Source of the DNA: Spirochaetota bacterium
GTDB lineage: Bacteria; Spirochaetota; UBA4802; UBA5368
Assembly (NCBI GenBank): GCA_035477215.1
Contig: DATIKU010000055.1
Location: 1-57,406, forward strand
Length of the DNA stretch: 57,406 nucleotides
Direction: 5' to 3'
Shown piece by piece: positions 1 through 57,406 of this stretch (positions are counted from its first letter, which is position 1; each line of letters opens with the position of its first letter). Both the position numbers and the translations under genes were made by a program. Under the pieces are notes generated by a model, which was not told the origin of the DNA, did not search any database, and saw only the letters and a list, made by a program, of their open reading frames with translations.

Positions 1-69
1 GAACGGCAGGAAGAAGCGGGTGAAGCGGAGACGGCGGAGGCCGTTGACGAAGCGGATGCGGAGAAATAA
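1..69 (+). CDS. nusA: C-terminal tail of probable NusA (partial)
   Basis: An open frame enters from the left edge and ends at TAA 67-69. The visible 22 residues are almost all Glu, Ala, Asp and Thr, an acidic tail. Transcription factor NusA commonly lies directly upstream of infB, and acidic C-terminal extensions occur in NusA proteins. The identity rests on position and composition only; no NusA domain is inside the window. Confidence 0.5.
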   Translation, partial: ERQEEAGEAETAEAVDEADAEK

Positions 70-146
70 TGGTGCGAGAATGTGCGACCAGACCGTGAAA
101 ATGAACGGGACCGCGTTCTTCCGAAAATTCAATAGGTAGAAGCAAG

Positions 147-2705
147 GTGCAAATGAAAGCAATTGATATTGCAACCACAAATCATGTAACAGAAGAAGAT
201 ATTCTTACTATTTGTAAAGACCTGGGAATAAGCTGTGCCGGGATGGATGCCGAGTTCTCCGAAAGGGACGTTTTCCTGGTGCAGAAAAAAATAGAAGTGA
301 TCAAGGAGCAGAGGGCGAAGGCTGCAAGGGAGCTTCTGGAGCGGAAGAACGAACGCAGCGAAAGACCGGGCGCGAAGATCAAACTGAAGCGCAAGGTGAC
401 CGTTTCGAAGGAACTCATCAAGGAGAAGCAGGAGAAGGACGAGGAAGCCGCGGCGGCCCCCCCTGCGGTCACGGAGCGGAAAGAAGAAGCCCCGAAAGCC
501 GCTTCCACGCCTCCGCGCGAGGAAAGGCGCGCTCCGGCCGCGGGCAGACCCGCCGCTGGACGCTCAGATCAGCGGCCCGATTCGCGGCCCGCGCCGAGGA
601 GCGATGCCGCCCGCAGGCCCGGCCCAGGCGCACCGGGGGCAAGGCCCTTTGGCGATCGCAGGCCCGGCCCAGGCGCACCGGGGGCAAGGCCCTTCGCCGC
701 CCGCAGGCCCGGTCCCGGCGCACCGCCGCCCAAAGACGCCGGCGCGGCGGACAAGAAGGACGAGGCCATCTCGGCGAAGGAAAAGGAAAAGAGAAAGAAG
801 GCCAAGGAAAAGGAAAAAGAGAAAGAAGGCAAGAAGAGTCTCTACAAGGACAAGGGCAAGAGGACCTTCGAGAAAAGTATATTTTCGCGAAGAAAGAAGG
901 GCGGCCACCACGCCGGAACGCAGGAGCAGGAGCGCGTGGCGGTATCGCCGAAAAACATTGATATCACCGAGAGTGTATCCGTAGGAGATCTGGCGAAGAA
1001 GCTTAACGTAAAGGCGAGCGAGGTAATCTCCCGTCTGATGAAGCTCGGCATGATGGCCACGATAAACCAGGTGATCGACGCGGAAACCGCCGAGATCCTC
1101 GCCTCGGAGTTCGGCACGGTTGTGCGGGTGGTCTCTCTCTTCGAGGAGACGGTAATCCGCCAAGAGGAGGAGGACCGGGCCGAAGACCGCTCCAGGCGCC
1201 CGCCGATCGTTACCGTTATGGGTCATGTCGACCATGGGAAGACCAAACTCCTCGACGCCATCAGGAAGACCAATGTCGTCGACGGGGAGTACGGCGGGAT
1301 CACCCAGCACATAGGTGCCTATACCGTCAAGGTGCGCGATCAGTTCGTCACCTTCCTCGACACCCCGGGCCACGAGGCCTTCACCACCATGCGCGCGCGG
1401 GGCGCGCGCGTTACGGACATCGTTATCCTGGTCGTCGCTGCCAATGACGGTGTGATGCCGCAGACGGTGGAAGCGATCAACCACGCAAAAGCAGCGCACG
1501 TTCCCATAATCGTGGCGATCAACAAGATCGATATTCCCGAAACGAACATCACGCGCATACGGCAGGACCTTTCGAATTACGACCTTGCGCCCGAGGAATG
1601 GGGGGGCACCACCCTTTATGCCGAAGTCAGCGCCAAGCAGATGATCAATATAGAGGAGCTCCTCGACCTGATTCTCATCCAGGCTGAAATGCTCGAGCTC
1701 GACGCCAATCCGGCGCTTTTAAGCCGCGGCGTGGTGATCGAATCGCGCCTCGACCCCGGACGGGGGCCGGTCGCGACCGCACTGGTACAGAACGGCACAC
1801 TGCATGTGGGGGATCCCTTCGTTGTGGGAATCTATTCCGGCAAGGTGAGGGCGATGTTCAACGACCAGGGCCAGCCGGTGCAGGAGGCCGGCCCCTCCAC
1901 ACCGGTCGAGTTGGTGGGTCTTTCCGGTGTCCCCTCGGCTGGCGACCCGTTCCAGGTGGTCGAATCCGAGAAATATTCCAAACAGATATCGCAGAAGCGC
2001 ATCGACCTCAGGCGGCTTGAGACCGCGAAAAAGGTCCGTAAGGTGACGCTGGAAGATCTTAACGAGATGATTCGCGAAGGCGAGGTGCAGGAGCTTCGCG
2101 TCGTTATAAAGGCCGACGTAGACGGTTCCGTTCAGGCGCTCAAGGAATCGCTGGAAAAGCTCTCCACCGGGGATGTGAGGGTCAAGGTGATCCACGCGGG
2201 GACCGGCGGCATCAACGAGTCGGACGTTATGCTTGCGTCCGCGTCAAACGCCATCATTATCGGCTACCACGTTCGGCCTACGGCCAGGGTATCGGAGCTG
2301 GCCGAGAAGGAAAGCGTATCCATAAAATTCTTCAACATCATTTTCGAAGTGACCGATTCAATCCGCGCCGCCATGGAGGGAATGCTCTCCCCCGAATACA
2401 GGGAAGAGGTCGTTGGAAGCGGCGAGGTGCGACAGATATTCAAAATATCGCGTCTGGGAACCGTCGCCGGCGCCATCGTACTTTCCGGGAAGGTCAACCG
2501 AAAAAACAGGGTGCGGATTATCCGCGATGGCGTGGTGGTTTTCGACGGCGAGCTCAAGTCGCTCAAGCGCTTCAAGGACGACGTCTCCGAGGTCGACTCG
2601 GGGCAGGAATGCGGTTTCGGCATGGTGAATTACAACGATCTCAAGGAAGGGGACACCTTCGAGGCCTACCGGACGATCGAGATCGCCAAGACGTTAGACG
2701 GTTAA
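147..2705 (+). CDS. infB: translation initiation factor IF-2
   Basis: GTPase that places initiator fMet-tRNA on the 30S subunit and promotes 50S joining. An IF2_N-like segment is followed by a basic, Pro/Ala-rich linker (about residues 90-260) with three tandem 15-residue repeats. The G domain shows G1 GHVDHGKT from residue 359, G3 DTPGHEAF from 405 and G4 NKID from 459; domains II-IV follow. The length, 852 residues, suits a long-linker bacterial IF2. Start: GTG 147 has AGGTAG seven bases upstream; ATG 153 in the same frame has AAGG five bases upstream and is equally plausible. The next gene begins three bases after the stop, as in the usual nusA-infB-rbfA operon. Confidence 0.97.
612..728 (+). 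repeat. 45-bp tandem repeat inside infB
   Basis: Near-identical units start at 612, 657 and 702, an exact 45-base (15-codon) period. Each encodes [13 protein letters not shown] with small changes; the third copy is truncated and diverged after the GAP. The first two units are almost identical in DNA, which points to recent duplication or conversion. The repeat lies in the flexible linker before the GTPase domain, so copy number changes would keep the frame. Confidence 0.85.
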
Positions 2706-2708
2706 CCC

Positions 2709-3119
2709 ATGGCAACGCACCGAAGGGAGCGGCTCGAGGAGCTCGTCAAGCGGGTCGTCGCGGATGCGCTGCTTTCCGAGATAAAAGACCCGCGAATCGG
2801 CTTTGTTTCGATTGTCCGCGTGAAGCTTGCAAAGGACTACAGCGTGGCCGATATATTCGTCTCGGTGCTCGGCGACGATACGCAGAAGAAAAAATCCATG
2901 GCGGGCCTCGAGTCCGCCCGCAACTATATACAGTTCCTCGTCGGCAAGGGAATTCAGCTTCGTTCCACACCGCGACTCGTTTTTCATCTTGACACCTCGG
3001 TTGAGGAGGGAGTGCGGCTTGTCGGTGTTATAGAGAAGCTTGACGCGGGCAGCGCCGCGCGCCGCGCTTCGGGGGCCGCCGACACGGACGATGAAAAGGG
3101 CGGAGAAAACGGCGGCTGA
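2709..3119 (+). CDS. rbfA: 30S ribosome-binding factor A
   Basis: KH-like ribosome maturation factor that binds the small subunit and helps 16S rRNA 5' end processing. The 136 residues match the family in length and pattern: an N-terminal helix (RERLEELVKRVVADAL), then IKDPRIGFVSIVRVKL and the strand VADIFVSVLGD. The C-terminal 30 residues are a low-complexity Ala/Gly/Asp tail. It starts three bases after infB and ends two bases before truB, so the three are surely co-transcribed and probably translationally coupled. Confidence 0.95.
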   Translation: MATHRRERLEELVKRVVADALLSEIKDPRIGFVSIVRVKLAKDYSVADIFVSVLGDDTQKKKSMAGLESARNYIQFLVGKGIQLRSTPRLVFHLDTSVEEGVRLVGVIEKLDAGSAARRASGAADTDDEKGGENGG

Positions 3120-3121
3120 AA

Positions 3122-4039
3122 GTGGAGGGTTTCGAGGCGAGGGACGCCGTTCTTCTCCTTGACAAGGAGAAGGGCAGGACTTCCTTTTCGGCGATCGAAG
3201 AAGTGCGGAGGCTGTTCGGGGCCGGAAAGGCCGGACATTCCGGAACGATCGACAAGGCGGCGACGGGTCTCCTTGTGGTCTGCACGGGTGCGGTGACGAG
3301 GCTCACGCAGTATTTCCTCGAAGGGGACAAGCGGTACACGGGCGTCATTCGCCTGGGCGTTGAAACCGACACCTGCGACGCCGAGGGCGAGGTTACCGCG
3401 GTCGGGAGCATCGACGGGATTGATGAGAGCAGGGTACGCGCTATAACAGAGCGTTTCTCCGGTAAAATAAGCCAGATGCCGCCGCTGTATTCAGCCTTGA
3501 AAATCAAGGGAAAGAGAGCGTCCGACCTTGTCAGACAGGGGCGGTCGGTTGAACTGGCCGCGCGGAATGTCGTTATAAGAGAGTTGAATATACTCGAAGT
3601 GGATATGGGGCGGGGCATGCTGACTGTTGATGTGCTCTGTTCGAAAGGCACCTATATTCGCTCGCTCGCGCGAGATATTGGCGAGTTCCTGGGGACCGGG
3701 GCGCATCTTGCGGAGCTTCGGCGCACCGCCTCGGGGCATTTCTCCGTGAGCGATGCGGCGACGATCGGGGAAATGAGAGAATATCTTTCCGGCACGAGGT
3801 CCGATCGGCGCTTTCTGCTGACCCCGGAGCAAGCGCTTAAGGATTTCGGGCGGATGGTCGTCAGTGCGACCGCGGTAAAAAGGGTTAGTAATGGAGCATT
3901 TTTCGCCAGAGGCGATGTAATGAGCATGGAAGGGGAGTCGCCTTTCATTATACTGGACGGGCATAAAAATTGTATTGCCATTGCGAACGTCGATACTGAT
4001 AATTGGTCAGTTGTGTACAGGAATGTATTTAGCAGGTAA
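3122..4039 (+). CDS. truB: tRNA pseudouridine(55) synthase TruB
   Basis: Makes pseudouridine 55 in the T-loop of tRNAs. GTG start two bases after the rbfA stop. Catalytic Asp44 lies in GHSGTIDKAATG; the usual GTLDP.A.G motif is changed at the Pro (Lys here), while the Asp and flanking Gly residues remain. YSALKIKGKRAYxLxR-type (YSALKIKGKRASDLVR) and the downstream GTYIRSLARDIG motif are typical of TruB. The length, 305 residues, is normal. It sits in its usual place between rbfA and rpsO; the ribF gene often found here is absent. Confidence 0.95.
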   Translation: MEGFEARDAVLLLDKEKGRTSFSAIEEVRRLFGAGKAGHSGTIDKAATGLLVVCTGAVTRLTQYFLEGDKRYTGVIRLGVETDTCDAEGEVTAVGSIDGIDESRVRAITERFSGKISQMPPLYSALKIKGKRASDLVRQGRSVELAARNVVIRELNILEVDMGRGMLTVDVLCSKGTYIRSLARDIGEFLGTGAHLAELRRTASGHFSVSDAATIGEMREYLSGTRSDRRFLLTPEQALKDFGRMVVSATAVKRVSNGAFFARGDVMSMEGESPFIILDGHKNCIAIANVDTDNWSVVYRNVFSR

Positions 4040-4129
4040 AAACCCCGGTTAACCCGGACGGAAACACAGCGGCAACACCGGAAAAGCAAACACGATCAAT
4101 CACATAAGGAATAAGGAGAAAAGCAGCAT

Positions 4130-4387
4130 ATGCGTCAGAAGAGCGAGGTCGTCAATCAGTATAAAAGGCATGAGAGCGATACCGGCTCACCGGATGTTCA
4201 GATTGCCCTGCTGACGGAAAGGATCAACCACCTGACGGAGCATTTCAAGGTGCATAAAAAGGATTTTCACTCCCGCAGGGGACTTCTGAAACTCGTCGGC
4301 CAGCGTCGCAGACTTCTGGATTATCTCAAGAGAATAGATCTCGAGAAGTACCGGAGCCTTATCGAATCGCTCGGCCTGAGAAGATAA
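4130..4387 (+). CDS. rpsO: 30S ribosomal protein S15
   Basis: Primary 16S rRNA-binding protein of the platform, 85 residues (family about 89). Diagnostic stretches are [16 protein letters not shown] and [26 protein letters not shown] lies about eleven bases before ATG 4130. The rpsO-pnp pairing is widely conserved. The 90-base leader and the 81-base rpsO-pnp spacer show no clear terminator, so pnp is probably read through from here. Confidence 0.97.
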
Positions 4388-4468
4388 GTATTCCTCAACG
4401 GTGGACGGCGAACGGCCCGCGCCTGCCGGATTGTGCGATTACGGGCATCAAGGTATTGAAGAGGTAGA

Positions 4469-6550
4469 ATGATGAGTTTTGAATCAGGAGTTGGAATAGG
4501 CCGGGATGAGATACGGTTCAGTACGGGAGTTCTCGCGAAACAGGCGGACGGCGCCGTTGTGGTTTCAAGCGGCGAGTCGGTCGTCTTCGCGACCGCAGTC
4601 GTTTCGCGGAACGTGACCGAGGGACAGGATTTCTTTCCGCTTACCGTGGATTACAGGGAAAAGTTCTACTCCGCGGGCAAGATCCCGGGGGGGTATATCA
4701 AGCGTGAGGGGAGGCCAAGCGACAGGGAGACCCTTACCAGCCGCTTCGCCGACCGGCCGCTAAGGCCACTCTTCCCCGAGGATTTCGTCAACGAGGTGCA
4801 GATCATAATTTCTGTGCTCTCCACCGACCAGAAGACGCAGTCGGATGTTCTGGCCATCAACGCGGCTTCCGCCGCGCTTTCAGTTTCGGGGATCCCCTTT
4901 AATGGCCCCGCGGGGGCGGTACGTGTCGGCAGGATAAAGGGGGAGTTCATCGTAAATCCCACCTTCGAAGAATCGGGGGCAAGCGATATCGATCTCGTCG
5001 TTGCCGGCACCAAAAAGGCCGTCACCATGATAGAAGGCTCGGCGAAAAACGTGAGCGAGGAAGACATGATCAACGCCGTCCTCTTCGCGCACGAACAGAT
5101 CGCCAGGCTTTGCGACACGCAGGAAGACCTGAAGCGGCAGGTCGCAAAGCCGCAGATGGCGTATACTCCAAGGAAGAGGGACGAAGCGCTCAGGGACGAG
5201 ATGCGCAAGCGCTTCCACCAGGAGGTGGTCGACCTTGTCAAGTTCAAAGAGAAAAAAGACCGCGAGGACGCGCTCAGAGGCATCGTTGAGCGGGCGGTGG
5301 TGGAGCTTAAGGATTCCTTCCCGGATTCGATCGGTCAGGTTGGATCGATAATAGACGATCTCGACTACGAGGTGATGCGCGCGCGTATACTCGATGAGAA
5401 GCGGCGTGCGGACGGCAGGGGCCTGACGGAAATCAGGCCCATCGAAAGCATGATTGGCGTGCTGCCAAGGGCGCATGGTTCGGCGGTGTTCACCCGCGGC
5501 CAGACGCAGAGCCTCGGAGTAGTGACGCTCGGTACGGAGCGCGACTCCCAAAGGCTTGACGCGATCGAAGGAGAGAGCTTCCGCCGCTTCATGCTGCACT
5601 ATAATTTCCCGCCCTTTTCGGTGGGAGAGGTCGGCAGATACGGCGGTACAGGGAGGCGCGAAATCGGTCACGGGATGTTAGCCGAGCGATCCCTGCAGTA
5701 CATACTTCCCGAGGCCGAGCGCTTTCCGTATACCATACGGGTCGTCTCCGAAATACTTGAATCGAACGGCTCATCATCCATGGCGTCCGTCTGTTCCTGT
5801 TCGCTTGCGCTCTTCAACGCCGGGGTGCCGGTTAAAGCGGCCGTTGCGGGGATAGCCATGGGCCTCATCCTCGATGGCGATCGGTACGCTATCCTGAGCG
5901 ACATCATGGGGCTCGAAGACCACCTGGGAGACATGGACTTTAAAGTGTCTGGTACGTCAGAGGGAATCACTGCGTTCCAGCTCGACATCAAGATCGAGGG
6001 AATAACGCCACAGATCATGCGCGAGGCGCTTGCGCAGGCGCGCGAGGGAAGGCTTCACATCCTGGGTAAAATGAATGAAGTCATTTCAGAGCCCGCGAAG
6101 GATCTATCTCCGAACGCACCGCGGATAATCATGATCAAAATTGACATCGACAAGATCGGCGGCCTGATCGGACCCGGTGGCAAGGTGGTCAAGGCCATCG
6201 TGGAAGAGACAGGCGCCGAGATCAATATCGAGGACGATGGAACGGTCACCGTGTCCGCGGTCGACAAGGAATCCATTGACAAGGCGCTGGCCAAGATAAG
6301 CGCGATAACCGAGGACGTCGAGATAGGCAGGATTTACAACGGGCGCGTAAAAAAGGTGATGGAGTACGGAGCGTTCGTCGAGATTGCGCCCGGCAGGGAG
6401 GGGCTTGTTCACATCTCAAAGCTCGACTTCGAAAAGGTGAATAAAGTAAGCGATATCCTCAAGGAGGGCGACGAAGTGGCGGTCAAGGTTGTAGGCATAG
6501 ACCGGCAGGGAAGAGTCGACCTTAGCAGAAAGGATGCGCTGAAGCGATAG
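4469..6550 (+). CDS. pnp: polyribonucleotide nucleotidyltransferase (PNPase)
   Basis: Phosphorolytic 3'-5' exoribonuclease of the RNA degradation machinery. Domain order is complete: RNase PH-like domain 1 (about 10-220), an all-helical linker, RNase PH-like domain 2 (about 310-540), a KH domain with the GPGG loop at 568-571, and a C-terminal S1 domain (GRIYNGRVKKVMEYGAF). The 693-residue length is standard. Two adjacent ATGs (4469, 4472) follow GAGGTAG; the first is used here. It ends twelve bases before the M16 peptidase gene. Confidence 0.97.
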   Translation: MMSFESGVGIGRDEIRFSTGVLAKQADGAVVVSSGESVVFATAVVSRNVTEGQDFFPLTVDYREKFYSAGKIPGGYIKREGRPSDRETLTSRFADRPLRPLFPEDFVNEVQIIISVLSTDQKTQSDVLAINAASAALSVSGIPFNGPAGAVRVGRIKGEFIVNPTFEESGASDIDLVVAGTKKAVTMIEGSAKNVSEEDMINAVLFAHEQIARLCDTQEDLKRQVAKPQMAYTPRKRDEALRDEMRKRFHQEVVDLVKFKEKKDREDALRGIVERAVVELKDSFPDSIGQVGSIIDDLDYEVMRARILDEKRRADGRGLTEIRPIESMIGVLPRAHGSAVFTRGQTQSLGVVTLGTERDSQRLDAIEGESFRRFMLHYNFPPFSVGEVGRYGGTGRREIGHGMLAERSLQYILPEAERFPYTIRVVSEILESNGSSSMASVCSCSLALFNAGVPVKAAVAGIAMGLILDGDRYAILSDIMGLEDHLGDMDFKVSGTSEGITAFQLDIKIEGITPQIMREALAQAREGRLHILGKMNEVISEPAKDLSPNAPRIIMIKIDIDKIGGLIGPGGKVVKAIVEETGAEINIEDDGTVTVSAVDKESIDKALAKISAITEDVEIGRIYNGRVKKVMEYGAFVEIAPGREGLVHISKLDFEKVNKVSDILKEGDEVAVKVVGIDRQGRVDLSRKDALKR

Positions 6551-6562
6551 CGTTCTCGGCCC

Positions 6563-7864
6563 ATGGTTTTTAAATATACACTCGATAACGGAATGATCGT
6601 CCTCCTCGAACCCATCGAGGGGGTGGCCTCCGTTTCGGCCGGCCTGTGGGTAAAGACGGGATCGCGAAACGAACAAAACGGCCAGATGGGTTACGCCCAT
6701 TTTATCGAGCACATGCTCTTCAAGGGGACGTCAAACCATTCCGCGCGGGATATAGCACGCATGGTCGACCGGGTCGGCGGACAGCACAACGCCGCGACCA
6801 ACCGGGAATATACCTGCTACTACATCAATGTCATCTCCGATTATCTCGAGCTTTCCGTGGATCTTCTCGCGGATATGTACTACCGCTCGCTTTTCGACGC
6901 CGACGAAATCTCCAAGGAGAAAAACGTCATCCTTGAGGAGATCAGGATGTACGAGGACACTCCGGACGAGTTGATCCACGATGTGTTTATGGAGTGCATG
7001 CTTTCGGACCATCCGCTGGGGCACCCGATCCTCGGAACTCTCGACAGTATAGACGGTATCGACCGAAACCGGCTCCTCGATTTCTTCGCCGGCAACTACT
7101 CCACGGAAAACTGCATTTTCGCGGTTGCGGGTAATTTCAACGTGGACGAAACGAAACGGCTTATCGAGCGGGCTTTTTCACCGTCCCTGCTCGCGGCGAA
7201 CGCGGCGGCCGGCGACGGAAACGCTCTTCCCAGGCGGATATTCAGACGGCATATAACGCGCGACCTCGAGCAGATTCATTTCTGCCTGGGGACGGAAGGA
7301 CTTGGCCGGAACGATGAAAACCGCTGGACGCTTTTTTCATTGAGCACCATATTGGGCGGCAGCATGTCGTCGAGACTTTTCCAGAACATCCGCGAGAGGG
7401 AGGGGCTCTGTTACGCGATTTATTCCTTTCATTCGGCGTATCGTGACAACGGCGTCTTCGGCGTTTACTGTGGGACCTCCCCCGACAATTATGCCCGGGC
7501 TCTCGGACTTATCGTGAAGGAGTGTGAATCGCTGCTGGATTATGGGGTTACCGACGAGGAGCTGTGCGACGCCAAAACCTTCATGAAGGGCAACCTGGCC
7601 TTGAGCATGGAGAGCACCGAGGTGCGCATGGGCCATCTCGCCAAGAACGAGATGATTTACGGCAGGCATTTCAGTTTCGATGAAATGATTGAAAAGATAG
7701 AAGCCATTTCCATGGACGATTTCAGCAGGGTGATTGATACCGTATTCAGAGGGAAGCAGCTTACCCTGGTTTCGATCGGCCGAATCCCCGGGAACACGGG
7801 CCCCGCCACGGCCGATCCCATCCTGCTTAACGGCGGCGAACGGCTTCGATACGAATTGCGGTAA
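6563..7864 (+). CDS. M16-family zinc peptidase (processing-protease-like)
   Basis: Insulinase/mitochondrial-processing-peptidase-type metallopeptidase. The inverted zinc motif HFIEH is intact (His46, Glu49, His50), and the distal Glu ligand is probably within KNVILEEIRMYEDTPDE. The C-terminal half carries the usual LSTILGGSMSSRLFQNIREREGLCY segment of the M16 family (quoted in two parts: LGGSMSSRLFQ and IREREGLCY). The length of 433 is typical of single-chain bacterial M16 proteins placed just after pnp. No signal peptide is visible, so it is probably cytoplasmic. The substrate is unknown. Confidence 0.92.
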   Translation: MVFKYTLDNGMIVLLEPIEGVASVSAGLWVKTGSRNEQNGQMGYAHFIEHMLFKGTSNHSARDIARMVDRVGGQHNAATNREYTCYYINVISDYLELSVDLLADMYYRSLFDADEISKEKNVILEEIRMYEDTPDELIHDVFMECMLSDHPLGHPILGTLDSIDGIDRNRLLDFFAGNYSTENCIFAVAGNFNVDETKRLIERAFSPSLLAANAAAGDGNALPRRIFRRHITRDLEQIHFCLGTEGLGRNDENRWTLFSLSTILGGSMSSRLFQNIREREGLCYAIYSFHSAYRDNGVFGVYCGTSPDNYARALGLIVKECESLLDYGVTDEELCDAKTFMKGNLALSMESTEVRMGHLAKNEMIYGRHFSFDEMIEKIEAISMDDFSRVIDTVFRGKQLTLVSIGRIPGNTGPATADPILLNGGERLRYELR

Positions 7865-7985
7865 AAACTTCTTGAAAATAAACGGAGCTTACCGGCATCA
7901 TTAACGGATTTCGCCGGGGCGGGAGGCTTTCGCCTCTTCAGATCCGCTTCCGGTTGGGCGATAATTTTCATAGAGGAGACTCGGA

Positions 7986-8399
7986 ATGGCAGGTAAGGGC
8001 GATGCTGTGAACAGCACGATCGGCGAAGGATCGATATTCGAGGGTAAGTTCTATATCAGCGGGTCGCTCCGGATAGACGGCAAGTTCGAGGGCGAGATCA
8101 AGACCGATGAAGAGCTGGTGGTGGGCGAAACCGGCAAGGTCAAGACGAACATCGACGCCAAGTCGGTCGTGGTGGCGGGAACAGTTATAGGGAATATAAA
8201 GGCCGACGAAGAAGTCAAGCTCCTCGAAACGGGAAGGGTGCTCGGAGATATCGTTGCGCCGGCGATCGTGATACAGCGCGGAGTGATCGTGCAGGGTCAT
8301 GTTACGATTACCGCCGGCCAGCGGAAGGACGTAAAGAAGCTGATCGAAGAATCGTTCAGCAGCGGATCGGACAAGCAGTCCGAGAAGTCGTCCAGGTAG
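7986..8399 (+). CDS. bactofilin
   Basis: Polymer-forming cytoskeletal protein of the bactofilin (DUF583/CcmA) family, 137 residues. The core is a right-handed beta-helix with regular short repeats: IGEGSIFEGKFYISGSLRI, then DGKFEGEI, GETGKVKTNI and VAGTVIGNI, ending in a charged tail. ATG 7986 has AGAGGAGA upstream. Bactofilins scaffold peptidoglycan-modifying enzymes in several bacteria, and the next gene is an M23 peptidase with a membrane anchor, so a joint role in cell shape is likely. Confidence 0.92.
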   Translation: MAGKGDAVNSTIGEGSIFEGKFYISGSLRIDGKFEGEIKTDEELVVGETGKVKTNIDAKSVVVAGTVIGNIKADEEVKLLETGRVLGDIVAPAIVIQRGVIVQGHVTITAGQRKDVKKLIEESFSSGSDKQSEKSSR

Positions 8400-8433
8400 C
8401 GGATCGTTCAACTGGAGACGTTGCCGCGAATCC

Positions 8434-9453
8434 ATGGCAATGAAAAGGTTTCGATCAAGAACATTCAGGCTGGGCTCTTACACGGTCACCACAACAATCG
8501 ATAAAATTATTGTATTGAATGTGGGCGGAGGCCGGGTCCGGTCGTATATAGTTAAAAAGAACCCGTTTTCGGGAATGAAGCGACGTACAATGGCGGCCGT
8601 CTGCCTGCCGCTCGCGGCGGTGGTTGTCGTCCTCGTCCTCTCGCATGAACGGCCCGCCGGACGCGAAGGGCTGAGCGACGAGGAAAGGAAGAATATGCTG
8701 CTGCTTTCATCCAGTACTGATTTTTCGGTTCCCGTCGAGGAGTCGACCCTTCATATACGCACCCATCGCGTTAAAAGCGGCGAAACCCTCAGCAAGATCG
8801 CCCGGGAATACGGCGTGTCGATGGACACAATCTGCGGCAGCAACCGGCTCACTTCCTACGATATGCTGTCGGTCGGGTCCATTCTGAAAATTCCTTCAAG
8901 GGACGGCGTGCTTCATTCAATAAAAAAGGGCCAGGATATTCACGCCGTCGCCGCGTATTATCGTGTGCCGGTGGCGAAGATACTGGCCGAGAACCGTATC
9001 GGAAATTACGATTTCGTTCAGGAAGGTGCCGCGATCTTCATACCGGATGCCAAGCCGATGGATATGGTGCCTGGTTTTATCTGGCCGACGGTAAGCAGGG
9101 CGCTAAGTAGCGGATATGGCTGGAGGCGCGATCCCTTCACCTCCGAGCGCGACTTCCACAAGGGCCTTGATATCCGGGCCAGTTACGAATGGATAAAGGC
9201 GACCAAGTACGGAAAGGTCACCTATGCCGGATGGCTCGGCGGATACGGCCTGGCGGTGCTGATCGCTCACCCCGGCGGATACAAGTCGCTCTATGGGCAT
9301 CTTTCGCGGATAACCGTGCGCGAGGGCCAGTATGTCAGGCAGGGGCAGGTGATCGCGAAGAGCGGGGATACCGGACGCTCGACGGGGCCGCACCTCCACT
9401 TCGAACTAATTAAATCGGGCGCCCATCTCAATCCACGCGGACATTTAAAGTAA
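8434..9453 (+). CDS. membrane-anchored LysM/M23 peptidoglycan endopeptidase
   Basis: Bitopic cell-wall hydrolase of 339 residues. A short cytoplasmic N-terminus of about 50 residues precedes one membrane segment (about 53-70). Two LysM modules follow (about 107-157 and 160-205), then a C-terminal M23 domain with zinc/catalytic residues His242 and Asp246 (HKGLD) and His320/His322 (HLHFE), all intact, so it should be active. The gene lies 34 bases after the bactofilin stop. ATG 8434 has a distant TGGAG; ATG 8440 is an in-frame alternative. The cytoplasmic tail could contact the bactofilin polymer. Confidence 0.92.
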   Translation: MAMKRFRSRTFRLGSYTVTTTIDKIIVLNVGGGRVRSYIVKKNPFSGMKRRTMAAVCLPLAAVVVVLVLSHERPAGREGLSDEERKNMLLLSSSTDFSVPVEESTLHIRTHRVKSGETLSKIAREYGVSMDTICGSNRLTSYDMLSVGSILKIPSRDGVLHSIKKGQDIHAVAAYYRVPVAKILAENRIGNYDFVQEGAAIFIPDAKPMDMVPGFIWPTVSRALSSGYGWRRDPFTSERDFHKGLDIRASYEWIKATKYGKVTYAGWLGGYGLAVLIAHPGGYKSLYGHLSRITVREGQYVRQGQVIAKSGDTGRSTGPHLHFELIKSGAHLNPRGHLK

Positions 9454-9544
9454 GGGCCTATCAGTAAAAAGTTCTTGCCTCGCCGGTGGCGCCGCCTGTA
9501 TCAATGACGAAAGCAATCAACTCTGATCCATCCTGGAGTGCAAC

Positions 9545-11620
9545 ATGCTTCAAAACGCAAACTTTCTCTGCGAAATAGGTACCGAGGAAATACCCGCCGC
9601 GTACCTGCCGCCCGCGATCGCCTTCATTAAAAAGTTTTTCGGCGAAAGGCTGAAAGACGAGCGCATCGGGTTTGAAGCAATGGTGGTTTATGCCACTCCC
9701 AGACGGCTCGCCATACTCGCATCAAACGTCGCCAATGCCCAGAGCGAAGAGGAGGTCGAGTTGAAAGGCCCATCGGTAAAGGCGGCCTATGATACGGAAG
9801 GCAAACCGACGAAGGCGCTCAATGGCTTTTTGAAAGGGAACGCAATCGAAGAGGGGCAGGTGATCAGGCGGTCGACCGACAAGGGGGAGTATCTTTTCGC
9901 GACAAAGACCCTCGTTTCGAATAAAAGCGGTGAAATACTTCCTGGGATCATTGAGGACATGGTAAAAAACCTTCCTTTCCCGAAGAAGATGAGGTGGAGC
10001 GATTTAAAGCTTTCCTTTCCGCGCCCGATCGCGTATTTCTGCGTTTTGTTCAATGATGTCGTGGTGCCGTTCGAGTTGTCAGGCATAGCGTCGTCCAACT
10101 TGGTCCGCGGGCACTATATACGATACAACCGAATGGTAGAGGTCAAGAGCATCGCAAGCTACCAGGATCTTTTACGTGAAAACGGCGTCCTTGTCGACCA
10201 TAATGAGCGGCGGGAACTCATCCGCGATGAACTTGAAAAAACGGCGCGTTCCCTGGGAGGGGATCTGGTCTTCGACGAAGAGCTGCTCGAGACGGTGACC
10301 TTCCTCGCCGAAAGCCCGTTCGTACTGGTATGCGATTTCAGGCGCGAGTTCCTTTCCATCCCGGACATTGTGCTCATAACCGAGATGAAGGAGCACCAGA
10401 AGTATTTTGCGGTCCGCGGGGCCGACGGCGTTCTCCTGCCGAATTTCCTGGTAGTTTCAAACAACCCGCCTTCGGCATATGTAAAAGTCGGAAACGAGCG
10501 GGTGATAACCGCGCGCTTCAACGACGCCCGGTTCTTTTTCGACGAGGACCGGAAATCGAAGCTGGCCGACAAGGTCGACTCGCTGAAAAGCGTGCTCTTC
10601 CACAAGGACCTCGGCAGCATTTACGATAAGGTGGAGCGCATGCGCTTCATCTCGGCACACCTGGCCGTCGTCCTCGGGCTGGACGCCAAAACGGCCGAAA
10701 GAACAGACCGCGCGGCGTATCTCTGCAAGGCCGATCTCAACACGGCGATGGTCTTCGAGTTTACGTCGCTCCAGGGGAAGATGGGGCGGGTCTACGCGTT
10801 GCTCGACGGCGAGGAACAGGAGGTGGCCGATGCGATCGAGGATCATTACCGGCCGCGCTCCCAGGACGACCCGATGCCCAGGGGAGTGGTGAGCAGGGTG
10901 CTGTCGCTCGCCGAAAAGCTGGACAACATCCTGGGCTCGTACTCGGTCGGGAACATCCCCAAGGGCTCGCAGGATCCATACGCGCTACGCAGACAGGCCG
11001 GGGCCATAGTGGAAATGATGGTGGACGGAGCGATGTCGATCGATATGCGGGCCCTGCTCGAACACTGCGCTTCGAAATACCGCAACGGGGCCGGACTGGT
11101 CAAACCCATCCTCGCGTTCATCGGCGCCCGCGCGAACACGCTTTTCGCGGAGCGCGGTTTCCGCTATGACGAAATCGACGCGTGTCTCTCGATCGACTAT
11201 CACAACTACCTGGAGCAGTTCCGCCGCGCTCACAGCCTGCACGAATTCAGGGGCAGGGAGGGCTTTTCCGAAATGCTTCTTTCGTTCAAGAGAATGAACA
11301 ACATCGTCGCGGCATTCAGACAGAAGCAGCCCGACTACCGGCTTGCCTTCGACCCCTCGCTTGTAGGAGAGGAGGCCGAGCGGGGGCTCTTCGAGTTTTT
11401 CAATTCGCGCAGAGATACGATAAACGAGCTTATCCGCTCGGACAGTTACCGTGAACTGTTCGGGCTTCTCATCGAAGGCAAGGGCGTAATAGACATCTTT
11501 TTTGACAAGGTAATGGTGATGTCCGACGACACACGGGTCCGGGACAATCGCCTGGCACTTCTCGAAGCGATCCTGGAGCCGTTCAGGGGTCTCCTCGATT
11601 TTACCAAGATCTCGGAATAG
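9545..11620 (+). CDS. glyS: glycyl-tRNA synthetase beta subunit
   Basis: Beta subunit of the tetrameric bacterial glycyl-tRNA synthetase, which binds tRNA(Gly). The N-terminus (FLCEIGTEEIPAAYLPPA) and the TEMKEHQKYFAVR segment are family hallmarks; an HD-like region and the C-terminal anticodon-binding part follow. The length of 691 residues is normal. The alpha subunit gene glyQ, usually immediately upstream, is not here: the preceding gene is the M23 peptidase, so glyQ must lie elsewhere. The 91-base upstream gap shows no clear promoter. Confidence 0.95.
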   Translation: MLQNANFLCEIGTEEIPAAYLPPAIAFIKKFFGERLKDERIGFEAMVVYATPRRLAILASNVANAQSEEEVELKGPSVKAAYDTEGKPTKALNGFLKGNAIEEGQVIRRSTDKGEYLFATKTLVSNKSGEILPGIIEDMVKNLPFPKKMRWSDLKLSFPRPIAYFCVLFNDVVVPFELSGIASSNLVRGHYIRYNRMVEVKSIASYQDLLRENGVLVDHNERRELIRDELEKTARSLGGDLVFDEELLETVTFLAESPFVLVCDFRREFLSIPDIVLITEMKEHQKYFAVRGADGVLLPNFLVVSNNPPSAYVKVGNERVITARFNDARFFFDEDRKSKLADKVDSLKSVLFHKDLGSIYDKVERMRFISAHLAVVLGLDAKTAERTDRAAYLCKADLNTAMVFEFTSLQGKMGRVYALLDGEEQEVADAIEDHYRPRSQDDPMPRGVVSRVLSLAEKLDNILGSYSVGNIPKGSQDPYALRRQAGAIVEMMVDGAMSIDMRALLEHCASKYRNGAGLVKPILAFIGARANTLFAERGFRYDEIDACLSIDYHNYLEQFRRAHSLHEFRGREGFSEMLLSFKRMNNIVAAFRQKQPDYRLAFDPSLVGEEAERGLFEFFNSRRDTINELIRSDSYRELFGLLIEGKGVIDIFFDKVMVMSDDTRVRDNRLALLEAILEPFRGLLDFTKISE

Positions 11621-11628
11621 GAGGGGCG

Positions 11629-12294
11629 ATGAAACTCTGCGATGGCGTGTACGCCTACATCTGGAGAGGCGTCTTCGAGAACAACTGCAACATGTACTAC
11701 TTCGGCGAACCGCTCAACCTGCTGTTCGACCCGGGCCTTGCGCGTCACCTCGATCTGAGATTTGAGAATATGCGCTCCGATGGATTGAAGCCCGAGGAAA
11801 TTAAAAGCGTAATCGCGACGCACTCGCATCCGGACCACTTCGAGGGATGCGCTCATTTTATGAACGGGAAAGCCCCGGTCGGCATGCACAGGGATGAGAT
11901 AGCCTTTCTGAACGATGTGGGGCCGCAGTTCTTCCAGATGATGGGAATGAAGTTTCCGACTTTCTCGTTCGGCATGGAGCTTGAAGAGGGGCCGCTTGCC
12001 ATCAACGGCGTGGAGTTAGAGGTCTTTCTGACGCCGGGGCATTCTCCCGGATCGGTCTGCGTGTACTGGAAGGATAAGAAGACGCTCGTCTGTGGCGACC
12101 TCATATTCAGGGAGAGCGTCGGGCGCACCGATTTCCCCGGCGGTGATTCGGCGAAGCTCCGGGAGAGTGTAGAGCGCATGGCCGGGCTGGACATAGAATT
12201 TCTGCTGCCCGGCCACATGGACTATGTAAGCGGCGGGATCCAGGTAAAGAAGAACTTCGACGTTATACGGCGCTATATTTTCCCCATGCTGTAG
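11629..12294 (+). CDS. metallo-beta-lactamase-fold hydrolase
   Basis: Compact 221-residue MBL-fold enzyme. The metal site is complete: HSHPDH at 65-70, TPGHSPGS with the next His, CGDLIF with the bridging Asp, and LPGHMDY with the last His. It resembles the glyoxalase II-like branch, without the C-terminal extension of true glyoxalase II. GGAGGGGCG precedes the ATG, eight bases after glyS, so it probably ends that operon. The substrate cannot be told from sequence; a thioester is one possibility. Confidence 0.85.
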   Translation: MKLCDGVYAYIWRGVFENNCNMYYFGEPLNLLFDPGLARHLDLRFENMRSDGLKPEEIKSVIATHSHPDHFEGCAHFMNGKAPVGMHRDEIAFLNDVGPQFFQMMGMKFPTFSFGMELEEGPLAINGVELEVFLTPGHSPGSVCVYWKDKKTLVCGDLIFRESVGRTDFPGGDSAKLRESVERMAGLDIEFLLPGHMDYVSGGIQVKKNFDVIRRYIFPML

Positions 12295-12303
12295 GCGCGC
12301 CCG

Positions 12304-13656
12304 TCAGGACCGTTCGGGCATGCGGGCGTCGCGGGTGCGCCGGCCCCAGAAAAAACGGTACCGGAACGGGATACCTTTCGTGGCCGGCGCCGTTTCGAGC
12401 AGGGGCAGCCACCCGGCTGACTCCTTTTCCCCCATTGAAAAGCATTCTCCGCTGAACGACGTAAGTTTGGGCTTCGCAGTGCCGGGCGATTTTTTAAACG
12501 AGCGGTACAGTTTCTCCTCTCGCTCGATAAAGCCGCGCTCCAGCTCGTCGCGCTTCGGCGCGATTTGCTCTTTCCAGAAAGGATACCTGGTCAATGCCTG
12601 TCGGTGCAGTATCTCGTGGCGCCACCAGAATATATCACTTGAGAAATGCTCCGGCGCTTCGGCGTTGAGGAAATCGATCGTTCCATGGCCCAGGTAAAAC
12701 GGCTTGAATATTCCGGTGCAGGTTCCGGAGCTTCCCGTGGCCCAGTGTACGGGGAGGTCGGCTCTGAGGTGCGAGACGAGCGCAGAGGTGGACTGGCTGG
12801 CGCGCAGGGGCCCGAACGACGCGTGCATGCAGACTGTGCCCATGTCGGTGGCGTGCGGCTGAACGGACCGCGAATCGCCGCCGTGGTCGCGCAGAAGTGC
12901 CATCATGGTGGAGGGGGTAATTTTGCCCTCGTGCCTTCGCAGCAACTCCATGGTCCGCGATTGACGCACGCGGCATTTGCTGAAATGGGTGATGATGGTG
13001 TCGGAAAAGGCGCGACGGAAGCCGAAGGCTGCGCCACGCCTGATGTATCCCTTCCTAAGCGCGTAATCCTCCGCGCCAGTGGAGAGCATGTCGTATTCCT
13101 CGTCGATGGTGAGGCCGTTGGATATGCTCCGGACGCCGCGAACCCTGAGCGCAGCCCAGTGCCTGCCGGCCGTCTCGAGGACCCATGCATCTTTTTTGTC
13201 GGCGATGATAAACGAGTTGTGATAGTACAGTTTGCCCGTATATCCGCAGTTGCCGCCCTGCCCGTAGCGCGCGATGAGCTCAGTGATGAGTGCCAGCGCG
13301 TCCTCTGCCTTCGAGGTCCTTTCGAGCGCAAGGCGCAGCAGGTCCATGCCGGTAAGCCCGGTTTTGGCGTAGGGCTCTTTGGTGAAGACCGCTTCGTTTC
13401 CGATGCACAGGCCCGCCGCGTTCGCCCCCATCTCGCATCCCCACATCCATGCCGGGCGCGACAGGAGCACCTCCGCCGTTCGGCTGGCCTGGGGAATTTT
13501 CAAAAAGGTGCATTGAAGCTCGCCCGGATTTGCGAAGGAGCGAGCCGTCAAATGATGAAGTAGCTGGACCTCATTGGGCTCGCGGTCGCTGTTTTTGGCG
13601 AGGATGACGCTGCCGTCGATGGTCGCTTCGGCGGTGGCTACAACGGTATCACACAT
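12304..13656 (-). CDS. secernin-like C69-family Ntn hydrolase
   Basis: The protein begins MCDT, so removal of Met exposes Cys2 as N-terminal nucleophile, the hallmark of C69/secernin-type Ntn hydrolases. Further family features are GSVILAKNSDREPNE (residues about 15-30), the MGANAAGLCIGNEAVF segment and FIIADKKDAWVLETAG. The length of 450 residues fits secernins. Members are dipeptidases or amidases, but many are uncharacterised, so the substrate is open. The gene is convergent with the MBL-fold gene (nine bases apart) and is transcribed alone. Confidence 0.85.
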   Translation of the reverse strand: MCDTVVATAEATIDGSVILAKNSDREPNEVQLLHHLTARSFANPGELQCTFLKIPQASRTAEVLLSRPAWMWGCEMGANAAGLCIGNEAVFTKEPYAKTGLTGMDLLRLALERTSKAEDALALITELIARYGQGGNCGYTGKLYYHNSFIIADKKDAWVLETAGRHWAALRVRGVRSISNGLTIDEEYDMLSTGAEDYALRKGYIRRGAAFGFRRAFSDTIITHFSKCRVRQSRTMELLRRHEGKITPSTMMALLRDHGGDSRSVQPHATDMGTVCMHASFGPLRASQSTSALVSHLRADLPVHWATGSSGTCTGIFKPFYLGHGTIDFLNAEAPEHFSSDIFWWRHEILHRQALTRYPFWKEQIAPKRDELERGFIEREEKLYRSFKKSPGTAKPKLTSFSGECFSMGEKESAGWLPLLETAPATKGIPFRYRFFWGRRTRDARMPERS

Positions 13657-13693
13657 GGGCTTTTCTCCGAACGTTGAATAATCCGATAGGTCG

Positions 13694-13718
13694 AATAATA
13701 CGTCCTCGGCGTATTATT
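13694..13718. repeat. perfect 9-bp inverted repeat, possible operator
   Basis: AATAATACG at 13694-13702 is repeated exactly in inverse at 13710-13718 with a 7-base spacer, followed by TT. It lies 38-62 bases upstream of the C69 hydrolase start. Symmetry and position suit a regulator binding site; as RNA it could also be a weak terminator. There is no further evidence for either. Confidence 0.45.
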
Positions 13719-13893
13719 TTCAAGAAAAATTGCAGGGACGGCAATTGTCGATATCGCGCCGAATGCAAACAATGACGGGTTTTGAATCGTGAAATAAACG
13801 GCCGCAGCATCATGTATTTTCTGAAACTTCTCCGATACGCTCGTCCAACCTGTGCCAGCGGGCGCAGTTTAAGCCCTTTGTGTGAAAATAGGG

Positions 13894-13922
13894 TTGACGC
13901 GTCCGGTCCCGCGAATTCTCAT
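13894..13922 (+). promoter_or_regulatory. possible sigma70-type promoter for the acyltransferase-glycosyltransferase pair
   Basis: TTGACG (13894-13899) and TCTCAT (13917-13922) are separated by 17 bases, 36 bases before the acyltransferase ATG. The -35 matches five of six consensus bases, the -10 four of six. Confidence 0.25.
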
Positions 13923-13957
13923 TTCCAGATGGTTGGAAGGAGCGGTGCCGCCGCCGA

Positions 13958-14593
13958 ATGGAAGATTATCTCAAATCCTCATGGTTTATCAGGGCCATCT
14001 TCATGGTCCGGACCTTCGTCCGCTATCACCTGTTTTTTAAAAAGAAGTTCGCCCGGATGGCCGGCAATCCGTACGTGTGGGGAATCTGGAACATTGAAGT
14101 CTTCGGACCCAATATCAGTATCGGCAGGAACGTGGTGATGATCGGGGCGGAGTCGGCGCGTACACGACTCACCACGGTCAAGCTGGGTGGCTACGAGGGA
14201 GCTATCGAGATCGGCGACAACGTACTGGTGATGGCCGGAGTGCGCGTATCGAGCGCATCCAGGATAGAAATAGGGGATGATTGCATGCTCGCCAATTACT
14301 GTTATCTTACCGACGCCGACTGGCACGGCATCCACGATCGCACCAAGATCGTTGGAAAGACCGCGCCGATCGTTCTCGAGAAGGGCGTGTGGATAGGCGA
14401 TTCGGCCATCGTCTGCAAGGGCGTGCGAATAGGCGAAAACTCGATCGTCGGCGCCGGATCGGTTGTCAGAGAGAACATTCCGGCGAACGTGGTGGTGGCC
14501 GGCAACCCGGCGCGGATACTGCGAAAACTCGACCCGGACAGAGTCGTGACCATGGGCGCTTTGTATGAGAAGATGGGAGGGCCGCCGGTTTGA
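13958..14593 (+). CDS. hexapeptide-repeat (LbH) acyltransferase
   Basis: A 211-residue left-handed beta-helix acyltransferase of the maltose/galactoside/serine O-acetyltransferase type. Hexapeptide turns are plain: IGDNVLVMAGVRV, IEIGDDCMLAN, IGDSAIVCKGVRIGENSIVGAGSVV and the closing VVVAGNPARILRKL. YLTDADWHGIHDR probably holds the catalytic His. A basic, hydrophobic N-terminus (about 1-30) could bind the membrane. The stop overlaps the start of the glycosyltransferase gene (TTGA), so both enzymes are probably made in step and act on the same surface glycan or lipid. Confidence 0.88.
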   Translation: MEDYLKSSWFIRAIFMVRTFVRYHLFFKKKFARMAGNPYVWGIWNIEVFGPNISIGRNVVMIGAESARTRLTTVKLGGYEGAIEIGDNVLVMAGVRVSSASRIEIGDDCMLANYCYLTDADWHGIHDRTKIVGKTAPIVLEKGVWIGDSAIVCKGVRIGENSIVGAGSVVRENIPANVVVAGNPARILRKLDPDRVVTMGALYEKMGGPPV

Positions 14594-15810
14594 AAATATG
14601 CATGCTGTGTTACAGGGGCAACCCCTATAGCGGTGGACAGGGCATCTATCTGAAGTACGTCGCCGAGGAGCTGGTTCGCCAGGGCCACGAGGTGCATGCC
14701 ATAGTCGGGCCGCCCTATCCGGCCCTTATGAATGGCGTGAAAGTGCATTACATTCACAATAACGAATATTATGTCAGGAAGGGGCGAAACATCCTCAAAG
14801 CAGGCGCGCCCTTCGATATCCTTCGCCCGCTCAACTCGTACGAATACCTCAGCACCAGGCTCGGAGCCTTTTCCGAAATCAGCGCCTTCAGCTTCAGGGC
14901 GTTTCTGAAAATACGCGAACTGCAAAAAGAAACGCGCTTCGATGTCATACACGATAATCAGTGCGTCGGCTATGGTCTGCTGCTCATGCAAAGCTTCGGC
15001 ATTCCGGTGGTGGCGACAATCCACCACCCGCTTTCGGTGGATCTGGAAAACGTGATTGAACGGGCGTCGTCCTTTGCAAACAAGATGAAGGGGGTGATGT
15101 TCTACCCCGTCCTGATGCAGCAGATCGTCTCGAAACGGCTGGACCATATAATAACGGTCTCCGAGGACTCAAAGCGCCGCATACACGCCGATTTCGGAGT
15201 TCCCCTGGACAGCCAGACGGTGGTGTATAACGGGCTCGACGATTCGATATTCCGACCGCGTCCAGGGGTGGCGAAGAAAAAGGGGAAGATTGTATTCGTG
15301 GGGAACGTCGAGGACGGCAAAAAGGGATTCGTTTATCTTCTCAGGGCGCTGACCATGATAAAAAGCGATGTGCGGCTTACGGTGGTTGACGGAGGCTCGC
15401 CGCACCGAAAGGTGACGGACGCGTTGATCGACAGGCTGGGACTTGCGGGGAGGATAGAGTTTACCGGGAAGGCGGACACTGACGAGCTCGTGAGGCATTA
15501 CTGCGAGTCCGAGATGGCGGTTGTGCCGTCGGTATACGAGGGGTTCGGGTTTCCGGCCGCGGAGGCCATGGCGTGCTGCGTTCCGGTCATAGCGAGCGAC
15601 GGGGGAGCGCTTCCCGAAGTGGTTGGGGACGCGGGGGTCATCGTTCCGGCGCGCGACGAGCGGGCACTTGCCGGGGCGATAGACGCACTCTATGCGGATA
15701 AAAAAAGCATGAAGGCTCTCGCCGCCAAGGGGAGAGCCAGGGTGCTCCGGGAGTTCAACTGGGGGAGCGCAGTTAAAAAAATGGTCGCGGTGTTTCGAGC
15801 TTTCGGATAA
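14590..15810 (+). CDS. GT4-family glycosyltransferase
   Basis: GT-B-fold retaining glycosyltransferase of 406 residues. The N-terminal domain begins MKICMLCYRGNPYSGGQGIY; the C-terminal domain has VFVGNVEDGKKGFVYLL and the family signature SVYEGFGFPAAEAMACCVPV with both conserved Glu residues. The start is TTG 14590: GGAGG at 14577-14581 sits eight bases upstream, whereas ATG 14602 lies too far from it. The start overlaps the acyltransferase stop by four bases. The pair probably builds or decorates an envelope glycan or glycolipid; donor and acceptor are unknown. Confidence 0.9.
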   Translation: MKICMLCYRGNPYSGGQGIYLKYVAEELVRQGHEVHAIVGPPYPALMNGVKVHYIHNNEYYVRKGRNILKAGAPFDILRPLNSYEYLSTRLGAFSEISAFSFRAFLKIRELQKETRFDVIHDNQCVGYGLLLMQSFGIPVVATIHHPLSVDLENVIERASSFANKMKGVMFYPVLMQQIVSKRLDHIITVSEDSKRRIHADFGVPLDSQTVVYNGLDDSIFRPRPGVAKKKGKIVFVGNVEDGKKGFVYLLRALTMIKSDVRLTVVDGGSPHRKVTDALIDRLGLAGRIEFTGKADTDELVRHYCESEMAVVPSVYEGFGFPAAEAMACCVPVIASDGGALPEVVGDAGVIVPARDERALAGAIDALYADKKSMKALAAKGRARVLREFNWGSAVKKMVAVFRAFG

Positions 15811-15815
15811 CGGAT

Positions 15816-16640
15816 TTACTGCATGTTCACGATCTTCGTGCCCTTGTTCAGGTTGATTTTAAGCATGGTCGCCGCGTCCATCCTTGCATCGTAGCGTATC
15901 TCCGAAAAACTGAAGGACAGTCTGCCGCCGCTTTCGGGGGCAAGCATCCTGATTTTGCGGTAAAAAAGGCCCCCTCTCTCCCGGTGTGGCTTTTCGAGAT
16001 AGAACTCGGTTTTTTTTCTGTTCGATTTAGCGATAAAGAGTATCTTGTCCGGGAGGTCGCCGCTGAAGCTGATGGTCTGGAAATAGTCCCGGTTTTCAAG
16101 CACCAGATAGCTCCGAGTACTGTCGTTCTCCGCGACGAGTCCCTGTTTGATTGAATGCCCGTCGAGAATGGGGATATGGCCGGCGGCAAACGGATATATA
16201 AGTCCGAAGTCGATGTCGATCGCCGCGTAGTTTTTCAGGTTTATCGTCTCCATACTATCGAGATACAGCGTTTTTTCGGCGGGGAAATAGAACTTGAGAG
16301 TAGCGCCGTCCTGGACAAGAATGGTAAGGGGACTTTTAAAGACGATGTCGAAAAATGTATAGCGCGCCATTCTCGGATTTCTGTTGTACAGGGCTTCGCC
16401 GATGGAATTGAATTTGCTCTTGCCGAAGACGCCTTCCACGGTGAACTGAGCGGAATAGGAATCGGGAGCCTTTTTATTGATCTCCTGGACAATGCCAAGC
16501 AGGCGGCTGGAGCGTTCGGTGTCGGAAACGGTAACGCGTTTCTGCTGTTCGGCCGGCGCGCTCGCGCACGCGGCCATGGATGCCATGGCGATCATGATGG
16601 CGCAGATTGATACCGTGCGCGGATGATTGGCCTTGATCAT
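15816..16640 (-). CDS. LolA/LolB-like outer-membrane lipoprotein (DUF4292-like)
   Basis: A 274-residue lipoprotein: hydrophobic signal followed by lipobox MAAC with Cys25. The mature part is a run of amphipathic strands (YSAQFTVEGVFGK, RYTFFDIVFKSPLTILVQDG, TLKFYFPAEKTLYLDS) as in the half-barrel of LolA/LolB or DUF4292 proteins, which hold a lipid tail. AAAGGTGA precedes the ATG. It starts twelve bases after the TPR lipoprotein gene, with which it is surely co-transcribed. A role in lipid or lipoprotein handling is likely but inferred from fold only. Confidence 0.7.
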   Translation of the reverse strand: MIKANHPRTVSICAIMIAMASMAACASAPAEQQKRVTVSDTERSSRLLGIVQEINKKAPDSYSAQFTVEGVFGKSKFNSIGEALYNRNPRMARYTFFDIVFKSPLTILVQDGATLKFYFPAEKTLYLDSMETINLKNYAAIDIDFGLIYPFAAGHIPILDGHSIKQGLVAENDSTRSYLVLENRDYFQTISFSGDLPDKILFIAKSNRKKTEFYLEKPHRERGGLFYRKIRMLAPESGGRLSFSFSEIRYDARMDAATMLKINLNKGTKIVNMQ

Positions 16641-16652
16641 TTTCGTTCACCT

Positions 16653-18521
16653 TTATTGAGACCGTGATTTTACTTCTTTCAGTTTTTTTTCTACGGCGGG
16701 ATCCCTCTTCATCTTCAGGGACTTGTCCCAGTATTCGACCGCCTTCTGGGACTTTCCCATCTCGAGGAAAGTGTCGCCAATATGGTCGTACACGACCGGG
16801 TCGGGACTGTTTTCCCGTGCGAGCTGTTTTTCGGCCTCGAGCAGGTGTTTAAGCGCGAGATCGAACTGGCTCTTACGGAAATAGGCCCATCCGAGGGAGT
16901 CGAGATAAGCCCCGTTGGATGGTTCGTATTCAAGCGCCTTCATAATGAGTTCGATTGATTCGTCAAGGTTCATGTTGTTATCGGCGTAAAGGTAACCGAG
17001 AAAGTTATAGGCGCGCGCGCTTTTCGGATTGTATTTAATGGATTTTTTCAACGCCTCGATGGTGTCCGCCAGCCTGCTCTGTTTCTCGAGCACGGTCGCG
17101 AGATAAAAATAATAGGTGTCGTTCTCCTCCTGAAGTTCGATCGCCTTCCTGAAATGACGTTCGGCCACGATAAACTTGTCGCGTTGTGAATCTATGAGCC
17201 CTTTGAAGAAGTGGGGTTTGGAGTTTTCCGGATCGAGCGTAATCGCCCTGTCCAGGTATTCGGCGGAGCGTGCGAAATCGTTTTTAAGGCTGTATAAATA
17301 ACCCATGTGGATGAGTATGTCCGGCGTTGGCTTAAGGTCGTGGCATTTTCGGTAATAGACGAGGGCCAGCGACAGGTCCCCTGTCTCCTCGCAGGTCCGT
17401 GCCAGGTAAAAATAAATTTCAGGGATGTCGTCCTTTACCGCGAGCGCGCGAAAAAGATTTTCCTTTGCGAGGTCGTAAAGTTTCGCCTGGAACAGCAGCG
17501 CACCGGCCGTAAAATATTCGCTGAGCGCAGCCGTCTTATCCCCGCGGCGCAGGGCGATCCGGGCGAGCGCGATATGGGGCGATATGTATCCAGGGTTCTT
17601 TTTTAAAATGTCCCCGAGCGCTTTTCCGGCATCCTGATCGTTTTTCATCAGTTCATTATAGAGCGCTGCACCCAGCGCCCCTTCGACCGTGCGGCTGTTC
17701 CTTATTTTTTTCAGGTGAGAGATGGCGCGAAGGTCGCCCTTGAGATAGTAGATGCGGCCCATTACCGCGTTCAGTTTGGCGTTGTCGGGAAACTTTTCGA
17801 GGTATAGAAGGGAGTACCTTTGCGCCTCCTCCAGCCGGTGCTGGTCCATGTAAATAAGCGCGAGTACGTATACTGCCGAATTATTGTCGGGATTGATTTC
17901 AATGCAGCGCTCGAAGCTTTTTATTGCCCGTTCGGCCTGGTTCTTGGAATAATAGATGTGTCCCAGATAATAGTGCGCATGCTCCTGGTAGTAATCTTCC
18001 ACGGGCTCGGAGGCGGCAAGCTCGATGATGTTTCGCATATACACCGAGGCCCTGTCCCAATTTTTCATCTGGGTGTAATAGAGGTTGCCCAGGGTGTAAT
18101 GAATATGGACAAGCTCCGGGCGCTCCTCGACAAGCGCTTCGAGACATGCCGCGGCTTTCTCATAGTTTCTCAAATTGGCGTAAAGATTGAACTTCAGCTC
18201 GTAAGGACGAATGTACTGCGGGTTTTTGCCGATCGACCGGTCGGCGTAGTTGACCGCGTTCTCATAGTCGTTGATCCGGTAGTAGCATTCGGCAAGCTGG
18301 TAGTAGACTTTATCGAGCTCGGTGTCGTACGCGGCGGCGTCCATGAAATTTTCGATGGCGCGCGGAAAATCCCCTGCGGATTTATAATAGAGTCCTCTGC
18401 TGAAATAAGCCCAATCCGCCCGTATCTCCTGCGCCTTGCGGTCCGGCGTTTGTGTTGTTTGCATGGCGGCGCAATGTAAGAAAAAGAGCGCCATCAGGGG
18501 CGCGAGGGCGAGTCTTTTCAT
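16653..18521 (-). CDS. TPR-repeat lipoprotein
   Basis: A 622-residue exported protein with an N-terminal signal and a relaxed lipobox ending at Cys17 (FFLHC). The rest is a nearly continuous array of tetratricopeptide repeats, about fourteen or more, recognisable by the A..Y...G/A....A spacing, e.g. YYLGHIYYSKNQAERAIKSF and AYNFLGYLYADNNMNLDESI. TPR arrays are protein-docking scaffolds. AAGGAA is found upstream of the start. The RND permease gene lies 136 bases upstream and the LolA-like lipoprotein gene 12 bases downstream. Confidence 0.85.
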   Translation of the reverse strand: MKRLALAPLMALFFLHCAAMQTTQTPDRKAQEIRADWAYFSRGLYYKSAGDFPRAIENFMDAAAYDTELDKVYYQLAECYYRINDYENAVNYADRSIGKNPQYIRPYELKFNLYANLRNYEKAAACLEALVEERPELVHIHYTLGNLYYTQMKNWDRASVYMRNIIELAASEPVEDYYQEHAHYYLGHIYYSKNQAERAIKSFERCIEINPDNNSAVYVLALIYMDQHRLEEAQRYSLLYLEKFPDNAKLNAVMGRIYYLKGDLRAISHLKKIRNSRTVEGALGAALYNELMKNDQDAGKALGDILKKNPGYISPHIALARIALRRGDKTAALSEYFTAGALLFQAKLYDLAKENLFRALAVKDDIPEIYFYLARTCEETGDLSLALVYYRKCHDLKPTPDILIHMGYLYSLKNDFARSAEYLDRAITLDPENSKPHFFKGLIDSQRDKFIVAERHFRKAIELQEENDTYYFYLATVLEKQSRLADTIEALKKSIKYNPKSARAYNFLGYLYADNNMNLDESIELIMKALEYEPSNGAYLDSLGWAYFRKSQFDLALKHLLEAEKQLARENSPDPVVYDHIGDTFLEMGKSQKAVEYWDKSLKMKRDPAVEKKLKEVKSRSQ

Positions 18522-18632
18522 TGACGGAGGTTCCTTGCGGTCATTTTAATCAAAGATATCGGTCTGGCGGAATAATGTCAAATCTAAATGTCGCACGGCA
18601 ACGGCAGTGCTCACTACGATGTGGACCCTGAA

Positions 18633-18654
18633 CCGGGAAGGAGGAACTTCCCGG
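18633..18654. terminator. 8-bp hairpin between the RND and TPR genes
   Basis: CCGGGAAG (18633-18640) and CTTCCCGG (18647-18654) form a perfect stem with a 6-base loop just past the RND stop (minus strand). A T tract is lacking on the minus strand, so it may protect the 3' end or act as a weak attenuator. Confidence 0.4.
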
Positions 18655-18657
18655 CCT

Positions 18658-21600
18658 TTATCGTTTCCTGCCCCGCCGCGGCGCGGGTTGTGCGCCTGTG
18701 GCGGAGGGTGCGTTGCTTTCGATCTCGAATACCGGGATGGTCGCCTGTGGCGGACCGCCCTCGATTTTACCGAAAAAAAGCCCCCTGATGTCCTCGAAGA
18801 TGTTATAAAGCACGGGTGTCGCGAAAAGCGTTATGAGCGTGCCGAAGGCCAGTCCCCATGCCATGGCGAGGGCCATGGGCTTGAGGAACGGGTCATTGCC
18901 GCCGATCCCGTACGCGGTCGGGAGCAGGCCCAGAACGGTGGTAAGCGAACTGAGCAGAATCGGGCGCAAGCGCTTTGCCCCGGCCTCGATGGAGGCGTCA
19001 AAGTGGGACCTCCCGCCCGTGCGGGCGAAATTGATGAAGTCGAGATAGACGATGGAGTTGTTGACGACCACGCCGGCGAGGCCCACTATCCCCATCATTG
19101 CGAGGAATGAAAATGGCAGGCCATGGGAAAAGAACACCCAGACCACCGCGAGAAAAGACAGCGGGATGATCCCCATGATGGTAACCGGGTGGACCAGCGA
19201 TTTGAAGATCGCGACGAGAATTATGTAGATGGCGAGGGCCGCAATCAGGAACGAGCGGTTCAGGTTGGCGAACGACTCCTGGGTGTCCTTGAATTCCCCC
19301 GCGTAGTCGATCGTGTAGCCCTGGAAGCGCTCCTCGATATCGGCGAAGTGCTTTATGAGCAGCCTGTTAACACTCACCGAGGTGACGTCCTTGGCCTTTT
19401 CGTCAATATCCGCGGTAACGGTGATGGTGCGCCTCCAGTCCTTGCGCGTAATGAACGACACGCCCCTGCTCCGCTCCAGTCGTGCAATTGACTGCAGCGG
19501 GATGAGATTGCCCATGCGGTTGGCGATCTTGATTCTTCCTATGCTCGCCGGGTCGTTCCGCAGTGGTTTTGGGAAAATTACCCTGATGTCGATTTCTTCG
19601 TCCGTCTTTTTTATTTTGGTCGCGATCGTGCCTTCATAGCATGAACGCACCGTGGAGGCGATATCGAAGACGCTTACGCCGGCAAGTGCCGCGGTCTTGT
19701 CGTTTATATGGATTCGTATCTCCTCCTTTCCCTCTTCAAAGTTGTCTTTAATGTCTTTAAGCCCCTTTATCGTCGCCAGATAGGCGCTGTATTCGTCCGC
19801 GATTTTTTTCAGTATGTCGAATTCGTTACCTTTGATCGTCACCGAAACCGGCATCCCCGTGGGCGGGCCGTTGCGGACATATTTGAACTCGAGCTTATTA
19901 AAGCCCTTCAGGTCGCTGCTTTTTTCGCGCACCCAGTCGATGATGGCGTCGGCCTGACGCTTGCGGTTCTCTTCCGGGGTCAGGTAGACGATGATGATTC
20001 CGTACTTCGATCCGCGTTTGGTGAAGGGATCGTTGGGGTCCTCCTGTATTATTCCGGCCCGGGAGGTGAAGCTCTCGAGTTCCTCTTTCGGCAGCTGGGC
20101 TATTATCTTCTCGATCGAAGCGAGCTTCTCGCTCATTTCCTCGACACGTGTGCCGGTCGGGGCCTCGGCCTTTACCGTGAAACGCTCGATTCCTCCCGCG
20201 GGGAAAAGGATGAATTTGACTTTGAAGGCGGCGAAGATGATAGTGAGGATGAAAAACACGGTGATGATACCGACGAAAAGATACCGCCGGGCGATGACCT
20301 TCCTGAGCAGGGATAAGTAACCGCTCCGAAGTCGCCGGAACAACGCCCCGCCCTCCTCCTCGGCGAGCGAGACGACCGACTTGCGTCGCTTCTGCATGTC
20401 GTGGATCTGGGGCGGAAGGAAAAATATGGACTCGATCCATGAGGCGACCAGCGCGAGGGAGACAACCGCCGGAAGGATCCAAACGAATTTGCCAATAGTA
20501 CCGGTCATGAACATGAGCGGCGCGAAGGACGCGATGGTGGTGAGAATGGTGGCGGCGATCGGCATCATCACCTCGGAAGCGCCCTTTGACACCGCGTCGC
20601 GGAGGCTCGAGCCCTCCTCGAGGTGGCGGTAGATGTTGTCCGACACCACGATGTTGTTGTCCACGAGCATGCCGAGCGCCATGATGAGCCCGAACATGGA
20701 CATGAGATTGATGCTGACGCCCGCGTACGCCATCCAGATGAAGGTGAGTAGCATCGAAAAGGGGATGGCAAGCGCCGTGAATATCGAGATTCTCCATCCA
20801 TATGATAGGATGAGCGAGATGATAACCAGGGCGAAGCCCTGGATGCCGTTGCTGACGAGGACATCAAGGCGGCGCTTGACGAAATACGATAGGTCGTTAT
20901 TGATGATAAGCTCGTACTCTTTCGGAAGGATCTTTTTAAAGCGATCAACCTCGCGGTTTATGGCATCGACGAGCGTGATGATATCCGCGGACTCCTTTTT
21001 TAAGATGGTAAGGGTGACCGAGCGGCGGCCGACGGATTTGTTGATTATCTTCGCCTCTTCGAACGAGTCGCGCACCATCGCGACGTCGCCCACGCGCACC
21101 CAGTTGCCCATGTCGTTGGCGCGGATCAGAATGTTCGAAATATCGTGGACGCTGGAGACCTCTCCGATGGTACGCACGAGGATCTCCTCGTTGTGCTCCC
21201 ACACCAGGCCGCCGGGGAAATTCAGGTTTTTCCTTGCGAGCGCCATTACGATGTCGTTCATGGCGACGTGATACTCGTCGAGCAGGCGGGGATCCACTTC
21301 CACGATCATCTCACGGTCGCGGTATCCCATACGGTCGACTCGGGCGGTGCCGCTTATTTCGAGAATCCGGTCCTCAAGTATTTTGGCGAACTTTCTGATC
21401 TCGAATTCATCGACGTCGTTTTTGATGTCGTCCTTTTTGATTATCGCGATATCGAGCACCGGCTGCTGCGCAGTGGTGAGCTCGGTGACAAGCGGATCCT
21501 TCGCGTCTTCGGGAAGGTCTTGCGTGCGGTCGAGCGCGTTTTTAATGTCGTTGATCGTCTTGTCCTTGTGGGCAAGATCAGGGTCGAGCTTGACCACCAC

Positions 21601-21873
21601 AACGGAACGGGCCTCGAGGGAGTTTGAATGGAGTTCCTCGATGCCGTCAATCTCCCGGAGCTGGTCCTCGACCGGAATGGTGACGTGTTTCTCTACGTCT
21701 TCCGCCGTGGCGCCGGGATAAATGGTGCTGATTACCAGGTAGTCGAAATCTATCTTCGGGAAGGCCTCGCGGTTGGCGCTGAACATGTACATGAGACCTG
21801 CGATGAATATGCCGGCGGCCAGCACGTTTACGAACAGCGAATTATCGATAAAGAATTCGATGATGCGTTTCAT
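18658..21873 (-). CDS. RND-family efflux permease (AcrB/COG0841 type)
   Basis: Inner-membrane proton-driven transporter of 1071 residues with the duplicated RND layout: TM1 near residue 12-32, a large periplasmic loop, TM2-7, a second loop and TM8-12. Family motifs include FPKIDFDYLVISTIYPGA near the N-terminus. In TM4 the AcrB Asp-Asp pair is Asp405-Asn406, and the TM10 Lys is replaced by Asn (VVVNNSIVYLDF), a pattern seen in many non-AcrB COG0841 proteins. A 40-residue Pro/Arg-rich cytoplasmic tail ends the protein. No adaptor or TolC-like gene is adjacent. GGAAGGTAGT precedes the start. The substrate is unknown. Confidence 0.92.
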   Translation of the reverse strand: MKRIIEFFIDNSLFVNVLAAGIFIAGLMYMFSANREAFPKIDFDYLVISTIYPGATAEDVEKHVTIPVEDQLREIDGIEELHSNSLEARSVVVVKLDPDLAHKDKTINDIKNALDRTQDLPEDAKDPLVTELTTAQQPVLDIAIIKKDDIKNDVDEFEIRKFAKILEDRILEISGTARVDRMGYRDREMIVEVDPRLLDEYHVAMNDIVMALARKNLNFPGGLVWEHNEEILVRTIGEVSSVHDISNILIRANDMGNWVRVGDVAMVRDSFEEAKIINKSVGRRSVTLTILKKESADIITLVDAINREVDRFKKILPKEYELIINNDLSYFVKRRLDVLVSNGIQGFALVIISLILSYGWRISIFTALAIPFSMLLTFIWMAYAGVSINLMSMFGLIMALGMLVDNNIVVSDNIYRHLEEGSSLRDAVSKGASEVMMPIAATILTTIASFAPLMFMTGTIGKFVWILPAVVSLALVASWIESIFFLPPQIHDMQKRRKSVVSLAEEEGGALFRRLRSGYLSLLRKVIARRYLFVGIITVFFILTIIFAAFKVKFILFPAGGIERFTVKAEAPTGTRVEEMSEKLASIEKIIAQLPKEELESFTSRAGIIQEDPNDPFTKRGSKYGIIIVYLTPEENRKRQADAIIDWVREKSSDLKGFNKLEFKYVRNGPPTGMPVSVTIKGNEFDILKKIADEYSAYLATIKGLKDIKDNFEEGKEEIRIHINDKTAALAGVSVFDIASTVRSCYEGTIATKIKKTDEEIDIRVIFPKPLRNDPASIGRIKIANRMGNLIPLQSIARLERSRGVSFITRKDWRRTITVTADIDEKAKDVTSVSVNRLLIKHFADIEERFQGYTIDYAGEFKDTQESFANLNRSFLIAALAIYIILVAIFKSLVHPVTIMGIIPLSFLAVVWVFFSHGLPFSFLAMMGIVGLAGVVVNNSIVYLDFINFARTGGRSHFDASIEAGAKRLRPILLSSLTTVLGLLPTAYGIGGNDPFLKPMALAMAWGLAFGTLITLFATPVLYNIFEDIRGLFFGKIEGGPPQATIPVFEIESNAPSATGAQPAPRRGRKR

Positions 21874-22218
21874 CAGACTACCTTCCGAACTTTTACGGAG
21901 AGTTACGCTCGAGTCGGCCGCGGTGGGGATTCAAGCCGTAATAAACCCATCCCCGGAAATGCTCAGCACTGAAACCGGCTTAAGTCAAGAAATAAATGTG
22001 TGAAGATGAATGCGAAAAATTCTTATTGAAATTTTCAGGGCGCACCTCAAAATAAACCGGCGGCTTGCGGCAATACGGCGAATCGTCGCGGTCTCTGCGG
22101 AAACAATGGCGGTTTCACGGGGCCCGGGAATGGAGTTTCCCGCGCCTGCGGAGTGCATGGAGGCATCGATATCAATGGAAGTGGCGGCGGGGAATGAGCC
22201 GTAAAGCGATGGCGGGAA
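21874..22218. other. 345-bp divergent intergenic region
   Basis: Lies between the divergent RND permease and RR-PP2C genes. I see scattered A/T-rich stretches near 21985-22040 that could hold promoters, but no box pair good enough to call. A 64-codon open frame at 22010-22204 has no family resemblance and is not called. No strong hairpin or repeat is seen. Confidence 0.5.
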
Positions 22219-23853
22219 ATGGCGTTCGCTGAATCCGTCGGCGGAACGGGCAGGCTGAAGGTGCTCGCGCTCGACGACGACGGGCTGGTGCGCAGGGTGC
22301 TCGCGGACCTCCTGGCGGAAGAGCACGAATTTCGCGCGGTTGCCACATGCGCCGAATTTAACGAGGTCGTGGTGGGGTTCAACCCGGACGTGCTCCTGCT
22401 CGACCTGGTTTTGCCGGATGGAGACGGCTTGGAAATCTGCAGGGAACTCAGGAAAAACGGCCAGTTCGAAAAGCTCTTTATCCTGATGCTGACCGCCTCC
22501 CACCAGAAACAGTATATCGAGCAGGGGTACGCTGCCGGCGCCAACGACTATATCCGAAAACCTTTCGTTCCCTTCGAGGTCAAGTCGAAGGTACAGAACT
22601 GCAAAAAGATCATCACCTACCAGAGCAAGCTCTATACGGCGTTCAATTATCAGCTTGAGTTTTCAAAGCGTCTTTACCGTCTGAACAGACTCATTCAGTC
22701 CAACATCAACGTCGGTGACATCGGCAACCTGATACGCGAATTTGAATCATTCAATGAGATTGTCGATACCGGGTATATCGAGGTCGTACTCATTCAGGAG
22801 GGCGCGCCTGCGGTCCTGCTCCGAAAGGAATTCGAAAAAGACCGGGCGTTTCTCGGCTTCGAAAAGATACGCAAAAAGATGAAGCTTTTCGACGAGAAAG
22901 ATCTTAATATAACCTCGATCAAGATCCGCTCCGGGGACAGGGACCTTTACTGCTGTATCGCGCCGATTGCATGCAACCATTCCGTGTCCGGCTTCCTCGT
23001 GCTGCAGCGGGATATCCCGTTAGACGCGGAAGAGCGGAATATGATAACACTGTGTACGGATTTTATGAGCATCATGCTCGAGCGCCTGATCGCGCAGAAG
23101 GAGCTCGGACGCCGGTACGAGCTTTACCGTTCGGAAATCGCCAAGGTGCGGACCATACAGGTCTCGTTTCTGCCAGATTTCAAGAAGATCGGGGGGTACG
23201 ACGTGGCGTCGATCTTTCTGCCGGCGGAGGACATATCGGGCGACTTTTTCGACGGGTTTTTTCTCGACGACGAGGTCTATCAGTTTGTACTGTGCGATGT
23301 CTCCGGTCATGGAGTGGCGTCATCGTATATCGGTAACGAAATACGTTCACTTTTCAGGACCTTCTCGCTCCGGAAGTTCTCGCCGGGTTTTATAATCGGG
23401 GCGGTAAACGAAATGGTGTTGCGCGATATAGCGGCATTGTACTATTTCGGCACCGTGATCGTCTGCCAGCTCAATGTGCGGACGGGCGAAGTGCTGTTCT
23501 CCTCGGGCGGCCATCCTCCGGCGCTATTATGCCGACCTGGTGAGGCGTCGTGTACACTGCTCAATAAAACGGGGCCGCTGGTGGGCTTTTTCGAGAAGGG
23601 CGATTTCAAGGACACCGCTTTCGCAATGAAAAGCGGCGACGCGCTGCTTCTCTATACCGACGGCGTTTCCGAAACCTTTTCCGCGGACGGGAAGGAACTT
23701 TTCGGAGAGGACCGGCTGGCGCAGGTCTTTCTCGAGAGCGCTTCCCTGTCCTCGCGGGATATCGTGCGAACAATCGCCAGTTCGGTTAATGAGTTCAGCG
23801 GATACGGTGTGCAGGAGGACGATATTACGATGATCTGCATTAAAAAGAATTAG
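22219..23853 (+). CDS. response regulator with PP2C/SpoIIE-type serine phosphatase output
   Basis: Cytoplasmic 544-residue signalling protein. The receiver domain (about 13-125) has the acidic pair Asp20/Asp21, phospho-acceptor Asp62 (LLLDLVLPDGDG), Thr92 and Lys114 (YIRKPF). A GAF-like middle segment (about 150-290) follows, then a PP2C/RsbU-type phosphatase with metal-binding SGDFFDGFF, DVSGHGVASS and a C-terminal EDDITMICI. Such proteins dephosphorylate STAS-domain anti-sigma antagonists; a STAS protein is encoded at 49926-50543, a possible but unproven partner. The SD is weak. The 3' end overlaps the convergent neighbour by 14 bases. Confidence 0.92.
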   Translation: MAFAESVGGTGRLKVLALDDDGLVRRVLADLLAEEHEFRAVATCAEFNEVVVGFNPDVLLLDLVLPDGDGLEICRELRKNGQFEKLFILMLTASHQKQYIEQGYAAGANDYIRKPFVPFEVKSKVQNCKKIITYQSKLYTAFNYQLEFSKRLYRLNRLIQSNINVGDIGNLIREFESFNEIVDTGYIEVVLIQEGAPAVLLRKEFEKDRAFLGFEKIRKKMKLFDEKDLNITSIKIRSGDRDLYCCIAPIACNHSVSGFLVLQRDIPLDAEERNMITLCTDFMSIMLERLIAQKELGRRYELYRSEIAKVRTIQVSFLPDFKKIGGYDVASIFLPAEDISGDFFDGFFLDDEVYQFVLCDVSGHGVASSYIGNEIRSLFRTFSLRKFSPGFIIGAVNEMVLRDIAALYYFGTVIVCQLNVRTGEVLFSSGGHPPALLCRPGEASCTLLNKTGPLVGFFEKGDFKDTAFAMKSGDALLLYTDGVSETFSADGKELFGEDRLAQVFLESASLSSRDIVRTIASSVNEFSGYGVQEDDITMICIKKN

Positions 23854-24655
23854 GCTGCTTTCTCCGAAAGGCCGAAAGGCGAAAGTCCTCGATAATGGTC
23901 TCCGCGGTGTTTTTAACCTCGAAAACCGCCCCATAGCCGGTCAGATTCGAAAAATCCGTCGCCAGTTTCCGTTTATTACGCCCTTCTATGCGGAGCCTGT
24001 CGAAGCGGATCGGCGTCTCCCATTCCTGACGGCGCCGCGTCAGCAGCTCATCACAGAAATCGATGATGTCGTGCAGAAGAAAGGCCGATTCCTTGAGGTA
24101 ATTGTTTTTATCCTTTTCGGCCTCCAGGCCGCCGTTCATGTTTGTGCGCGCGAGCACCATTATATGGTCGAGAATCCGCCGGGAGTGTTTTCTGCCGGTG
24201 GGAATCGCGAGAACGGCGAGAGCATCCTCGAGACGGTTGAGGCCGTCGATATGACTCGCTTCATCCAGCAGTACCCGGAGGATGGGCAAACGATGCAGCG
24301 CGAAATTCTGCAATGCCCCGTAGAGGTGGACTATCTCGAGGTCGGCGTTTGGATGAAAATAAACGGCCGGGTATTTGCGCACGCGTTCGGCGTTTTGCTC
24401 CATGATGTCGTCGACCATCTTCGAGAAGGGCTTTTCGTTTTTCTTTTTTTCGTATTTTTCGCGCGTCTTTTCGAAGTTGGTGATTTCGGCGAGGGCGAAG
24501 GCCTCCATGTTCATACCCTTGTCGACGGCCATCGCATGGCGCTGGTTGAAGGCCTCGAGGTTGAACCAGGCCCGGCTGTGTTTTTCGCCGTATTCCCGGT
24601 ATCTGTCGCGGAGTTTCTTTATCAAAAGCTCGATTTCTTTTGTTGAGAGTGACAT
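23840..24655 (-). CDS. uncharacterised charged helical protein
   Basis: I do not recognise this 271-residue family. There is no signal peptide or membrane segment. The first 85 residues are rich in Lys/Glu/Arg and look like coiled coil (IELLIKKLRDRYREYGEKH; KTREKYEKKKNEK). The middle is helical with HLYGALQNFALHRLPILRVLL and the segment LARTNMNGGLEAEKD. The ending RNKRKLATDFSNLTGYG is basic. Codon use matches the neighbours. Its last 14 bases overlap the convergent phosphatase gene; upstream it is divergent from purM, so it is probably a single-gene unit. Confidence 0.65.
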   Translation of the reverse strand: MSLSTKEIELLIKKLRDRYREYGEKHSRAWFNLEAFNQRHAMAVDKGMNMEAFALAEITNFEKTREKYEKKKNEKPFSKMVDDIMEQNAERVRKYPAVYFHPNADLEIVHLYGALQNFALHRLPILRVLLDEASHIDGLNRLEDALAVLAIPTGRKHSRRILDHIMVLARTNMNGGLEAEKDKNNYLKESAFLLHDIIDFCDELLTRRRQEWETPIRFDRLRIEGRNKRKLATDFSNLTGYGAVFEVKNTAETIIEDFRLSAFRRKQPNSF

Positions 24656-24773
24656 TTGACCCGACGGATGAAAAAAAGTGTTTACTCAATTACATGATGC
24701 GGATACTTTTCGATTAAAGCAATCATTATATACACCGCCGTCGGCACAACGGCATTCTATGACAGAGGACATG

Positions 24774-25808
24774 ATGGGATTTACCTACAGGGACGCGGGC
24801 GTCGACGTCGACGGGGGCAACCGCTTCGTAAGCAGAATAGCGCCGCTGGTGAAGGCGACCTTCAGCGACCGCGTCATCACCGATATCGGCGGATTCGGCG
24901 CGCTGTACAGCGGCTCCTTCCCCGGAATGAGTGAGCCGGTGCTGGTTTCCGGAACCGACGGCGTGGGTACCAAGCTCAAGCTCGCCCAGTGGATGAATAA
25001 ACACGACACGATCGGTATAGATGCGGTGGCGATGTGCGTTAACGATCTTTTAGTCTCGGGCGCCGCGCCGCTTTTCTTTCTGGACTATATCGCCTGCGGC
25101 AGGCTCAACGAGGACATTATGGTGCAGGTCGTCGGCGGGATAGCCGAGGGCTGCCGTATCGCCGGTTGCAGCCTGATCGGCGGCGAGACGGCGGAGCATC
25201 CCGGGGTTATGCAGCCCGATGATTACGACATCGCGGGATTTGCCGTCGGAGTCGTCGATCGGCCGAAGATCATCGATGGAAAGAAAATTCGGCCCGGCGA
25301 TGTTATTATCGGGCTTCCCTCCTCGGGCGTTCATTCCAACGGCTTCTCCATGGTGAGAAAGCTCCTCTTCGAGGTAAAAAAATACACCCCCGATTCCAGA
25401 TTGGCCGACCTCGACGCTCCACTTGGAGAGGCCCTGCTCGAACCCACGCGCATCTACTGCCGCCCCATACTCGACTGTCTCGAACGTGGCGCGAAGATCG
25501 TGGGGATGGTGCACATCACCGGGGGCGGTTTTTACGAAAACATCCCGCGCATCCTGCCGGATGGATTCGCCGCGATAATAAACAGGTCGAGTTTTACACC
25601 GCCTCCCGTATTCGAGCTGATTCGGCGGGAGGGCCAGGTCGAGGAACGGGAAATGTTCACGACCTTTAACATGGGGATAGGCCTGATGATGATGGCCGGT
25701 AAAACCGATGCTGACGGCCTGATCAGAATGTTACGCGACGTAGGTGAAAAGCCCGTGATAATCGGAACGATCGAGAAGCGGACCGGCGGCGCGGTCGTGC
25801 TCGTCTGA
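24774..25808 (+). CDS. purM: phosphoribosylformylglycinamidine cyclo-ligase (AIR synthetase)
   Basis: Fifth step of purine synthesis: ATP-dependent closure of FGAM to AIR. Signature segments are TYRDAGVDVDGGN at the N-terminus, GTDGVGTKLKLAQ, GIDAVAMCVNDLLVSGA, GGETAEHPG and GLPSSGVHSNGFSMVR. The start is placed at ATG 24774: AGAGG lies five bases upstream and the resulting 344 residues equal the normal PurM length. Longer frames reach ATG 24771, 24759 or 24678 but would add residues not found in the family. An alpha/beta hydrolase gene follows after 16 bases. Confidence 0.96.
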   Translation: MGFTYRDAGVDVDGGNRFVSRIAPLVKATFSDRVITDIGGFGALYSGSFPGMSEPVLVSGTDGVGTKLKLAQWMNKHDTIGIDAVAMCVNDLLVSGAAPLFFLDYIACGRLNEDIMVQVVGGIAEGCRIAGCSLIGGETAEHPGVMQPDDYDIAGFAVGVVDRPKIIDGKKIRPGDVIIGLPSSGVHSNGFSMVRKLLFEVKKYTPDSRLADLDAPLGEALLEPTRIYCRPILDCLERGAKIVGMVHITGGGFYENIPRILPDGFAAIINRSSFTPPPVFELIRREGQVEEREMFTTFNMGIGLMMMAGKTDADGLIRMLRDVGEKPVIIGTIEKRTGGAVVLV

Positions 25809-25824
25809 CGGCGCAGGCGGTGGA

Positions 25825-26640
25825 ATGAGGCGTGAGGCGATGGCCCGGAAGGAAATGAACAAAACAACCGCCGTTTCCGGTCCGGCATGCCCGTCTCTCA
25901 TGAAGGGCGCGGAACCGGTGTTGCGGATGGGCCGGACCGGGCGTGGCGTACTGCTGCTTCACGGCTTCACCGGCACTCCCCACGAGATGAAGTATCTCGG
26001 GGCCAGGCTCGCCGACGAGGGATTCACCGTGATGATCCCGCGCCTTCCCGGCCATGGAACGGAACTCGCGGAGATGGTGCGCACCACCGGGCGCGACTGG
26101 CTGATCGCCGCGCGCGAGGCCCTGATCGAGCTACGGTCGTACTGCACGGACATCGCCTGTATCGGGCTGTCGATGGGCGGGATTCTCGGCATTTTACTGG
26201 CACGCGAGTTTTCCATTAACCGGCTGGTGCTCTTGTCGACTCCGGCCGCTTTACCGGGGCGCGCCGTGTACCTTGCTCCGCTTCTGGCGCCCTTTAAAAA
26301 AGTTATCTGGAAAAAGGACGATAAAAAAGGTCTCAACAGCGCCGAGGCGCGCTCGTATCACCTGTGTTATAACGAGGGTATCCCGGTCCGCCAGGCCTGG
26401 CACCTGCATCGCCTGATCCGGAAGGCCATGCGCGCGCTGCCTTCCGTGTCCGCCGACGCGCTCATCATCCAGTCGCTTGGCGACGAGTATATTCCTCCGG
26501 ATTCAATCAACCGCTTGCACGACCGGCTGGGATCGTCGCGCAAGGAAAAGGTCTTCCTCGATATCAGCAACCACGCCGTCACCGTCGATTACGAAAAGGA
26601 CTATGTCGCCGAGGAGATCATACGCTTTATCGGCTCCTGA
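25825..26640 (+). CDS. alpha/beta-hydrolase, carboxylesterase/monoacylglycerol lipase-like
   Basis: Serine hydrolase of up to 271 residues, closest in pattern to the Est30 carboxylesterase group. The oxyanion-hole motif is LLHGFTGTPHEM, nucleophile Ser116 sits in GLSMGG, the acid is probably in SLGDEYIPP and the His in SNHAVTVDYEKD. ATG 25825, 25840 and 25855 are all in frame; conserved sequence begins near residue 32, so the start is uncertain. No signal peptide. The natural substrate is unknown; purM upstream is probably only co-transcribed. Confidence 0.87.
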   Translation: MRREAMARKEMNKTTAVSGPACPSLMKGAEPVLRMGRTGRGVLLLHGFTGTPHEMKYLGARLADEGFTVMIPRLPGHGTELAEMVRTTGRDWLIAAREALIELRSYCTDIACIGLSMGGILGILLAREFSINRLVLLSTPAALPGRAVYLAPLLAPFKKVIWKKDDKKGLNSAEARSYHLCYNEGIPVRQAWHLHRLIRKAMRALPSVSADALIIQSLGDEYIPPDSINRLHDRLGSSRKEKVFLDISNHAVTVDYEKDYVAEEIIRFIGS

Positions 26641-26693
26641 CCTCTCCGCCGGCGCGCCGGGGTCAAATCTTCCTTAAATTAAGTAAAATAATG

Positions 26694-26722
26694 TTGACAT
26701 ACATCCACGGATGAAGAATGCT
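26694..26722 (+). promoter_or_regulatory. possible promoter for the DUF2490-type gene
   Basis: A perfect -35 box TTGACA (26694-26699) in an A/T-rich stretch is followed after 17 bases by a poor -10 (AATGCT). It lies just past the carboxylesterase gene and upstream of the start at 26760. The good -35 and local base composition are the only support. Confidence 0.25.
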
Positions 26723-26759
26723 CGGGCTTCCATTTTATTTTTTCCGTGAGGAGACATCT

Positions 26760-27581
26760 ATGTGTAGAAGAACCTGTATCGTACTGCTTGCCGCGCTCAT
26801 GCTGTTCGCGCTCATCCCGGCCGGCGCGGACGCGAAGGCGCCCTATACCGGAAGGACCTGGGAATACGTAAACGTCACCATGCTTCTTTCCCCCAACTGG
26901 GCGTTCATGGTAATGCCGGGCCACCGTTTCGAGTTTTATCGCGGGGCGGACTCGAAATCGAGCGCGAAGGAGACGTTTTTGTGGGAATTTTTCGCAGGTC
27001 CCATCTATATCCACAAGTTCGAGAGCTTCACCTTTAAACTGCCGCTGTGGTATTACTATATGGGTTTCCCGGTAGATGGAAATGACGGAAAACCGAAAGT
27101 GGCGGGCGAGGATCGGTTCTATTCACATAACATAGAGGTCGTCCCGATTTTCGAATTCAGTGTTGATGCGCTGAAGGTCACCAGCAGAACGATTTTTCAC
27201 AACAAGGTGTATGCTGATAACAACATCTATGTAACCGAGAACCAGAAAAAGGGATATTCGCTGTTGATCAGGGAGATGATCATGCTCGAATATGCGCTTA
27301 CTCCGATGTTTTCACTCCTGCTCGGCAATGAGGTATTCGTGGGAGTCAAAGAAGACGGCGGAACAAAGGACCTCGGTCGGATCGGCGAGCCTTTCTACGA
27401 GCGGAACGGCTTTTCCGAAAACCGCCTCCACGCGGGCTTCAACGTGAAGTTCAACCCGACGCTGTCGCTCTCACCGCAGTACATATACAATACGACCTAC
27501 AAACCCGAGTCGGGATACCGGCTGACATCCAGAAATCACTATATAATGCTCACCCTGAACTATGTGCTGAAGCTGTATTAG
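26760..27581 (+). CDS. exported beta-barrel protein, DUF2490-like
   Basis: ATG 26760 is chosen because GAGGAG lies about eight bases upstream and a signal peptide begins there (positively charged start, hydrophobic core to about residue 21, cleavage after GADA). The mature part of about 248 residues has alternating polar and hydrophobic strands with many aromatic residues (WAFMVMPGHRFEFYR, FKLPLWYYYMGF, LSLSPQYIYNTTYKP) and ends in a strand closing with Tyr, like an outer-membrane barrel. It resembles DUF2490 proteins, whose function is unknown. A hairpin terminator follows directly. Confidence 0.72.
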   Translation: MCRRTCIVLLAALMLFALIPAGADAKAPYTGRTWEYVNVTMLLSPNWAFMVMPGHRFEFYRGADSKSSAKETFLWEFFAGPIYIHKFESFTFKLPLWYYYMGFPVDGNDGKPKVAGEDRFYSHNIEVVPIFEFSVDALKVTSRTIFHNKVYADNNIYVTENQKKGYSLLIREMIMLEYALTPMFSLLLGNEVFVGVKEDGGTKDLGRIGEPFYERNGFSENRLHAGFNVKFNPTLSLSPQYIYNTTYKPESGYRLTSRNHYIMLTLNYVLKLY

Positions 27582-27592
27582 AGCGTTTTCCC

Positions 27593-27620
27593 CGCGGGCG
27601 CGTTCAATGCGCCCGCGTTT
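27593..27620 (+). terminator. Rho-independent terminator after the DUF2490-type gene
   Basis: CGCGGGCGC (27593-27601) and GCGCCCGCG (27609-27617) form a perfect 9-bp GC stem with a 7-base loop, followed by TTT. It begins 12 bases after the stop codon. Confidence 0.7.
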
Positions 27621-27733
27621 CCCTCCCGCCATATCGCACTTGACATATCCTCCCGGCGCGCGTAGAAATCACACCATGCTCTGTCGTAGCGTTTACGCCG
27701 TATTCCGCGAGTGGCACAAGGACGGCCGCATAC

Positions 27734-29677
27734 ATGGCTCAGAAAAGCGACGAAATAAAAAAGCTGGAGCGCAGGGCCAAGGCCATGCTCCTCGACAAGG
27801 ACATCCCTCCCGCGAAGATGGACATCGTGCGTTCGCTCCTCAATAACACTGAAATCGCGTCCTGGGAACGCTACAACACCATCATCTCGCTCATACAAAC
27901 CTGTCCCGACAAGGCCCCGCCGAAACAGCGCGCGGAGAGGGTGGAGCTCAAACCCCGCAGGCCCCTCAAAAGAACGCAGACCGTGGAGGATGCCGCCGAG
28001 AGGCGAAGGGTCGTGGCGCTGGAGCCCGGGGGTGCCTTCGTCAACGCGCTCTTCGGAAAGTATAAAAGCCTCAAGCTGTTCAGGAAACGGTATCTGATCC
28101 ACGCGCCGAACAAGCTGGGGATAGGTATACGAAAGAGGTTGATCCCTTCCAGGCGCCTGCTGACGGTATTGGGGAGCGTTATAGCGGCGCAGGAGACCAT
28201 CCTGTCACGACTGCCAACGCTCATGCAGTCCATGCTCGATGATCCGGCGGTCGACGAGCCGATCGTCTTCAATTACCTGCGGCGATTCAGGGACTGGATG
28301 ATCGCAACACCGCTGGTGCAATATTCGTACGATTCGATAAAATGGATGGACCGGGGCGCCTTCGAGGACGAGCTGAAGGATTTCGTCGTGCCCTTCTTTT
28401 CATTTCTCAAACTCCCGGCCGAGACGCGCGAGATGATAATCCTTCAGCTTGAGAACAGGCTGCGGATGACCGACGATCTCCGCAAGGAGGAGACCGCTAC
28501 GAACGAGTCCGATGCCGCGCGCCGCGAGAAGGAAAAACGCAATCTGGAAAGGGAAAAGCAGATTTACGAATACATGATGCTCTTGAGGTCGTTTTTGCCG
28601 GGCGCCGCGCGCTCCGACTCTGCCCTTTCCCAGCAGCTGAGGCAGAGATACGGACTGCAGTCGTACCCGCAGCTGCTTCTGGCGCTGATGGAGGCGCTCG
28701 TGTTTCGCCGCGAAATCGATTATCGCGATCTCGACGCCTATTACGGCGTCCGTCCGCCGGTAGTGAGCGCGATCGAGTGGGACTACAGCCTCGACGCGGT
28801 GAAAAAGGCGGGGAAGGACCCGGAGTCGAGGAAGCGCCGTCATATAGACTCGCTGAGGCAGCGGCTTGTGCCTTATGAGGTGTTGTATGACCTGCTAAAT
28901 TTGAAAATAGACGGCCGCGACCTGCTGCTTCGGGCCTTCGAGGAGCAGTGGAGAATGGTGGATCGCCGCCAGCGTGATTTCGAGAATATCCACGATGAGG
29001 ATTTTATCTCTTTTCTCGACGGATGCGTGAACTACTTCAATAACTGTTTTGTTCCCGTCATCGATGGTTCTGTTATCAGATTTGAAGACCGGACCAGGAA
29101 CTCCCTCGAAGGGGCCGTGTTCGCTTTGGGGGTTTTCGCCGCCGAGCTTTCGGGACTTTCGCAGGTGCTCAGTGAGATGCATTTTTTTAAGACGAACAAT
29201 CCGACGCTCGTGCTGGGGAGAGAGGAGGTGCGGCGGATATTCCAGGGGAAGATTCCGTCGATGCAGCACGTCGAGCGCTTCGTAAGCGCCATCGGGCGCC
29301 TGTTTTTCGAGATGGGCGTCAGAATGCAGGCCGTTTACGACATGCATCGGCGGTGGGCGGCCGCGGGGGCCGCGGCCGAAATGGATTCGCTCCGTTCGCC
29401 GCTCGAGCGGGAAACCCTGGCGGCGGGCGACGACGCCGTCGCTCCGCTGCCTTTTCATGACTGTCGCATAAGCGGCTTCGAAAACGCGCGGGCCCTTTCA
29501 AAGACGCTCTCCGGGCGTTATCTGGTCGCCGATTCTCCCGGCGGCGTAATAGAGCACATTGCCGCCTTTTCATACCAGCTTGCCTACGAGTGTCAGAACG
29601 AGAATATCCGGGCAGATCTTTCGAGGCGCAAGGAGTTGATGGAGGAGATCCGAGAGCTTGCAGGGAAGGGCTCGTGA
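27734..29677 (+). CDS. uncharacterised 647-residue cytoplasmic protein
   Basis: No known family is recognised. There is no signal peptide or membrane helix. The protein looks mostly helical: a basic N-terminal third (to about 140), a helical region, a strongly charged probable coiled coil near 245-280 (RREKEKRNLEREKQIYEYM), and a long helical C-terminal half with the segment FISFLDGCVNYFNNCFVPVID. Codon use matches the surrounding genes, so it is not recently acquired. Its stop overlaps the GTG of the next gene (GTGA), making the two a coupled pair. Confidence 0.8.
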   Translation: MAQKSDEIKKLERRAKAMLLDKDIPPAKMDIVRSLLNNTEIASWERYNTIISLIQTCPDKAPPKQRAERVELKPRRPLKRTQTVEDAAERRRVVALEPGGAFVNALFGKYKSLKLFRKRYLIHAPNKLGIGIRKRLIPSRRLLTVLGSVIAAQETILSRLPTLMQSMLDDPAVDEPIVFNYLRRFRDWMIATPLVQYSYDSIKWMDRGAFEDELKDFVVPFFSFLKLPAETREMIILQLENRLRMTDDLRKEETATNESDAARREKEKRNLEREKQIYEYMMLLRSFLPGAARSDSALSQQLRQRYGLQSYPQLLLALMEALVFRREIDYRDLDAYYGVRPPVVSAIEWDYSLDAVKKAGKDPESRKRRHIDSLRQRLVPYEVLYDLLNLKIDGRDLLLRAFEEQWRMVDRRQRDFENIHDEDFISFLDGCVNYFNNCFVPVIDGSVIRFEDRTRNSLEGAVFALGVFAAELSGLSQVLSEMHFFKTNNPTLVLGREEVRRIFQGKIPSMQHVERFVSAIGRLFFEMGVRMQAVYDMHRRWAAAGAAAEMDSLRSPLERETLAAGDDAVAPLPFHDCRISGFENARALSKTLSGRYLVADSPGGVIEHIAAFSYQLAYECQNENIRADLSRRKELMEEIRELAGKGS

Positions 29678-30849
29678 GGAGTCTCCGGGTCTTCGCGGTG
29701 GTGGTTCTGCTCGCCCTCCCCGCGGTGGCGGCCGGGCCTGTCAAAGTGGCGGTGGTCGCGAGCAGGTACGACAGTGTCGAAAAATGGCTTCAGGCCTGCC
29801 GCATACCCTACACCGTCATAAAGTATGCGGACCTGAATGATCCGGACCTTTACATTCGTTACGACGCGTTATTTTTCCCTTCGGGCATGGAACCGCCGCC
29901 GGAAACAAGTATAAACATCCTTTCGCGCGGCACCAGTATCCAGGGGGTCACCCTCAGAGAAGGACATTACGAACTTGACCGGAAGGAGCTTGCCCGTAAA
30001 CTGCGCGCCTTTATCGACGGCGGAGGGAGCGCGTATTTTTCGGGTTATTCGTGGGACATCCTGCACGGCGCCTATGAGGATTTCAGTTTCTTTTACGGCT
30101 TCCCCTATATCGGGAGCGCGGGTACGATCGACCTGCGCCTCGAGGACGATCTATTGGGCTTTGTATCCATGCCGCGGTTTTCGGCACATATGCCTTTCTC
30201 CGGGTGGGTGGCGGTGAAATCCATCGGCGATGCGGACGTGCTTGCCGGCGGCAGGTTCCAGACCCCCAGGGGGGAGAAGGAGGGGCCGGTTATCGCGCGC
30301 CTGAAGCGCAACCGCGGCGAGGCCTACTATACCGGTTATTACGCGGGGGAGATTGGAAACCCGATAATGCGCTTTCTCATAATCCGGGTCGCCTTCAGGC
30401 GCCTTCTGACGGCGCTTGAAGCAAGCGCGGGAAGATGGGACCAGACTTCGGGCATTACGCTGGTCGATATGCTTCTACCCGGGGAGACTTCCCGGCGCTA
30501 TGCGGTCCCGCTCCGGAAGGGCCGTAATACGATTTATTTTGGAAGCGATGCGGGGTTCTTCCAGGCGGATGTCTATTCGGGCGACGAGATTATCGCTTCG
30601 CGGCAAACATGGGATAAGGTGTTCTCGCTCGATGTCCGGGCGGCCGGGGAAGGCCCGTACGGCCTGCGGGTCTATCCCGCGGGGAACGGCCGGCACATCC
30701 CGTTCGCCATCTCGGTCAAACACGGCCCGCGCCTGATCCCCTATTTCTGGAGGGTGGTCCTTGTCTTTTTGTTCCTTTCGGTGATCACCGCCCTCGTGTT
30801 TATCAATCGATTCATGAACCCGCGAAAATATTCGGGGCGGGCGCGATAA
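29674..30849 (+). CDS. secreted/membrane-anchored protein of unknown function
   Basis: GTG 29674 is chosen over longer frames because GGGAAGGG lies just upstream, it overlaps the previous stop (GTGA) and a signal peptide starts exactly there (MRSLRVFAVVVLLALPAVAA). The periplasmic part begins VKVAVVASRYDSVEKWL and looks like an alpha/beta fold related in outline to class I glutamine-amidotransferase-like domains (DALFFPSGMEPP; FIDGGGSAYFSGYSWDIL), then a beta-rich part. A single membrane helix lies near residues 358-378, with a short basic cytoplasmic tail. The 391 residues match no family I can name. Confidence 0.75.
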   Translation: MRSLRVFAVVVLLALPAVAAGPVKVAVVASRYDSVEKWLQACRIPYTVIKYADLNDPDLYIRYDALFFPSGMEPPPETSINILSRGTSIQGVTLREGHYELDRKELARKLRAFIDGGGSAYFSGYSWDILHGAYEDFSFFYGFPYIGSAGTIDLRLEDDLLGFVSMPRFSAHMPFSGWVAVKSIGDADVLAGGRFQTPRGEKEGPVIARLKRNRGEAYYTGYYAGEIGNPIMRFLIIRVAFRRLLTALEASAGRWDQTSGITLVDMLLPGETSRRYAVPLRKGRNTIYFGSDAGFFQADVYSGDEIIASRQTWDKVFSLDVRAAGEGPYGLRVYPAGNGRHIPFAISVKHGPRLIPYFWRVVLVFLFLSVITALVFINRFMNPRKYSGRAR

Positions 30850-30854
30850 AAGAG

Positions 30855-30885
30855 TTGCATTCATTTTCCACGCGGTTTTTTATAC
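30855..30885 (+). promoter_or_regulatory. possible promoter for parAB
   Basis: TTGCAT (30855-30860) is followed by a T-rich stretch and TTATAC (30880-30885), spacing 19, in the only A/T-rich part of the 162-base gap before parA. The spacing is longer than ideal. Confidence 0.2.
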
Positions 30886-31011
30886 CTGTTCAGCCGTTCG
30901 CGATGAAATCAACTCAGGTGAGGCCGTACTTTTTCGGCGGGAAGCTCCCACTCCGGGAGACCGTCCCGGCCGGCCCTACGGATGAAACGGCAGGTTAAGG
31001 AAGAAAACCGC

Positions 31012-31773
31012 ATGGGAAGAATTATATCGATTTCCAATCAGAAGGGAGGCGTCGGTAAAACAACCACCACCATCAACCTTTCAGCCTTCCTGGCCGAAAA
31101 GGGCAGGCGCGTGCTCATCATCGACATCGACCCCCAGGCGAACGCCGGCTACGGGCTCGGGATAAACGTGGAGGAGGCGGACAACACCCTCTACGAGGTG
31201 CTGATCGGCGAGGTGGGAATTCAGCAGGCGATCTACAAGACGGGCATCGAGAACCTGTTCATCATCCCTTCCAATATCCATCTGTCCGGCGCGCAGATGG
31301 ACCTGCTCGAACTCGAGGGCCGGGAGTATGTATTAAAAAAAGCTGTCGCGCCTATCAAAGACGATTTCGATTTCATCTTCATCGATTGTCCGCCGTCCCT
31401 CGGCGTCCTCACGCTCAACAGCCTCATCGCCGCCGATTCGGTGATGATCCCGCTCCAGTGCGAGTATTACGCGCTCGAGGGGCTCAGCCAGCTTTTACGG
31501 ATCATATCGATGGTGCAGGAAAGCCTGAACCGAAATCTGAAAATAGAGGGCGTGGTGCTCACCATGTACGATTCGCGCACCAACCTCTCGCAGCAGGTGG
31601 TATCCGACGTGCGCGAGTTTTTCAAGGATAAGGTGTTCAAGAGCATCGTGCCGCGGAACGTCCGACTCTCCGAGGCCCCATCGTTCGGGAAGCCCATAGG
31701 CATGTACGACCGGCATTGCATCGGCAGCGAACGCTACGAGGCTCTGGCGGAAGAGGTGTTGAATAATGCCTAA
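31012..31773 (+). CDS. parA: chromosome-partitioning ATPase ParA (Soj)
   Basis: Deviant Walker-A ATPase that moves ParB-parS complexes over the nucleoid. The N-terminus [19 protein letters not shown] carries the KGGVGKT signature; [10 protein letters not shown] and FIDCPPSLG are the A' and B motifs. ATG 31012 is preferred: TAAGGAAG lies eight bases upstream and the 253 residues equal the Soj length. A frame extended to ATG 30982 would add ten residues with no SD. The gene overlaps parB by eight bases. Confidence 0.95.
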
Positions 31774-32662
31774 GAAGGTGCTGGGCAAGGGACTGGGCGC
31801 GATCATTTCGAGCTCGCCGACGCCCGTAGATTCGATGGAATTTGCGATAACCGAGGCAAAGGACCGGATAGTGGAGCTCGAGCTCGGCGCCATCCGGCCC
31901 AACCCGGACCAGCCCAGGACCCATTTTAACGAAGGGGAGCTCGAAGGCCTCGCCGAATCGATCAGGAACGTGGGGCTGATACAGCCCATCGTCGTGCGGC
32001 GCGACGGGGAGAGCTACTACATCGTGGCCGGCGAGCGGCGTCTGCGCGCGTCGAAGCTCGCCGGCCTGCAGAAGATTAAAAGCATCGTAATCCGCGCGAA
32101 CGAGGAGGAAAACCTCACGCTCGCGCTCATCGAGAACATCCAGCGCACGGACCTCGACCCGATTGAGGAGGCGAAGGCCTACCGCCTGCTCATCACCCGC
32201 TTCCGCCTCAAACAGCAGGACGTCGCCCAGCGCGTGGGCAAGGACCGCGCCACCGTCGCCAACCTCATGCGCCTTCTCTACCTGCCCGAGCAGATACAGC
32301 GCGCGGTCTCCGAGGGAAGAATAAGCGTGGGCCACGCGAAGGTGCTCCTGGCGCTTCCTCCGGAACGGCAGAACGCTCTCTTCAACGAGATCCTCGACAA
32401 GGGCTGTTCGGTGCGAATGCTCGAGAAGATGGTGGAGTCCGGGAAAGACGAGGATGGAATGGCCGGGAAAGGGGGCGCCGCGAAAAAGTCCGGATCGAGG
32501 GACACCGCCCATATTCGGAAGATGGAAGAGATGCTCGTTTCCTTTCTCGGCACCAAGGTCGAGATACGTCATTCGGGCGGAAAGGGGCGTATCGAAATAA
32601 GCTACTATTCCCTGGACGATTTCGAACGGATCATCGAAATTTTGCGCAAAGGGCGCTCCTAA
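31766..32662 (+). CDS. parB: chromosome-partitioning protein ParB (Spo0J)
   Basis: CTP-dependent DNA clamp that loads at parS. The start matches the family ([12 protein letters not shown]). The CTPase/N-terminal domain has IRPNPDQPR, the arginine patch GERR at 89-92 and ENIQRTDL at 123-130. A helix-turn-helix region follows ([20 protein letters not shown]), then a C-terminal dimerisation domain. The length, 298 residues, is normal. No parS palindrome of the standard 16-base type was seen in the window. It converges on the phosphoesterase gene 18 bases downstream. Confidence 0.95.
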
Positions 32663-32680
32663 AACGCAGCACTGTGCCCG

Positions 32681-33172
32681 TCAGTCGACCTCTATCTTTA
32701 TCTTTTCAACCCTGTCTGTTTCCGTGTCCAGCACCGACACCGTCCGCTCGTCCTCGCGGTAAATCGAACCGGGATTGATGACGCGCGTTTTATTCGAAAC
32801 GTAGTTCTCGAATATATGGGTATGCCCCTTGATTATGTAATCGTAGGCGCCCGAGGACACCGCTTTACGGAAGGAGGGGATGTCGTTTCCGTGACAGAGC
32901 AGTATGCGTTTGTCGCCCGCGGTGAAGTCGCAGCAGTCATTCACGCAGCCAAAGCCCAGATTGCGCGCCTTGTCGTTGATGGCCTCGGCGTCGAGGTCGC
33001 AGTTGCCAAGCACGAACCGGCAGGGAACATCCTTGAAGAGCTCCATTATTTTGGGCGAGGTGAGGTCACCCGCGTGTACCACGAGGTCGACTCCGCGGGC
33101 CTTGAAAACGGTGACGGCCTTTTCGACCATGGCGACGTCGTTGTGGGTGTCGGAGATGATGCCGATTTTCAC
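32681..33172 (-). CDS. YfcE/MJ0936-type metallophosphoesterase
   Basis: Small calcineurin-like phosphodiesterase of 163 residues. All metal-binding motifs are present: Asp8 and His10 (SDTHN), HAGDL, LGNCD, LCHGND and KGHTHIF. Such enzymes hydrolyse phosphodiesters in vitro; the natural substrate is not known. GTG start at 33172 overlaps the metG stop (GTGA), so it is the last gene of the metG operon. Confidence 0.9.
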   Translation of the reverse strand: MKIGIISDTHNDVAMVEKAVTVFKARGVDLVVHAGDLTSPKIMELFKDVPCRFVLGNCDLDAEAINDKARNLGFGCVNDCCDFTAGDKRILLCHGNDIPSFRKAVSSGAYDYIIKGHTHIFENYVSNKTRVINPGSIYREDERTVSVLDTETDRVEKIKIEVD

Positions 33173-35085
33173 GACAGCTTCGCCCCGACGGGGATGTCGC
33201 CGCTCACCTCGACCAGGACGGGCCGGTCTTTTTTGTCCTTTCTGGCGGCAAGAAGCATTCCGTGCGAGGTTCGCTTGAAAAGACTGGCCGGCTTGAGGTT
33301 GGCGACGAGTAGAATCTTTTTTCCCACAAGATATTCCGGTTTGTAATGCAGCGCCAGTCCGGCGATGATGGTACGCGTATCGGCCCCTGAATCCACGCGC
33401 AGCTCCAGGAGTTTATCCGATCCCTCGACAACCGAGGCCTCGATGATTTGGGCTACGCGGATGTCCACCTTCGCGAACTCGCTTATGTCGATCAGCCCGT
33501 CGCCGGAGGCCGCTTCGGCGGAGGGCTTCGGAGAGGGCTGTCCGGCATTCGGCTTTTCCTTTTCGATGCGCGGGTAGAGCACGCCCATCTCCCCGAGAGG
33601 CGTTCCGGTCGCGAGCGCATCGAGCGAGGATATGCGGTCCAGACCGGTGTTGCCCGGAAGGCCGAGCGCCGTAAGTATCACCGGCGCCGTGCGGTTGAGC
33701 ACGGGCGAAAGTACCACGGCGACGCCCGCGATAGATTCGAGAAGGTTGCGCATCGTCGAAGAAAGTTCCGCCGTTTTGTTTTCCTTCGCGAGCTGCCAGG
33801 GCTTGTGTTCGTCGATATACCTGTTGAGACAGCGGATGAACTCCCAGAGCTTTTCGATCGCCACGCTGAACTGGAAGGAGTCGACATGCGCAGTATAGGC
33901 GGCGACGGCCTCGTTGAATTTCGTAAGGAGCGCCTCGCGTCCGGCGCTTCGGGCCGTATCGAGAGCGGGAATGTTGCCGTTGAAGAATTTCCGGACCATG
34001 TCGAACGAGCGCTTGACGAGGTTCCCCAGATCGTTGGCAAGATCGTAGTTGATACGGTTGACGATGGCCTCCTCGCTGAAGCGCGCGTCGGAGCCGAAGT
34101 TCATCTCGCGCAGGAAAAAGTAGCGGATCTGGTCGTTGCCGAAACGGTCGATGAGCTCGAGCGGGCGAACGACATTGCCGAGGCTCTTGGACATCTTGGC
34201 ATCCTCCATGTTCCAGTAGCCGTGAACGTTCAGGTGGAGGAACGGCTCGATGCCCGCGGCCTTCAGCATGGTGGGCCAGAAGATGCCGTGGGGCTTGACG
34301 ATGTCCTTGGCGATGAGGTGGTGCGCGACGGGCCAGTAGCGCCTGAACTTCGCGTCGTCGGGAAAGCCGATCGCGCTGATATAATTGATGAGCGCGTCGA
34401 ACCAGACATAGGTAACGAACTTGTCGTCGAACGGGAGGGTTATCCCCCACTGAAGCCGCGTTTTCGGTCGGGAGATACAGAGGTCCTCGAGCGCCTCCCC
34501 TTCGAGCATTGCGAGCACCTCATTACGATAGCGCTCGGGACGGATGAAATCGGGATGCGATTTGATATAATCGACAAGCCATCCCTGGTATTTGCTCATC
34601 TTGAAAAAATAATTGCTCTCCTCGATGTATTCAAGCGGCTTGTTGTGGTCCGGACATCTGCCGTCGACCATGTCCTTCCCGGTGAAGAAGCGCTCGCAGC
34701 CGTAGCAGTAGTGGCCGCCATAGCTGGCGAAATAGATGTCGCCGGCATCGTACACCTTTTGCAGAACGGCCTGAACCACTTTCCGGTGCCGCTCCTCGGT
34801 GGTGCGGATGAAGTCGTCGAAGCCGAGGTCCATCTTTTGCCAGGTGTCGCGGAAAAGCGAGCTGATGCGGTCGGAGTATTCCTTCGGTTGTGCTCCGGCC
34901 TCGGCGGCGGCCTTGACGATCTTGTCGCCGTGCTCGTCGGTGCCGGTAAGGAAGTAGGACTCGTATCCCATCAGTGTATAGTGCCGTTTGAGAAAGTCGG
35001 CGAGGATGGTGGTGTAGGCGTGGCCCATGTGCGGTTCGGCATTGACATAGTAGATGGGGGTCGTAACGTAGAATCGCTTGTCCAT
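33169..35085 (-). CDS. metG: methionyl-tRNA synthetase
   Basis: Class I aminoacyl-tRNA synthetase of 638 residues. HIGH-type motif HMGH at 19-22, zinc-knuckle cysteines around YCYGC (residues 127-130) and GRCPDH, and KMSKS at 297-301 (AKMSKSLGN). The last 100 residues are a Trbp111-like tRNA-binding domain (VDIRVAQIIEASVVEGSDKL) that in many bacteria dimerises the enzyme. It lies nine bases after ricT and overlaps the phosphoesterase by four bases. Confidence 0.96.
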   Translation of the reverse strand: MDKRFYVTTPIYYVNAEPHMGHAYTTILADFLKRHYTLMGYESYFLTGTDEHGDKIVKAAAEAGAQPKEYSDRISSLFRDTWQKMDLGFDDFIRTTEERHRKVVQAVLQKVYDAGDIYFASYGGHYCYGCERFFTGKDMVDGRCPDHNKPLEYIEESNYFFKMSKYQGWLVDYIKSHPDFIRPERYRNEVLAMLEGEALEDLCISRPKTRLQWGITLPFDDKFVTYVWFDALINYISAIGFPDDAKFRRYWPVAHHLIAKDIVKPHGIFWPTMLKAAGIEPFLHLNVHGYWNMEDAKMSKSLGNVVRPLELIDRFGNDQIRYFFLREMNFGSDARFSEEAIVNRINYDLANDLGNLVKRSFDMVRKFFNGNIPALDTARSAGREALLTKFNEAVAAYTAHVDSFQFSVAIEKLWEFIRCLNRYIDEHKPWQLAKENKTAELSSTMRNLLESIAGVAVVLSPVLNRTAPVILTALGLPGNTGLDRISSLDALATGTPLGEMGVLYPRIEKEKPNAGQPSPKPSAEAASGDGLIDISEFAKVDIRVAQIIEASVVEGSDKLLELRVDSGADTRTIIAGLALHYKPEYLVGKKILLVANLKPASLFKRTSHGMLLAARKDKKDRPVLVEVSGDIPVGAKLS

Positions 35086-35094
35086 CGAATCCTC

Positions 35095-35973
35095 TTAAAC
35101 CGGTTCTTTCTCGAGAACTTCGTCGAGCACCGCGGTGATGCGCTCCATCACCTCCTGGGTGATGTGGTAGCGGTTACCCGTAGCCTGGATGTCCTCCCGT
35201 TTAACCGTCACAACGTGATCGGCGCAGCGCAGTCGCACCGTCTCCTTTAGCGGATCGGCGAACTCCACGGTGTAGTCCTTGGGGCCTATTTTAATGGTGG
35301 CGCCGTGCCTCGGCATGAGCTCGTTCATCTCCTTGTAGACGTTGTACTCATAACCGAGGCAGCAGAGCAGCCTGCCGCACATTCCCGATATCTTGAGCGA
35401 ATTCAGGTTGAGGTTCTGCTCCTTGGCCATCTTGATCGAGACCGGGTCAAACTCTTCCTTGAGGTTGACGCAGCAGAGTTCCTTGCCGCAGGGACCGAAG
35501 CCGCCCATGATCCGCGCCTCATCGCGCACCCCTATCTGGCGCATCTCGATCCGAGTGCGGAATACGGTGGCGAGGTCGCGCACCAACTCCCTGAAGTCGA
35601 TGCGGTTTTCGGCCACGAAGTAGAAGATGATCTTGGTGCGGTCGAAGAGGCATTTGACCGACACCAGCTTCATGTCGAGCTTCTTTCCCTTCGCCTTTTC
35701 CCTGCAGACGGCGAAGGCCTTTTTCTCGATGGTCTCGATCTCGGGAAGCGCGCCCAGGTCTTCGAGGGTGACCTTTCTCAAAAGTCTTCCCTTTACCTCG
35801 GAGGTTTTTCGCCTCAGGTGCGTGGGGCACTTGAAAACACGGCCCATGTCGACCCCGTGTTCGGTCTCGACGATGCACAGCGCATTACGTTTGACGAAAA
35901 GCCCGTTGGTGTTAACGTAATATATCTGAAAGCTGTTGCGAAGTTTCACGCCGGTATGTTCCATGATGCGCAT
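35095..35973 (-). CDS. ricT: PSP1-domain protein RicT (YaaT)
   Basis: PSP1 superfamily protein of 292 residues. The six conserved cysteines are present: Cys162, 167, 168 (GPCGKELCC) and Cys199, 204, 205 (GMCGRLLCC); in Bacillus such cysteines of the Ric complex bind iron-sulfur clusters and the complex acts with RNase Y in mRNA maturation. The order holB-ricT is the same as in Bacillus (holB-yaaT), which supports the assignment. ATG 35973 is used; ATG 35964 is an in-frame alternative. Confidence 0.9.
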   Translation of the reverse strand: MRIMEHTGVKLRNSFQIYYVNTNGLFVKRNALCIVETEHGVDMGRVFKCPTHLRRKTSEVKGRLLRKVTLEDLGALPEIETIEKKAFAVCREKAKGKKLDMKLVSVKCLFDRTKIIFYFVAENRIDFRELVRDLATVFRTRIEMRQIGVRDEARIMGGFGPCGKELCCVNLKEEFDPVSIKMAKEQNLNLNSLKISGMCGRLLCCLGYEYNVYKEMNELMPRHGATIKIGPKDYTVEFADPLKETVRLRCADHVVTVKREDIQATGNRYHITQEVMERITAVLDEVLEKEPV

Positions 35974-35981
35974 CCTTGTTC

Positions 35982-36980
35982 TTATGTGGAGATCCCGGGC
36001 CCGGAGGCATGGTCGTCTCCGGGATACAGTGAGTATAGCATCCCCTTTAGTCCGATTCTAAGATTCAGATTATGGGACTGGCCTTTTTTCAATGCAAGTA
36101 GTATTTTAACCAGGCCGAAAAGCCTCCCGGCATCGGAGAGCGCGAGGCCGTCGAATTCCGCGGGGGGGGCTGCACCGGACTCGAGCAAAACGAGGTTCCA
36201 TCGGAAGAAATTGACGAGCGCGTCGAGCACCATGTCGGCTCCAGCGGCCTTTACGGCCTTTTCGATCTGCGGGTCGAAGGCGTCGCCGTCCCTGATGTAG
36301 CGCGCTACCTCGCCGCATAATGCGGTCACCTCCCCGCGCCTGGAGTCGTCGGCGAGCGTTACGGCGAGGGCGAATGATCCGCCCGTGAAAGGTGCGATCA
36401 GTCGTGAAGCGGCCGCATCGACGCCCCGTTCGGCGAGAAAGGCGCACACCGCCTCCTCGTGCGGCGCGTGGAATTTCATGACCAGGCACCGCGACAGGAT
36501 TGTGGGCAGTATGCGGGAGCTGTTCGAGGCGGTCAGTATGATGCGCGCCGAGGGAGGCGGCTCCTCTATCGTTTTAAGCAGGGCGTTCTGCCCTTCCTCG
36601 AGTATGCGGTCGACGCTGTCCACGAGGACGGCGGTGAGTCCGCTTACGGAGCGGCGGGAAAGGCGCTCGATTAGCCGGCGCACGGTCCCCTCTTCGCGTT
36701 TCTCCTCGTCGCCGATCGGAATGATGCCGCGCTCGTTGGGGCCCAGCCCGATAAAATCAGGGTGAGTGCCCCGTTCGATCGCCGAGCAGGCGGGGCAGGC
36801 GAGGCAGGGTTTATGGATCGCGGTGCAAAAAAGCGAAGCGAGCAATCGCCGCGCGAGGAGGCGCTTGCCGATGCCGTCCGTGCCCGCAAAAAGCATGGTC
36901 TGCGGCAGGCGATTGCGCTCCATCATGCGTTCGAGAAGCTCGATCTGCCGTTGGTGGCCCAGTATTCCCGTGGCATTCAT
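35982..36980 (-). CDS. holB: DNA polymerase III delta-prime subunit
   Basis: Clamp-loader subunit, 332 residues. The start is put at ATG 36980, where the conserved beginning (TGILGHQRQIELLERM) starts; a longer open frame upstream to 37220 runs into the kinase gene and is low-quality sequence. A Walker-A-like GTDGIGKR lies at 33-40; the four zinc cysteines are Cys52, 59, 62 and 65; QNALLKTIEEPP and ILSRCLVMKF (SRC motif) follow. It precedes ricT by eight bases in transcription order. Confidence 0.92.
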   Translation of the reverse strand: MNATGILGHQRQIELLERMMERNRLPQTMLFAGTDGIGKRLLARRLLASLFCTAIHKPCLACPACSAIERGTHPDFIGLGPNERGIIPIGDEEKREEGTVRRLIERLSRRSVSGLTAVLVDSVDRILEEGQNALLKTIEEPPPSARIILTASNSSRILPTILSRCLVMKFHAPHEEAVCAFLAERGVDAAASRLIAPFTGGSFALAVTLADDSRRGEVTALCGEVARYIRDGDAFDPQIEKAVKAAGADMVLDALVNFFRWNLVLLESGAAPPAEFDGLALSDAGRLFGLVKILLALKKGQSHNLNLRIGLKGMLYSLYPGDDHASGPGIST

Positions 36981-37043
36981 ACCCCCATGCGGATACGGAC
37001 GCTGTGTTTTGACAAGTAAAATATGACGGGGCGGTTTCGCGGA

Positions 37044-37109
37044 CAAGGGGCTGGAGAACAAGGGATTACAACCCCTTGCTCTGTCACGGAGCGTACCCCT
37101 TGTGGTACG
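37044..37109. repeat. cluster of CAAGGG/CCCTTG inverted repeats
   Basis: Four copies of CAAGGG(G) or its complement lie within 60 bases: 37044-37050 and 37059-37064 in one direction, 37072-37078 and 37096-37102 in the other. CAAGGG 37059-37064 can pair with CCCTTG 37073-37078; CGTACC 37092-37097 pairs with GGTACG 37104-37109 right after the kinase stop. No T tract is seen, so terminator function is doubtful. Confidence 0.5.
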
Positions 37110-37111
37110 TC

Positions 37112-38404
37112 TTATGCCGACGGTTCCCCGACGATCGGAATCTCGAAGATAAACTCGGCCCACCTGCCGTGCTCGGACTCGGCCCGTATCTTCCCGCCGT
37201 GGGCCTGGATGGCTTTCCACGATAGATAGAGGCCTATTCCGGAGCCCTTCCGTCCCCTGAGCTCGGGCGTCTGAAGACGGGAAAATTTCTTGAATAAATT
37301 CTTCTTATCGCTTTCCAGAAAGCCGGGGCCCTCATTCCACACCGAAACACGGACCGCGTTTGCGGTCGTCGCCGCGTTTATCCGAACGCGTCCCTTCACG
37401 TTGCCGTACTTTACGGCGTTGCCGATCAGATTGACCGCGACGATTTTGATGAGCTCGGTATCGAACTCCGCGAAAAGGGGCGTCGTTTCGTAATTCCTTT
37501 CCAGCGTGACCGCATTGGCCTGGATCTGTGGCGCGACGATTTCAAGTGCGGGCTCGAGCGCGTCGGCGATAATGTCTCCGCGCTTTCTGTCGACGCGTGC
37601 GCTGCCGCTCTCGAAGCGTGAGAGGTTCAGGTATTCGTTCGAGAGGCTGATGAGATATTCGGCCTTTCGTAAAATGCGCTCGAGCATCTCGCGGTGTTTC
37701 GGCTCCATCGCGCCGAAGTAGCCGTCGGCAAGCGAACGGCCGAGCTGGATGATGGAGGAAAGCGGGCTCTTGAGTTCGTGCGTCACAAAGCCCAGCATCT
37801 CCATATAGGCGCTCATGGCCGCGGAAAGCTCCTCGATGCGATAGGCCTTCTCCGCGGCCTGGGACAGTCGCTCGGCGACGGCCATGTGCAGCGCGGCCTC
37901 GCGCTTGCCGTAAGCGTTCGGCTCGCGAGAACTTCTGAAGAGAAGACCCACGCGCCTGCCGTCCACCTCGAGCGGGCAGGTCATGCTGGAGCGCACGCCT
38001 TCTTTCAGGAGGAGCCGGGTCGATTCGCTGTCGGGGTGTTCGGCGAAGTAGCGCGCGAGGTCGTTAATCAAGCGCGGCCGTCCAGACTCGAATATCGGTG
38101 CAAGCGAGCTTCCCCGGATGTCGGCGGCGTAGCCGTGGTCCAGATACAGCGGTTCGTACGCCGCCCGGACGTAGTAGAGAGAAAGGCGGCTTCCCGACTC
38201 CTCGATAAAACCGATGCCGATGCGGTCGCAGGGCATGATGCGCCGCGTTTCATCGAAAAGAAAATCGATGACGGAGGCGAGCGTCTCTCCGGAGGCGATA
38301 CGCCGGTTGATGCGTTCGAGCGTTTCGATCTCCTCCGGGGAAAAGGAGACGCCGTCCGTAGCGCCTGGAACATAGGAAATGATTTCGGGTGAGCCCTCGC
38401 CCAT
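37112..38404 (-). CDS. GAF-domain sensor histidine kinase
   Basis: Soluble two-component kinase of 430 residues. A GAF domain (about 30-185) is followed by a HisKA dimerisation domain with phospho-acceptor His209 (FVTHELKSPLSS) and a HATPase domain: N box NLIGNAVKYG, G1 NEGPGF, F box FKKFSR and G2 GSGIGLYLSW, all present, so it should be active. No membrane segment, hence an intracellular signal. It starts three bases after the diguanylate cyclase stop; no response regulator gene is adjacent. Confidence 0.92.
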   Translation of the reverse strand: MGEGSPEIISYVPGATDGVSFSPEEIETLERINRRIASGETLASVIDFLFDETRRIMPCDRIGIGFIEESGSRLSLYYVRAAYEPLYLDHGYAADIRGSSLAPIFESGRPRLINDLARYFAEHPDSESTRLLLKEGVRSSMTCPLEVDGRRVGLLFRSSREPNAYGKREAALHMAVAERLSQAAEKAYRIEELSAAMSAYMEMLGFVTHELKSPLSSIIQLGRSLADGYFGAMEPKHREMLERILRKAEYLISLSNEYLNLSRFESGSARVDRKRGDIIADALEPALEIVAPQIQANAVTLERNYETTPLFAEFDTELIKIVAVNLIGNAVKYGNVKGRVRINAATTANAVRVSVWNEGPGFLESDKKNLFKKFSRLQTPELRGRKGSGIGLYLSWKAIQAHGGKIRAESEHGRWAEFIFEIPIVGEPSA

Positions 38405-38407
38405 CCG

Positions 38408-39568
38408 TTAAAACCGTACCTGGTTTCGCCCGCCGTTTTTTGCTTCGTAGAGCCGTACGTCGGCGAGGTACAAGATCTTTTCGTAGTTCTTCCGGCTCAT
38501 GTCGTCGGTGACGCCGAAGCTGATGGTAACCGACAGCCCCTGGGCGATTGAAGACCAGTCGTGGTCTTCCACGGTCTTGCGGATGCGCTCGCAGACCATG
38601 ACTGCCTCGGCGATGTCGGTTTCGGGAAGGATCAGAACAAATTCTTCGCCGCCGTAGCGGGCGATTATGTCGAAAGAGCGTATGCTCTGATTGAAGAGCT
38701 TCGCGATTACCCGGAGCACCTCGTCGCCCACCTGATGCGAAAAGGTGTCGTTGATGATCTTAAAATGGTCAATGTCGGCCATGGCAACGCTGAGCTTCAG
38801 CTTGTAGCGGCTGGCGCGGGCGAACTCCTGCGACAGGAGGATCTCGAGGTAGCGCCGGTTGAAGAGGCCGGTGAGGAAGTCCTCTTTGGACTGGCGGGCG
38901 AGGATCTCCTTCTGGTTGTCGATTATCTTGCGGTTGATGAAGTCCCTGATGTATTGAATGTAAAATATGCGCGAGAGCACCCACGCGATCACGGCGATCG
39001 ATCCTATATTGATGAAGTATCCCTTTAAGCGGTGCGGGTCGGTCTGCAGGTAGTCGAGCGCGCACAAAAGGAGGATGCACGGCGCCAGGAAGATCACCAG
39101 GGCGAGCCGGGCTCTCATGAGATAGGCGGAGGCGACCGCAAAAATTCCTACGATGAACGCGGTGATGTCCCTGTGGATGAGCTGATCGGCCACGGAGACG
39201 GCGGCGCTCCAGGCAAGAATAAACATCGCGAAGGCGGCCGCGAGCACATGGTGGTATGAAGAGACATCGGCCGGGCTGTTGATCTTGTGCAACCGCGTGG
39301 CAAGCAGAAAAAGCAACATGGCGGCGATGGCGATGATGTGAAGATAGCAGAGGTATCGGTAGCCCGGCATCGAGCTCCAGTACGCGGTTTCCCAGTTGTA
39401 ATAGTCGACGTATAAAAGCGGCAGGTTGATGACGATCATCATCCCGGCGAAAATCTTTTCCCGGTTGATGTTTGTGAATGTTGCGTCTTTTGGAAAGACC
39501 TCGCGGTACTCCCGCGGGAGCCGGCCGAAATCAAACCGACGGATGCTGTCTTGGAGCATCTTTATCAT
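38408..39568 (-). CDS. membrane diguanylate cyclase (GGDEF)
   Basis: Makes cyclic di-GMP. The N-terminal 200 residues contain about six membrane helices (roughly 38-55, 75-92, 108-126, 136-152, 155-172, 186-203) with no recognised sensor name. The GGDEF domain has DFLTGLFNRRY at its start, the active site GGEEF at 306-310 and an intact inhibitory I-site RSFD at 297-300, so product feedback is expected. It is the first gene of the minus-strand unit and sits three bases upstream of the GAF kinase gene, suggesting coupled signalling. Confidence 0.93.
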   Translation of the reverse strand: MIKMLQDSIRRFDFGRLPREYREVFPKDATFTNINREKIFAGMMIVINLPLLYVDYYNWETAYWSSMPGYRYLCYLHIIAIAAMLLFLLATRLHKINSPADVSSYHHVLAAAFAMFILAWSAAVSVADQLIHRDITAFIVGIFAVASAYLMRARLALVIFLAPCILLLCALDYLQTDPHRLKGYFINIGSIAVIAWVLSRIFYIQYIRDFINRKIIDNQKEILARQSKEDFLTGLFNRRYLEILLSQEFARASRYKLKLSVAMADIDHFKIINDTFSHQVGDEVLRVIAKLFNQSIRSFDIIARYGGEEFVLILPETDIAEAVMVCERIRKTVEDHDWSSIAQGLSVTISFGVTDDMSRKNYEKILYLADVRLYEAKNGGRNQVRF

Positions 39569-39751
39569 TACAGAACACGCCTTCTCTCTCTATCTGGTGC
39601 GGTGACGAGATGGTCCGCTATCCGTTTTATTTTTTAAAGGACTTTTTGTCGAGCATACAGTTTTTTTCGCTATCTCCGGTCGGTTCGCCAGCATGGCCGG
39701 TTTTTAATTTGACTTGTCGTCTCGATATGATAGCCATTGGGGAGGGCGGGC

Positions 39752-42700
39752 ATGGACATAATCGAAACAACACCAACATCGGCGCAGAGCAGCCTCAGCC
39801 GGTTCAGGCTGCAGGACGAACGCCTTGTCTCGGACGACAGGGTAAAGGAGGAGATCGGCGCCGCGTTCGCCGAAAACCGCTGCTTTTTTTTCACCGCCGA
39901 TCCGGCCCTCGTCGCCCGAATCAGAGAGGGGGGCCCGGCCGCCCTCTACCGCGAAGACATGATCGCGATGAAAAACGCGGTCTTCGACGTCGCGTCGGGC
40001 GATGACCAGACAATTAAAAACCGGTTCTTGAGCGACACGCGACTGTCCTCGCGTCTGGTCTCGGCCGTCATGTTCGTCCACATGGCACTGGCGGAAGAGG
40101 GTCTCTCCTCGCTCGCCGGACGGCGCTTTGTCATTGTCCGCGAGCGCCCCGGCGTGCCGACGCTGCTGCATGTTTCCAATGAGACCACAGTGATCTCCCA
40201 CGTCGGCCAGGGCCCGGTATGGGAGGAGATCCCCTCTCTTTACCTCGGGATGAATATCTTCGATACGCTCTCGTACGAGACGAAGCGAGGCGAGCGCGTT
40301 TATTTCGATGCGTTCGTAAGGCTCCTTGCAATCGAAGCGAGAGCGATAGAGACCGGCTATGCGCACGTCGAAGTTTTTCCGGTGGAGTATTCCCGCTCCC
40401 TCAACTCGCTGGTCGACGAGGTTATCCGCGTTTCGACGATCGCCGCCCTGGAGTTTCGGGAGGTCGCGCCGAAAAAAACGGTGCGCCCCTTCAGCCCCGC
40501 GGACAGGCGGCGCCTTCTGAAGCAGCTTGACGCGCGGGTGGCCGGCAGCGAGATGAATTTCGACGCCGACGCGAACCTGAGGGGCCTCTCGTCGATCGAG
40601 CGCCTGGCTCGTTCCTACAAGCAGGCCGGCGACGAGGCCTCGCTTCGCGGGGCGGTGCGCCTGCTCGTCGCCGCCTCGGGGCACGATGTGCACGAGGTGC
40701 GCGACAGGGCGAACATCCTCCTGGAAAGGATATTCTCGCCCAAGGAGTTCGACGCGCCGCTGGCGACGGTTTTCACCACGATGCCGGTGGGATCGCTTCA
40801 CCGCTTCGAGTTCGACCTGCCCTTCCGGGGCGCGCGCTATTTCGTCCGCCTGTACCGCCAGGGCCGGTCGGGTCAGTTCACCATGCGGCGCGACATCGAC
40901 ATGCTCGATATCGACCTCGGGTACGACGCCATGTCGGGCCGGTTCACGGCGTCGCATGTGTTCGGGGAATACGGCCACTTCGACTATGTGGTTTTTCGAA
41001 AAAAGAAGAAGAGCGAATGGGTTCACCATTCGGACACCAGCGGAAGGATCAACATCATTCCCGACGTGCGGGGCGAGATAATCCTCGAAATATTCACGGA
41101 CATCCACGGCCATACACGGATATACTGGATGGACGGCTCGGGGCATCCCGGGCTGGTGTACAACGAGCACGGGGAGGTCGTCAGGCTGGGGCGTTTTTCC
41201 GACATAACCATGCACCTGGACGACCTTAAAAAACGCTACTCTATCACCGCGCTCTATCTCCTCGGCGTGCAGAAACGGGGCTCCAACCGCGAGGACTGGG
41301 CCCCCGAGGCGTCATCGCCCTCGCCTTTTTCACCGATGAGTCTGATCGAAATAGAGCCGTCGCTTGGCGGGGAGGATGAGTTCCGCGAGCTGGTCGACGC
41401 AGCTCACCGCGCGGGCGTCCGGGTGATCGTCGATATCGTTCCGCATCTCAACAGGCGCAGCACCGAGGTTCCCGAGGACTGCGTGGTGCGGTGTTATGAC
41501 GGAGAGGGTCGTCTGGTTGAGCGCGCCTCTACCGACGGAAGGTACGGCAGCTGGAACGACGGCAAGCTTTTCAACTATCGAAAGATAGAGGTGTGGGAGT
41601 GGCTGGCGCGTTCGATCACCACGCTCATCGAGCGGTTCGACATCGACGGCATTCGCTTCGATTCGGCGCATGCCGTCCCGATCATGATGAAAAAGAACAA
41701 CTATCCCTCGGTCTACGGTGTCCCGCGCACCGCCGAGGAGGGCCTGGAGGGCGGCATCATCGTCAACGAACGTGAGGACGGCCACTTCGTCACCACGGGT
41801 TATTATGATTCGGCCTGCCGCGACGTCATCGCAATTCCCCTGCACTACTATCTCATGCTGGCGGTCGAGCGGAAACTGCGCGAACTTGGCCGGGACTTCT
41901 TCATCAACATAGCTGAATGCTACTGGGGACACGAACGGTTCCTGACGCGCGTGGGTATCATTCCCTACAACTCCGCGCTTTTCAAAATCTGCGAAAACAT
42001 CATCCACGGGACCGCCGATGTCCGCGAGATCTATCACATCTATGATAATTATTTCCCGTCGGTGATGCCGAAGGGCACGGAGCTCCTCGGCATACTGGGA
42101 AACCACGACGAACGGAGGGCGCTTAACACCTTCGGTCACAGGGGGCTGCGAGCGGCGGTCGGTGTGACCACGTTCATGAACAATATCATCATGGACTACG
42201 AGGGGAGCGCCGAGGGCGAGGGATGGAAGGTTTACCTGGACAACATTTTCGTCAACTGGAACAGTTTCGAGTATGCGGCCCACCGGAGCGTTGAGCGATT
42301 TTACAGCGAGTGGTACGAGTTTCACCGCAGGGAAAAGGGCAGAGGCTACCTGGTATGGGCGAACAACACGAACGTCGCCGCCTCGGTCAAGTTCACCGAT
42401 AGCGGTATCTGGATAGGCGCCTTCAACTTCGCGGACTCCAGCCAGGCGGCCTCGATCCAGTTCGATAATCCGGCTCTTCCCCTGGAGGATGAAACGCTCT
42501 ACCGCGTGGTTGACCCGGTATATTCGCCGATAACCCGCCATTACGCCTTTTACACCGGGCGCGAACTCAAGACCTCGCGCATCGACACGGTGGTTTCGTT
42601 CACAGACAGGGTAAAGCTCCTCAAGCTCGAGGAAGTGACGGACATAGACGGTCTCTACCGTGATTTCCTGCGGGATTCGTTTTTGCGAATGTGCCTGATT

Positions 42701-44629
42701 TCAAACATCGCTCACTTCGAATCCAATTTCGCCTTCCGCGAGATTGCCGCCAACTGCGCATCCTTCGACACCTTCTCCGAGTATGTCTCCGCCCATTTAA
42801 TTCCAATGTTCTGGGACAACAATCGCCACCATCTCGAACTGGGACTCAAAAGGGCGCTATTTCATTCCGTCCGCACCGGAGCGCTCGAGGCGCGACGATC
42901 GGTCTCCTTTTTCAAAAAAATGCAGTCAACGGCCGACGGCCGCATCCGTTCGCTCGGCGAGGCCCTGGAGTCCCACAACCGCGGCGATTCCATGGTGTTC
43001 ATGTCGGCCGAGGCCGACCCCTTCTCGAAGAGCGGGGGACTGGCCAACGTGGTGTACGAGCTTCCAAGGGAGCTCGTCGCGCTCGGCGAGACCGTGTACG
43101 TCATCACGGGCCTCTGGCGCGGCGGGGACGAAATGGCCGGGGCCAGGATGCGTTCGGCCGTGGAGCGGTACGACGTGCGCTATACCGGAAAGAACGTGCG
43201 TCTCAAGATAATGAATGCCGAATACGAGGTGGGCGTATACCGCGGCGTGGTCGACGGCGTAACGTTTTTTCTGCTGGACCACCACGAGTTTTTCGACGGC
43301 CTCTACTGGGGCATAACATCCGAGGAAAAGCTCCGTCGCCGTATCGCCTTCGCGCGCGCGAGCGCCGAGGTCATCGTCACCTTCGGCCTTCGGCCTCTTT
43401 TTACCTTTACCAACGACGCGTATACGGGCCTTTTCAACGGCATCGTTCGGAGCGACCACGTTTACGCTTCGAACCCCAATTTCTCGCGCACGACCTTTCT
43501 GCACATCGTCCACAACGGCGGCTGGCAGTATTTCGACGCCTACCACCGCCATGAGCGGGGATTCGACCTGTTCCAGCTCTTAAACCTGCCGCCATGGAAG
43601 GCGGTCGATTTCGTCGATCCGGTGTATAGCGACCGCCTCAACTGCATGGCTTCGGGAATCAGGTTTGCCGACAGGGTGATTACGGTAAGCCCGAGCTACG
43701 CCCGCCAGATTGAGTACGCCTGCGACGGCCTGGAACATCTCCTCTCCAATGTCATCGGGATCAGCAATGCCGTCGGCAGGGACTTCGCCCGGAGGCTGTC
43801 GGACGCCTTCAGGGATTCCGGTTTCGTTAATAAACAGTATCCGCGACTCATCGAGGCCCTGCACGGAGACGCCACCCTCATGAAAAATGTCTTGGCCCGC
43901 TGGCCCGAAATGACGGTCGGCATGGATGCCGTGGAGAAAATCACCGGAGATTCGCGGCGCTTCGCGGCCGTCCGCGCGCGGAACAAGATGATGCTGCAAC
44001 TCGAGCGGGGTCTCGCGGTCGATCCGGACGCGGTGCTCTTCTGCATGATACACCGCATAACCGAGCAGAAAGGATTTCAGCTGGTACTGGACGCGTCGGA
44101 GGGGCTCTTCGCCCACCTGGGCTACCAGGCGGTTCTCGGCGGGTCCGTTTCGTCCGGGGACCGCCGCGGCGAGGAGATCGCCCACGGGATGTATCTGCTT
44201 GCCGGGTATTATCCCGGCAATGTCAGCGTGTCCTTCGGCTTTCAGGACATCGCTGTGCCTCTTTTTTCCTCGGACATCTTCTGCATGCCGTCGATGAGCG
44301 AGCCAGGGGGGATATCGCAGCTTGAGGCACTCGCGGCGGGATGTCTGGTGGTGGCGCGCGCGACGGGAGGGCTTCGCGATACGGTGTTTCCGGTGCGCTC
44401 GAAAGACGGCGTCCTCGAGGGCAATGGCTTCCTTTTTACCGACTTCAATGCGACCGCTTTTTACGATGCCATGGAACGGGCCCATCAGTTTGTCCGTTCA
44501 GGCGACGATGCCACGCTGTATCGCGCAGGGAAAAACGCGATGTCGTCGATATATAACTGGGACCGTCCGGCCAGGCGGTATATAGAATCGGTGTATGCGG
44601 TGAAGGAGATTATCCGGATTGTCGAATAA
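39752..44629 (+). CDS. GH13 (alpha-amylase-type)-GT5 (glycogen synthase) fusion enzyme
   Basis: A single 1625-residue chain. Residues 1-430 are not recognised, partly helical, with a probable beta-sandwich near 330-430. A GH13 domain (about 430-900) keeps all four conserved regions: DIVPHLN with Asp561, GIRFDSAH with nucleophile Asp637, NIAECYW with acid Glu722, and LGNHDE with Asp786. The C-terminal GT5 domain has the ADP-glucose motif KSGGLAN (Lys1093) and Glu1517/Glu1525 in SEPGGISQLEALAAG. Both halves look catalytic. ATG 39752 follows GGAGG; an upstream TTG (39737) has no SD. It probably makes and trims or transfers alpha-glucan; which direction dominates is unknown. Confidence 0.88.
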   Translation: MDIIETTPTSAQSSLSRFRLQDERLVSDDRVKEEIGAAFAENRCFFFTADPALVARIREGGPAALYREDMIAMKNAVFDVASGDDQTIKNRFLSDTRLSSRLVSAVMFVHMALAEEGLSSLAGRRFVIVRERPGVPTLLHVSNETTVISHVGQGPVWEEIPSLYLGMNIFDTLSYETKRGERVYFDAFVRLLAIEARAIETGYAHVEVFPVEYSRSLNSLVDEVIRVSTIAALEFREVAPKKTVRPFSPADRRRLLKQLDARVAGSEMNFDADANLRGLSSIERLARSYKQAGDEASLRGAVRLLVAASGHDVHEVRDRANILLERIFSPKEFDAPLATVFTTMPVGSLHRFEFDLPFRGARYFVRLYRQGRSGQFTMRRDIDMLDIDLGYDAMSGRFTASHVFGEYGHFDYVVFRKKKKSEWVHHSDTSGRINIIPDVRGEIILEIFTDIHGHTRIYWMDGSGHPGLVYNEHGEVVRLGRFSDITMHLDDLKKRYSITALYLLGVQKRGSNREDWAPEASSPSPFSPMSLIEIEPSLGGEDEFRELVDAAHRAGVRVIVDIVPHLNRRSTEVPEDCVVRCYDGEGRLVERASTDGRYGSWNDGKLFNYRKIEVWEWLARSITTLIERFDIDGIRFDSAHAVPIMMKKNNYPSVYGVPRTAEEGLEGGIIVNEREDGHFVTTGYYDSACRDVIAIPLHYYLMLAVERKLRELGRDFFINIAECYWGHERFLTRVGIIPYNSALFKICENIIHGTADVREIYHIYDNYFPSVMPKGTELLGILGNHDERRALNTFGHRGLRAAVGVTTFMNNIIMDYEGSAEGEGWKVYLDNIFVNWNSFEYAAHRSVERFYSEWYEFHRREKGRGYLVWANNTNVAASVKFTDSGIWIGAFNFADSSQAASIQFDNPALPLEDETLYRVVDPVYSPITRHYAFYTGRELKTSRIDTVVSFTDRVKLLKLEEVTDIDGLYRDFLRDSFLRMCLISNIAHFESNFAFREIAANCASFDTFSEYVSAHLIPMFWDNNRHHLELGLKRALFHSVRTGALEARRSVSFFKKMQSTADGRIRSLGEALESHNRGDSMVFMSAEADPFSKSGGLANVVYELPRELVALGETVYVITGLWRGGDEMAGARMRSAVERYDVRYTGKNVRLKIMNAEYEVGVYRGVVDGVTFFLLDHHEFFDGLYWGITSEEKLRRRIAFARASAEVIVTFGLRPLFTFTNDAYTGLFNGIVRSDHVYASNPNFSRTTFLHIVHNGGWQYFDAYHRHERGFDLFQLLNLPPWKAVDFVDPVYSDRLNCMASGIRFADRVITVSPSYARQIEYACDGLEHLLSNVIGISNAVGRDFARRLSDAFRDSGFVNKQYPRLIEALHGDATLMKNVLARWPEMTVGMDAVEKITGDSRRFAAVRARNKMMLQLERGLAVDPDAVLFCMIHRITEQKGFQLVLDASEGLFAHLGYQAVLGGSVSSGDRRGEEIAHGMYLLAGYYPGNVSVSFGFQDIAVPLFSSDIFCMPSMSEPGGISQLEALAAGCLVVARATGGLRDTVFPVRSKDGVLEGNGFLFTDFNATAFYDAMERAHQFVRSGDDATLYRAGKNAMSSIYNWDRPARRYIESVYAVKEIIRIVE

Positions 44630-44636
44630 AAAAAAG

Positions 44637-44660
44637 ACGGGATAGTGGATATCCCGTTTG
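44637..44660 (+). terminator. probable terminator after the GH13-GT5 gene
   Basis: ACGGGATA (44637-44644) and TATCCCGT (44650-44657) form a perfect 8-bp stem with a 5-base loop, eight bases after the stop codon, preceded by a run of A and followed by TT. The arrangement would work in both directions. Confidence 0.6.
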
Positions 44661-44749
44661 CCACGTAAAGTCTTCTCGGTTATGCCTGTACGGCGAGCGG
44701 GAAGACCGTTGAGTGTTAAATGATCTGTGGTTACTATCGTCAAGAACCG

Positions 44750-45376
44750 ATGCGGACTTTAACGAAAACCGGACGCGGTTCCGGAAAAATTAACGGGTGG
44801 GAGGCAGGTCTCACCCTTTTAGCGCTGCTGTCCGTGTGCGCGTGCGCTTCCGCGGGCGACAGCGTCGGCGTTTCCGTGGGGAAGGTGGTGAAAAGCATGA
44901 CCGGCGAACCCGTGATCCCGAGGGAAGCGAACCGGATACTCGTGTACGACTTTCGGGGCGCCCCGGGCGACCGGACGCTCCGAACCAGGCTTGGCATCCG
45001 GGTGCGGGAATTACTTGCGGCCGACGGCAGGCTGGCCGTTGTGGCCGACGAGGACCAGGCCGACCTTGCGCTCGAGGGTGTCGTGACGGGCCACGAGACG
45101 CGGCCGCTGCGTTACAGCGAGATGGGCCGGGCCGTAAGCAAGCGGATGCGGATTACGGCGTCGGTGCGCCTGTTCGACCGCAATAAAAACAGGGAGATCT
45201 TTTTCGAGCGGGAGATCCAGGCGTTCGAGGAGTTTTCGGACATCGAGCCGCCGGTTGTCCCCGAGGCGGCGGCGCTCGATCGCGTTATCGACGCCCTCGC
45301 GAAGCGGATAGCGCAGCAGACCATGCGGGGCAGTTATGCCGGGCTTCTCACGCCGGTTGAAAAAGGCAGGCAGTGA
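44750..45376 (+). CDS. lptE: LptE-like LPS-assembly lipoprotein
   Basis: A short lipoprotein of about 208 residues. ATG 44750 gives a basic start and a hydrophobic core ending in a Cys-rich lipobox (LLSVCAC); ATG 44720 is an alternative. The mature part has NRILVYDFRGAPGDRTLRTRLGIRV-type sequence (quoted in parts: NRILVYDF, RTRLGIRV), LALEGVVTGHETRPLRYSE and RITASVRLFDR, typical of the LptE/RlpB fold that plugs the LptD barrel. Its place immediately before holA is the classic lptE-holA order, which strengthens a sequence match that alone would be modest. Confidence 0.72.
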   Translation: MRTLTKTGRGSGKINGWEAGLTLLALLSVCACASAGDSVGVSVGKVVKSMTGEPVIPREANRILVYDFRGAPGDRTLRTRLGIRVRELLAADGRLAVVADEDQADLALEGVVTGHETRPLRYSEMGRAVSKRMRITASVRLFDRNKNREIFFEREIQAFEEFSDIEPPVVPEAAALDRVIDALAKRIAQQTMRGSYAGLLTPVEKGRQ

Positions 45377-45377
45377 T

Positions 45378-46415
45378 ATGGATAAAAAGCGGTTTCCGAT
45401 CGCCCGGGAGCTCTACGCGGAACTTGACAAAAAACGCGTTGCGCGCGCGTACCTCTTTCTCGGCGAGGACGAGGGCGAAAAGGACAAGGCCGTGCGGCGC
45501 ATCGCCGCTCTCGTTCTGAGTGGCCCCGGGGCGGAGCATTCGCTGGGGCGCTTCCACTGCGAGATGGGCGAACTCATGCAGGCGGCCGATTTTACGCTTA
45601 ACAGGTCCATGTTCTCCGACGCGCGGATATGCGTGCTGCTGAACATTGATGCAATTCCGGCGGGCGCGGCAAACACCGCGCTTCTGGCCGAGGTCTTCGG
45701 TTCGCTTTCGGATTCCACGGTGCTGGTGATGACGACCCGGGCCAACAGCCCCCCCGGGCGAATAGGGGCGAGCGCCATACCCGGAATGAAGGTGTACCAC
45801 TTCTGGCCGCCTTTCGAAAACGACCTCGTCGCCTATATCGTGCGCGCTCTCGAGCCGGAGGGGATATCCATCGACGCCCGCCCGGCGCGTGCGCTCGTCG
45901 ATCTCCTCGGAAGGGACGTGCGCGCGGTTGACGGCGCGCTTGAAAAGCTCAGAAATGCGGGGGTCGCCAGGGTAACCGAGGAGACCGTGCGCTCGCTCAT
46001 CGGTGGGGAAAAGGACTATTCGCTCTTCGAGTTTGTGGACGCGCTGTATCGCGGCGACAGGTCTTCACCCGGGCTGCTGAAAAATTTAATTGAAAACAAC
46101 TGCCCGGAGCTTCTAATCTTGAACCAGATGGCGCGGCAGGCCGATTCCATCGAGCGATATCATCTCGCGGTGCGCGCCGGCGATGGCGAGGATGAGGCGC
46201 TTCAAAAGGCGTCCGTGCCGCCGCGTGCGGGGAAAGCGTTCCTTGAACTGGCGCGCAGAAACCCGATTATTAAAATAAAACGGATATACCCGCTGCTCCA
46301 CAAAGCGGATTTCGCCCTTAAAAGCTACAGGGTCTCGAAAAGCGTCGTGGCCGGTCCGTTGTTTGACCTGTCGCGCGAGATGCTTGCGCTCGAGGCCGCG
46401 CCAGCGGCGGTATAA
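45378..46415 (+). CDS. holA: DNA polymerase III delta subunit
   Basis: Clamp-loader wrench that opens the sliding clamp; 345 residues, normal for HolA. ATG 45378 follows AGGCAGG and lies one base after the lptE stop; a longer frame to 45336 overlaps lptE and is not needed. Family traits are AYLFLGEDEGEKDKAV at the start, the region KVYHFWPPFENDLVAYI, and LVDLLGRDVRAVDGALEKL, with KDYSLFEFVDALYRGD in the C-terminal part. It precedes the adenylate cyclase gene by 16 bases. Confidence 0.88.
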   Translation: MDKKRFPIARELYAELDKKRVARAYLFLGEDEGEKDKAVRRIAALVLSGPGAEHSLGRFHCEMGELMQAADFTLNRSMFSDARICVLLNIDAIPAGAANTALLAEVFGSLSDSTVLVMTTRANSPPGRIGASAIPGMKVYHFWPPFENDLVAYIVRALEPEGISIDARPARALVDLLGRDVRAVDGALEKLRNAGVARVTEETVRSLIGGEKDYSLFEFVDALYRGDRSSPGLLKNLIENNCPELLILNQMARQADSIERYHLAVRAGDGEDEALQKASVPPRAGKAFLELARRNPIIKIKRIYPLLHKADFALKSYRVSKSVVAGPLFDLSREMLALEAAPAAV

Positions 46416-46431
46416 CCGGACAGTGGATGCC

Positions 46432-49164
46432 ATGGATTTTCTTCAGACAATCGATACTAATAAAACCAGGTTCCAGCGCTACAATGATATCAAGTTCCAG
46501 CGATTTCAGCAGCTGATACCGAACCCCAATATCAAGCGGGTAATCAACTCCATTCCATTCCTTCTCGGCACGAATGACAAGCGCCTGCCTGGCTATGTCG
46601 AGGGCGACGTTCCGGGCGGCGTATGGCGCTATGTGATCGACGACGAGACCAGGCGGTATATCAAGGGGCGTTTCCCAACGGTGAAGACCGATATAACGAG
46701 GCGAAACCCGTTCGTTGAGATGCTGGCCATCATGGGGAGCGTCGGTACGGTCGCCTATAACAAGAAATCAGATTTCGACTACTGGGTATGCGTTAACAGA
46801 AGCTCGGTGACCGATGAGCAGTTCGCCCTCTTCAAAAAGAAGGTGGAGGCCATCCAGCGGTGGGTCTCGAAGGAAATAGAGCTTCCGGTGCACCTTTTCA
46901 TCAACGATATAGAGGGCGTCAAGCAGAACATCTTCGCCGAGGACGATGAAGAGGCCTTCGGTACCACGGTGGGGGCCGTTCTCAAGGACGAATTTTTCAG
47001 AAGCTCGATACTGGTGGCCGGGAAAATACCCTTCTGGTGGGTGGTCCCGAAGTTCGCCAGGGACGACGAGTACGACAAGCTGTACTGGCGCCTGCCGGAT
47101 AACATGAAGGAAGAGTTTGTGGACCTTGGCAACCTTTACGAGATATCGAGGGAGGATTTTCTGGGGGCCGCGCTCTTTCAGATCATCAAATCACTCGGCA
47201 ATCCTTTTAAATCTATTATCAAGATCGGGGTGCTCGAAAAATATATCTTCGGCACGGGGGACTCGCCGCTCCTGAGCCAGAAGATAAAGGTAAATATCCT
47301 CCGCGAAAACCTGGACAACTCGGTGGTCGATTCGTACCTCCTCATGTTCAACGAGGTCTTCGAGTATTACAGTTCGACGCTCGACGACAAGGAGCTCGTC
47401 GACATTCTCAGGCGCAACCTCTACCTGAAGGTCGATCCGCAGATATCGAAATACGTCGGCATCAAGGACAAGAAGAACATTCCTTACAAGGTGGCGGTGA
47501 TGTCGCAGTATGTGAGGGCCTGGGGCTGGGACATCAACATCATCCGCGACCTCGACAATTTCGAGGAATGGGACTTCAACATGGTGATGGCCTTCTGGGA
47601 CGCGGTGAAGCGCTTTATGCTGTTAAGCTATCAGAAGATCGCCACACAGCTGCCGTCGCTCAAGCTCGAAAAGAAGATTTCCGAAACCGATTTCATGCTG
47701 CTGAGCAGGAAAATTAAAACCCATTTCGCACGCGAGCACGACAAGATCGACAACTTCATCACCTTCAAGGACACGCCATCGGAGGCCATCCTGTATATCG
47801 AGCCGGTGAGCCAGAGCATCCACGAGGCTGAGTGGAGGCTGTATAAAAGAAATAAAAGCGAAAAGGACACCTTTCTTTCAACGACCCTCAGGGTCGAGAA
47901 AAGCCTGCTTCGCCTGCTCATGTGGATGGCGGTCAACGGCGTGTACGACCCGGTTTTTTCCCGGATCAACATCCAGTCGGGCTACACGAGGGTCAATCCG
48001 ACGGCCGTTACCGAGCTCCTCAACCAGGTCACCGCGCTCTTCGCCGGCGACGGCATACGGATCAGGAACCATTATTTTCTGGAACCCGCGTTCGGCCTCG
48101 TGAACGCCGTCATCCTCAATTTTAACAGGGAGAACGCCGAAGCCATACAGACCGTCCACCACCTCTACTACACGAGCTGGGGCGAGTCATATATCAAGGA
48201 GTATTCATCGGAAGAAGATATAGCGCGCATACTGGGTCTGATCGTTCGCGACGGGATCCACCAGAAAAGGCATTTCGATGCGTATTGTGTGGTACACTCG
48301 CCCGAACCATTTAAAAAGCTCTATAAGCGGATCAGTGCAATGTTCAAGGAGGCCTACTCGTTTATCATAGAGGGGGCCGAGGGAATGGACATGCGCTTCG
48401 TGGCCCGGATAAAGGACAGGTTCGTGCTGATCTCCCGCGAGGGGAATAAAGTGACGGGGTTCATCTATCCGGGACTGGTGAAACTTCTGACGGCGCTCAC
48501 GCTGAAGGCATCTCGCGCCGTCCGTTACCGCTTTTACGGGGATGATGGCCCCCTGGTCGCTTTGGACGCCGTTTATCAGCTTTTCAGTTCCTCGGGCATT
48601 AGCGTGGTCTACGAAGAGAAGGAAGACCACGTGGTGATTCACGTAATCAACGAATCGGGCGACTTTTTCACCTTCATTAAAAGCCGCTCGATTCGCGACG
48701 CCGCGCTCTCTGCGATGTTCGATTTCTGCCGCAATTTGGAAAAGCGGCTCTCGCTCGATGGCGCACAAACACCCGCAGTCGGACCTACGCGCTTCTTTCT
48801 CCTGAAAGTGGACAGGGTGGGAAAACTCACTCTTTCGGACGACACCCGGGACGTGGAACAGCTGTTTCTCACCGGGTATAAAAATTCGCATGCGCTTACC
48901 GCGAACGTCGCGCGCCACATGGGCGAAGAGACATTTTACGACATCCAGTTCCCCGACAACGTATCATCCGGTTTCATGACGTCGAGGGAGCTGTACAGCG
49001 CGAGGGAAAAGGTAAATGAAATCAAGGTTAAGGGCTTCGGGACGAACACACTGCTGCGCGATGTCGTCTTTGCCGACCTTACGCCGGAGGAAGCCGCCTG
49101 GGGCAGCACTCCGTATCTGCTCGAGAAATACAGGATCGAATTGCTGATGGAAGGTAAAAAATAG
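46432..49164 (+). CDS. class I adenylate cyclase-like protein
   Basis: A 910-residue protein whose N-terminal half follows the enterobacterial CyaA catalytic region: MGSVG at about 101-105, SDFDYWVC at 113-120 with Asp114/Asp116 as likely metal ligands, then FGTTVGAVLKDEFFRSSI, AGKIPFWWVVP, FVDLGNLYEIS and GAALFQIIKSLGNPFKS, in the same order as in CyaA. The C-terminal half is unlike anything I can name. It should make cAMP in the cytoplasm. ATG 46432 is used; an in-frame GTG three codons upstream is possible. It follows holA closely and ends twelve bases before a convergent gene. Confidence 0.83.
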   Translation: MDFLQTIDTNKTRFQRYNDIKFQRFQQLIPNPNIKRVINSIPFLLGTNDKRLPGYVEGDVPGGVWRYVIDDETRRYIKGRFPTVKTDITRRNPFVEMLAIMGSVGTVAYNKKSDFDYWVCVNRSSVTDEQFALFKKKVEAIQRWVSKEIELPVHLFINDIEGVKQNIFAEDDEEAFGTTVGAVLKDEFFRSSILVAGKIPFWWVVPKFARDDEYDKLYWRLPDNMKEEFVDLGNLYEISREDFLGAALFQIIKSLGNPFKSIIKIGVLEKYIFGTGDSPLLSQKIKVNILRENLDNSVVDSYLLMFNEVFEYYSSTLDDKELVDILRRNLYLKVDPQISKYVGIKDKKNIPYKVAVMSQYVRAWGWDINIIRDLDNFEEWDFNMVMAFWDAVKRFMLLSYQKIATQLPSLKLEKKISETDFMLLSRKIKTHFAREHDKIDNFITFKDTPSEAILYIEPVSQSIHEAEWRLYKRNKSEKDTFLSTTLRVEKSLLRLLMWMAVNGVYDPVFSRINIQSGYTRVNPTAVTELLNQVTALFAGDGIRIRNHYFLEPAFGLVNAVILNFNRENAEAIQTVHHLYYTSWGESYIKEYSSEEDIARILGLIVRDGIHQKRHFDAYCVVHSPEPFKKLYKRISAMFKEAYSFIIEGAEGMDMRFVARIKDRFVLISREGNKVTGFIYPGLVKLLTALTLKASRAVRYRFYGDDGPLVALDAVYQLFSSSGISVVYEEKEDHVVIHVINESGDFFTFIKSRSIRDAALSAMFDFCRNLEKRLSLDGAQTPAVGPTRFFLLKVDRVGKLTLSDDTRDVEQLFLTGYKNSHALTANVARHMGEETFYDIQFPDNVSSGFMTSRELYSAREKVNEIKVKGFGTNTLLRDVVFADLTPEEAAWGSTPYLLEKYRIELLMEGKK

Positions 49165-49176
49165 AAAACGTAGAGA

Positions 49177-49767
49177 TCAGTATTCCCCGCCCGGAAAGTT
49201 GTCCTTGAAGAATTTCACCTTGCGCTTTTCCTTGTCGGCATCGCCCCTGGCGAGCGTGCCTTTCTCAAGCGCGATATCGAGGAGCTTTATCGATTCGTCG
49301 GACGGTTTTTCGTCGTCATCGTCATCCGGGCGCAGAAGTTCCCTGATCGGTACGTCGTCCGACACCTTCTGGATGCTGTCAATTTTCCGGTCGATGAGGT
49401 CCTGCGTCATGAGCGGGACATCGTCGGGGTCGATGTCGTCCGGCCAGTCCCTTCTCTTCGCCGGCTTCTGACGGGGCTTCGCGACGGCCGCCTTTCTCTT
49501 CCCGGCCGCGGGCCTGGCAGGCTCCTCTTCCACCGCTTCGGGTTTTTTACCCTCGATCTCCTCAACCATGTATTCCGGCGGGTTATCGATCTTCAGTTCG
49601 AGCATTTTGATCCGTTCGCCAAGAAGGATGTTGATCTGCTTTTCGATGGAGAGATAGATGGGAGTGGTGAACGACTTGTTGCGCTGGAGCGATTTTTCCA
49701 TCTTGCGAAGTTCTTTTATATCGCCGTCGATGAGTTCGATCTTTTTAAGGACGTGGACAACTTTCAT
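49177..49767 (-). CDS. uncharacterised coiled-coil/disordered protein
   Basis: A 196-residue protein with no known domain. Residues 1-60 are a probable coiled coil (LKKIELIDGDIKELRKMEKS), 75-115 a low-complexity Ala/Lys/Arg/Pro linker, and 115-196 acidic with a run of Asp near 152-156. No signal peptide. Coding bias matches neighbours. A good promoter (49872-49899) lies about 105 bases upstream, so it can be expressed apart from the STAS gene. Confidence 0.65.
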   Translation of the reverse strand: MKVVHVLKKIELIDGDIKELRKMEKSLQRNKSFTTPIYLSIEKQINILLGERIKMLELKIDNPPEYMVEEIEGKKPEAVEEEPARPAAGKRKAAVAKPRQKPAKRRDWPDDIDPDDVPLMTQDLIDRKIDSIQKVSDDVPIRELLRPDDDDDEKPSDESIKLLDIALEKGTLARGDADKEKRKVKFFKDNFPGGEY

Positions 49768-49816
49768 GGTTCCGCTCCCCGTACGGTGCTTGGCAAATGA
49801 TTCTCCGCTTGACCGG

Positions 49817-49837
49817 CACGGCCTGTGGCCGTGTTTT
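49817..49837. terminator. hairpin with T run in the leader of the coiled-coil gene
   Basis: CACGGCC (49817-49823) and GGCCGTG (49827-49833) form a 7-bp stem with loop TGT, followed on the plus strand by TTTT. On the plus strand it looks like a small terminator; for the minus-strand coiled-coil gene it lies between promoter and start codon, so it could be a leader structure. Confidence 0.4.
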
Positions 49838-49871
49838 CCTGGTCACGCGGAGCGACCGCTTTTTCTGTAAT

Positions 49872-49899
49872 AAGATAACCGGACGCGCGGTAAAGTCAA
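49872..49899 (-). promoter_or_regulatory. sigma70-type promoter for the coiled-coil gene
   Basis: Reading the minus strand, TTGACT (49899-49894) and TATCTT (49877-49872) are separated by 16 bases. The boxes match five and four of six consensus bases and lie in the A/T-rich gap after the STAS gene, about 105 bases before the ATG at 49767. Confidence 0.4.
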
Positions 49900-49925
49900 T
49901 AATCTTATTTTATCAGCCCGTAAAA

Positions 49926-50543
49926 TTAAAAGATGACCGTCTGGTCCTTTTCGACGGAGAATTCCACGCGGCAGTGCGGACACTGGTAGGTTCCGCTTCT
50001 TCTGACGCGGACGAGCCCGCCGCATTCGGCGCATTCGACCACAAGCGCCTTGTCGAAACCGTCAACGGCCCTTACGGAAGGCTCCGGAGAGTCATCCGGT
50101 ATGGCAGGCGCTTCGGCGCGATCCCGTTTTTCCGGCTGGTCCGGTCCGGGCTGTCGTTCGGGGGGTGGGACCGCACCGGACCCTTTTCCAGCCCTGCGAT
50201 CGGCGATGACGTTTTTCGCCTCCTCGACCGTGTCCGCGACATCGATCGCCCTGTCGAACCCGATAAGCCTGAAAAGGGAAAGCATCTCGCCGGGGAGATT
50301 GCAGACGACAAGCGACCCGTTCCGGGAGGCGATCGAGCGATGAACATGGAGGATCATCCCGATGCCCGCGGAGCTCGCGTATTCCAAACCGGACGCGTCG
50401 AGAATGATGAACGGCGCCGCGTCGCGAACGAGGCCCTCAATCGCGTTCTCGAGGGCGGGTGCCGTAGCCGAAGTGAGCGGTCCCCTCGGCGTTACGACGG
50501 TCGTTTCTCCCGAGTTCAGTTCGGCGTAGTCGATCAGAAGCAT
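49926..50543 (-). CDS. STAS-domain protein with C-terminal zinc ribbon
   Basis: A 205-residue protein. Residues 1-110 are a STAS domain like anti-sigma-factor antagonists, with FIILDASGLEYASSAGIGM carrying the conserved loop (Ser57/Ser58 in an SSAG form). A Pro/Asp-rich linker (115-160) leads to a zinc ribbon with Cys171, Cys174, Cys188 and Cys191. GAGAGGT lies upstream of ATG 50543. The gene starts nine bases after a membrane sensor gene. A partner-switch role is the obvious guess; no anti-sigma kinase gene is adjacent. Confidence 0.85.
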   Translation of the reverse strand: MLLIDYAELNSGETTVVTPRGPLTSATAPALENAIEGLVRDAAPFIILDASGLEYASSAGIGMILHVHRSIASRNGSLVVCNLPGEMLSLFRLIGFDRAIDVADTVEEAKNVIADRRAGKGSGAVPPPERQPGPDQPEKRDRAEAPAIPDDSPEPSVRAVDGFDKALVVECAECGGLVRVRRSGTYQCPHCRVEFSVEKDQTVIF

Positions 50544-50552
50544 GGGTACCTC

Positions 50553-51434
50553 TCACTTGATTATGGGAATGGCGTCCCGGATTGCGCCGCCGGTCGCATG
50601 TGCGGTAGCATCCCCGGGCGCCACCCCTGATGCCGCGGGCCGTGCCGGTACTCTGCCGCCGCGAAACGCCCCTTCGCGGGGGCCGGAGTCGGCGCCCGCG
50701 AAGGCCATGGCGGGCACGCGCTGCGCGCGCAGAAACACCATCAACGAAACGATCAGCGATGCCAAAAGTGATCCCAGAAGCAGCAGCGTGAGGAGCTTCC
50801 GTGCGCCGGCGGCGGTGTTTGTAATAACCGAATATACCCTGTCTTTCGATATGATGAAGTTAATGGTGCCCACGGGCTTGCCGCGGTGATAGACGGCGCG
50901 GGTCGCCAGCCAGCCGGTGCTGCCGATGGCGGGATAGAAAAACCTTTTAATGAACTCGCGCTGTCGGCGGTCGAACGGGACCGAACGCGCGATGATATTG
51001 TATTCGAGAAAATGGACCTCATTCGCCTTCCCCGCCAGGGGAAGGAATATCTGGTCGCGGTTGTAGGCGAACTCGTCCCCGGCGATATTCCCGGCAACGG
51101 CTTTCTCGTCCTCGGGGCTGGAATGGGCCTTGATCGAGCCGTCGGCAAGCGTGAAGAACGCCACCATCCCGTTGTTCCCCTTTATCTTTTCTCGCAGAAG
51201 CAGCCTGAGGCTGCCATAGCTTTTTCCTGCGTAGCTGAGCTCGGCCACGCTTCCCAGCGCCTCGATGAGTTCGGTCGAGTGCTTCCGCGTGGCGTCCACG
51301 GTATCGCGGATGGCGCCGGTACAGGTATAATAAAAATAACCGGCTGACGCCGCTATGGAAAGCGCCGCGAGCAGCAAAAGCATTACGAAAAGAACGCCCA
51401 GGGGAAAGCCGCGTTGTGTGTCGGTCACATGCAT
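50553..51434 (-). CDS. two-helix membrane sensor with periplasmic domain and no output domain
   Basis: A 293-residue protein: TM1 at about 11-34, a periplasmic domain (35-212), TM2 at about 213-235, then a 58-residue disordered Pro/Ala/Gly tail. The periplasmic part (MVAFFTLADGSIKAHS; STGWLATRAVYHRGKPVGTINFIIS) looks like a single-Cache-type ligand sensor. No HAMP, kinase, cyclase or methyl-accepting domain follows TM2, so it must work through a partner; the STAS gene nine bases downstream is the best candidate. The SD is weak. Confidence 0.7.
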   Translation of the reverse strand: MHVTDTQRGFPLGVLFVMLLLLAALSIAASAGYFYYTCTGAIRDTVDATRKHSTELIEALGSVAELSYAGKSYGSLRLLLREKIKGNNGMVAFFTLADGSIKAHSSPEDEKAVAGNIAGDEFAYNRDQIFLPLAGKANEVHFLEYNIIARSVPFDRRQREFIKRFFYPAIGSTGWLATRAVYHRGKPVGTINFIISKDRVYSVITNTAAGARKLLTLLLLGSLLASLIVSLMVFLRAQRVPAMAFAGADSGPREGAFRGGRVPARPAASGVAPGDATAHATGGAIRDAIPIIK

Positions 51435-51690
51435 TTCAGGAGATCACCCGCCGCGGGCTTCCACCCGCCGAATTTGTCCGCCGGCCACATCATGGTATTA
51501 TTTTCGGAAAATAGCGCCCATTTGTACAGCACAGTTTTTTCATTGCGGCCTCGCCCGGATGCCGGCAGGATGATCGCAAGCGTGAGCCGGGGCGGCGGAA
51601 TGTTGCGGTGCGATAAGGCCTTGGTCCGGAGCGGAAGCCGTCAGGGTCAGTGGAGCGCGGTGGTCGAAATAATTCGGGGGGCGGTAATAA

Positions 51691-52377
51691 GTGAGCATAG
51701 AGGGTTTCGTACGGGGGGATGAGGCGCTTGAGGAATGGGACTGGATGTCGGCGAATCCGACCGGAAGGGTGGTGATGCGCGCACGCGCACACCGCGATGG
51801 AGTGCCTCACGAGGGCGTGCATCTGTGGATCGTGCGCACCGCGACCGGTACTCCCGAGGTGCTGTTTCAGCAGCGCTCGAAACACAAGGACCAGTATCCC
51901 GACTGCCTGGATATCACTGTTGGAGGGCATGTGCTTTTCGGGCACAACAAGGGTAAAATACAGAAGGAATCTTCGGAGGAGATAGGAATATCCCCCGCAG
52001 GTGAAGAGCTCACCGATCTGGGATATTACCGGTACGAGGAGCGTGCGCCGACGTTCTTTCACCGCGAGTTTCAGCGCGTCTATCTCCTTCTCGACAACAG
52101 GCCCCTGTCCGCGTATCGCTTTATGGACGGAGAAGTGACGGGCATCTACGCCGTACCGCTGGAGTGCCTGGAACGGCTTTTTTACGATGATTATTTGTTC
52201 GATATCGAAGGTTTCGACGGGTACGGGACATCGAGGCGCCGTGTGGGGAAGGTGGACTTCCATCCGCTCCTTTTCGCGCCGTCCATGGCCGTTTACATGG
52301 AAGTCCTGCTCCGCGCGATCCATGAGCTGGTCGCCGGCGGGAACGTGTCGGCCGGAATGCCGTCGACGGCCGGGTGA
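51691..52377 (+). CDS. Nudix hydrolase-like protein with altered Nudix box
   Basis: A 228-residue Nudix-fold protein, closest in outline to the isopentenyl-diphosphate-isomerase-like subgroup (VLFQQRSKHKDQYPDCLDI, then TVGGHV). The Nudix box reads G-x5-G-x7-KESSEEIGI: the first Glu is Gly and the Arg is Lys, while the metal-binding EExG core remains. Pyrophosphatase activity is therefore likely but not certain. GTG 51691 is the start, with a G-rich SD upstream; the next in-frame Met is residue 19, inside conserved sequence. A frameshifted small gene begins three bases after its stop. Confidence 0.8.
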   Translation: MSIEGFVRGDEALEEWDWMSANPTGRVVMRARAHRDGVPHEGVHLWIVRTATGTPEVLFQQRSKHKDQYPDCLDITVGGHVLFGHNKGKIQKESSEEIGISPAGEELTDLGYYRYEERAPTFFHREFQRVYLLLDNRPLSAYRFMDGEVTGIYAVPLECLERLFYDDYLFDIEGFDGYGTSRRRVGKVDFHPLLFAPSMAVYMEVLLRAIHELVAGGNVSAGMPSTAG

Positions 52378-52379
52378 AC

Positions 52380-52531
52380 ATGCGCGAGATTTCCAGCGAG
52401 GAGGCGCGCTCGCTCCAGGCGGCGTTGTGCCGTACGCCTACAGCCCGGGGCGCGCGAGTTTCATCACCGTGGTGGAGGCCGAGGACGTGGACGCAAGGCG
52501 CGCCAACGGGATTGCGCTAAATCGGATATAA
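52380..52531 (+). pseudogene. frameshifted small gene of about 50 codons
   Basis: ATG 52380 opens two bases after the Nudix stop and reads MREISSEEARSLQAA with strong GC bias at the third codon position. After about codon 15 (near 52424-52428) the bias moves to another frame, which reads VPYAYSPGRASFITVVEAED and ends at TAA 52529-52531. In the original frame the rest is Trp/Arg/Pro-rich and unconvincing and stops at 52520. One lost base would join the two halves into about 50 residues. It may be a decayed gene or a sequencing error. The family is not recognised. Confidence 0.45.
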
Positions 52532-52804
52532 ATTTTCAAAATTATACTTTACAGCCCGTGTATTTCGGTATAGATCGAGGGGATTATCGGGCGCGGTGTT
52601 TAGCCGCGAAAGCGACCGGTTGACGGTTGATACACGGGGAATTACGGGGCTATGTCGGAGCCGCAAGCAGCGGCAGGCCTGTGGTGCGGGTAATGGCGGC
52701 GTGCCGAATGCACCGGGAACTCAGAGGTTTTTCCGCGTCGGGGATGACGGGTGTTTTCAGGGTTGAACAATTATGAAGAAAATAATTACAAGGAGCGTGC
52801 TGTT
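52532..52804. other. 273-bp region upstream of the LpoB gene
   Basis: No gene is seen. TTTACA (52548-52553) with TATAGA (52569-52574) could be a promoter, but the 15-base spacing is short. The middle is GC-rich with short imperfect repeats; I find no clear hairpin or riboswitch. Confidence 0.4.
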
Positions 52805-53377
52805 ATGAAACAATATGCAATTCTTTGCGTTGTGCTTGTATTCACGCTGATTTCATGCGGGGGAGGGACGCAGTACAGGGATGCCAAAGAGGACAAGGGT
52901 TCGCGCGAGTGGGGTCCCCGGGAGATCAAGGCAACCGTAAATACCATGGTGACCTCCATGTATGCGTTTTTAAAAGATGAATATAAGAAACCGGCCTTCA
53001 TCGAAGTCCGGAATTTCCGCAACAAGACATCCGAGCACATCGACACCAAGATGATAACCGATGAAATCTCCACAAACCTCATCAAGAGGCGCATACGGTT
53101 TATCGACCAGTCGCTCACCGCCGACGCCATGGCCGAGATGGAGAGGGGCATGACAGGGATGATCGATCCCGACGCTGCCATCCCGGTAGGGATGCTAAAG
53201 TCGCCGAACTTCTACCTTGCCGGCGACATCCGCGACAATGTGCGCACGGTCGGCGGGAAGTCGCTCCAGTATGTGGTCGTCACCATGCAGCTCATCGATT
53301 TAAGGACCAACGTCGTGGAATGGCAGGACCGCCAGGAGTTTCTCAAGGCGAGTGCGAAGACCAAGATTTCCTTTTAA
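52805..53377 (+). CDS. LpoB-like penicillin-binding-protein activator lipoprotein
   Basis: A 190-residue outer-membrane lipoprotein. ATG 52805 is chosen because AAGGAG lies ten bases upstream and the signal peptide with lipobox LISC (Cys18) starts there; an upstream ATG at 52751 has neither. The mature part matches LpoB/YcfM: AFIEVRNFRNKTSEHIDT, then ITDEISTNLIKRRIRFIDQ and YVVVTMQLIDLRTNVVEWQD. In E. coli LpoB stimulates PBP1b from the outer membrane. The next gene is a COG3014 lipoprotein, a known companion of LpoB in other bacteria. Confidence 0.85.
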   Translation: MKQYAILCVVLVFTLISCGGGTQYRDAKEDKGSREWGPREIKATVNTMVTSMYAFLKDEYKKPAFIEVRNFRNKTSEHIDTKMITDEISTNLIKRRIRFIDQSLTADAMAEMERGMTGMIDPDAAIPVGMLKSPNFYLAGDIRDNVRTVGGKSLQYVVVTMQLIDLRTNVVEWQDRQEFLKASAKTKISF

Positions 53378-53399
53378 TCTCGGCTAAGGGACGGTAGAC

Positions 53400-54803
53400 A
53401 TGAATATCAGGATTCGAGCGGTCGCGACAGCCACCCTCCTCCTGTTTTCCTTCGGATGTGCCGGAAACTATGTCCAGGTGATGAAGGATTCGGAGAAGAT
53501 GTTCTATCACGGCCAGTACGAGGAGGCGGCGCGTAAGCTTCTTCCCGCCGTCAACAAGTCGGGGAAGGACCAGCTTCTGTTCATGATGGAGGCGGGGTTG
53601 ATGCTCCACGCCGCGGGCGATTTCCAGAACAGCAACAAGGTGCTTCTCGAGGCCGCCGGGCTCGCCGATCGCATCGCCCTCAGCGTGAGCAAGGAGGCCG
53701 CCTCGCTCTTTCTGAACGAGACCGTCACCAACTACCGCGGCGAGGATTTCGAGCGCGTGCTGATACACCTGTACCTTGGCATCAACTTCCTGATGCTCAA
53801 GGACACGGACTCGGCCAGGGTTGAATTCAAGAAGGTGAACGACCTCCTGCGCGACATCAACGTATCGGGCGGAAAAGCCTACAAGCAGAACCTTATGGCC
53901 AAGTACCTGACCGCGATAGCCTTCGAGATAAGCGCCGACAAGGACAACGACTTCAACGACCGCGAATTCGCGTACATCGAGTACAAACAGATATACGAGT
54001 TGGACCCGCGCCTGGCGATGGTGTATCGTGACCTTCAGCGACTCGCGAAGAAGCTTAATGACACCGAGGATTACAACAAGTGGGTGGGAATGTTCGGCCG
54101 GCGCGACGAAATCCCGGCAAACGCCGGCGAGCTCGTAATGATTTTCCAGGCGGGGCAGGGGGCGATCAAGCTCTCGCGTGGGCCGCTTCTGTCCGATAAG
54201 ACGATGGAGTCGGGAATCAGGGCGTCGCTCAACGGGATACCGCTAAAAGAGGGGGTGACCATCGGTGGCGTTCTTGTGGCGCTTCGGATCGCCGAAAATC
54301 CCATCCCGAAATTCCAGAAACGCTCGAACCGGGTGGATCATGTCATGATCAACATCAACGGAGCCGATATGGCCAGAACAGTACTGCTTGAGGACATCGA
54401 GACGACCGCAGTAAAGAACCTGGAGGACGATTACAACCGGCTGTACATGAAGGTTGCCGCCGGGATCGCGGTGAAGGCCGCGACGGCGGTCGCCGCCGGG
54501 ATTGCGGCCAAAAAGATCGCGGAGCAATCAAAACAAATGGGCGGCTACGCAGGCCTCATCGGCACACTGGTCGGAGCCGGGGTGGGAGCGGGGCTCGTTT
54601 CGCAGATCAAGCCCGACCTGCGCTGCTGGCACACACTGCCTGCCAACCTTCAGCTTGCGAGGATATTCCTTGCGCCGGGAGAGTACGCGGTGAACGTCAA
54701 GTTTCGCGACTCGGCGGGCAATCAGGTCAGCCCCCCGGTGGAGAACAGGATTAAAATAACAAAGGGCGAAAAGACGTTTTTCAACTATCGCACGTTGTTC
54801 TGA
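53400..54803 (+). CDS. COG3014-family lipoprotein
   Basis: A 467-residue lipoprotein with signal peptide and lipobox FGC (Cys20). The N-terminal half is helical and TPR-like (FYHGQYEEAARKLLPAV; YLGINFLMLKDTDSARVEF). Near 365-405 there is an Ala/Gly-rich glycine-zipper stretch (GTLVGAGVGAGL), then the family signature DLRCWHTLPANLQLAR and a beta C-terminus. AAGGGA precedes the ATG, 22 bases after the LpoB stop. Function is unknown; pairing with LpoB suggests a role in peptidoglycan synthesis control at the outer membrane. Confidence 0.82.
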   Translation: MNIRIRAVATATLLLFSFGCAGNYVQVMKDSEKMFYHGQYEEAARKLLPAVNKSGKDQLLFMMEAGLMLHAAGDFQNSNKVLLEAAGLADRIALSVSKEAASLFLNETVTNYRGEDFERVLIHLYLGINFLMLKDTDSARVEFKKVNDLLRDINVSGGKAYKQNLMAKYLTAIAFEISADKDNDFNDREFAYIEYKQIYELDPRLAMVYRDLQRLAKKLNDTEDYNKWVGMFGRRDEIPANAGELVMIFQAGQGAIKLSRGPLLSDKTMESGIRASLNGIPLKEGVTIGGVLVALRIAENPIPKFQKRSNRVDHVMININGADMARTVLLEDIETTAVKNLEDDYNRLYMKVAAGIAVKAATAVAAGIAAKKIAEQSKQMGGYAGLIGTLVGAGVGAGLVSQIKPDLRCWHTLPANLQLARIFLAPGEYAVNVKFRDSAGNQVSPPVENRIKITKGEKTFFNYRTLF

Positions 54804-54829
54804 TCCCGGGAGAAAACATGGGTTATCCC

Positions 54830-54867
54830 AAGGCCCCGCAGAATCGCTCCGCGGGGCCTTGTTTTTT
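54830..54867 (+). terminator. strong Rho-independent terminator of the LpoB-COG3014 operon
   Basis: AAGGCCCCGC (54830-54839) and GCGGGGCCTT (54851-54860) form a perfect 10-bp stem with an 11-base loop, followed by GTTTTTT. It starts 26 bases after the COG3014 stop. Confidence 0.9.
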
Positions 54868-55076
54868 GGCTGACCGAGATGGGAGGCCCGGGGACATGCG
54901 GCTCTTTCTACGGGGTTGATGTACAGGCCGGCGACACCTGCTCCCGAAGTGATCCTCCTGCGCCGGATGGTGAAAAAAAGTAAATTAATGGTTTACATTG
55001 TGGACCGCTCCCGTCGGTATATCACTTTAATTGCACGCGGGGCCGAAATAAGCTGTCGAACCCCGACAAATGGCTG

Positions 55077-56975
55077 ATGAACGACCGTAATACAATCGCA
55101 GGGAAGGATGCAGGGGCGGTTCTTTCCGCCGATACATCCTTCGCCGTCTTCGATTCGTTGAGCCACCCGGTTTGCGTGATCGGGCTCCGTGGCGATATTA
55201 TCTATGCCAACGGCCGGTTCTCGAACTTTTTTGAGAGCGCAGGCGGCTCGATGAGCATCGACCTTTCCCACCCCTTTTCTCCCGAATACCGTAAGAGCGT
55301 CGCGCTTGCCTATACAAAAGCCCTCAAGGGCGCTGACCGCAGGTGTTTTGCGGTGATGAAAACTCCCGACGGCAGGCGGCTTGCGGTGGAGATTTTTCTT
55401 TATCCGATGTTCCACGACGAGGCGGTCGTTTCCATCCTGGCCTTTCTGAAGCCCGTATCCGACGATCGCATCATCTCGTTCGGCAGAAATACGGCCATGA
55501 TGGCGTCCGACGAAGAGCCCCTGGCCAATTCGGGCATATTCGACTTCGCGCCGTTCCCGATCGTCCGGTTCGACCGCGAGGGGTCGATCGTCAGCGGGAG
55601 CGCCTCCGTGGAGAGCTTCTTCGGTCATGCGCTCGCGGATTTGCAGAACAACAGAAACCTGCTCTTTCGCTCGGTGTCACTGTATGATTTCGAGAGGCTC
55701 AGGAAGGCCGTATCGGACGTCTTCGACGGCCGTGCCGGTTTCAGGAGGCTGGGCGAGATCAGGATACTCTCCAAATCCAGGGAAGAGAAGTGGGCCAACG
55801 CAATCATCTATCCGCTCGTCATCAACAGGGAGATTTTCGCCGTCGAGGCCATCCTCGAGGACATCACCAGGATTAAGTCGCTCGAGTCCAGAATGAGTCT
55901 TATGAACAGGGTGCAGATCATCGGGGACCTCACCAAGGGGCTGCTCCACTCCTTCAACAACATCATCAATATCATCCTCAGCCGCACCCAACTGCTTCTG
56001 CAGGTGACCGAGAAGGACACCGTATTAGAGGGACTCAGGGTGATTGAGAAAACGGCGGGCCAGGGCGTGCGGCAGGTCAGGCGCATTCAGGATTTTATAG
56101 GCGAGGGCGATACACTGCGCGAAAGCGAGTCGGAGGACCTGATCGATGTGATCGAGGATGCCATAGAGTTCGCGAGCATTCATTTTAAGGTCGAAATAAA
56201 GGAAAAGAGGCGGCATATCAAGGTGGAGCGCCGCTATTTCTGCCTGGTCAACGTTAAAACCGACACGAGGTTGCTCCGGGAGATCCTCATCTCGATGATC
56301 TTCAAGGCCGCCTCATTCCTGCGTCGCAGCGGCACCATCAACGTGATGTTAAAGGACGAGGACGTTCCGGCTCTCACAGTGATGGTTAAAAAAGAGGGGC
56401 CTGAATCCGAGCAGGCGTCGGATGCGGCCGGCGAATCGCTCGACACCATCATTTTCTCCGCCATCGATATACGGCGTGTGGTGGAACGTCTCAACATTAA
56501 AATCATAGAGGAAGAATCGGCGACCTCGTATTCTATCAGGGCGGTCCTCCCCGCTTCCATCGTGGCCAGAAAGGGCCGGAAGGAATCGGATCCCACCGAA
56601 TACCGTGTGCGCGACAGGGACATTATCATCGTCGAAGACGAGAAGGCGCTCAGGGAGATACTGTTCGAACTCTTCGACTTGATGGGTAACCGTGTATATG
56701 TTTTCGAAAGCGGAGACGAGGCCCTCGCCGAGTTCAAGAAGGGCAAGGCGAACCTTGTCATCAGCGATTACGGCACGAAGGGTATGACGGGGATAGAGCT
56801 TCTAACCAGAGTGAAGGAACTCGACGAAAACGCGGTGACGGTGCTGTTGTCGGGCTGGATGATAAAGGACCTGAAGGCATACCGGAACGTCGTCGACCTG
56901 TACCTTCCCAAGCCCTTCAAACTCGACGTGCTGATAAAGGAAATTTCCAGGGTTTTTAAAAGCTCAACCAAATAA
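55077..56975 (+). CDS. PAS-domain hybrid protein with degenerate kinase core and receiver
   Basis: A 632-residue soluble protein. Two PAS-like domains (about 20-130 and 150-265) precede a dimerisation helix with His291 in an NtrB-like H-x-F-N-N motif (LLHSFNNIINIIL). The following HATPase-like region (about 340-500) lacks the N-box Asn (EILISMIFKAASF) and shows no G1 or G2 glycine boxes, so ATP binding is improbable. The C-terminal receiver is intact: Glu-Asp pair (VEDEKA), Asp564 (VISDYGTKGM), Ser in LLSGW and Lys in LPKPF. It may serve as a phosphoryl acceptor or scaffold rather than a kinase. Divergence from neighbours is not seen in codon use. Confidence 0.8.
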   Translation: MNDRNTIAGKDAGAVLSADTSFAVFDSLSHPVCVIGLRGDIIYANGRFSNFFESAGGSMSIDLSHPFSPEYRKSVALAYTKALKGADRRCFAVMKTPDGRRLAVEIFLYPMFHDEAVVSILAFLKPVSDDRIISFGRNTAMMASDEEPLANSGIFDFAPFPIVRFDREGSIVSGSASVESFFGHALADLQNNRNLLFRSVSLYDFERLRKAVSDVFDGRAGFRRLGEIRILSKSREEKWANAIIYPLVINREIFAVEAILEDITRIKSLESRMSLMNRVQIIGDLTKGLLHSFNNIINIILSRTQLLLQVTEKDTVLEGLRVIEKTAGQGVRQVRRIQDFIGEGDTLRESESEDLIDVIEDAIEFASIHFKVEIKEKRRHIKVERRYFCLVNVKTDTRLLREILISMIFKAASFLRRSGTINVMLKDEDVPALTVMVKKEGPESEQASDAAGESLDTIIFSAIDIRRVVERLNIKIIEEESATSYSIRAVLPASIVARKGRKESDPTEYRVRDRDIIIVEDEKALREILFELFDLMGNRVYVFESGDEALAEFKKGKANLVISDYGTKGMTGIELLTRVKELDENAVTVLLSGWMIKDLKAYRNVVDLYLPKPFKLDVLIKEISRVFKSSTK

Positions 56976-57406
56976 TTACAACTCGCTATCCATGCGCTCA
57001 AGGTCGTCTTTCTTCCCCGGCATCACCAGGATACCGGTTTCGTCGATCTTCTCCTGGGGCATCGGATTGAAGATCATCTCTCCGCCCGTCTTCCCGATCG
57101 ACCCGATGATGACGCAGTAATCCCTTCGCAGGTTGCTCTTGACGAGGGTTTTCGCGGCAAGCGGCGGTTCGGTATTCCTCCATCAAGAGCCCCGGATGGC
57201 GGTCCATGAGTGCGATGCCGGCGAAGTCGACGACCGCGGGAACGATGCCGCGCGCATACATGATGCCGGCCTTCAGAAGCGCGTCCTCGTTGGTTGCGTC
57301 CATGGCGAGATAGAACACCCTGTCGCGCTCGAGCTCCTCGAACGACCGGGGATTGTTCTGGATAACGAAAAAGTGTATGACCCAGGAGGCGAGCTCCCCG
57401 CAGATG
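56976..57406 (-). pseudogene. broken RCK/TrkA-type potassium-transport regulatory gene (partial)
   Basis: A minus-strand frame enters from the right edge with ICGELASWVIHFFVIQNNP and YLAMDATNEDALLKAGI, a TrkA-N/RCK nucleotide-binding pattern, and runs to about 57170. The RCK-C part continues in a different frame (PPLAAKTLVKSNLRRDYCV, then GGEMIFNPMPQEKIDETGI) to TAA at 56976. A one-base indel within about 57150-57185 separates the two. In addition, about 40 residues expected between AGIMYARGI and the later VDFAGIALM stretch seem missing. The gene is therefore disrupted or badly assembled; the upstream membrane part, if any, is outside the window. Confidence 0.6.

Follow-up and report, generated by a model that had tools for sequence, protein, structure and literature searches.

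In textbook pathways, one protein serves as glycogen synthase and another as branching enzyme. A GlgA-GlgB chimera has been described in Waddlia chondrophila by authors who regarded a fusion of this type as exceptional and knew of no other reported case. The chimera has an inactive branching half, is confined to a few Chlamydiae and is decaying (PMC7935935). In fungi, the alpha-1,3-glucan synthase (Ags1/AgsB) is a membrane protein in which an extracellular GH13 domain precedes a GT5 domain (PMC5753165). Here we describe a spirochaete gene that encodes a GH13 and a GT5 domain in one chain. Literature searches, with most subscription papers outside their reach, found no published account of a spirochaete GH13-GT5 fusion.

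The gene lies in the window, the whole stretch of 57,406 nucleotides that was analyzed, and the window belongs to a 3.57-Mb draft genome of 62 contigs (95% complete). The features of the locus, with the evidence for each, are as follows.

39739..39746, plus strand: ribosome-binding site GGGGAGGG, in the sequence upstream of the fusion ATG
39752..44629, plus strand: coding sequence of the 1625-residue GH13-GT5 fusion protein (open frame, Pfam, homologues, ATG)
39752..40741, plus strand: residues 1-330, private N-terminal alpha/beta domain, dense in invariant H/R/E/D (alignment, AlphaFold model)
40760..41071, plus strand: residues ~337-440, beta-sandwich of the GH13 module (AlphaFold model, fold match to a GlgE domain)
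41102..42631, plus strand: residues ~451-960, GH13 barrel and C domain (Pfam, sequence profile, model, fold match)
41432..41434, plus strand: D561, GH13 region I (VIVDIVPHLNR) (alignment, sequence read)
41660..41662, plus strand: D637, GH13 region II nucleophile (DGIRFDSAHAVP) (alignment, sequence read)
41915..41917, plus strand: E722, GH13 region III acid/base (INIAECYWG) (alignment, sequence read)
42104..42109, plus strand: H785-D786, GH13 region IV (GNHDERR) (alignment, sequence read)
42632..42985, plus strand: residues ~961-1078, helical linker, the least conserved part (alignment, model, dN/dS)
42986..44617, plus strand: residues ~1079-1622, GT5 glycosyltransferase of the glycogen/starch synthase type (Pfam, TIGRFAM profile, tree)
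43028..43030, plus strand: K1093 (KSGGL; E. coli GlgA K15) (alignment)
44054..44071, plus strand: R1435 and K1440 (E. coli GlgA R300 and K305) (alignment)
44300..44302, plus strand: E1517 (SEPGG; E. coli GlgA E377) (alignment)

A first-pass annotation had claimed a single 1625-residue frame holding both enzymes, and this was borne out: the 1625 codons run from an ATG without an internal stop, Pfam matches both GT5 and Alpha-amylase, and the residues it named are found where it placed them. Its two provisos, a frame error between the domains and a catalytically dead GH13, did not apply. Searching 247 genomes of the phylum, we found homologues of ~1600 residues in one uninterrupted frame in ~40 genomes, and broken copies lay mostly at contig ends; the catalytic residues of the GH13 half are intact and invariant, with dN/dS far below 1. 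One relative, G154 (contig C27, locus L027), has a single in-frame TAA within the gene, for which a sequencing error and a recent break are both possible. Directly 3′ of the fusion stop is an inverted repeat (44637-44657); it resembles a terminator of minus-strand transcription because its T-run sits on the minus strand (CTTTTTTTT), and both flanking genes are on the plus strand. Downstream, at 44720-46415, are a short lipoprotein-like gene and then a DNA polymerase III delta-like (holA-like) gene, neighbors that recur at 19 and 24 of 49 fusion loci, respectively. The neighbors give no operon clue because no glycogen genes are among those that recur.

The GH13 half has the active site of its family. 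Pfam Alpha-amylase (PF00128) matched residues 480-564 over the cut-off (E 5e-9), and the same family was matched in 39/39 homologues. The acidic residues that the annotation had placed at 561, 637, 722 and 786 are D561, D637, E722 and D786; all four, together with H785, are invariant in the alignment of homologues, and regions II-IV thus supply the nucleophile Asp (D637), the acid/base (E722) and the stabilizing Asp (D786) of GH13 enzymes. Region I is shifted, with a His four places after the invariant D561 (DIVPHLNR) versus five in DxVxNH. A model of residues 330-1075 (pLDDT 82) showed a GH13 barrel with its C domain, and it matched amylase folds with Z up to 29.1 (rmsd 3.3, 384 residues aligned).

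Sequence and structure pointed to different relatives of this half. By sequence, the nearest PDB matches were 4gkl (Thermotoga neapolitana AmyB, E 8e-10) and 3dhu (E 1e-9), and a Granulicella amylase aligned over 338 columns, including the region IV motif HDExRAL that it has in common with the fusion. In hhalign these amylase-like enzymes scored 104 versus 85.5 for GlgB, and the profile ranking put amylase-like enzymes first, then GlgX and TreZ, GlgB, TreY and, last, GlgE. For the GH13 model, which included the beta-sandwich, GlgE structures (GH13_3) took the top 12 places in Foldseek (E about 1e-21 to 5e-23), the best overall match of the module; in VIA-align, GlgE (Z ~27 over ~500 residues) drew level with amylases (Z 27-29 over ~390). 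Two assignments were rejected. GlgB fails on TIGR01515 (36 bits versus a cut-off of 463.95). GlgE, which Foldseek had suggested, fails on its signature motifs DNPHTKP and EAFTRP, replaced in the fusion by DSAHAVP and ECYWGH, and on the lowest profile score of the six GH13 groups compared. A CBM48 domain (PF02922) gave no match in the fusion at E up to 1, and the beta-sandwich that is present belongs to a different sequence family. As judged from profiles and the predicted fold, the GH13 half is a branch with an amylase-like sequence and a GlgE-like domain layout.

The annotation had also described a 430-residue N-terminus of unknown kind. This description holds for residues ~1-330, which are conserved and private to the fusion, and not for residues ~337-440, which form the beta-sandwich attached to the GH13 barrel. 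The AlphaFold model of residues 12-445 (mean pLDDT 88.6) is alpha/beta to about residue 330 and a beta-sandwich thereafter. The best fold match of the sandwich is a GlgE domain (4u3c; Z 9.0, rmsd 2.9, 89 aligned), only slightly above unrelated immunoglobulin-like folds. For the N-terminal domain, a Pfam scan of 37 homologues returned scattered chance-level matches only, and a profile search of the PDB returned nothing credible. The fold search returned only beta-sandwich matches, mostly immunoglobulin-like, from a query that included the sandwich and so barely probed residues 12-330. The invariant polar residues of this domain (H110, R124, R125, E131, E195, T201, H205, H311, D312, E315 and R317) resemble a ligand site more than they do a spacer, and the 330 residues probably bind or regulate something particular to the fusion enzyme.

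The GT5 half is complete, as had been claimed. Glyco_transf_5 (PF08323) matched residues 1082-1332 (E 1.9e-36, 126 bits), and Glycos_transf_1 matched the GT1-type C-terminal half at 1423-1577 (E 5e-14). Lys1093, one of the residues named beforehand, is invariant among the homologues, and the other two, Glu1517 and Glu1525, are at least 90% conserved. K1093, H1254-N1255, R1435, K1440 and E1517 are identical in 20/20 fusions compared, and so are the residues equivalent to E. coli GlgA K15, D137, H161, N246, R300, K305 and E377, which contact phosphate, ribose or glucose (PMC6210743, PMC2576272). The fusion thus has the GT5 fold family and all the phosphate- and glucose-contacting residues in common with bacterial GlgA, but it differs on the adenine side of the pocket, where S299 of E. 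coli GlgA is an invariant H1434, S360 is a hydrophobic V/I/L, Y355 is Phe or Tyr, and H356 is Gln/Leu/Met. These changes hint weakly at another nucleotide donor, weakly because plant starch synthases, too, show variation at the same positions (PMC6210743, PMC2576272). The fusion scored 212 bits on TIGR02095 (GlgA, ADP-glucose type), below the curated cut-off of 328.45, and in the GT5 tree the fusions formed one group apart from GlgA (support 100/100). At 5.4 changes per column, the branch to this group is too long for its root to be placed with certainty.

We next consider where the fusion occurs. Its close relatives are found in Spirochaetota MAGs such as ADurb.BinA120 (83%) and Prado230 (92%). 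Among the 247 phylum genomes, almost all of those in the window's order, which has seven families, carry the fusion, and it also occurs in two additional families. When 84,980 species genomes were scanned, 48 fusion loci turned up, Candidatus Marispirochaeta associata JC231 among them, all in Spirochaetota or unclassified-bacteria records with one exception, a 5.7-kb contig (L051, SOIB01000142.1) of a Candidatus Stahlbacteria MAG that carries the full fusion at 62% identity. This contig is likely misbinned and possibly reflects transfer. Contig-end fragments aside, the GH13 and GT5 parts occur only together in the 247 genomes, with no GH13 half apart from the fusion, and in 393 Spirochaetota genomes searched by profile, the N-terminal region occurred only in fusions or fragments of them. 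We then compared the window gene with four relatives of 83-92% identity. The dN/dS values were 0.10-0.13 for the N-terminus, 0.09-0.28 for the beta-sandwich, 0.03-0.04 for the GH13 barrel, 0.13-0.20 for the linker and 0.05-0.14 for GT5. All parts of the fusion are under purifying selection, and the GH13 barrel is the most constrained part because its values lie below those of GT5. The fusion is real and old, and the sequence evidence, within its limits, excludes that the GH13 domain is dead or an artefact.

To judge the suggestion that the fusion may work alone, we examined the glycogen genes around it. No other glycogen gene is adjacent, as the annotation had noted: within the window, the fusion is the sole match to glycogen-enzyme queries. 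Elsewhere in the same genome are GlgA, a second phosphorylase and a GH13 glucosidase-like enzyme (all on contig C47), GlgC adjoining a GH57 transferase (C53), GlgX (C58), GlgP (C8) and a GH57 branching enzyme (C16). The fusion would here work beside an ordinary GlgA/GlgC/GH57 pathway, and the suggestion fails for this genome; it does fit a sister family, f3.

The survey of carriers for separate glgA and glgB that had been proposed covered 46 genomes of the order, incomplete MAGs of families f1-f7, with GlgB called by TIGR01515 at E 1e-30, GH57 branching enzyme by PF09210, and GlgA and GlgC over their cut-offs. GH13 GlgB was found in 0/46 genomes by this criterion, GH57 branching enzyme in 14 (only in f1, f2 and f5), separate GlgA in 24, GlgC in 17 (none in f3, f4 or f5) and alpha-glucan phosphorylase in 44. 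Family f3 comprises 20 genomes (e.g. Prado232, RBG_16_49_21, RBG_13_51_14 and UBA5763); 18 carry the fusion, one more has a fragment of it, and all 20 have at least one phosphorylase. GlgC, GlgB and GH57 branching enzyme are absent from all 20, and a separate GlgA was found in only 2. The fusion is the only recognizable GT5 synthase in most f3 genomes and, among the branching-enzyme families searched (GH13 GlgB and GH57), the only candidate for branching there. The regions around phosphorylase genes in f3, f4, f6 and f7 held no other glycogen gene. Only one near-complete genome of the order, G127 (f5), has no fusion; it also has neither GlgA nor branching enzymes and keeps two phosphorylases. 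A nucleotidyltransferase-phosphohexomutase fusion (NTP_transferase + PGM_PMM, 830-870 residues) recurs through the order, including f3 genomes without GlgC, and in the window's genome lies at C16:54182-55183 (G000, L100); it is a possible source of another nucleotide-glucose.

Because the GH13 and GT5 active sites are both intact in a single chain, building and remodeling in one protein is the natural reading. With slightly better than even confidence, we take the fusion to be a cytosolic bifunctional alpha-glucan synthase, in which the GT5 half would extend alpha-glucan chains and the GH13 half, a retaining enzyme with its nucleophile and acid/base in place, would cut and re-join, or trim, the same growing chain, perhaps branching it. 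We infer that both halves are active and share a substrate, as we do the action of the GH13 half. Its likeliest single activity would be branching because most carriers are without another recognized branching enzyme; it is quite possible, too, that this half hydrolyzes or transfers and creates no branches, because the sequence is nearer amylase-like enzymes than GlgB. Branching by the fusion would not be needed in f1 and f2 because a GH57 branching enzyme coexists there, and the inactive branching domain of the Waddlia fusion counts, by analogy, against this explanation (PMC7935935). A bolder form is unlikely: here the fusion would prime, elongate and branch an alpha-glucan unaided, with a GH13 half that represents a third class of branching enzyme besides GH13 GlgB and GH57 and with a donor supplied by something other than GlgC, so that in f3 a single polypeptide would have replaced GlgC-GlgA-GlgB. 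There is next to no chance that the fusion arose from an assembly or frame error, or that it is a chimera in decay whose GH13 is dead: the internal TAA of G154 is the sole point in favor, against one open frame in ~40 separate genomes and dN/dS far below 1 in every part.

The nearest sequence relatives of the GH13 half, maltogenic or amylase-like (4gkl, 3dhu and the Granulicella amylase), would fit a hydrolase or maltogenic amylase whose role is to trim chains or to supply GT5 with short maltooligosaccharide primers, without adding branches. We regard this as a serious but somewhat doubtful alternative, since it leaves 29 genomes (f3, f4, f6 and f7) without a recognized branching enzyme, nearly all of which keep glycogen-type phosphorylases, and since a hydrolase fused to a synthase would undo some of the synthase's work if left uncontrolled. 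It is quite improbable that the fusion is a bacterial counterpart of the fungal synthase, making a structural or exported alpha-glucan rather than glycogen with a GH13 half that joins chains by transglycosylation. The same two catalytic families stand in the same order in one chain (PMC5753165), in f3, where GlgC is absent, UDP-glucose may serve as donor as it does in fungi, and a very long branch sets the clade of fusion GT5 domains apart from GlgA, with differences in the adenine pocket. However, neither a hydrophobic signal nor a membrane segment shows in the hydropathy profile of the fusion protein, which peaks at 1.2 over 19 residues, and its chain terminates after the GT5 part with no C-terminal multi-membrane domain, which argues against a split across a membrane and an export pore, and intracellular phosphorylases are retained. 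Still more remote is a GlgE-like maltosyltransferase using maltose 1-phosphate, which would couple two donor routes in one protein; the Foldseek and VIA-align matches to GlgE speak for it, and the replaced motifs, the bottom-ranked profile score and the tie with ordinary amylases speak against it.

Under the favored bifunctional reading, the fusion would stand in for the missing GlgA, and possibly GlgB, in f3. Whether a single polypeptide builds branched alpha-glucan becomes directly testable, and alpha-glucan storage in these bacteria will escape surveys keyed to GlgA, GlgB and GlgC.

The maltogenic and alpha-amylase-like enzymes, closest to the GH13 half by sequence, are free-standing, without a GT5 partner or the N-terminal domain. 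GH13 and GT5 in one chain is not a new architecture. Like the Waddlia chimera, the spirochaete fusion unites a glycogen synthase of family GT5 with a GH13 enzyme in one bacterial chain, but in Waddlia GlgA comes first and the GH13 enzyme is a true GlgB, whereas here GH13 comes first and is not GlgB. The union of these two enzyme classes is here ancient, order-wide and strongly selected, in contrast to the dead branching half of the reported bacterial case (PMC7935935). It shares with fungal Ags1/AgsB the order of the two domains, GH13 before GT5. A signal peptide, membrane segments and an export domain are present in the fungal protein, whereas the spirochaete fusion has none of these and adds its private N-terminal domain. 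What is new is the variant, a bacterial one that is cytosolic and order-wide and carries a private third domain.
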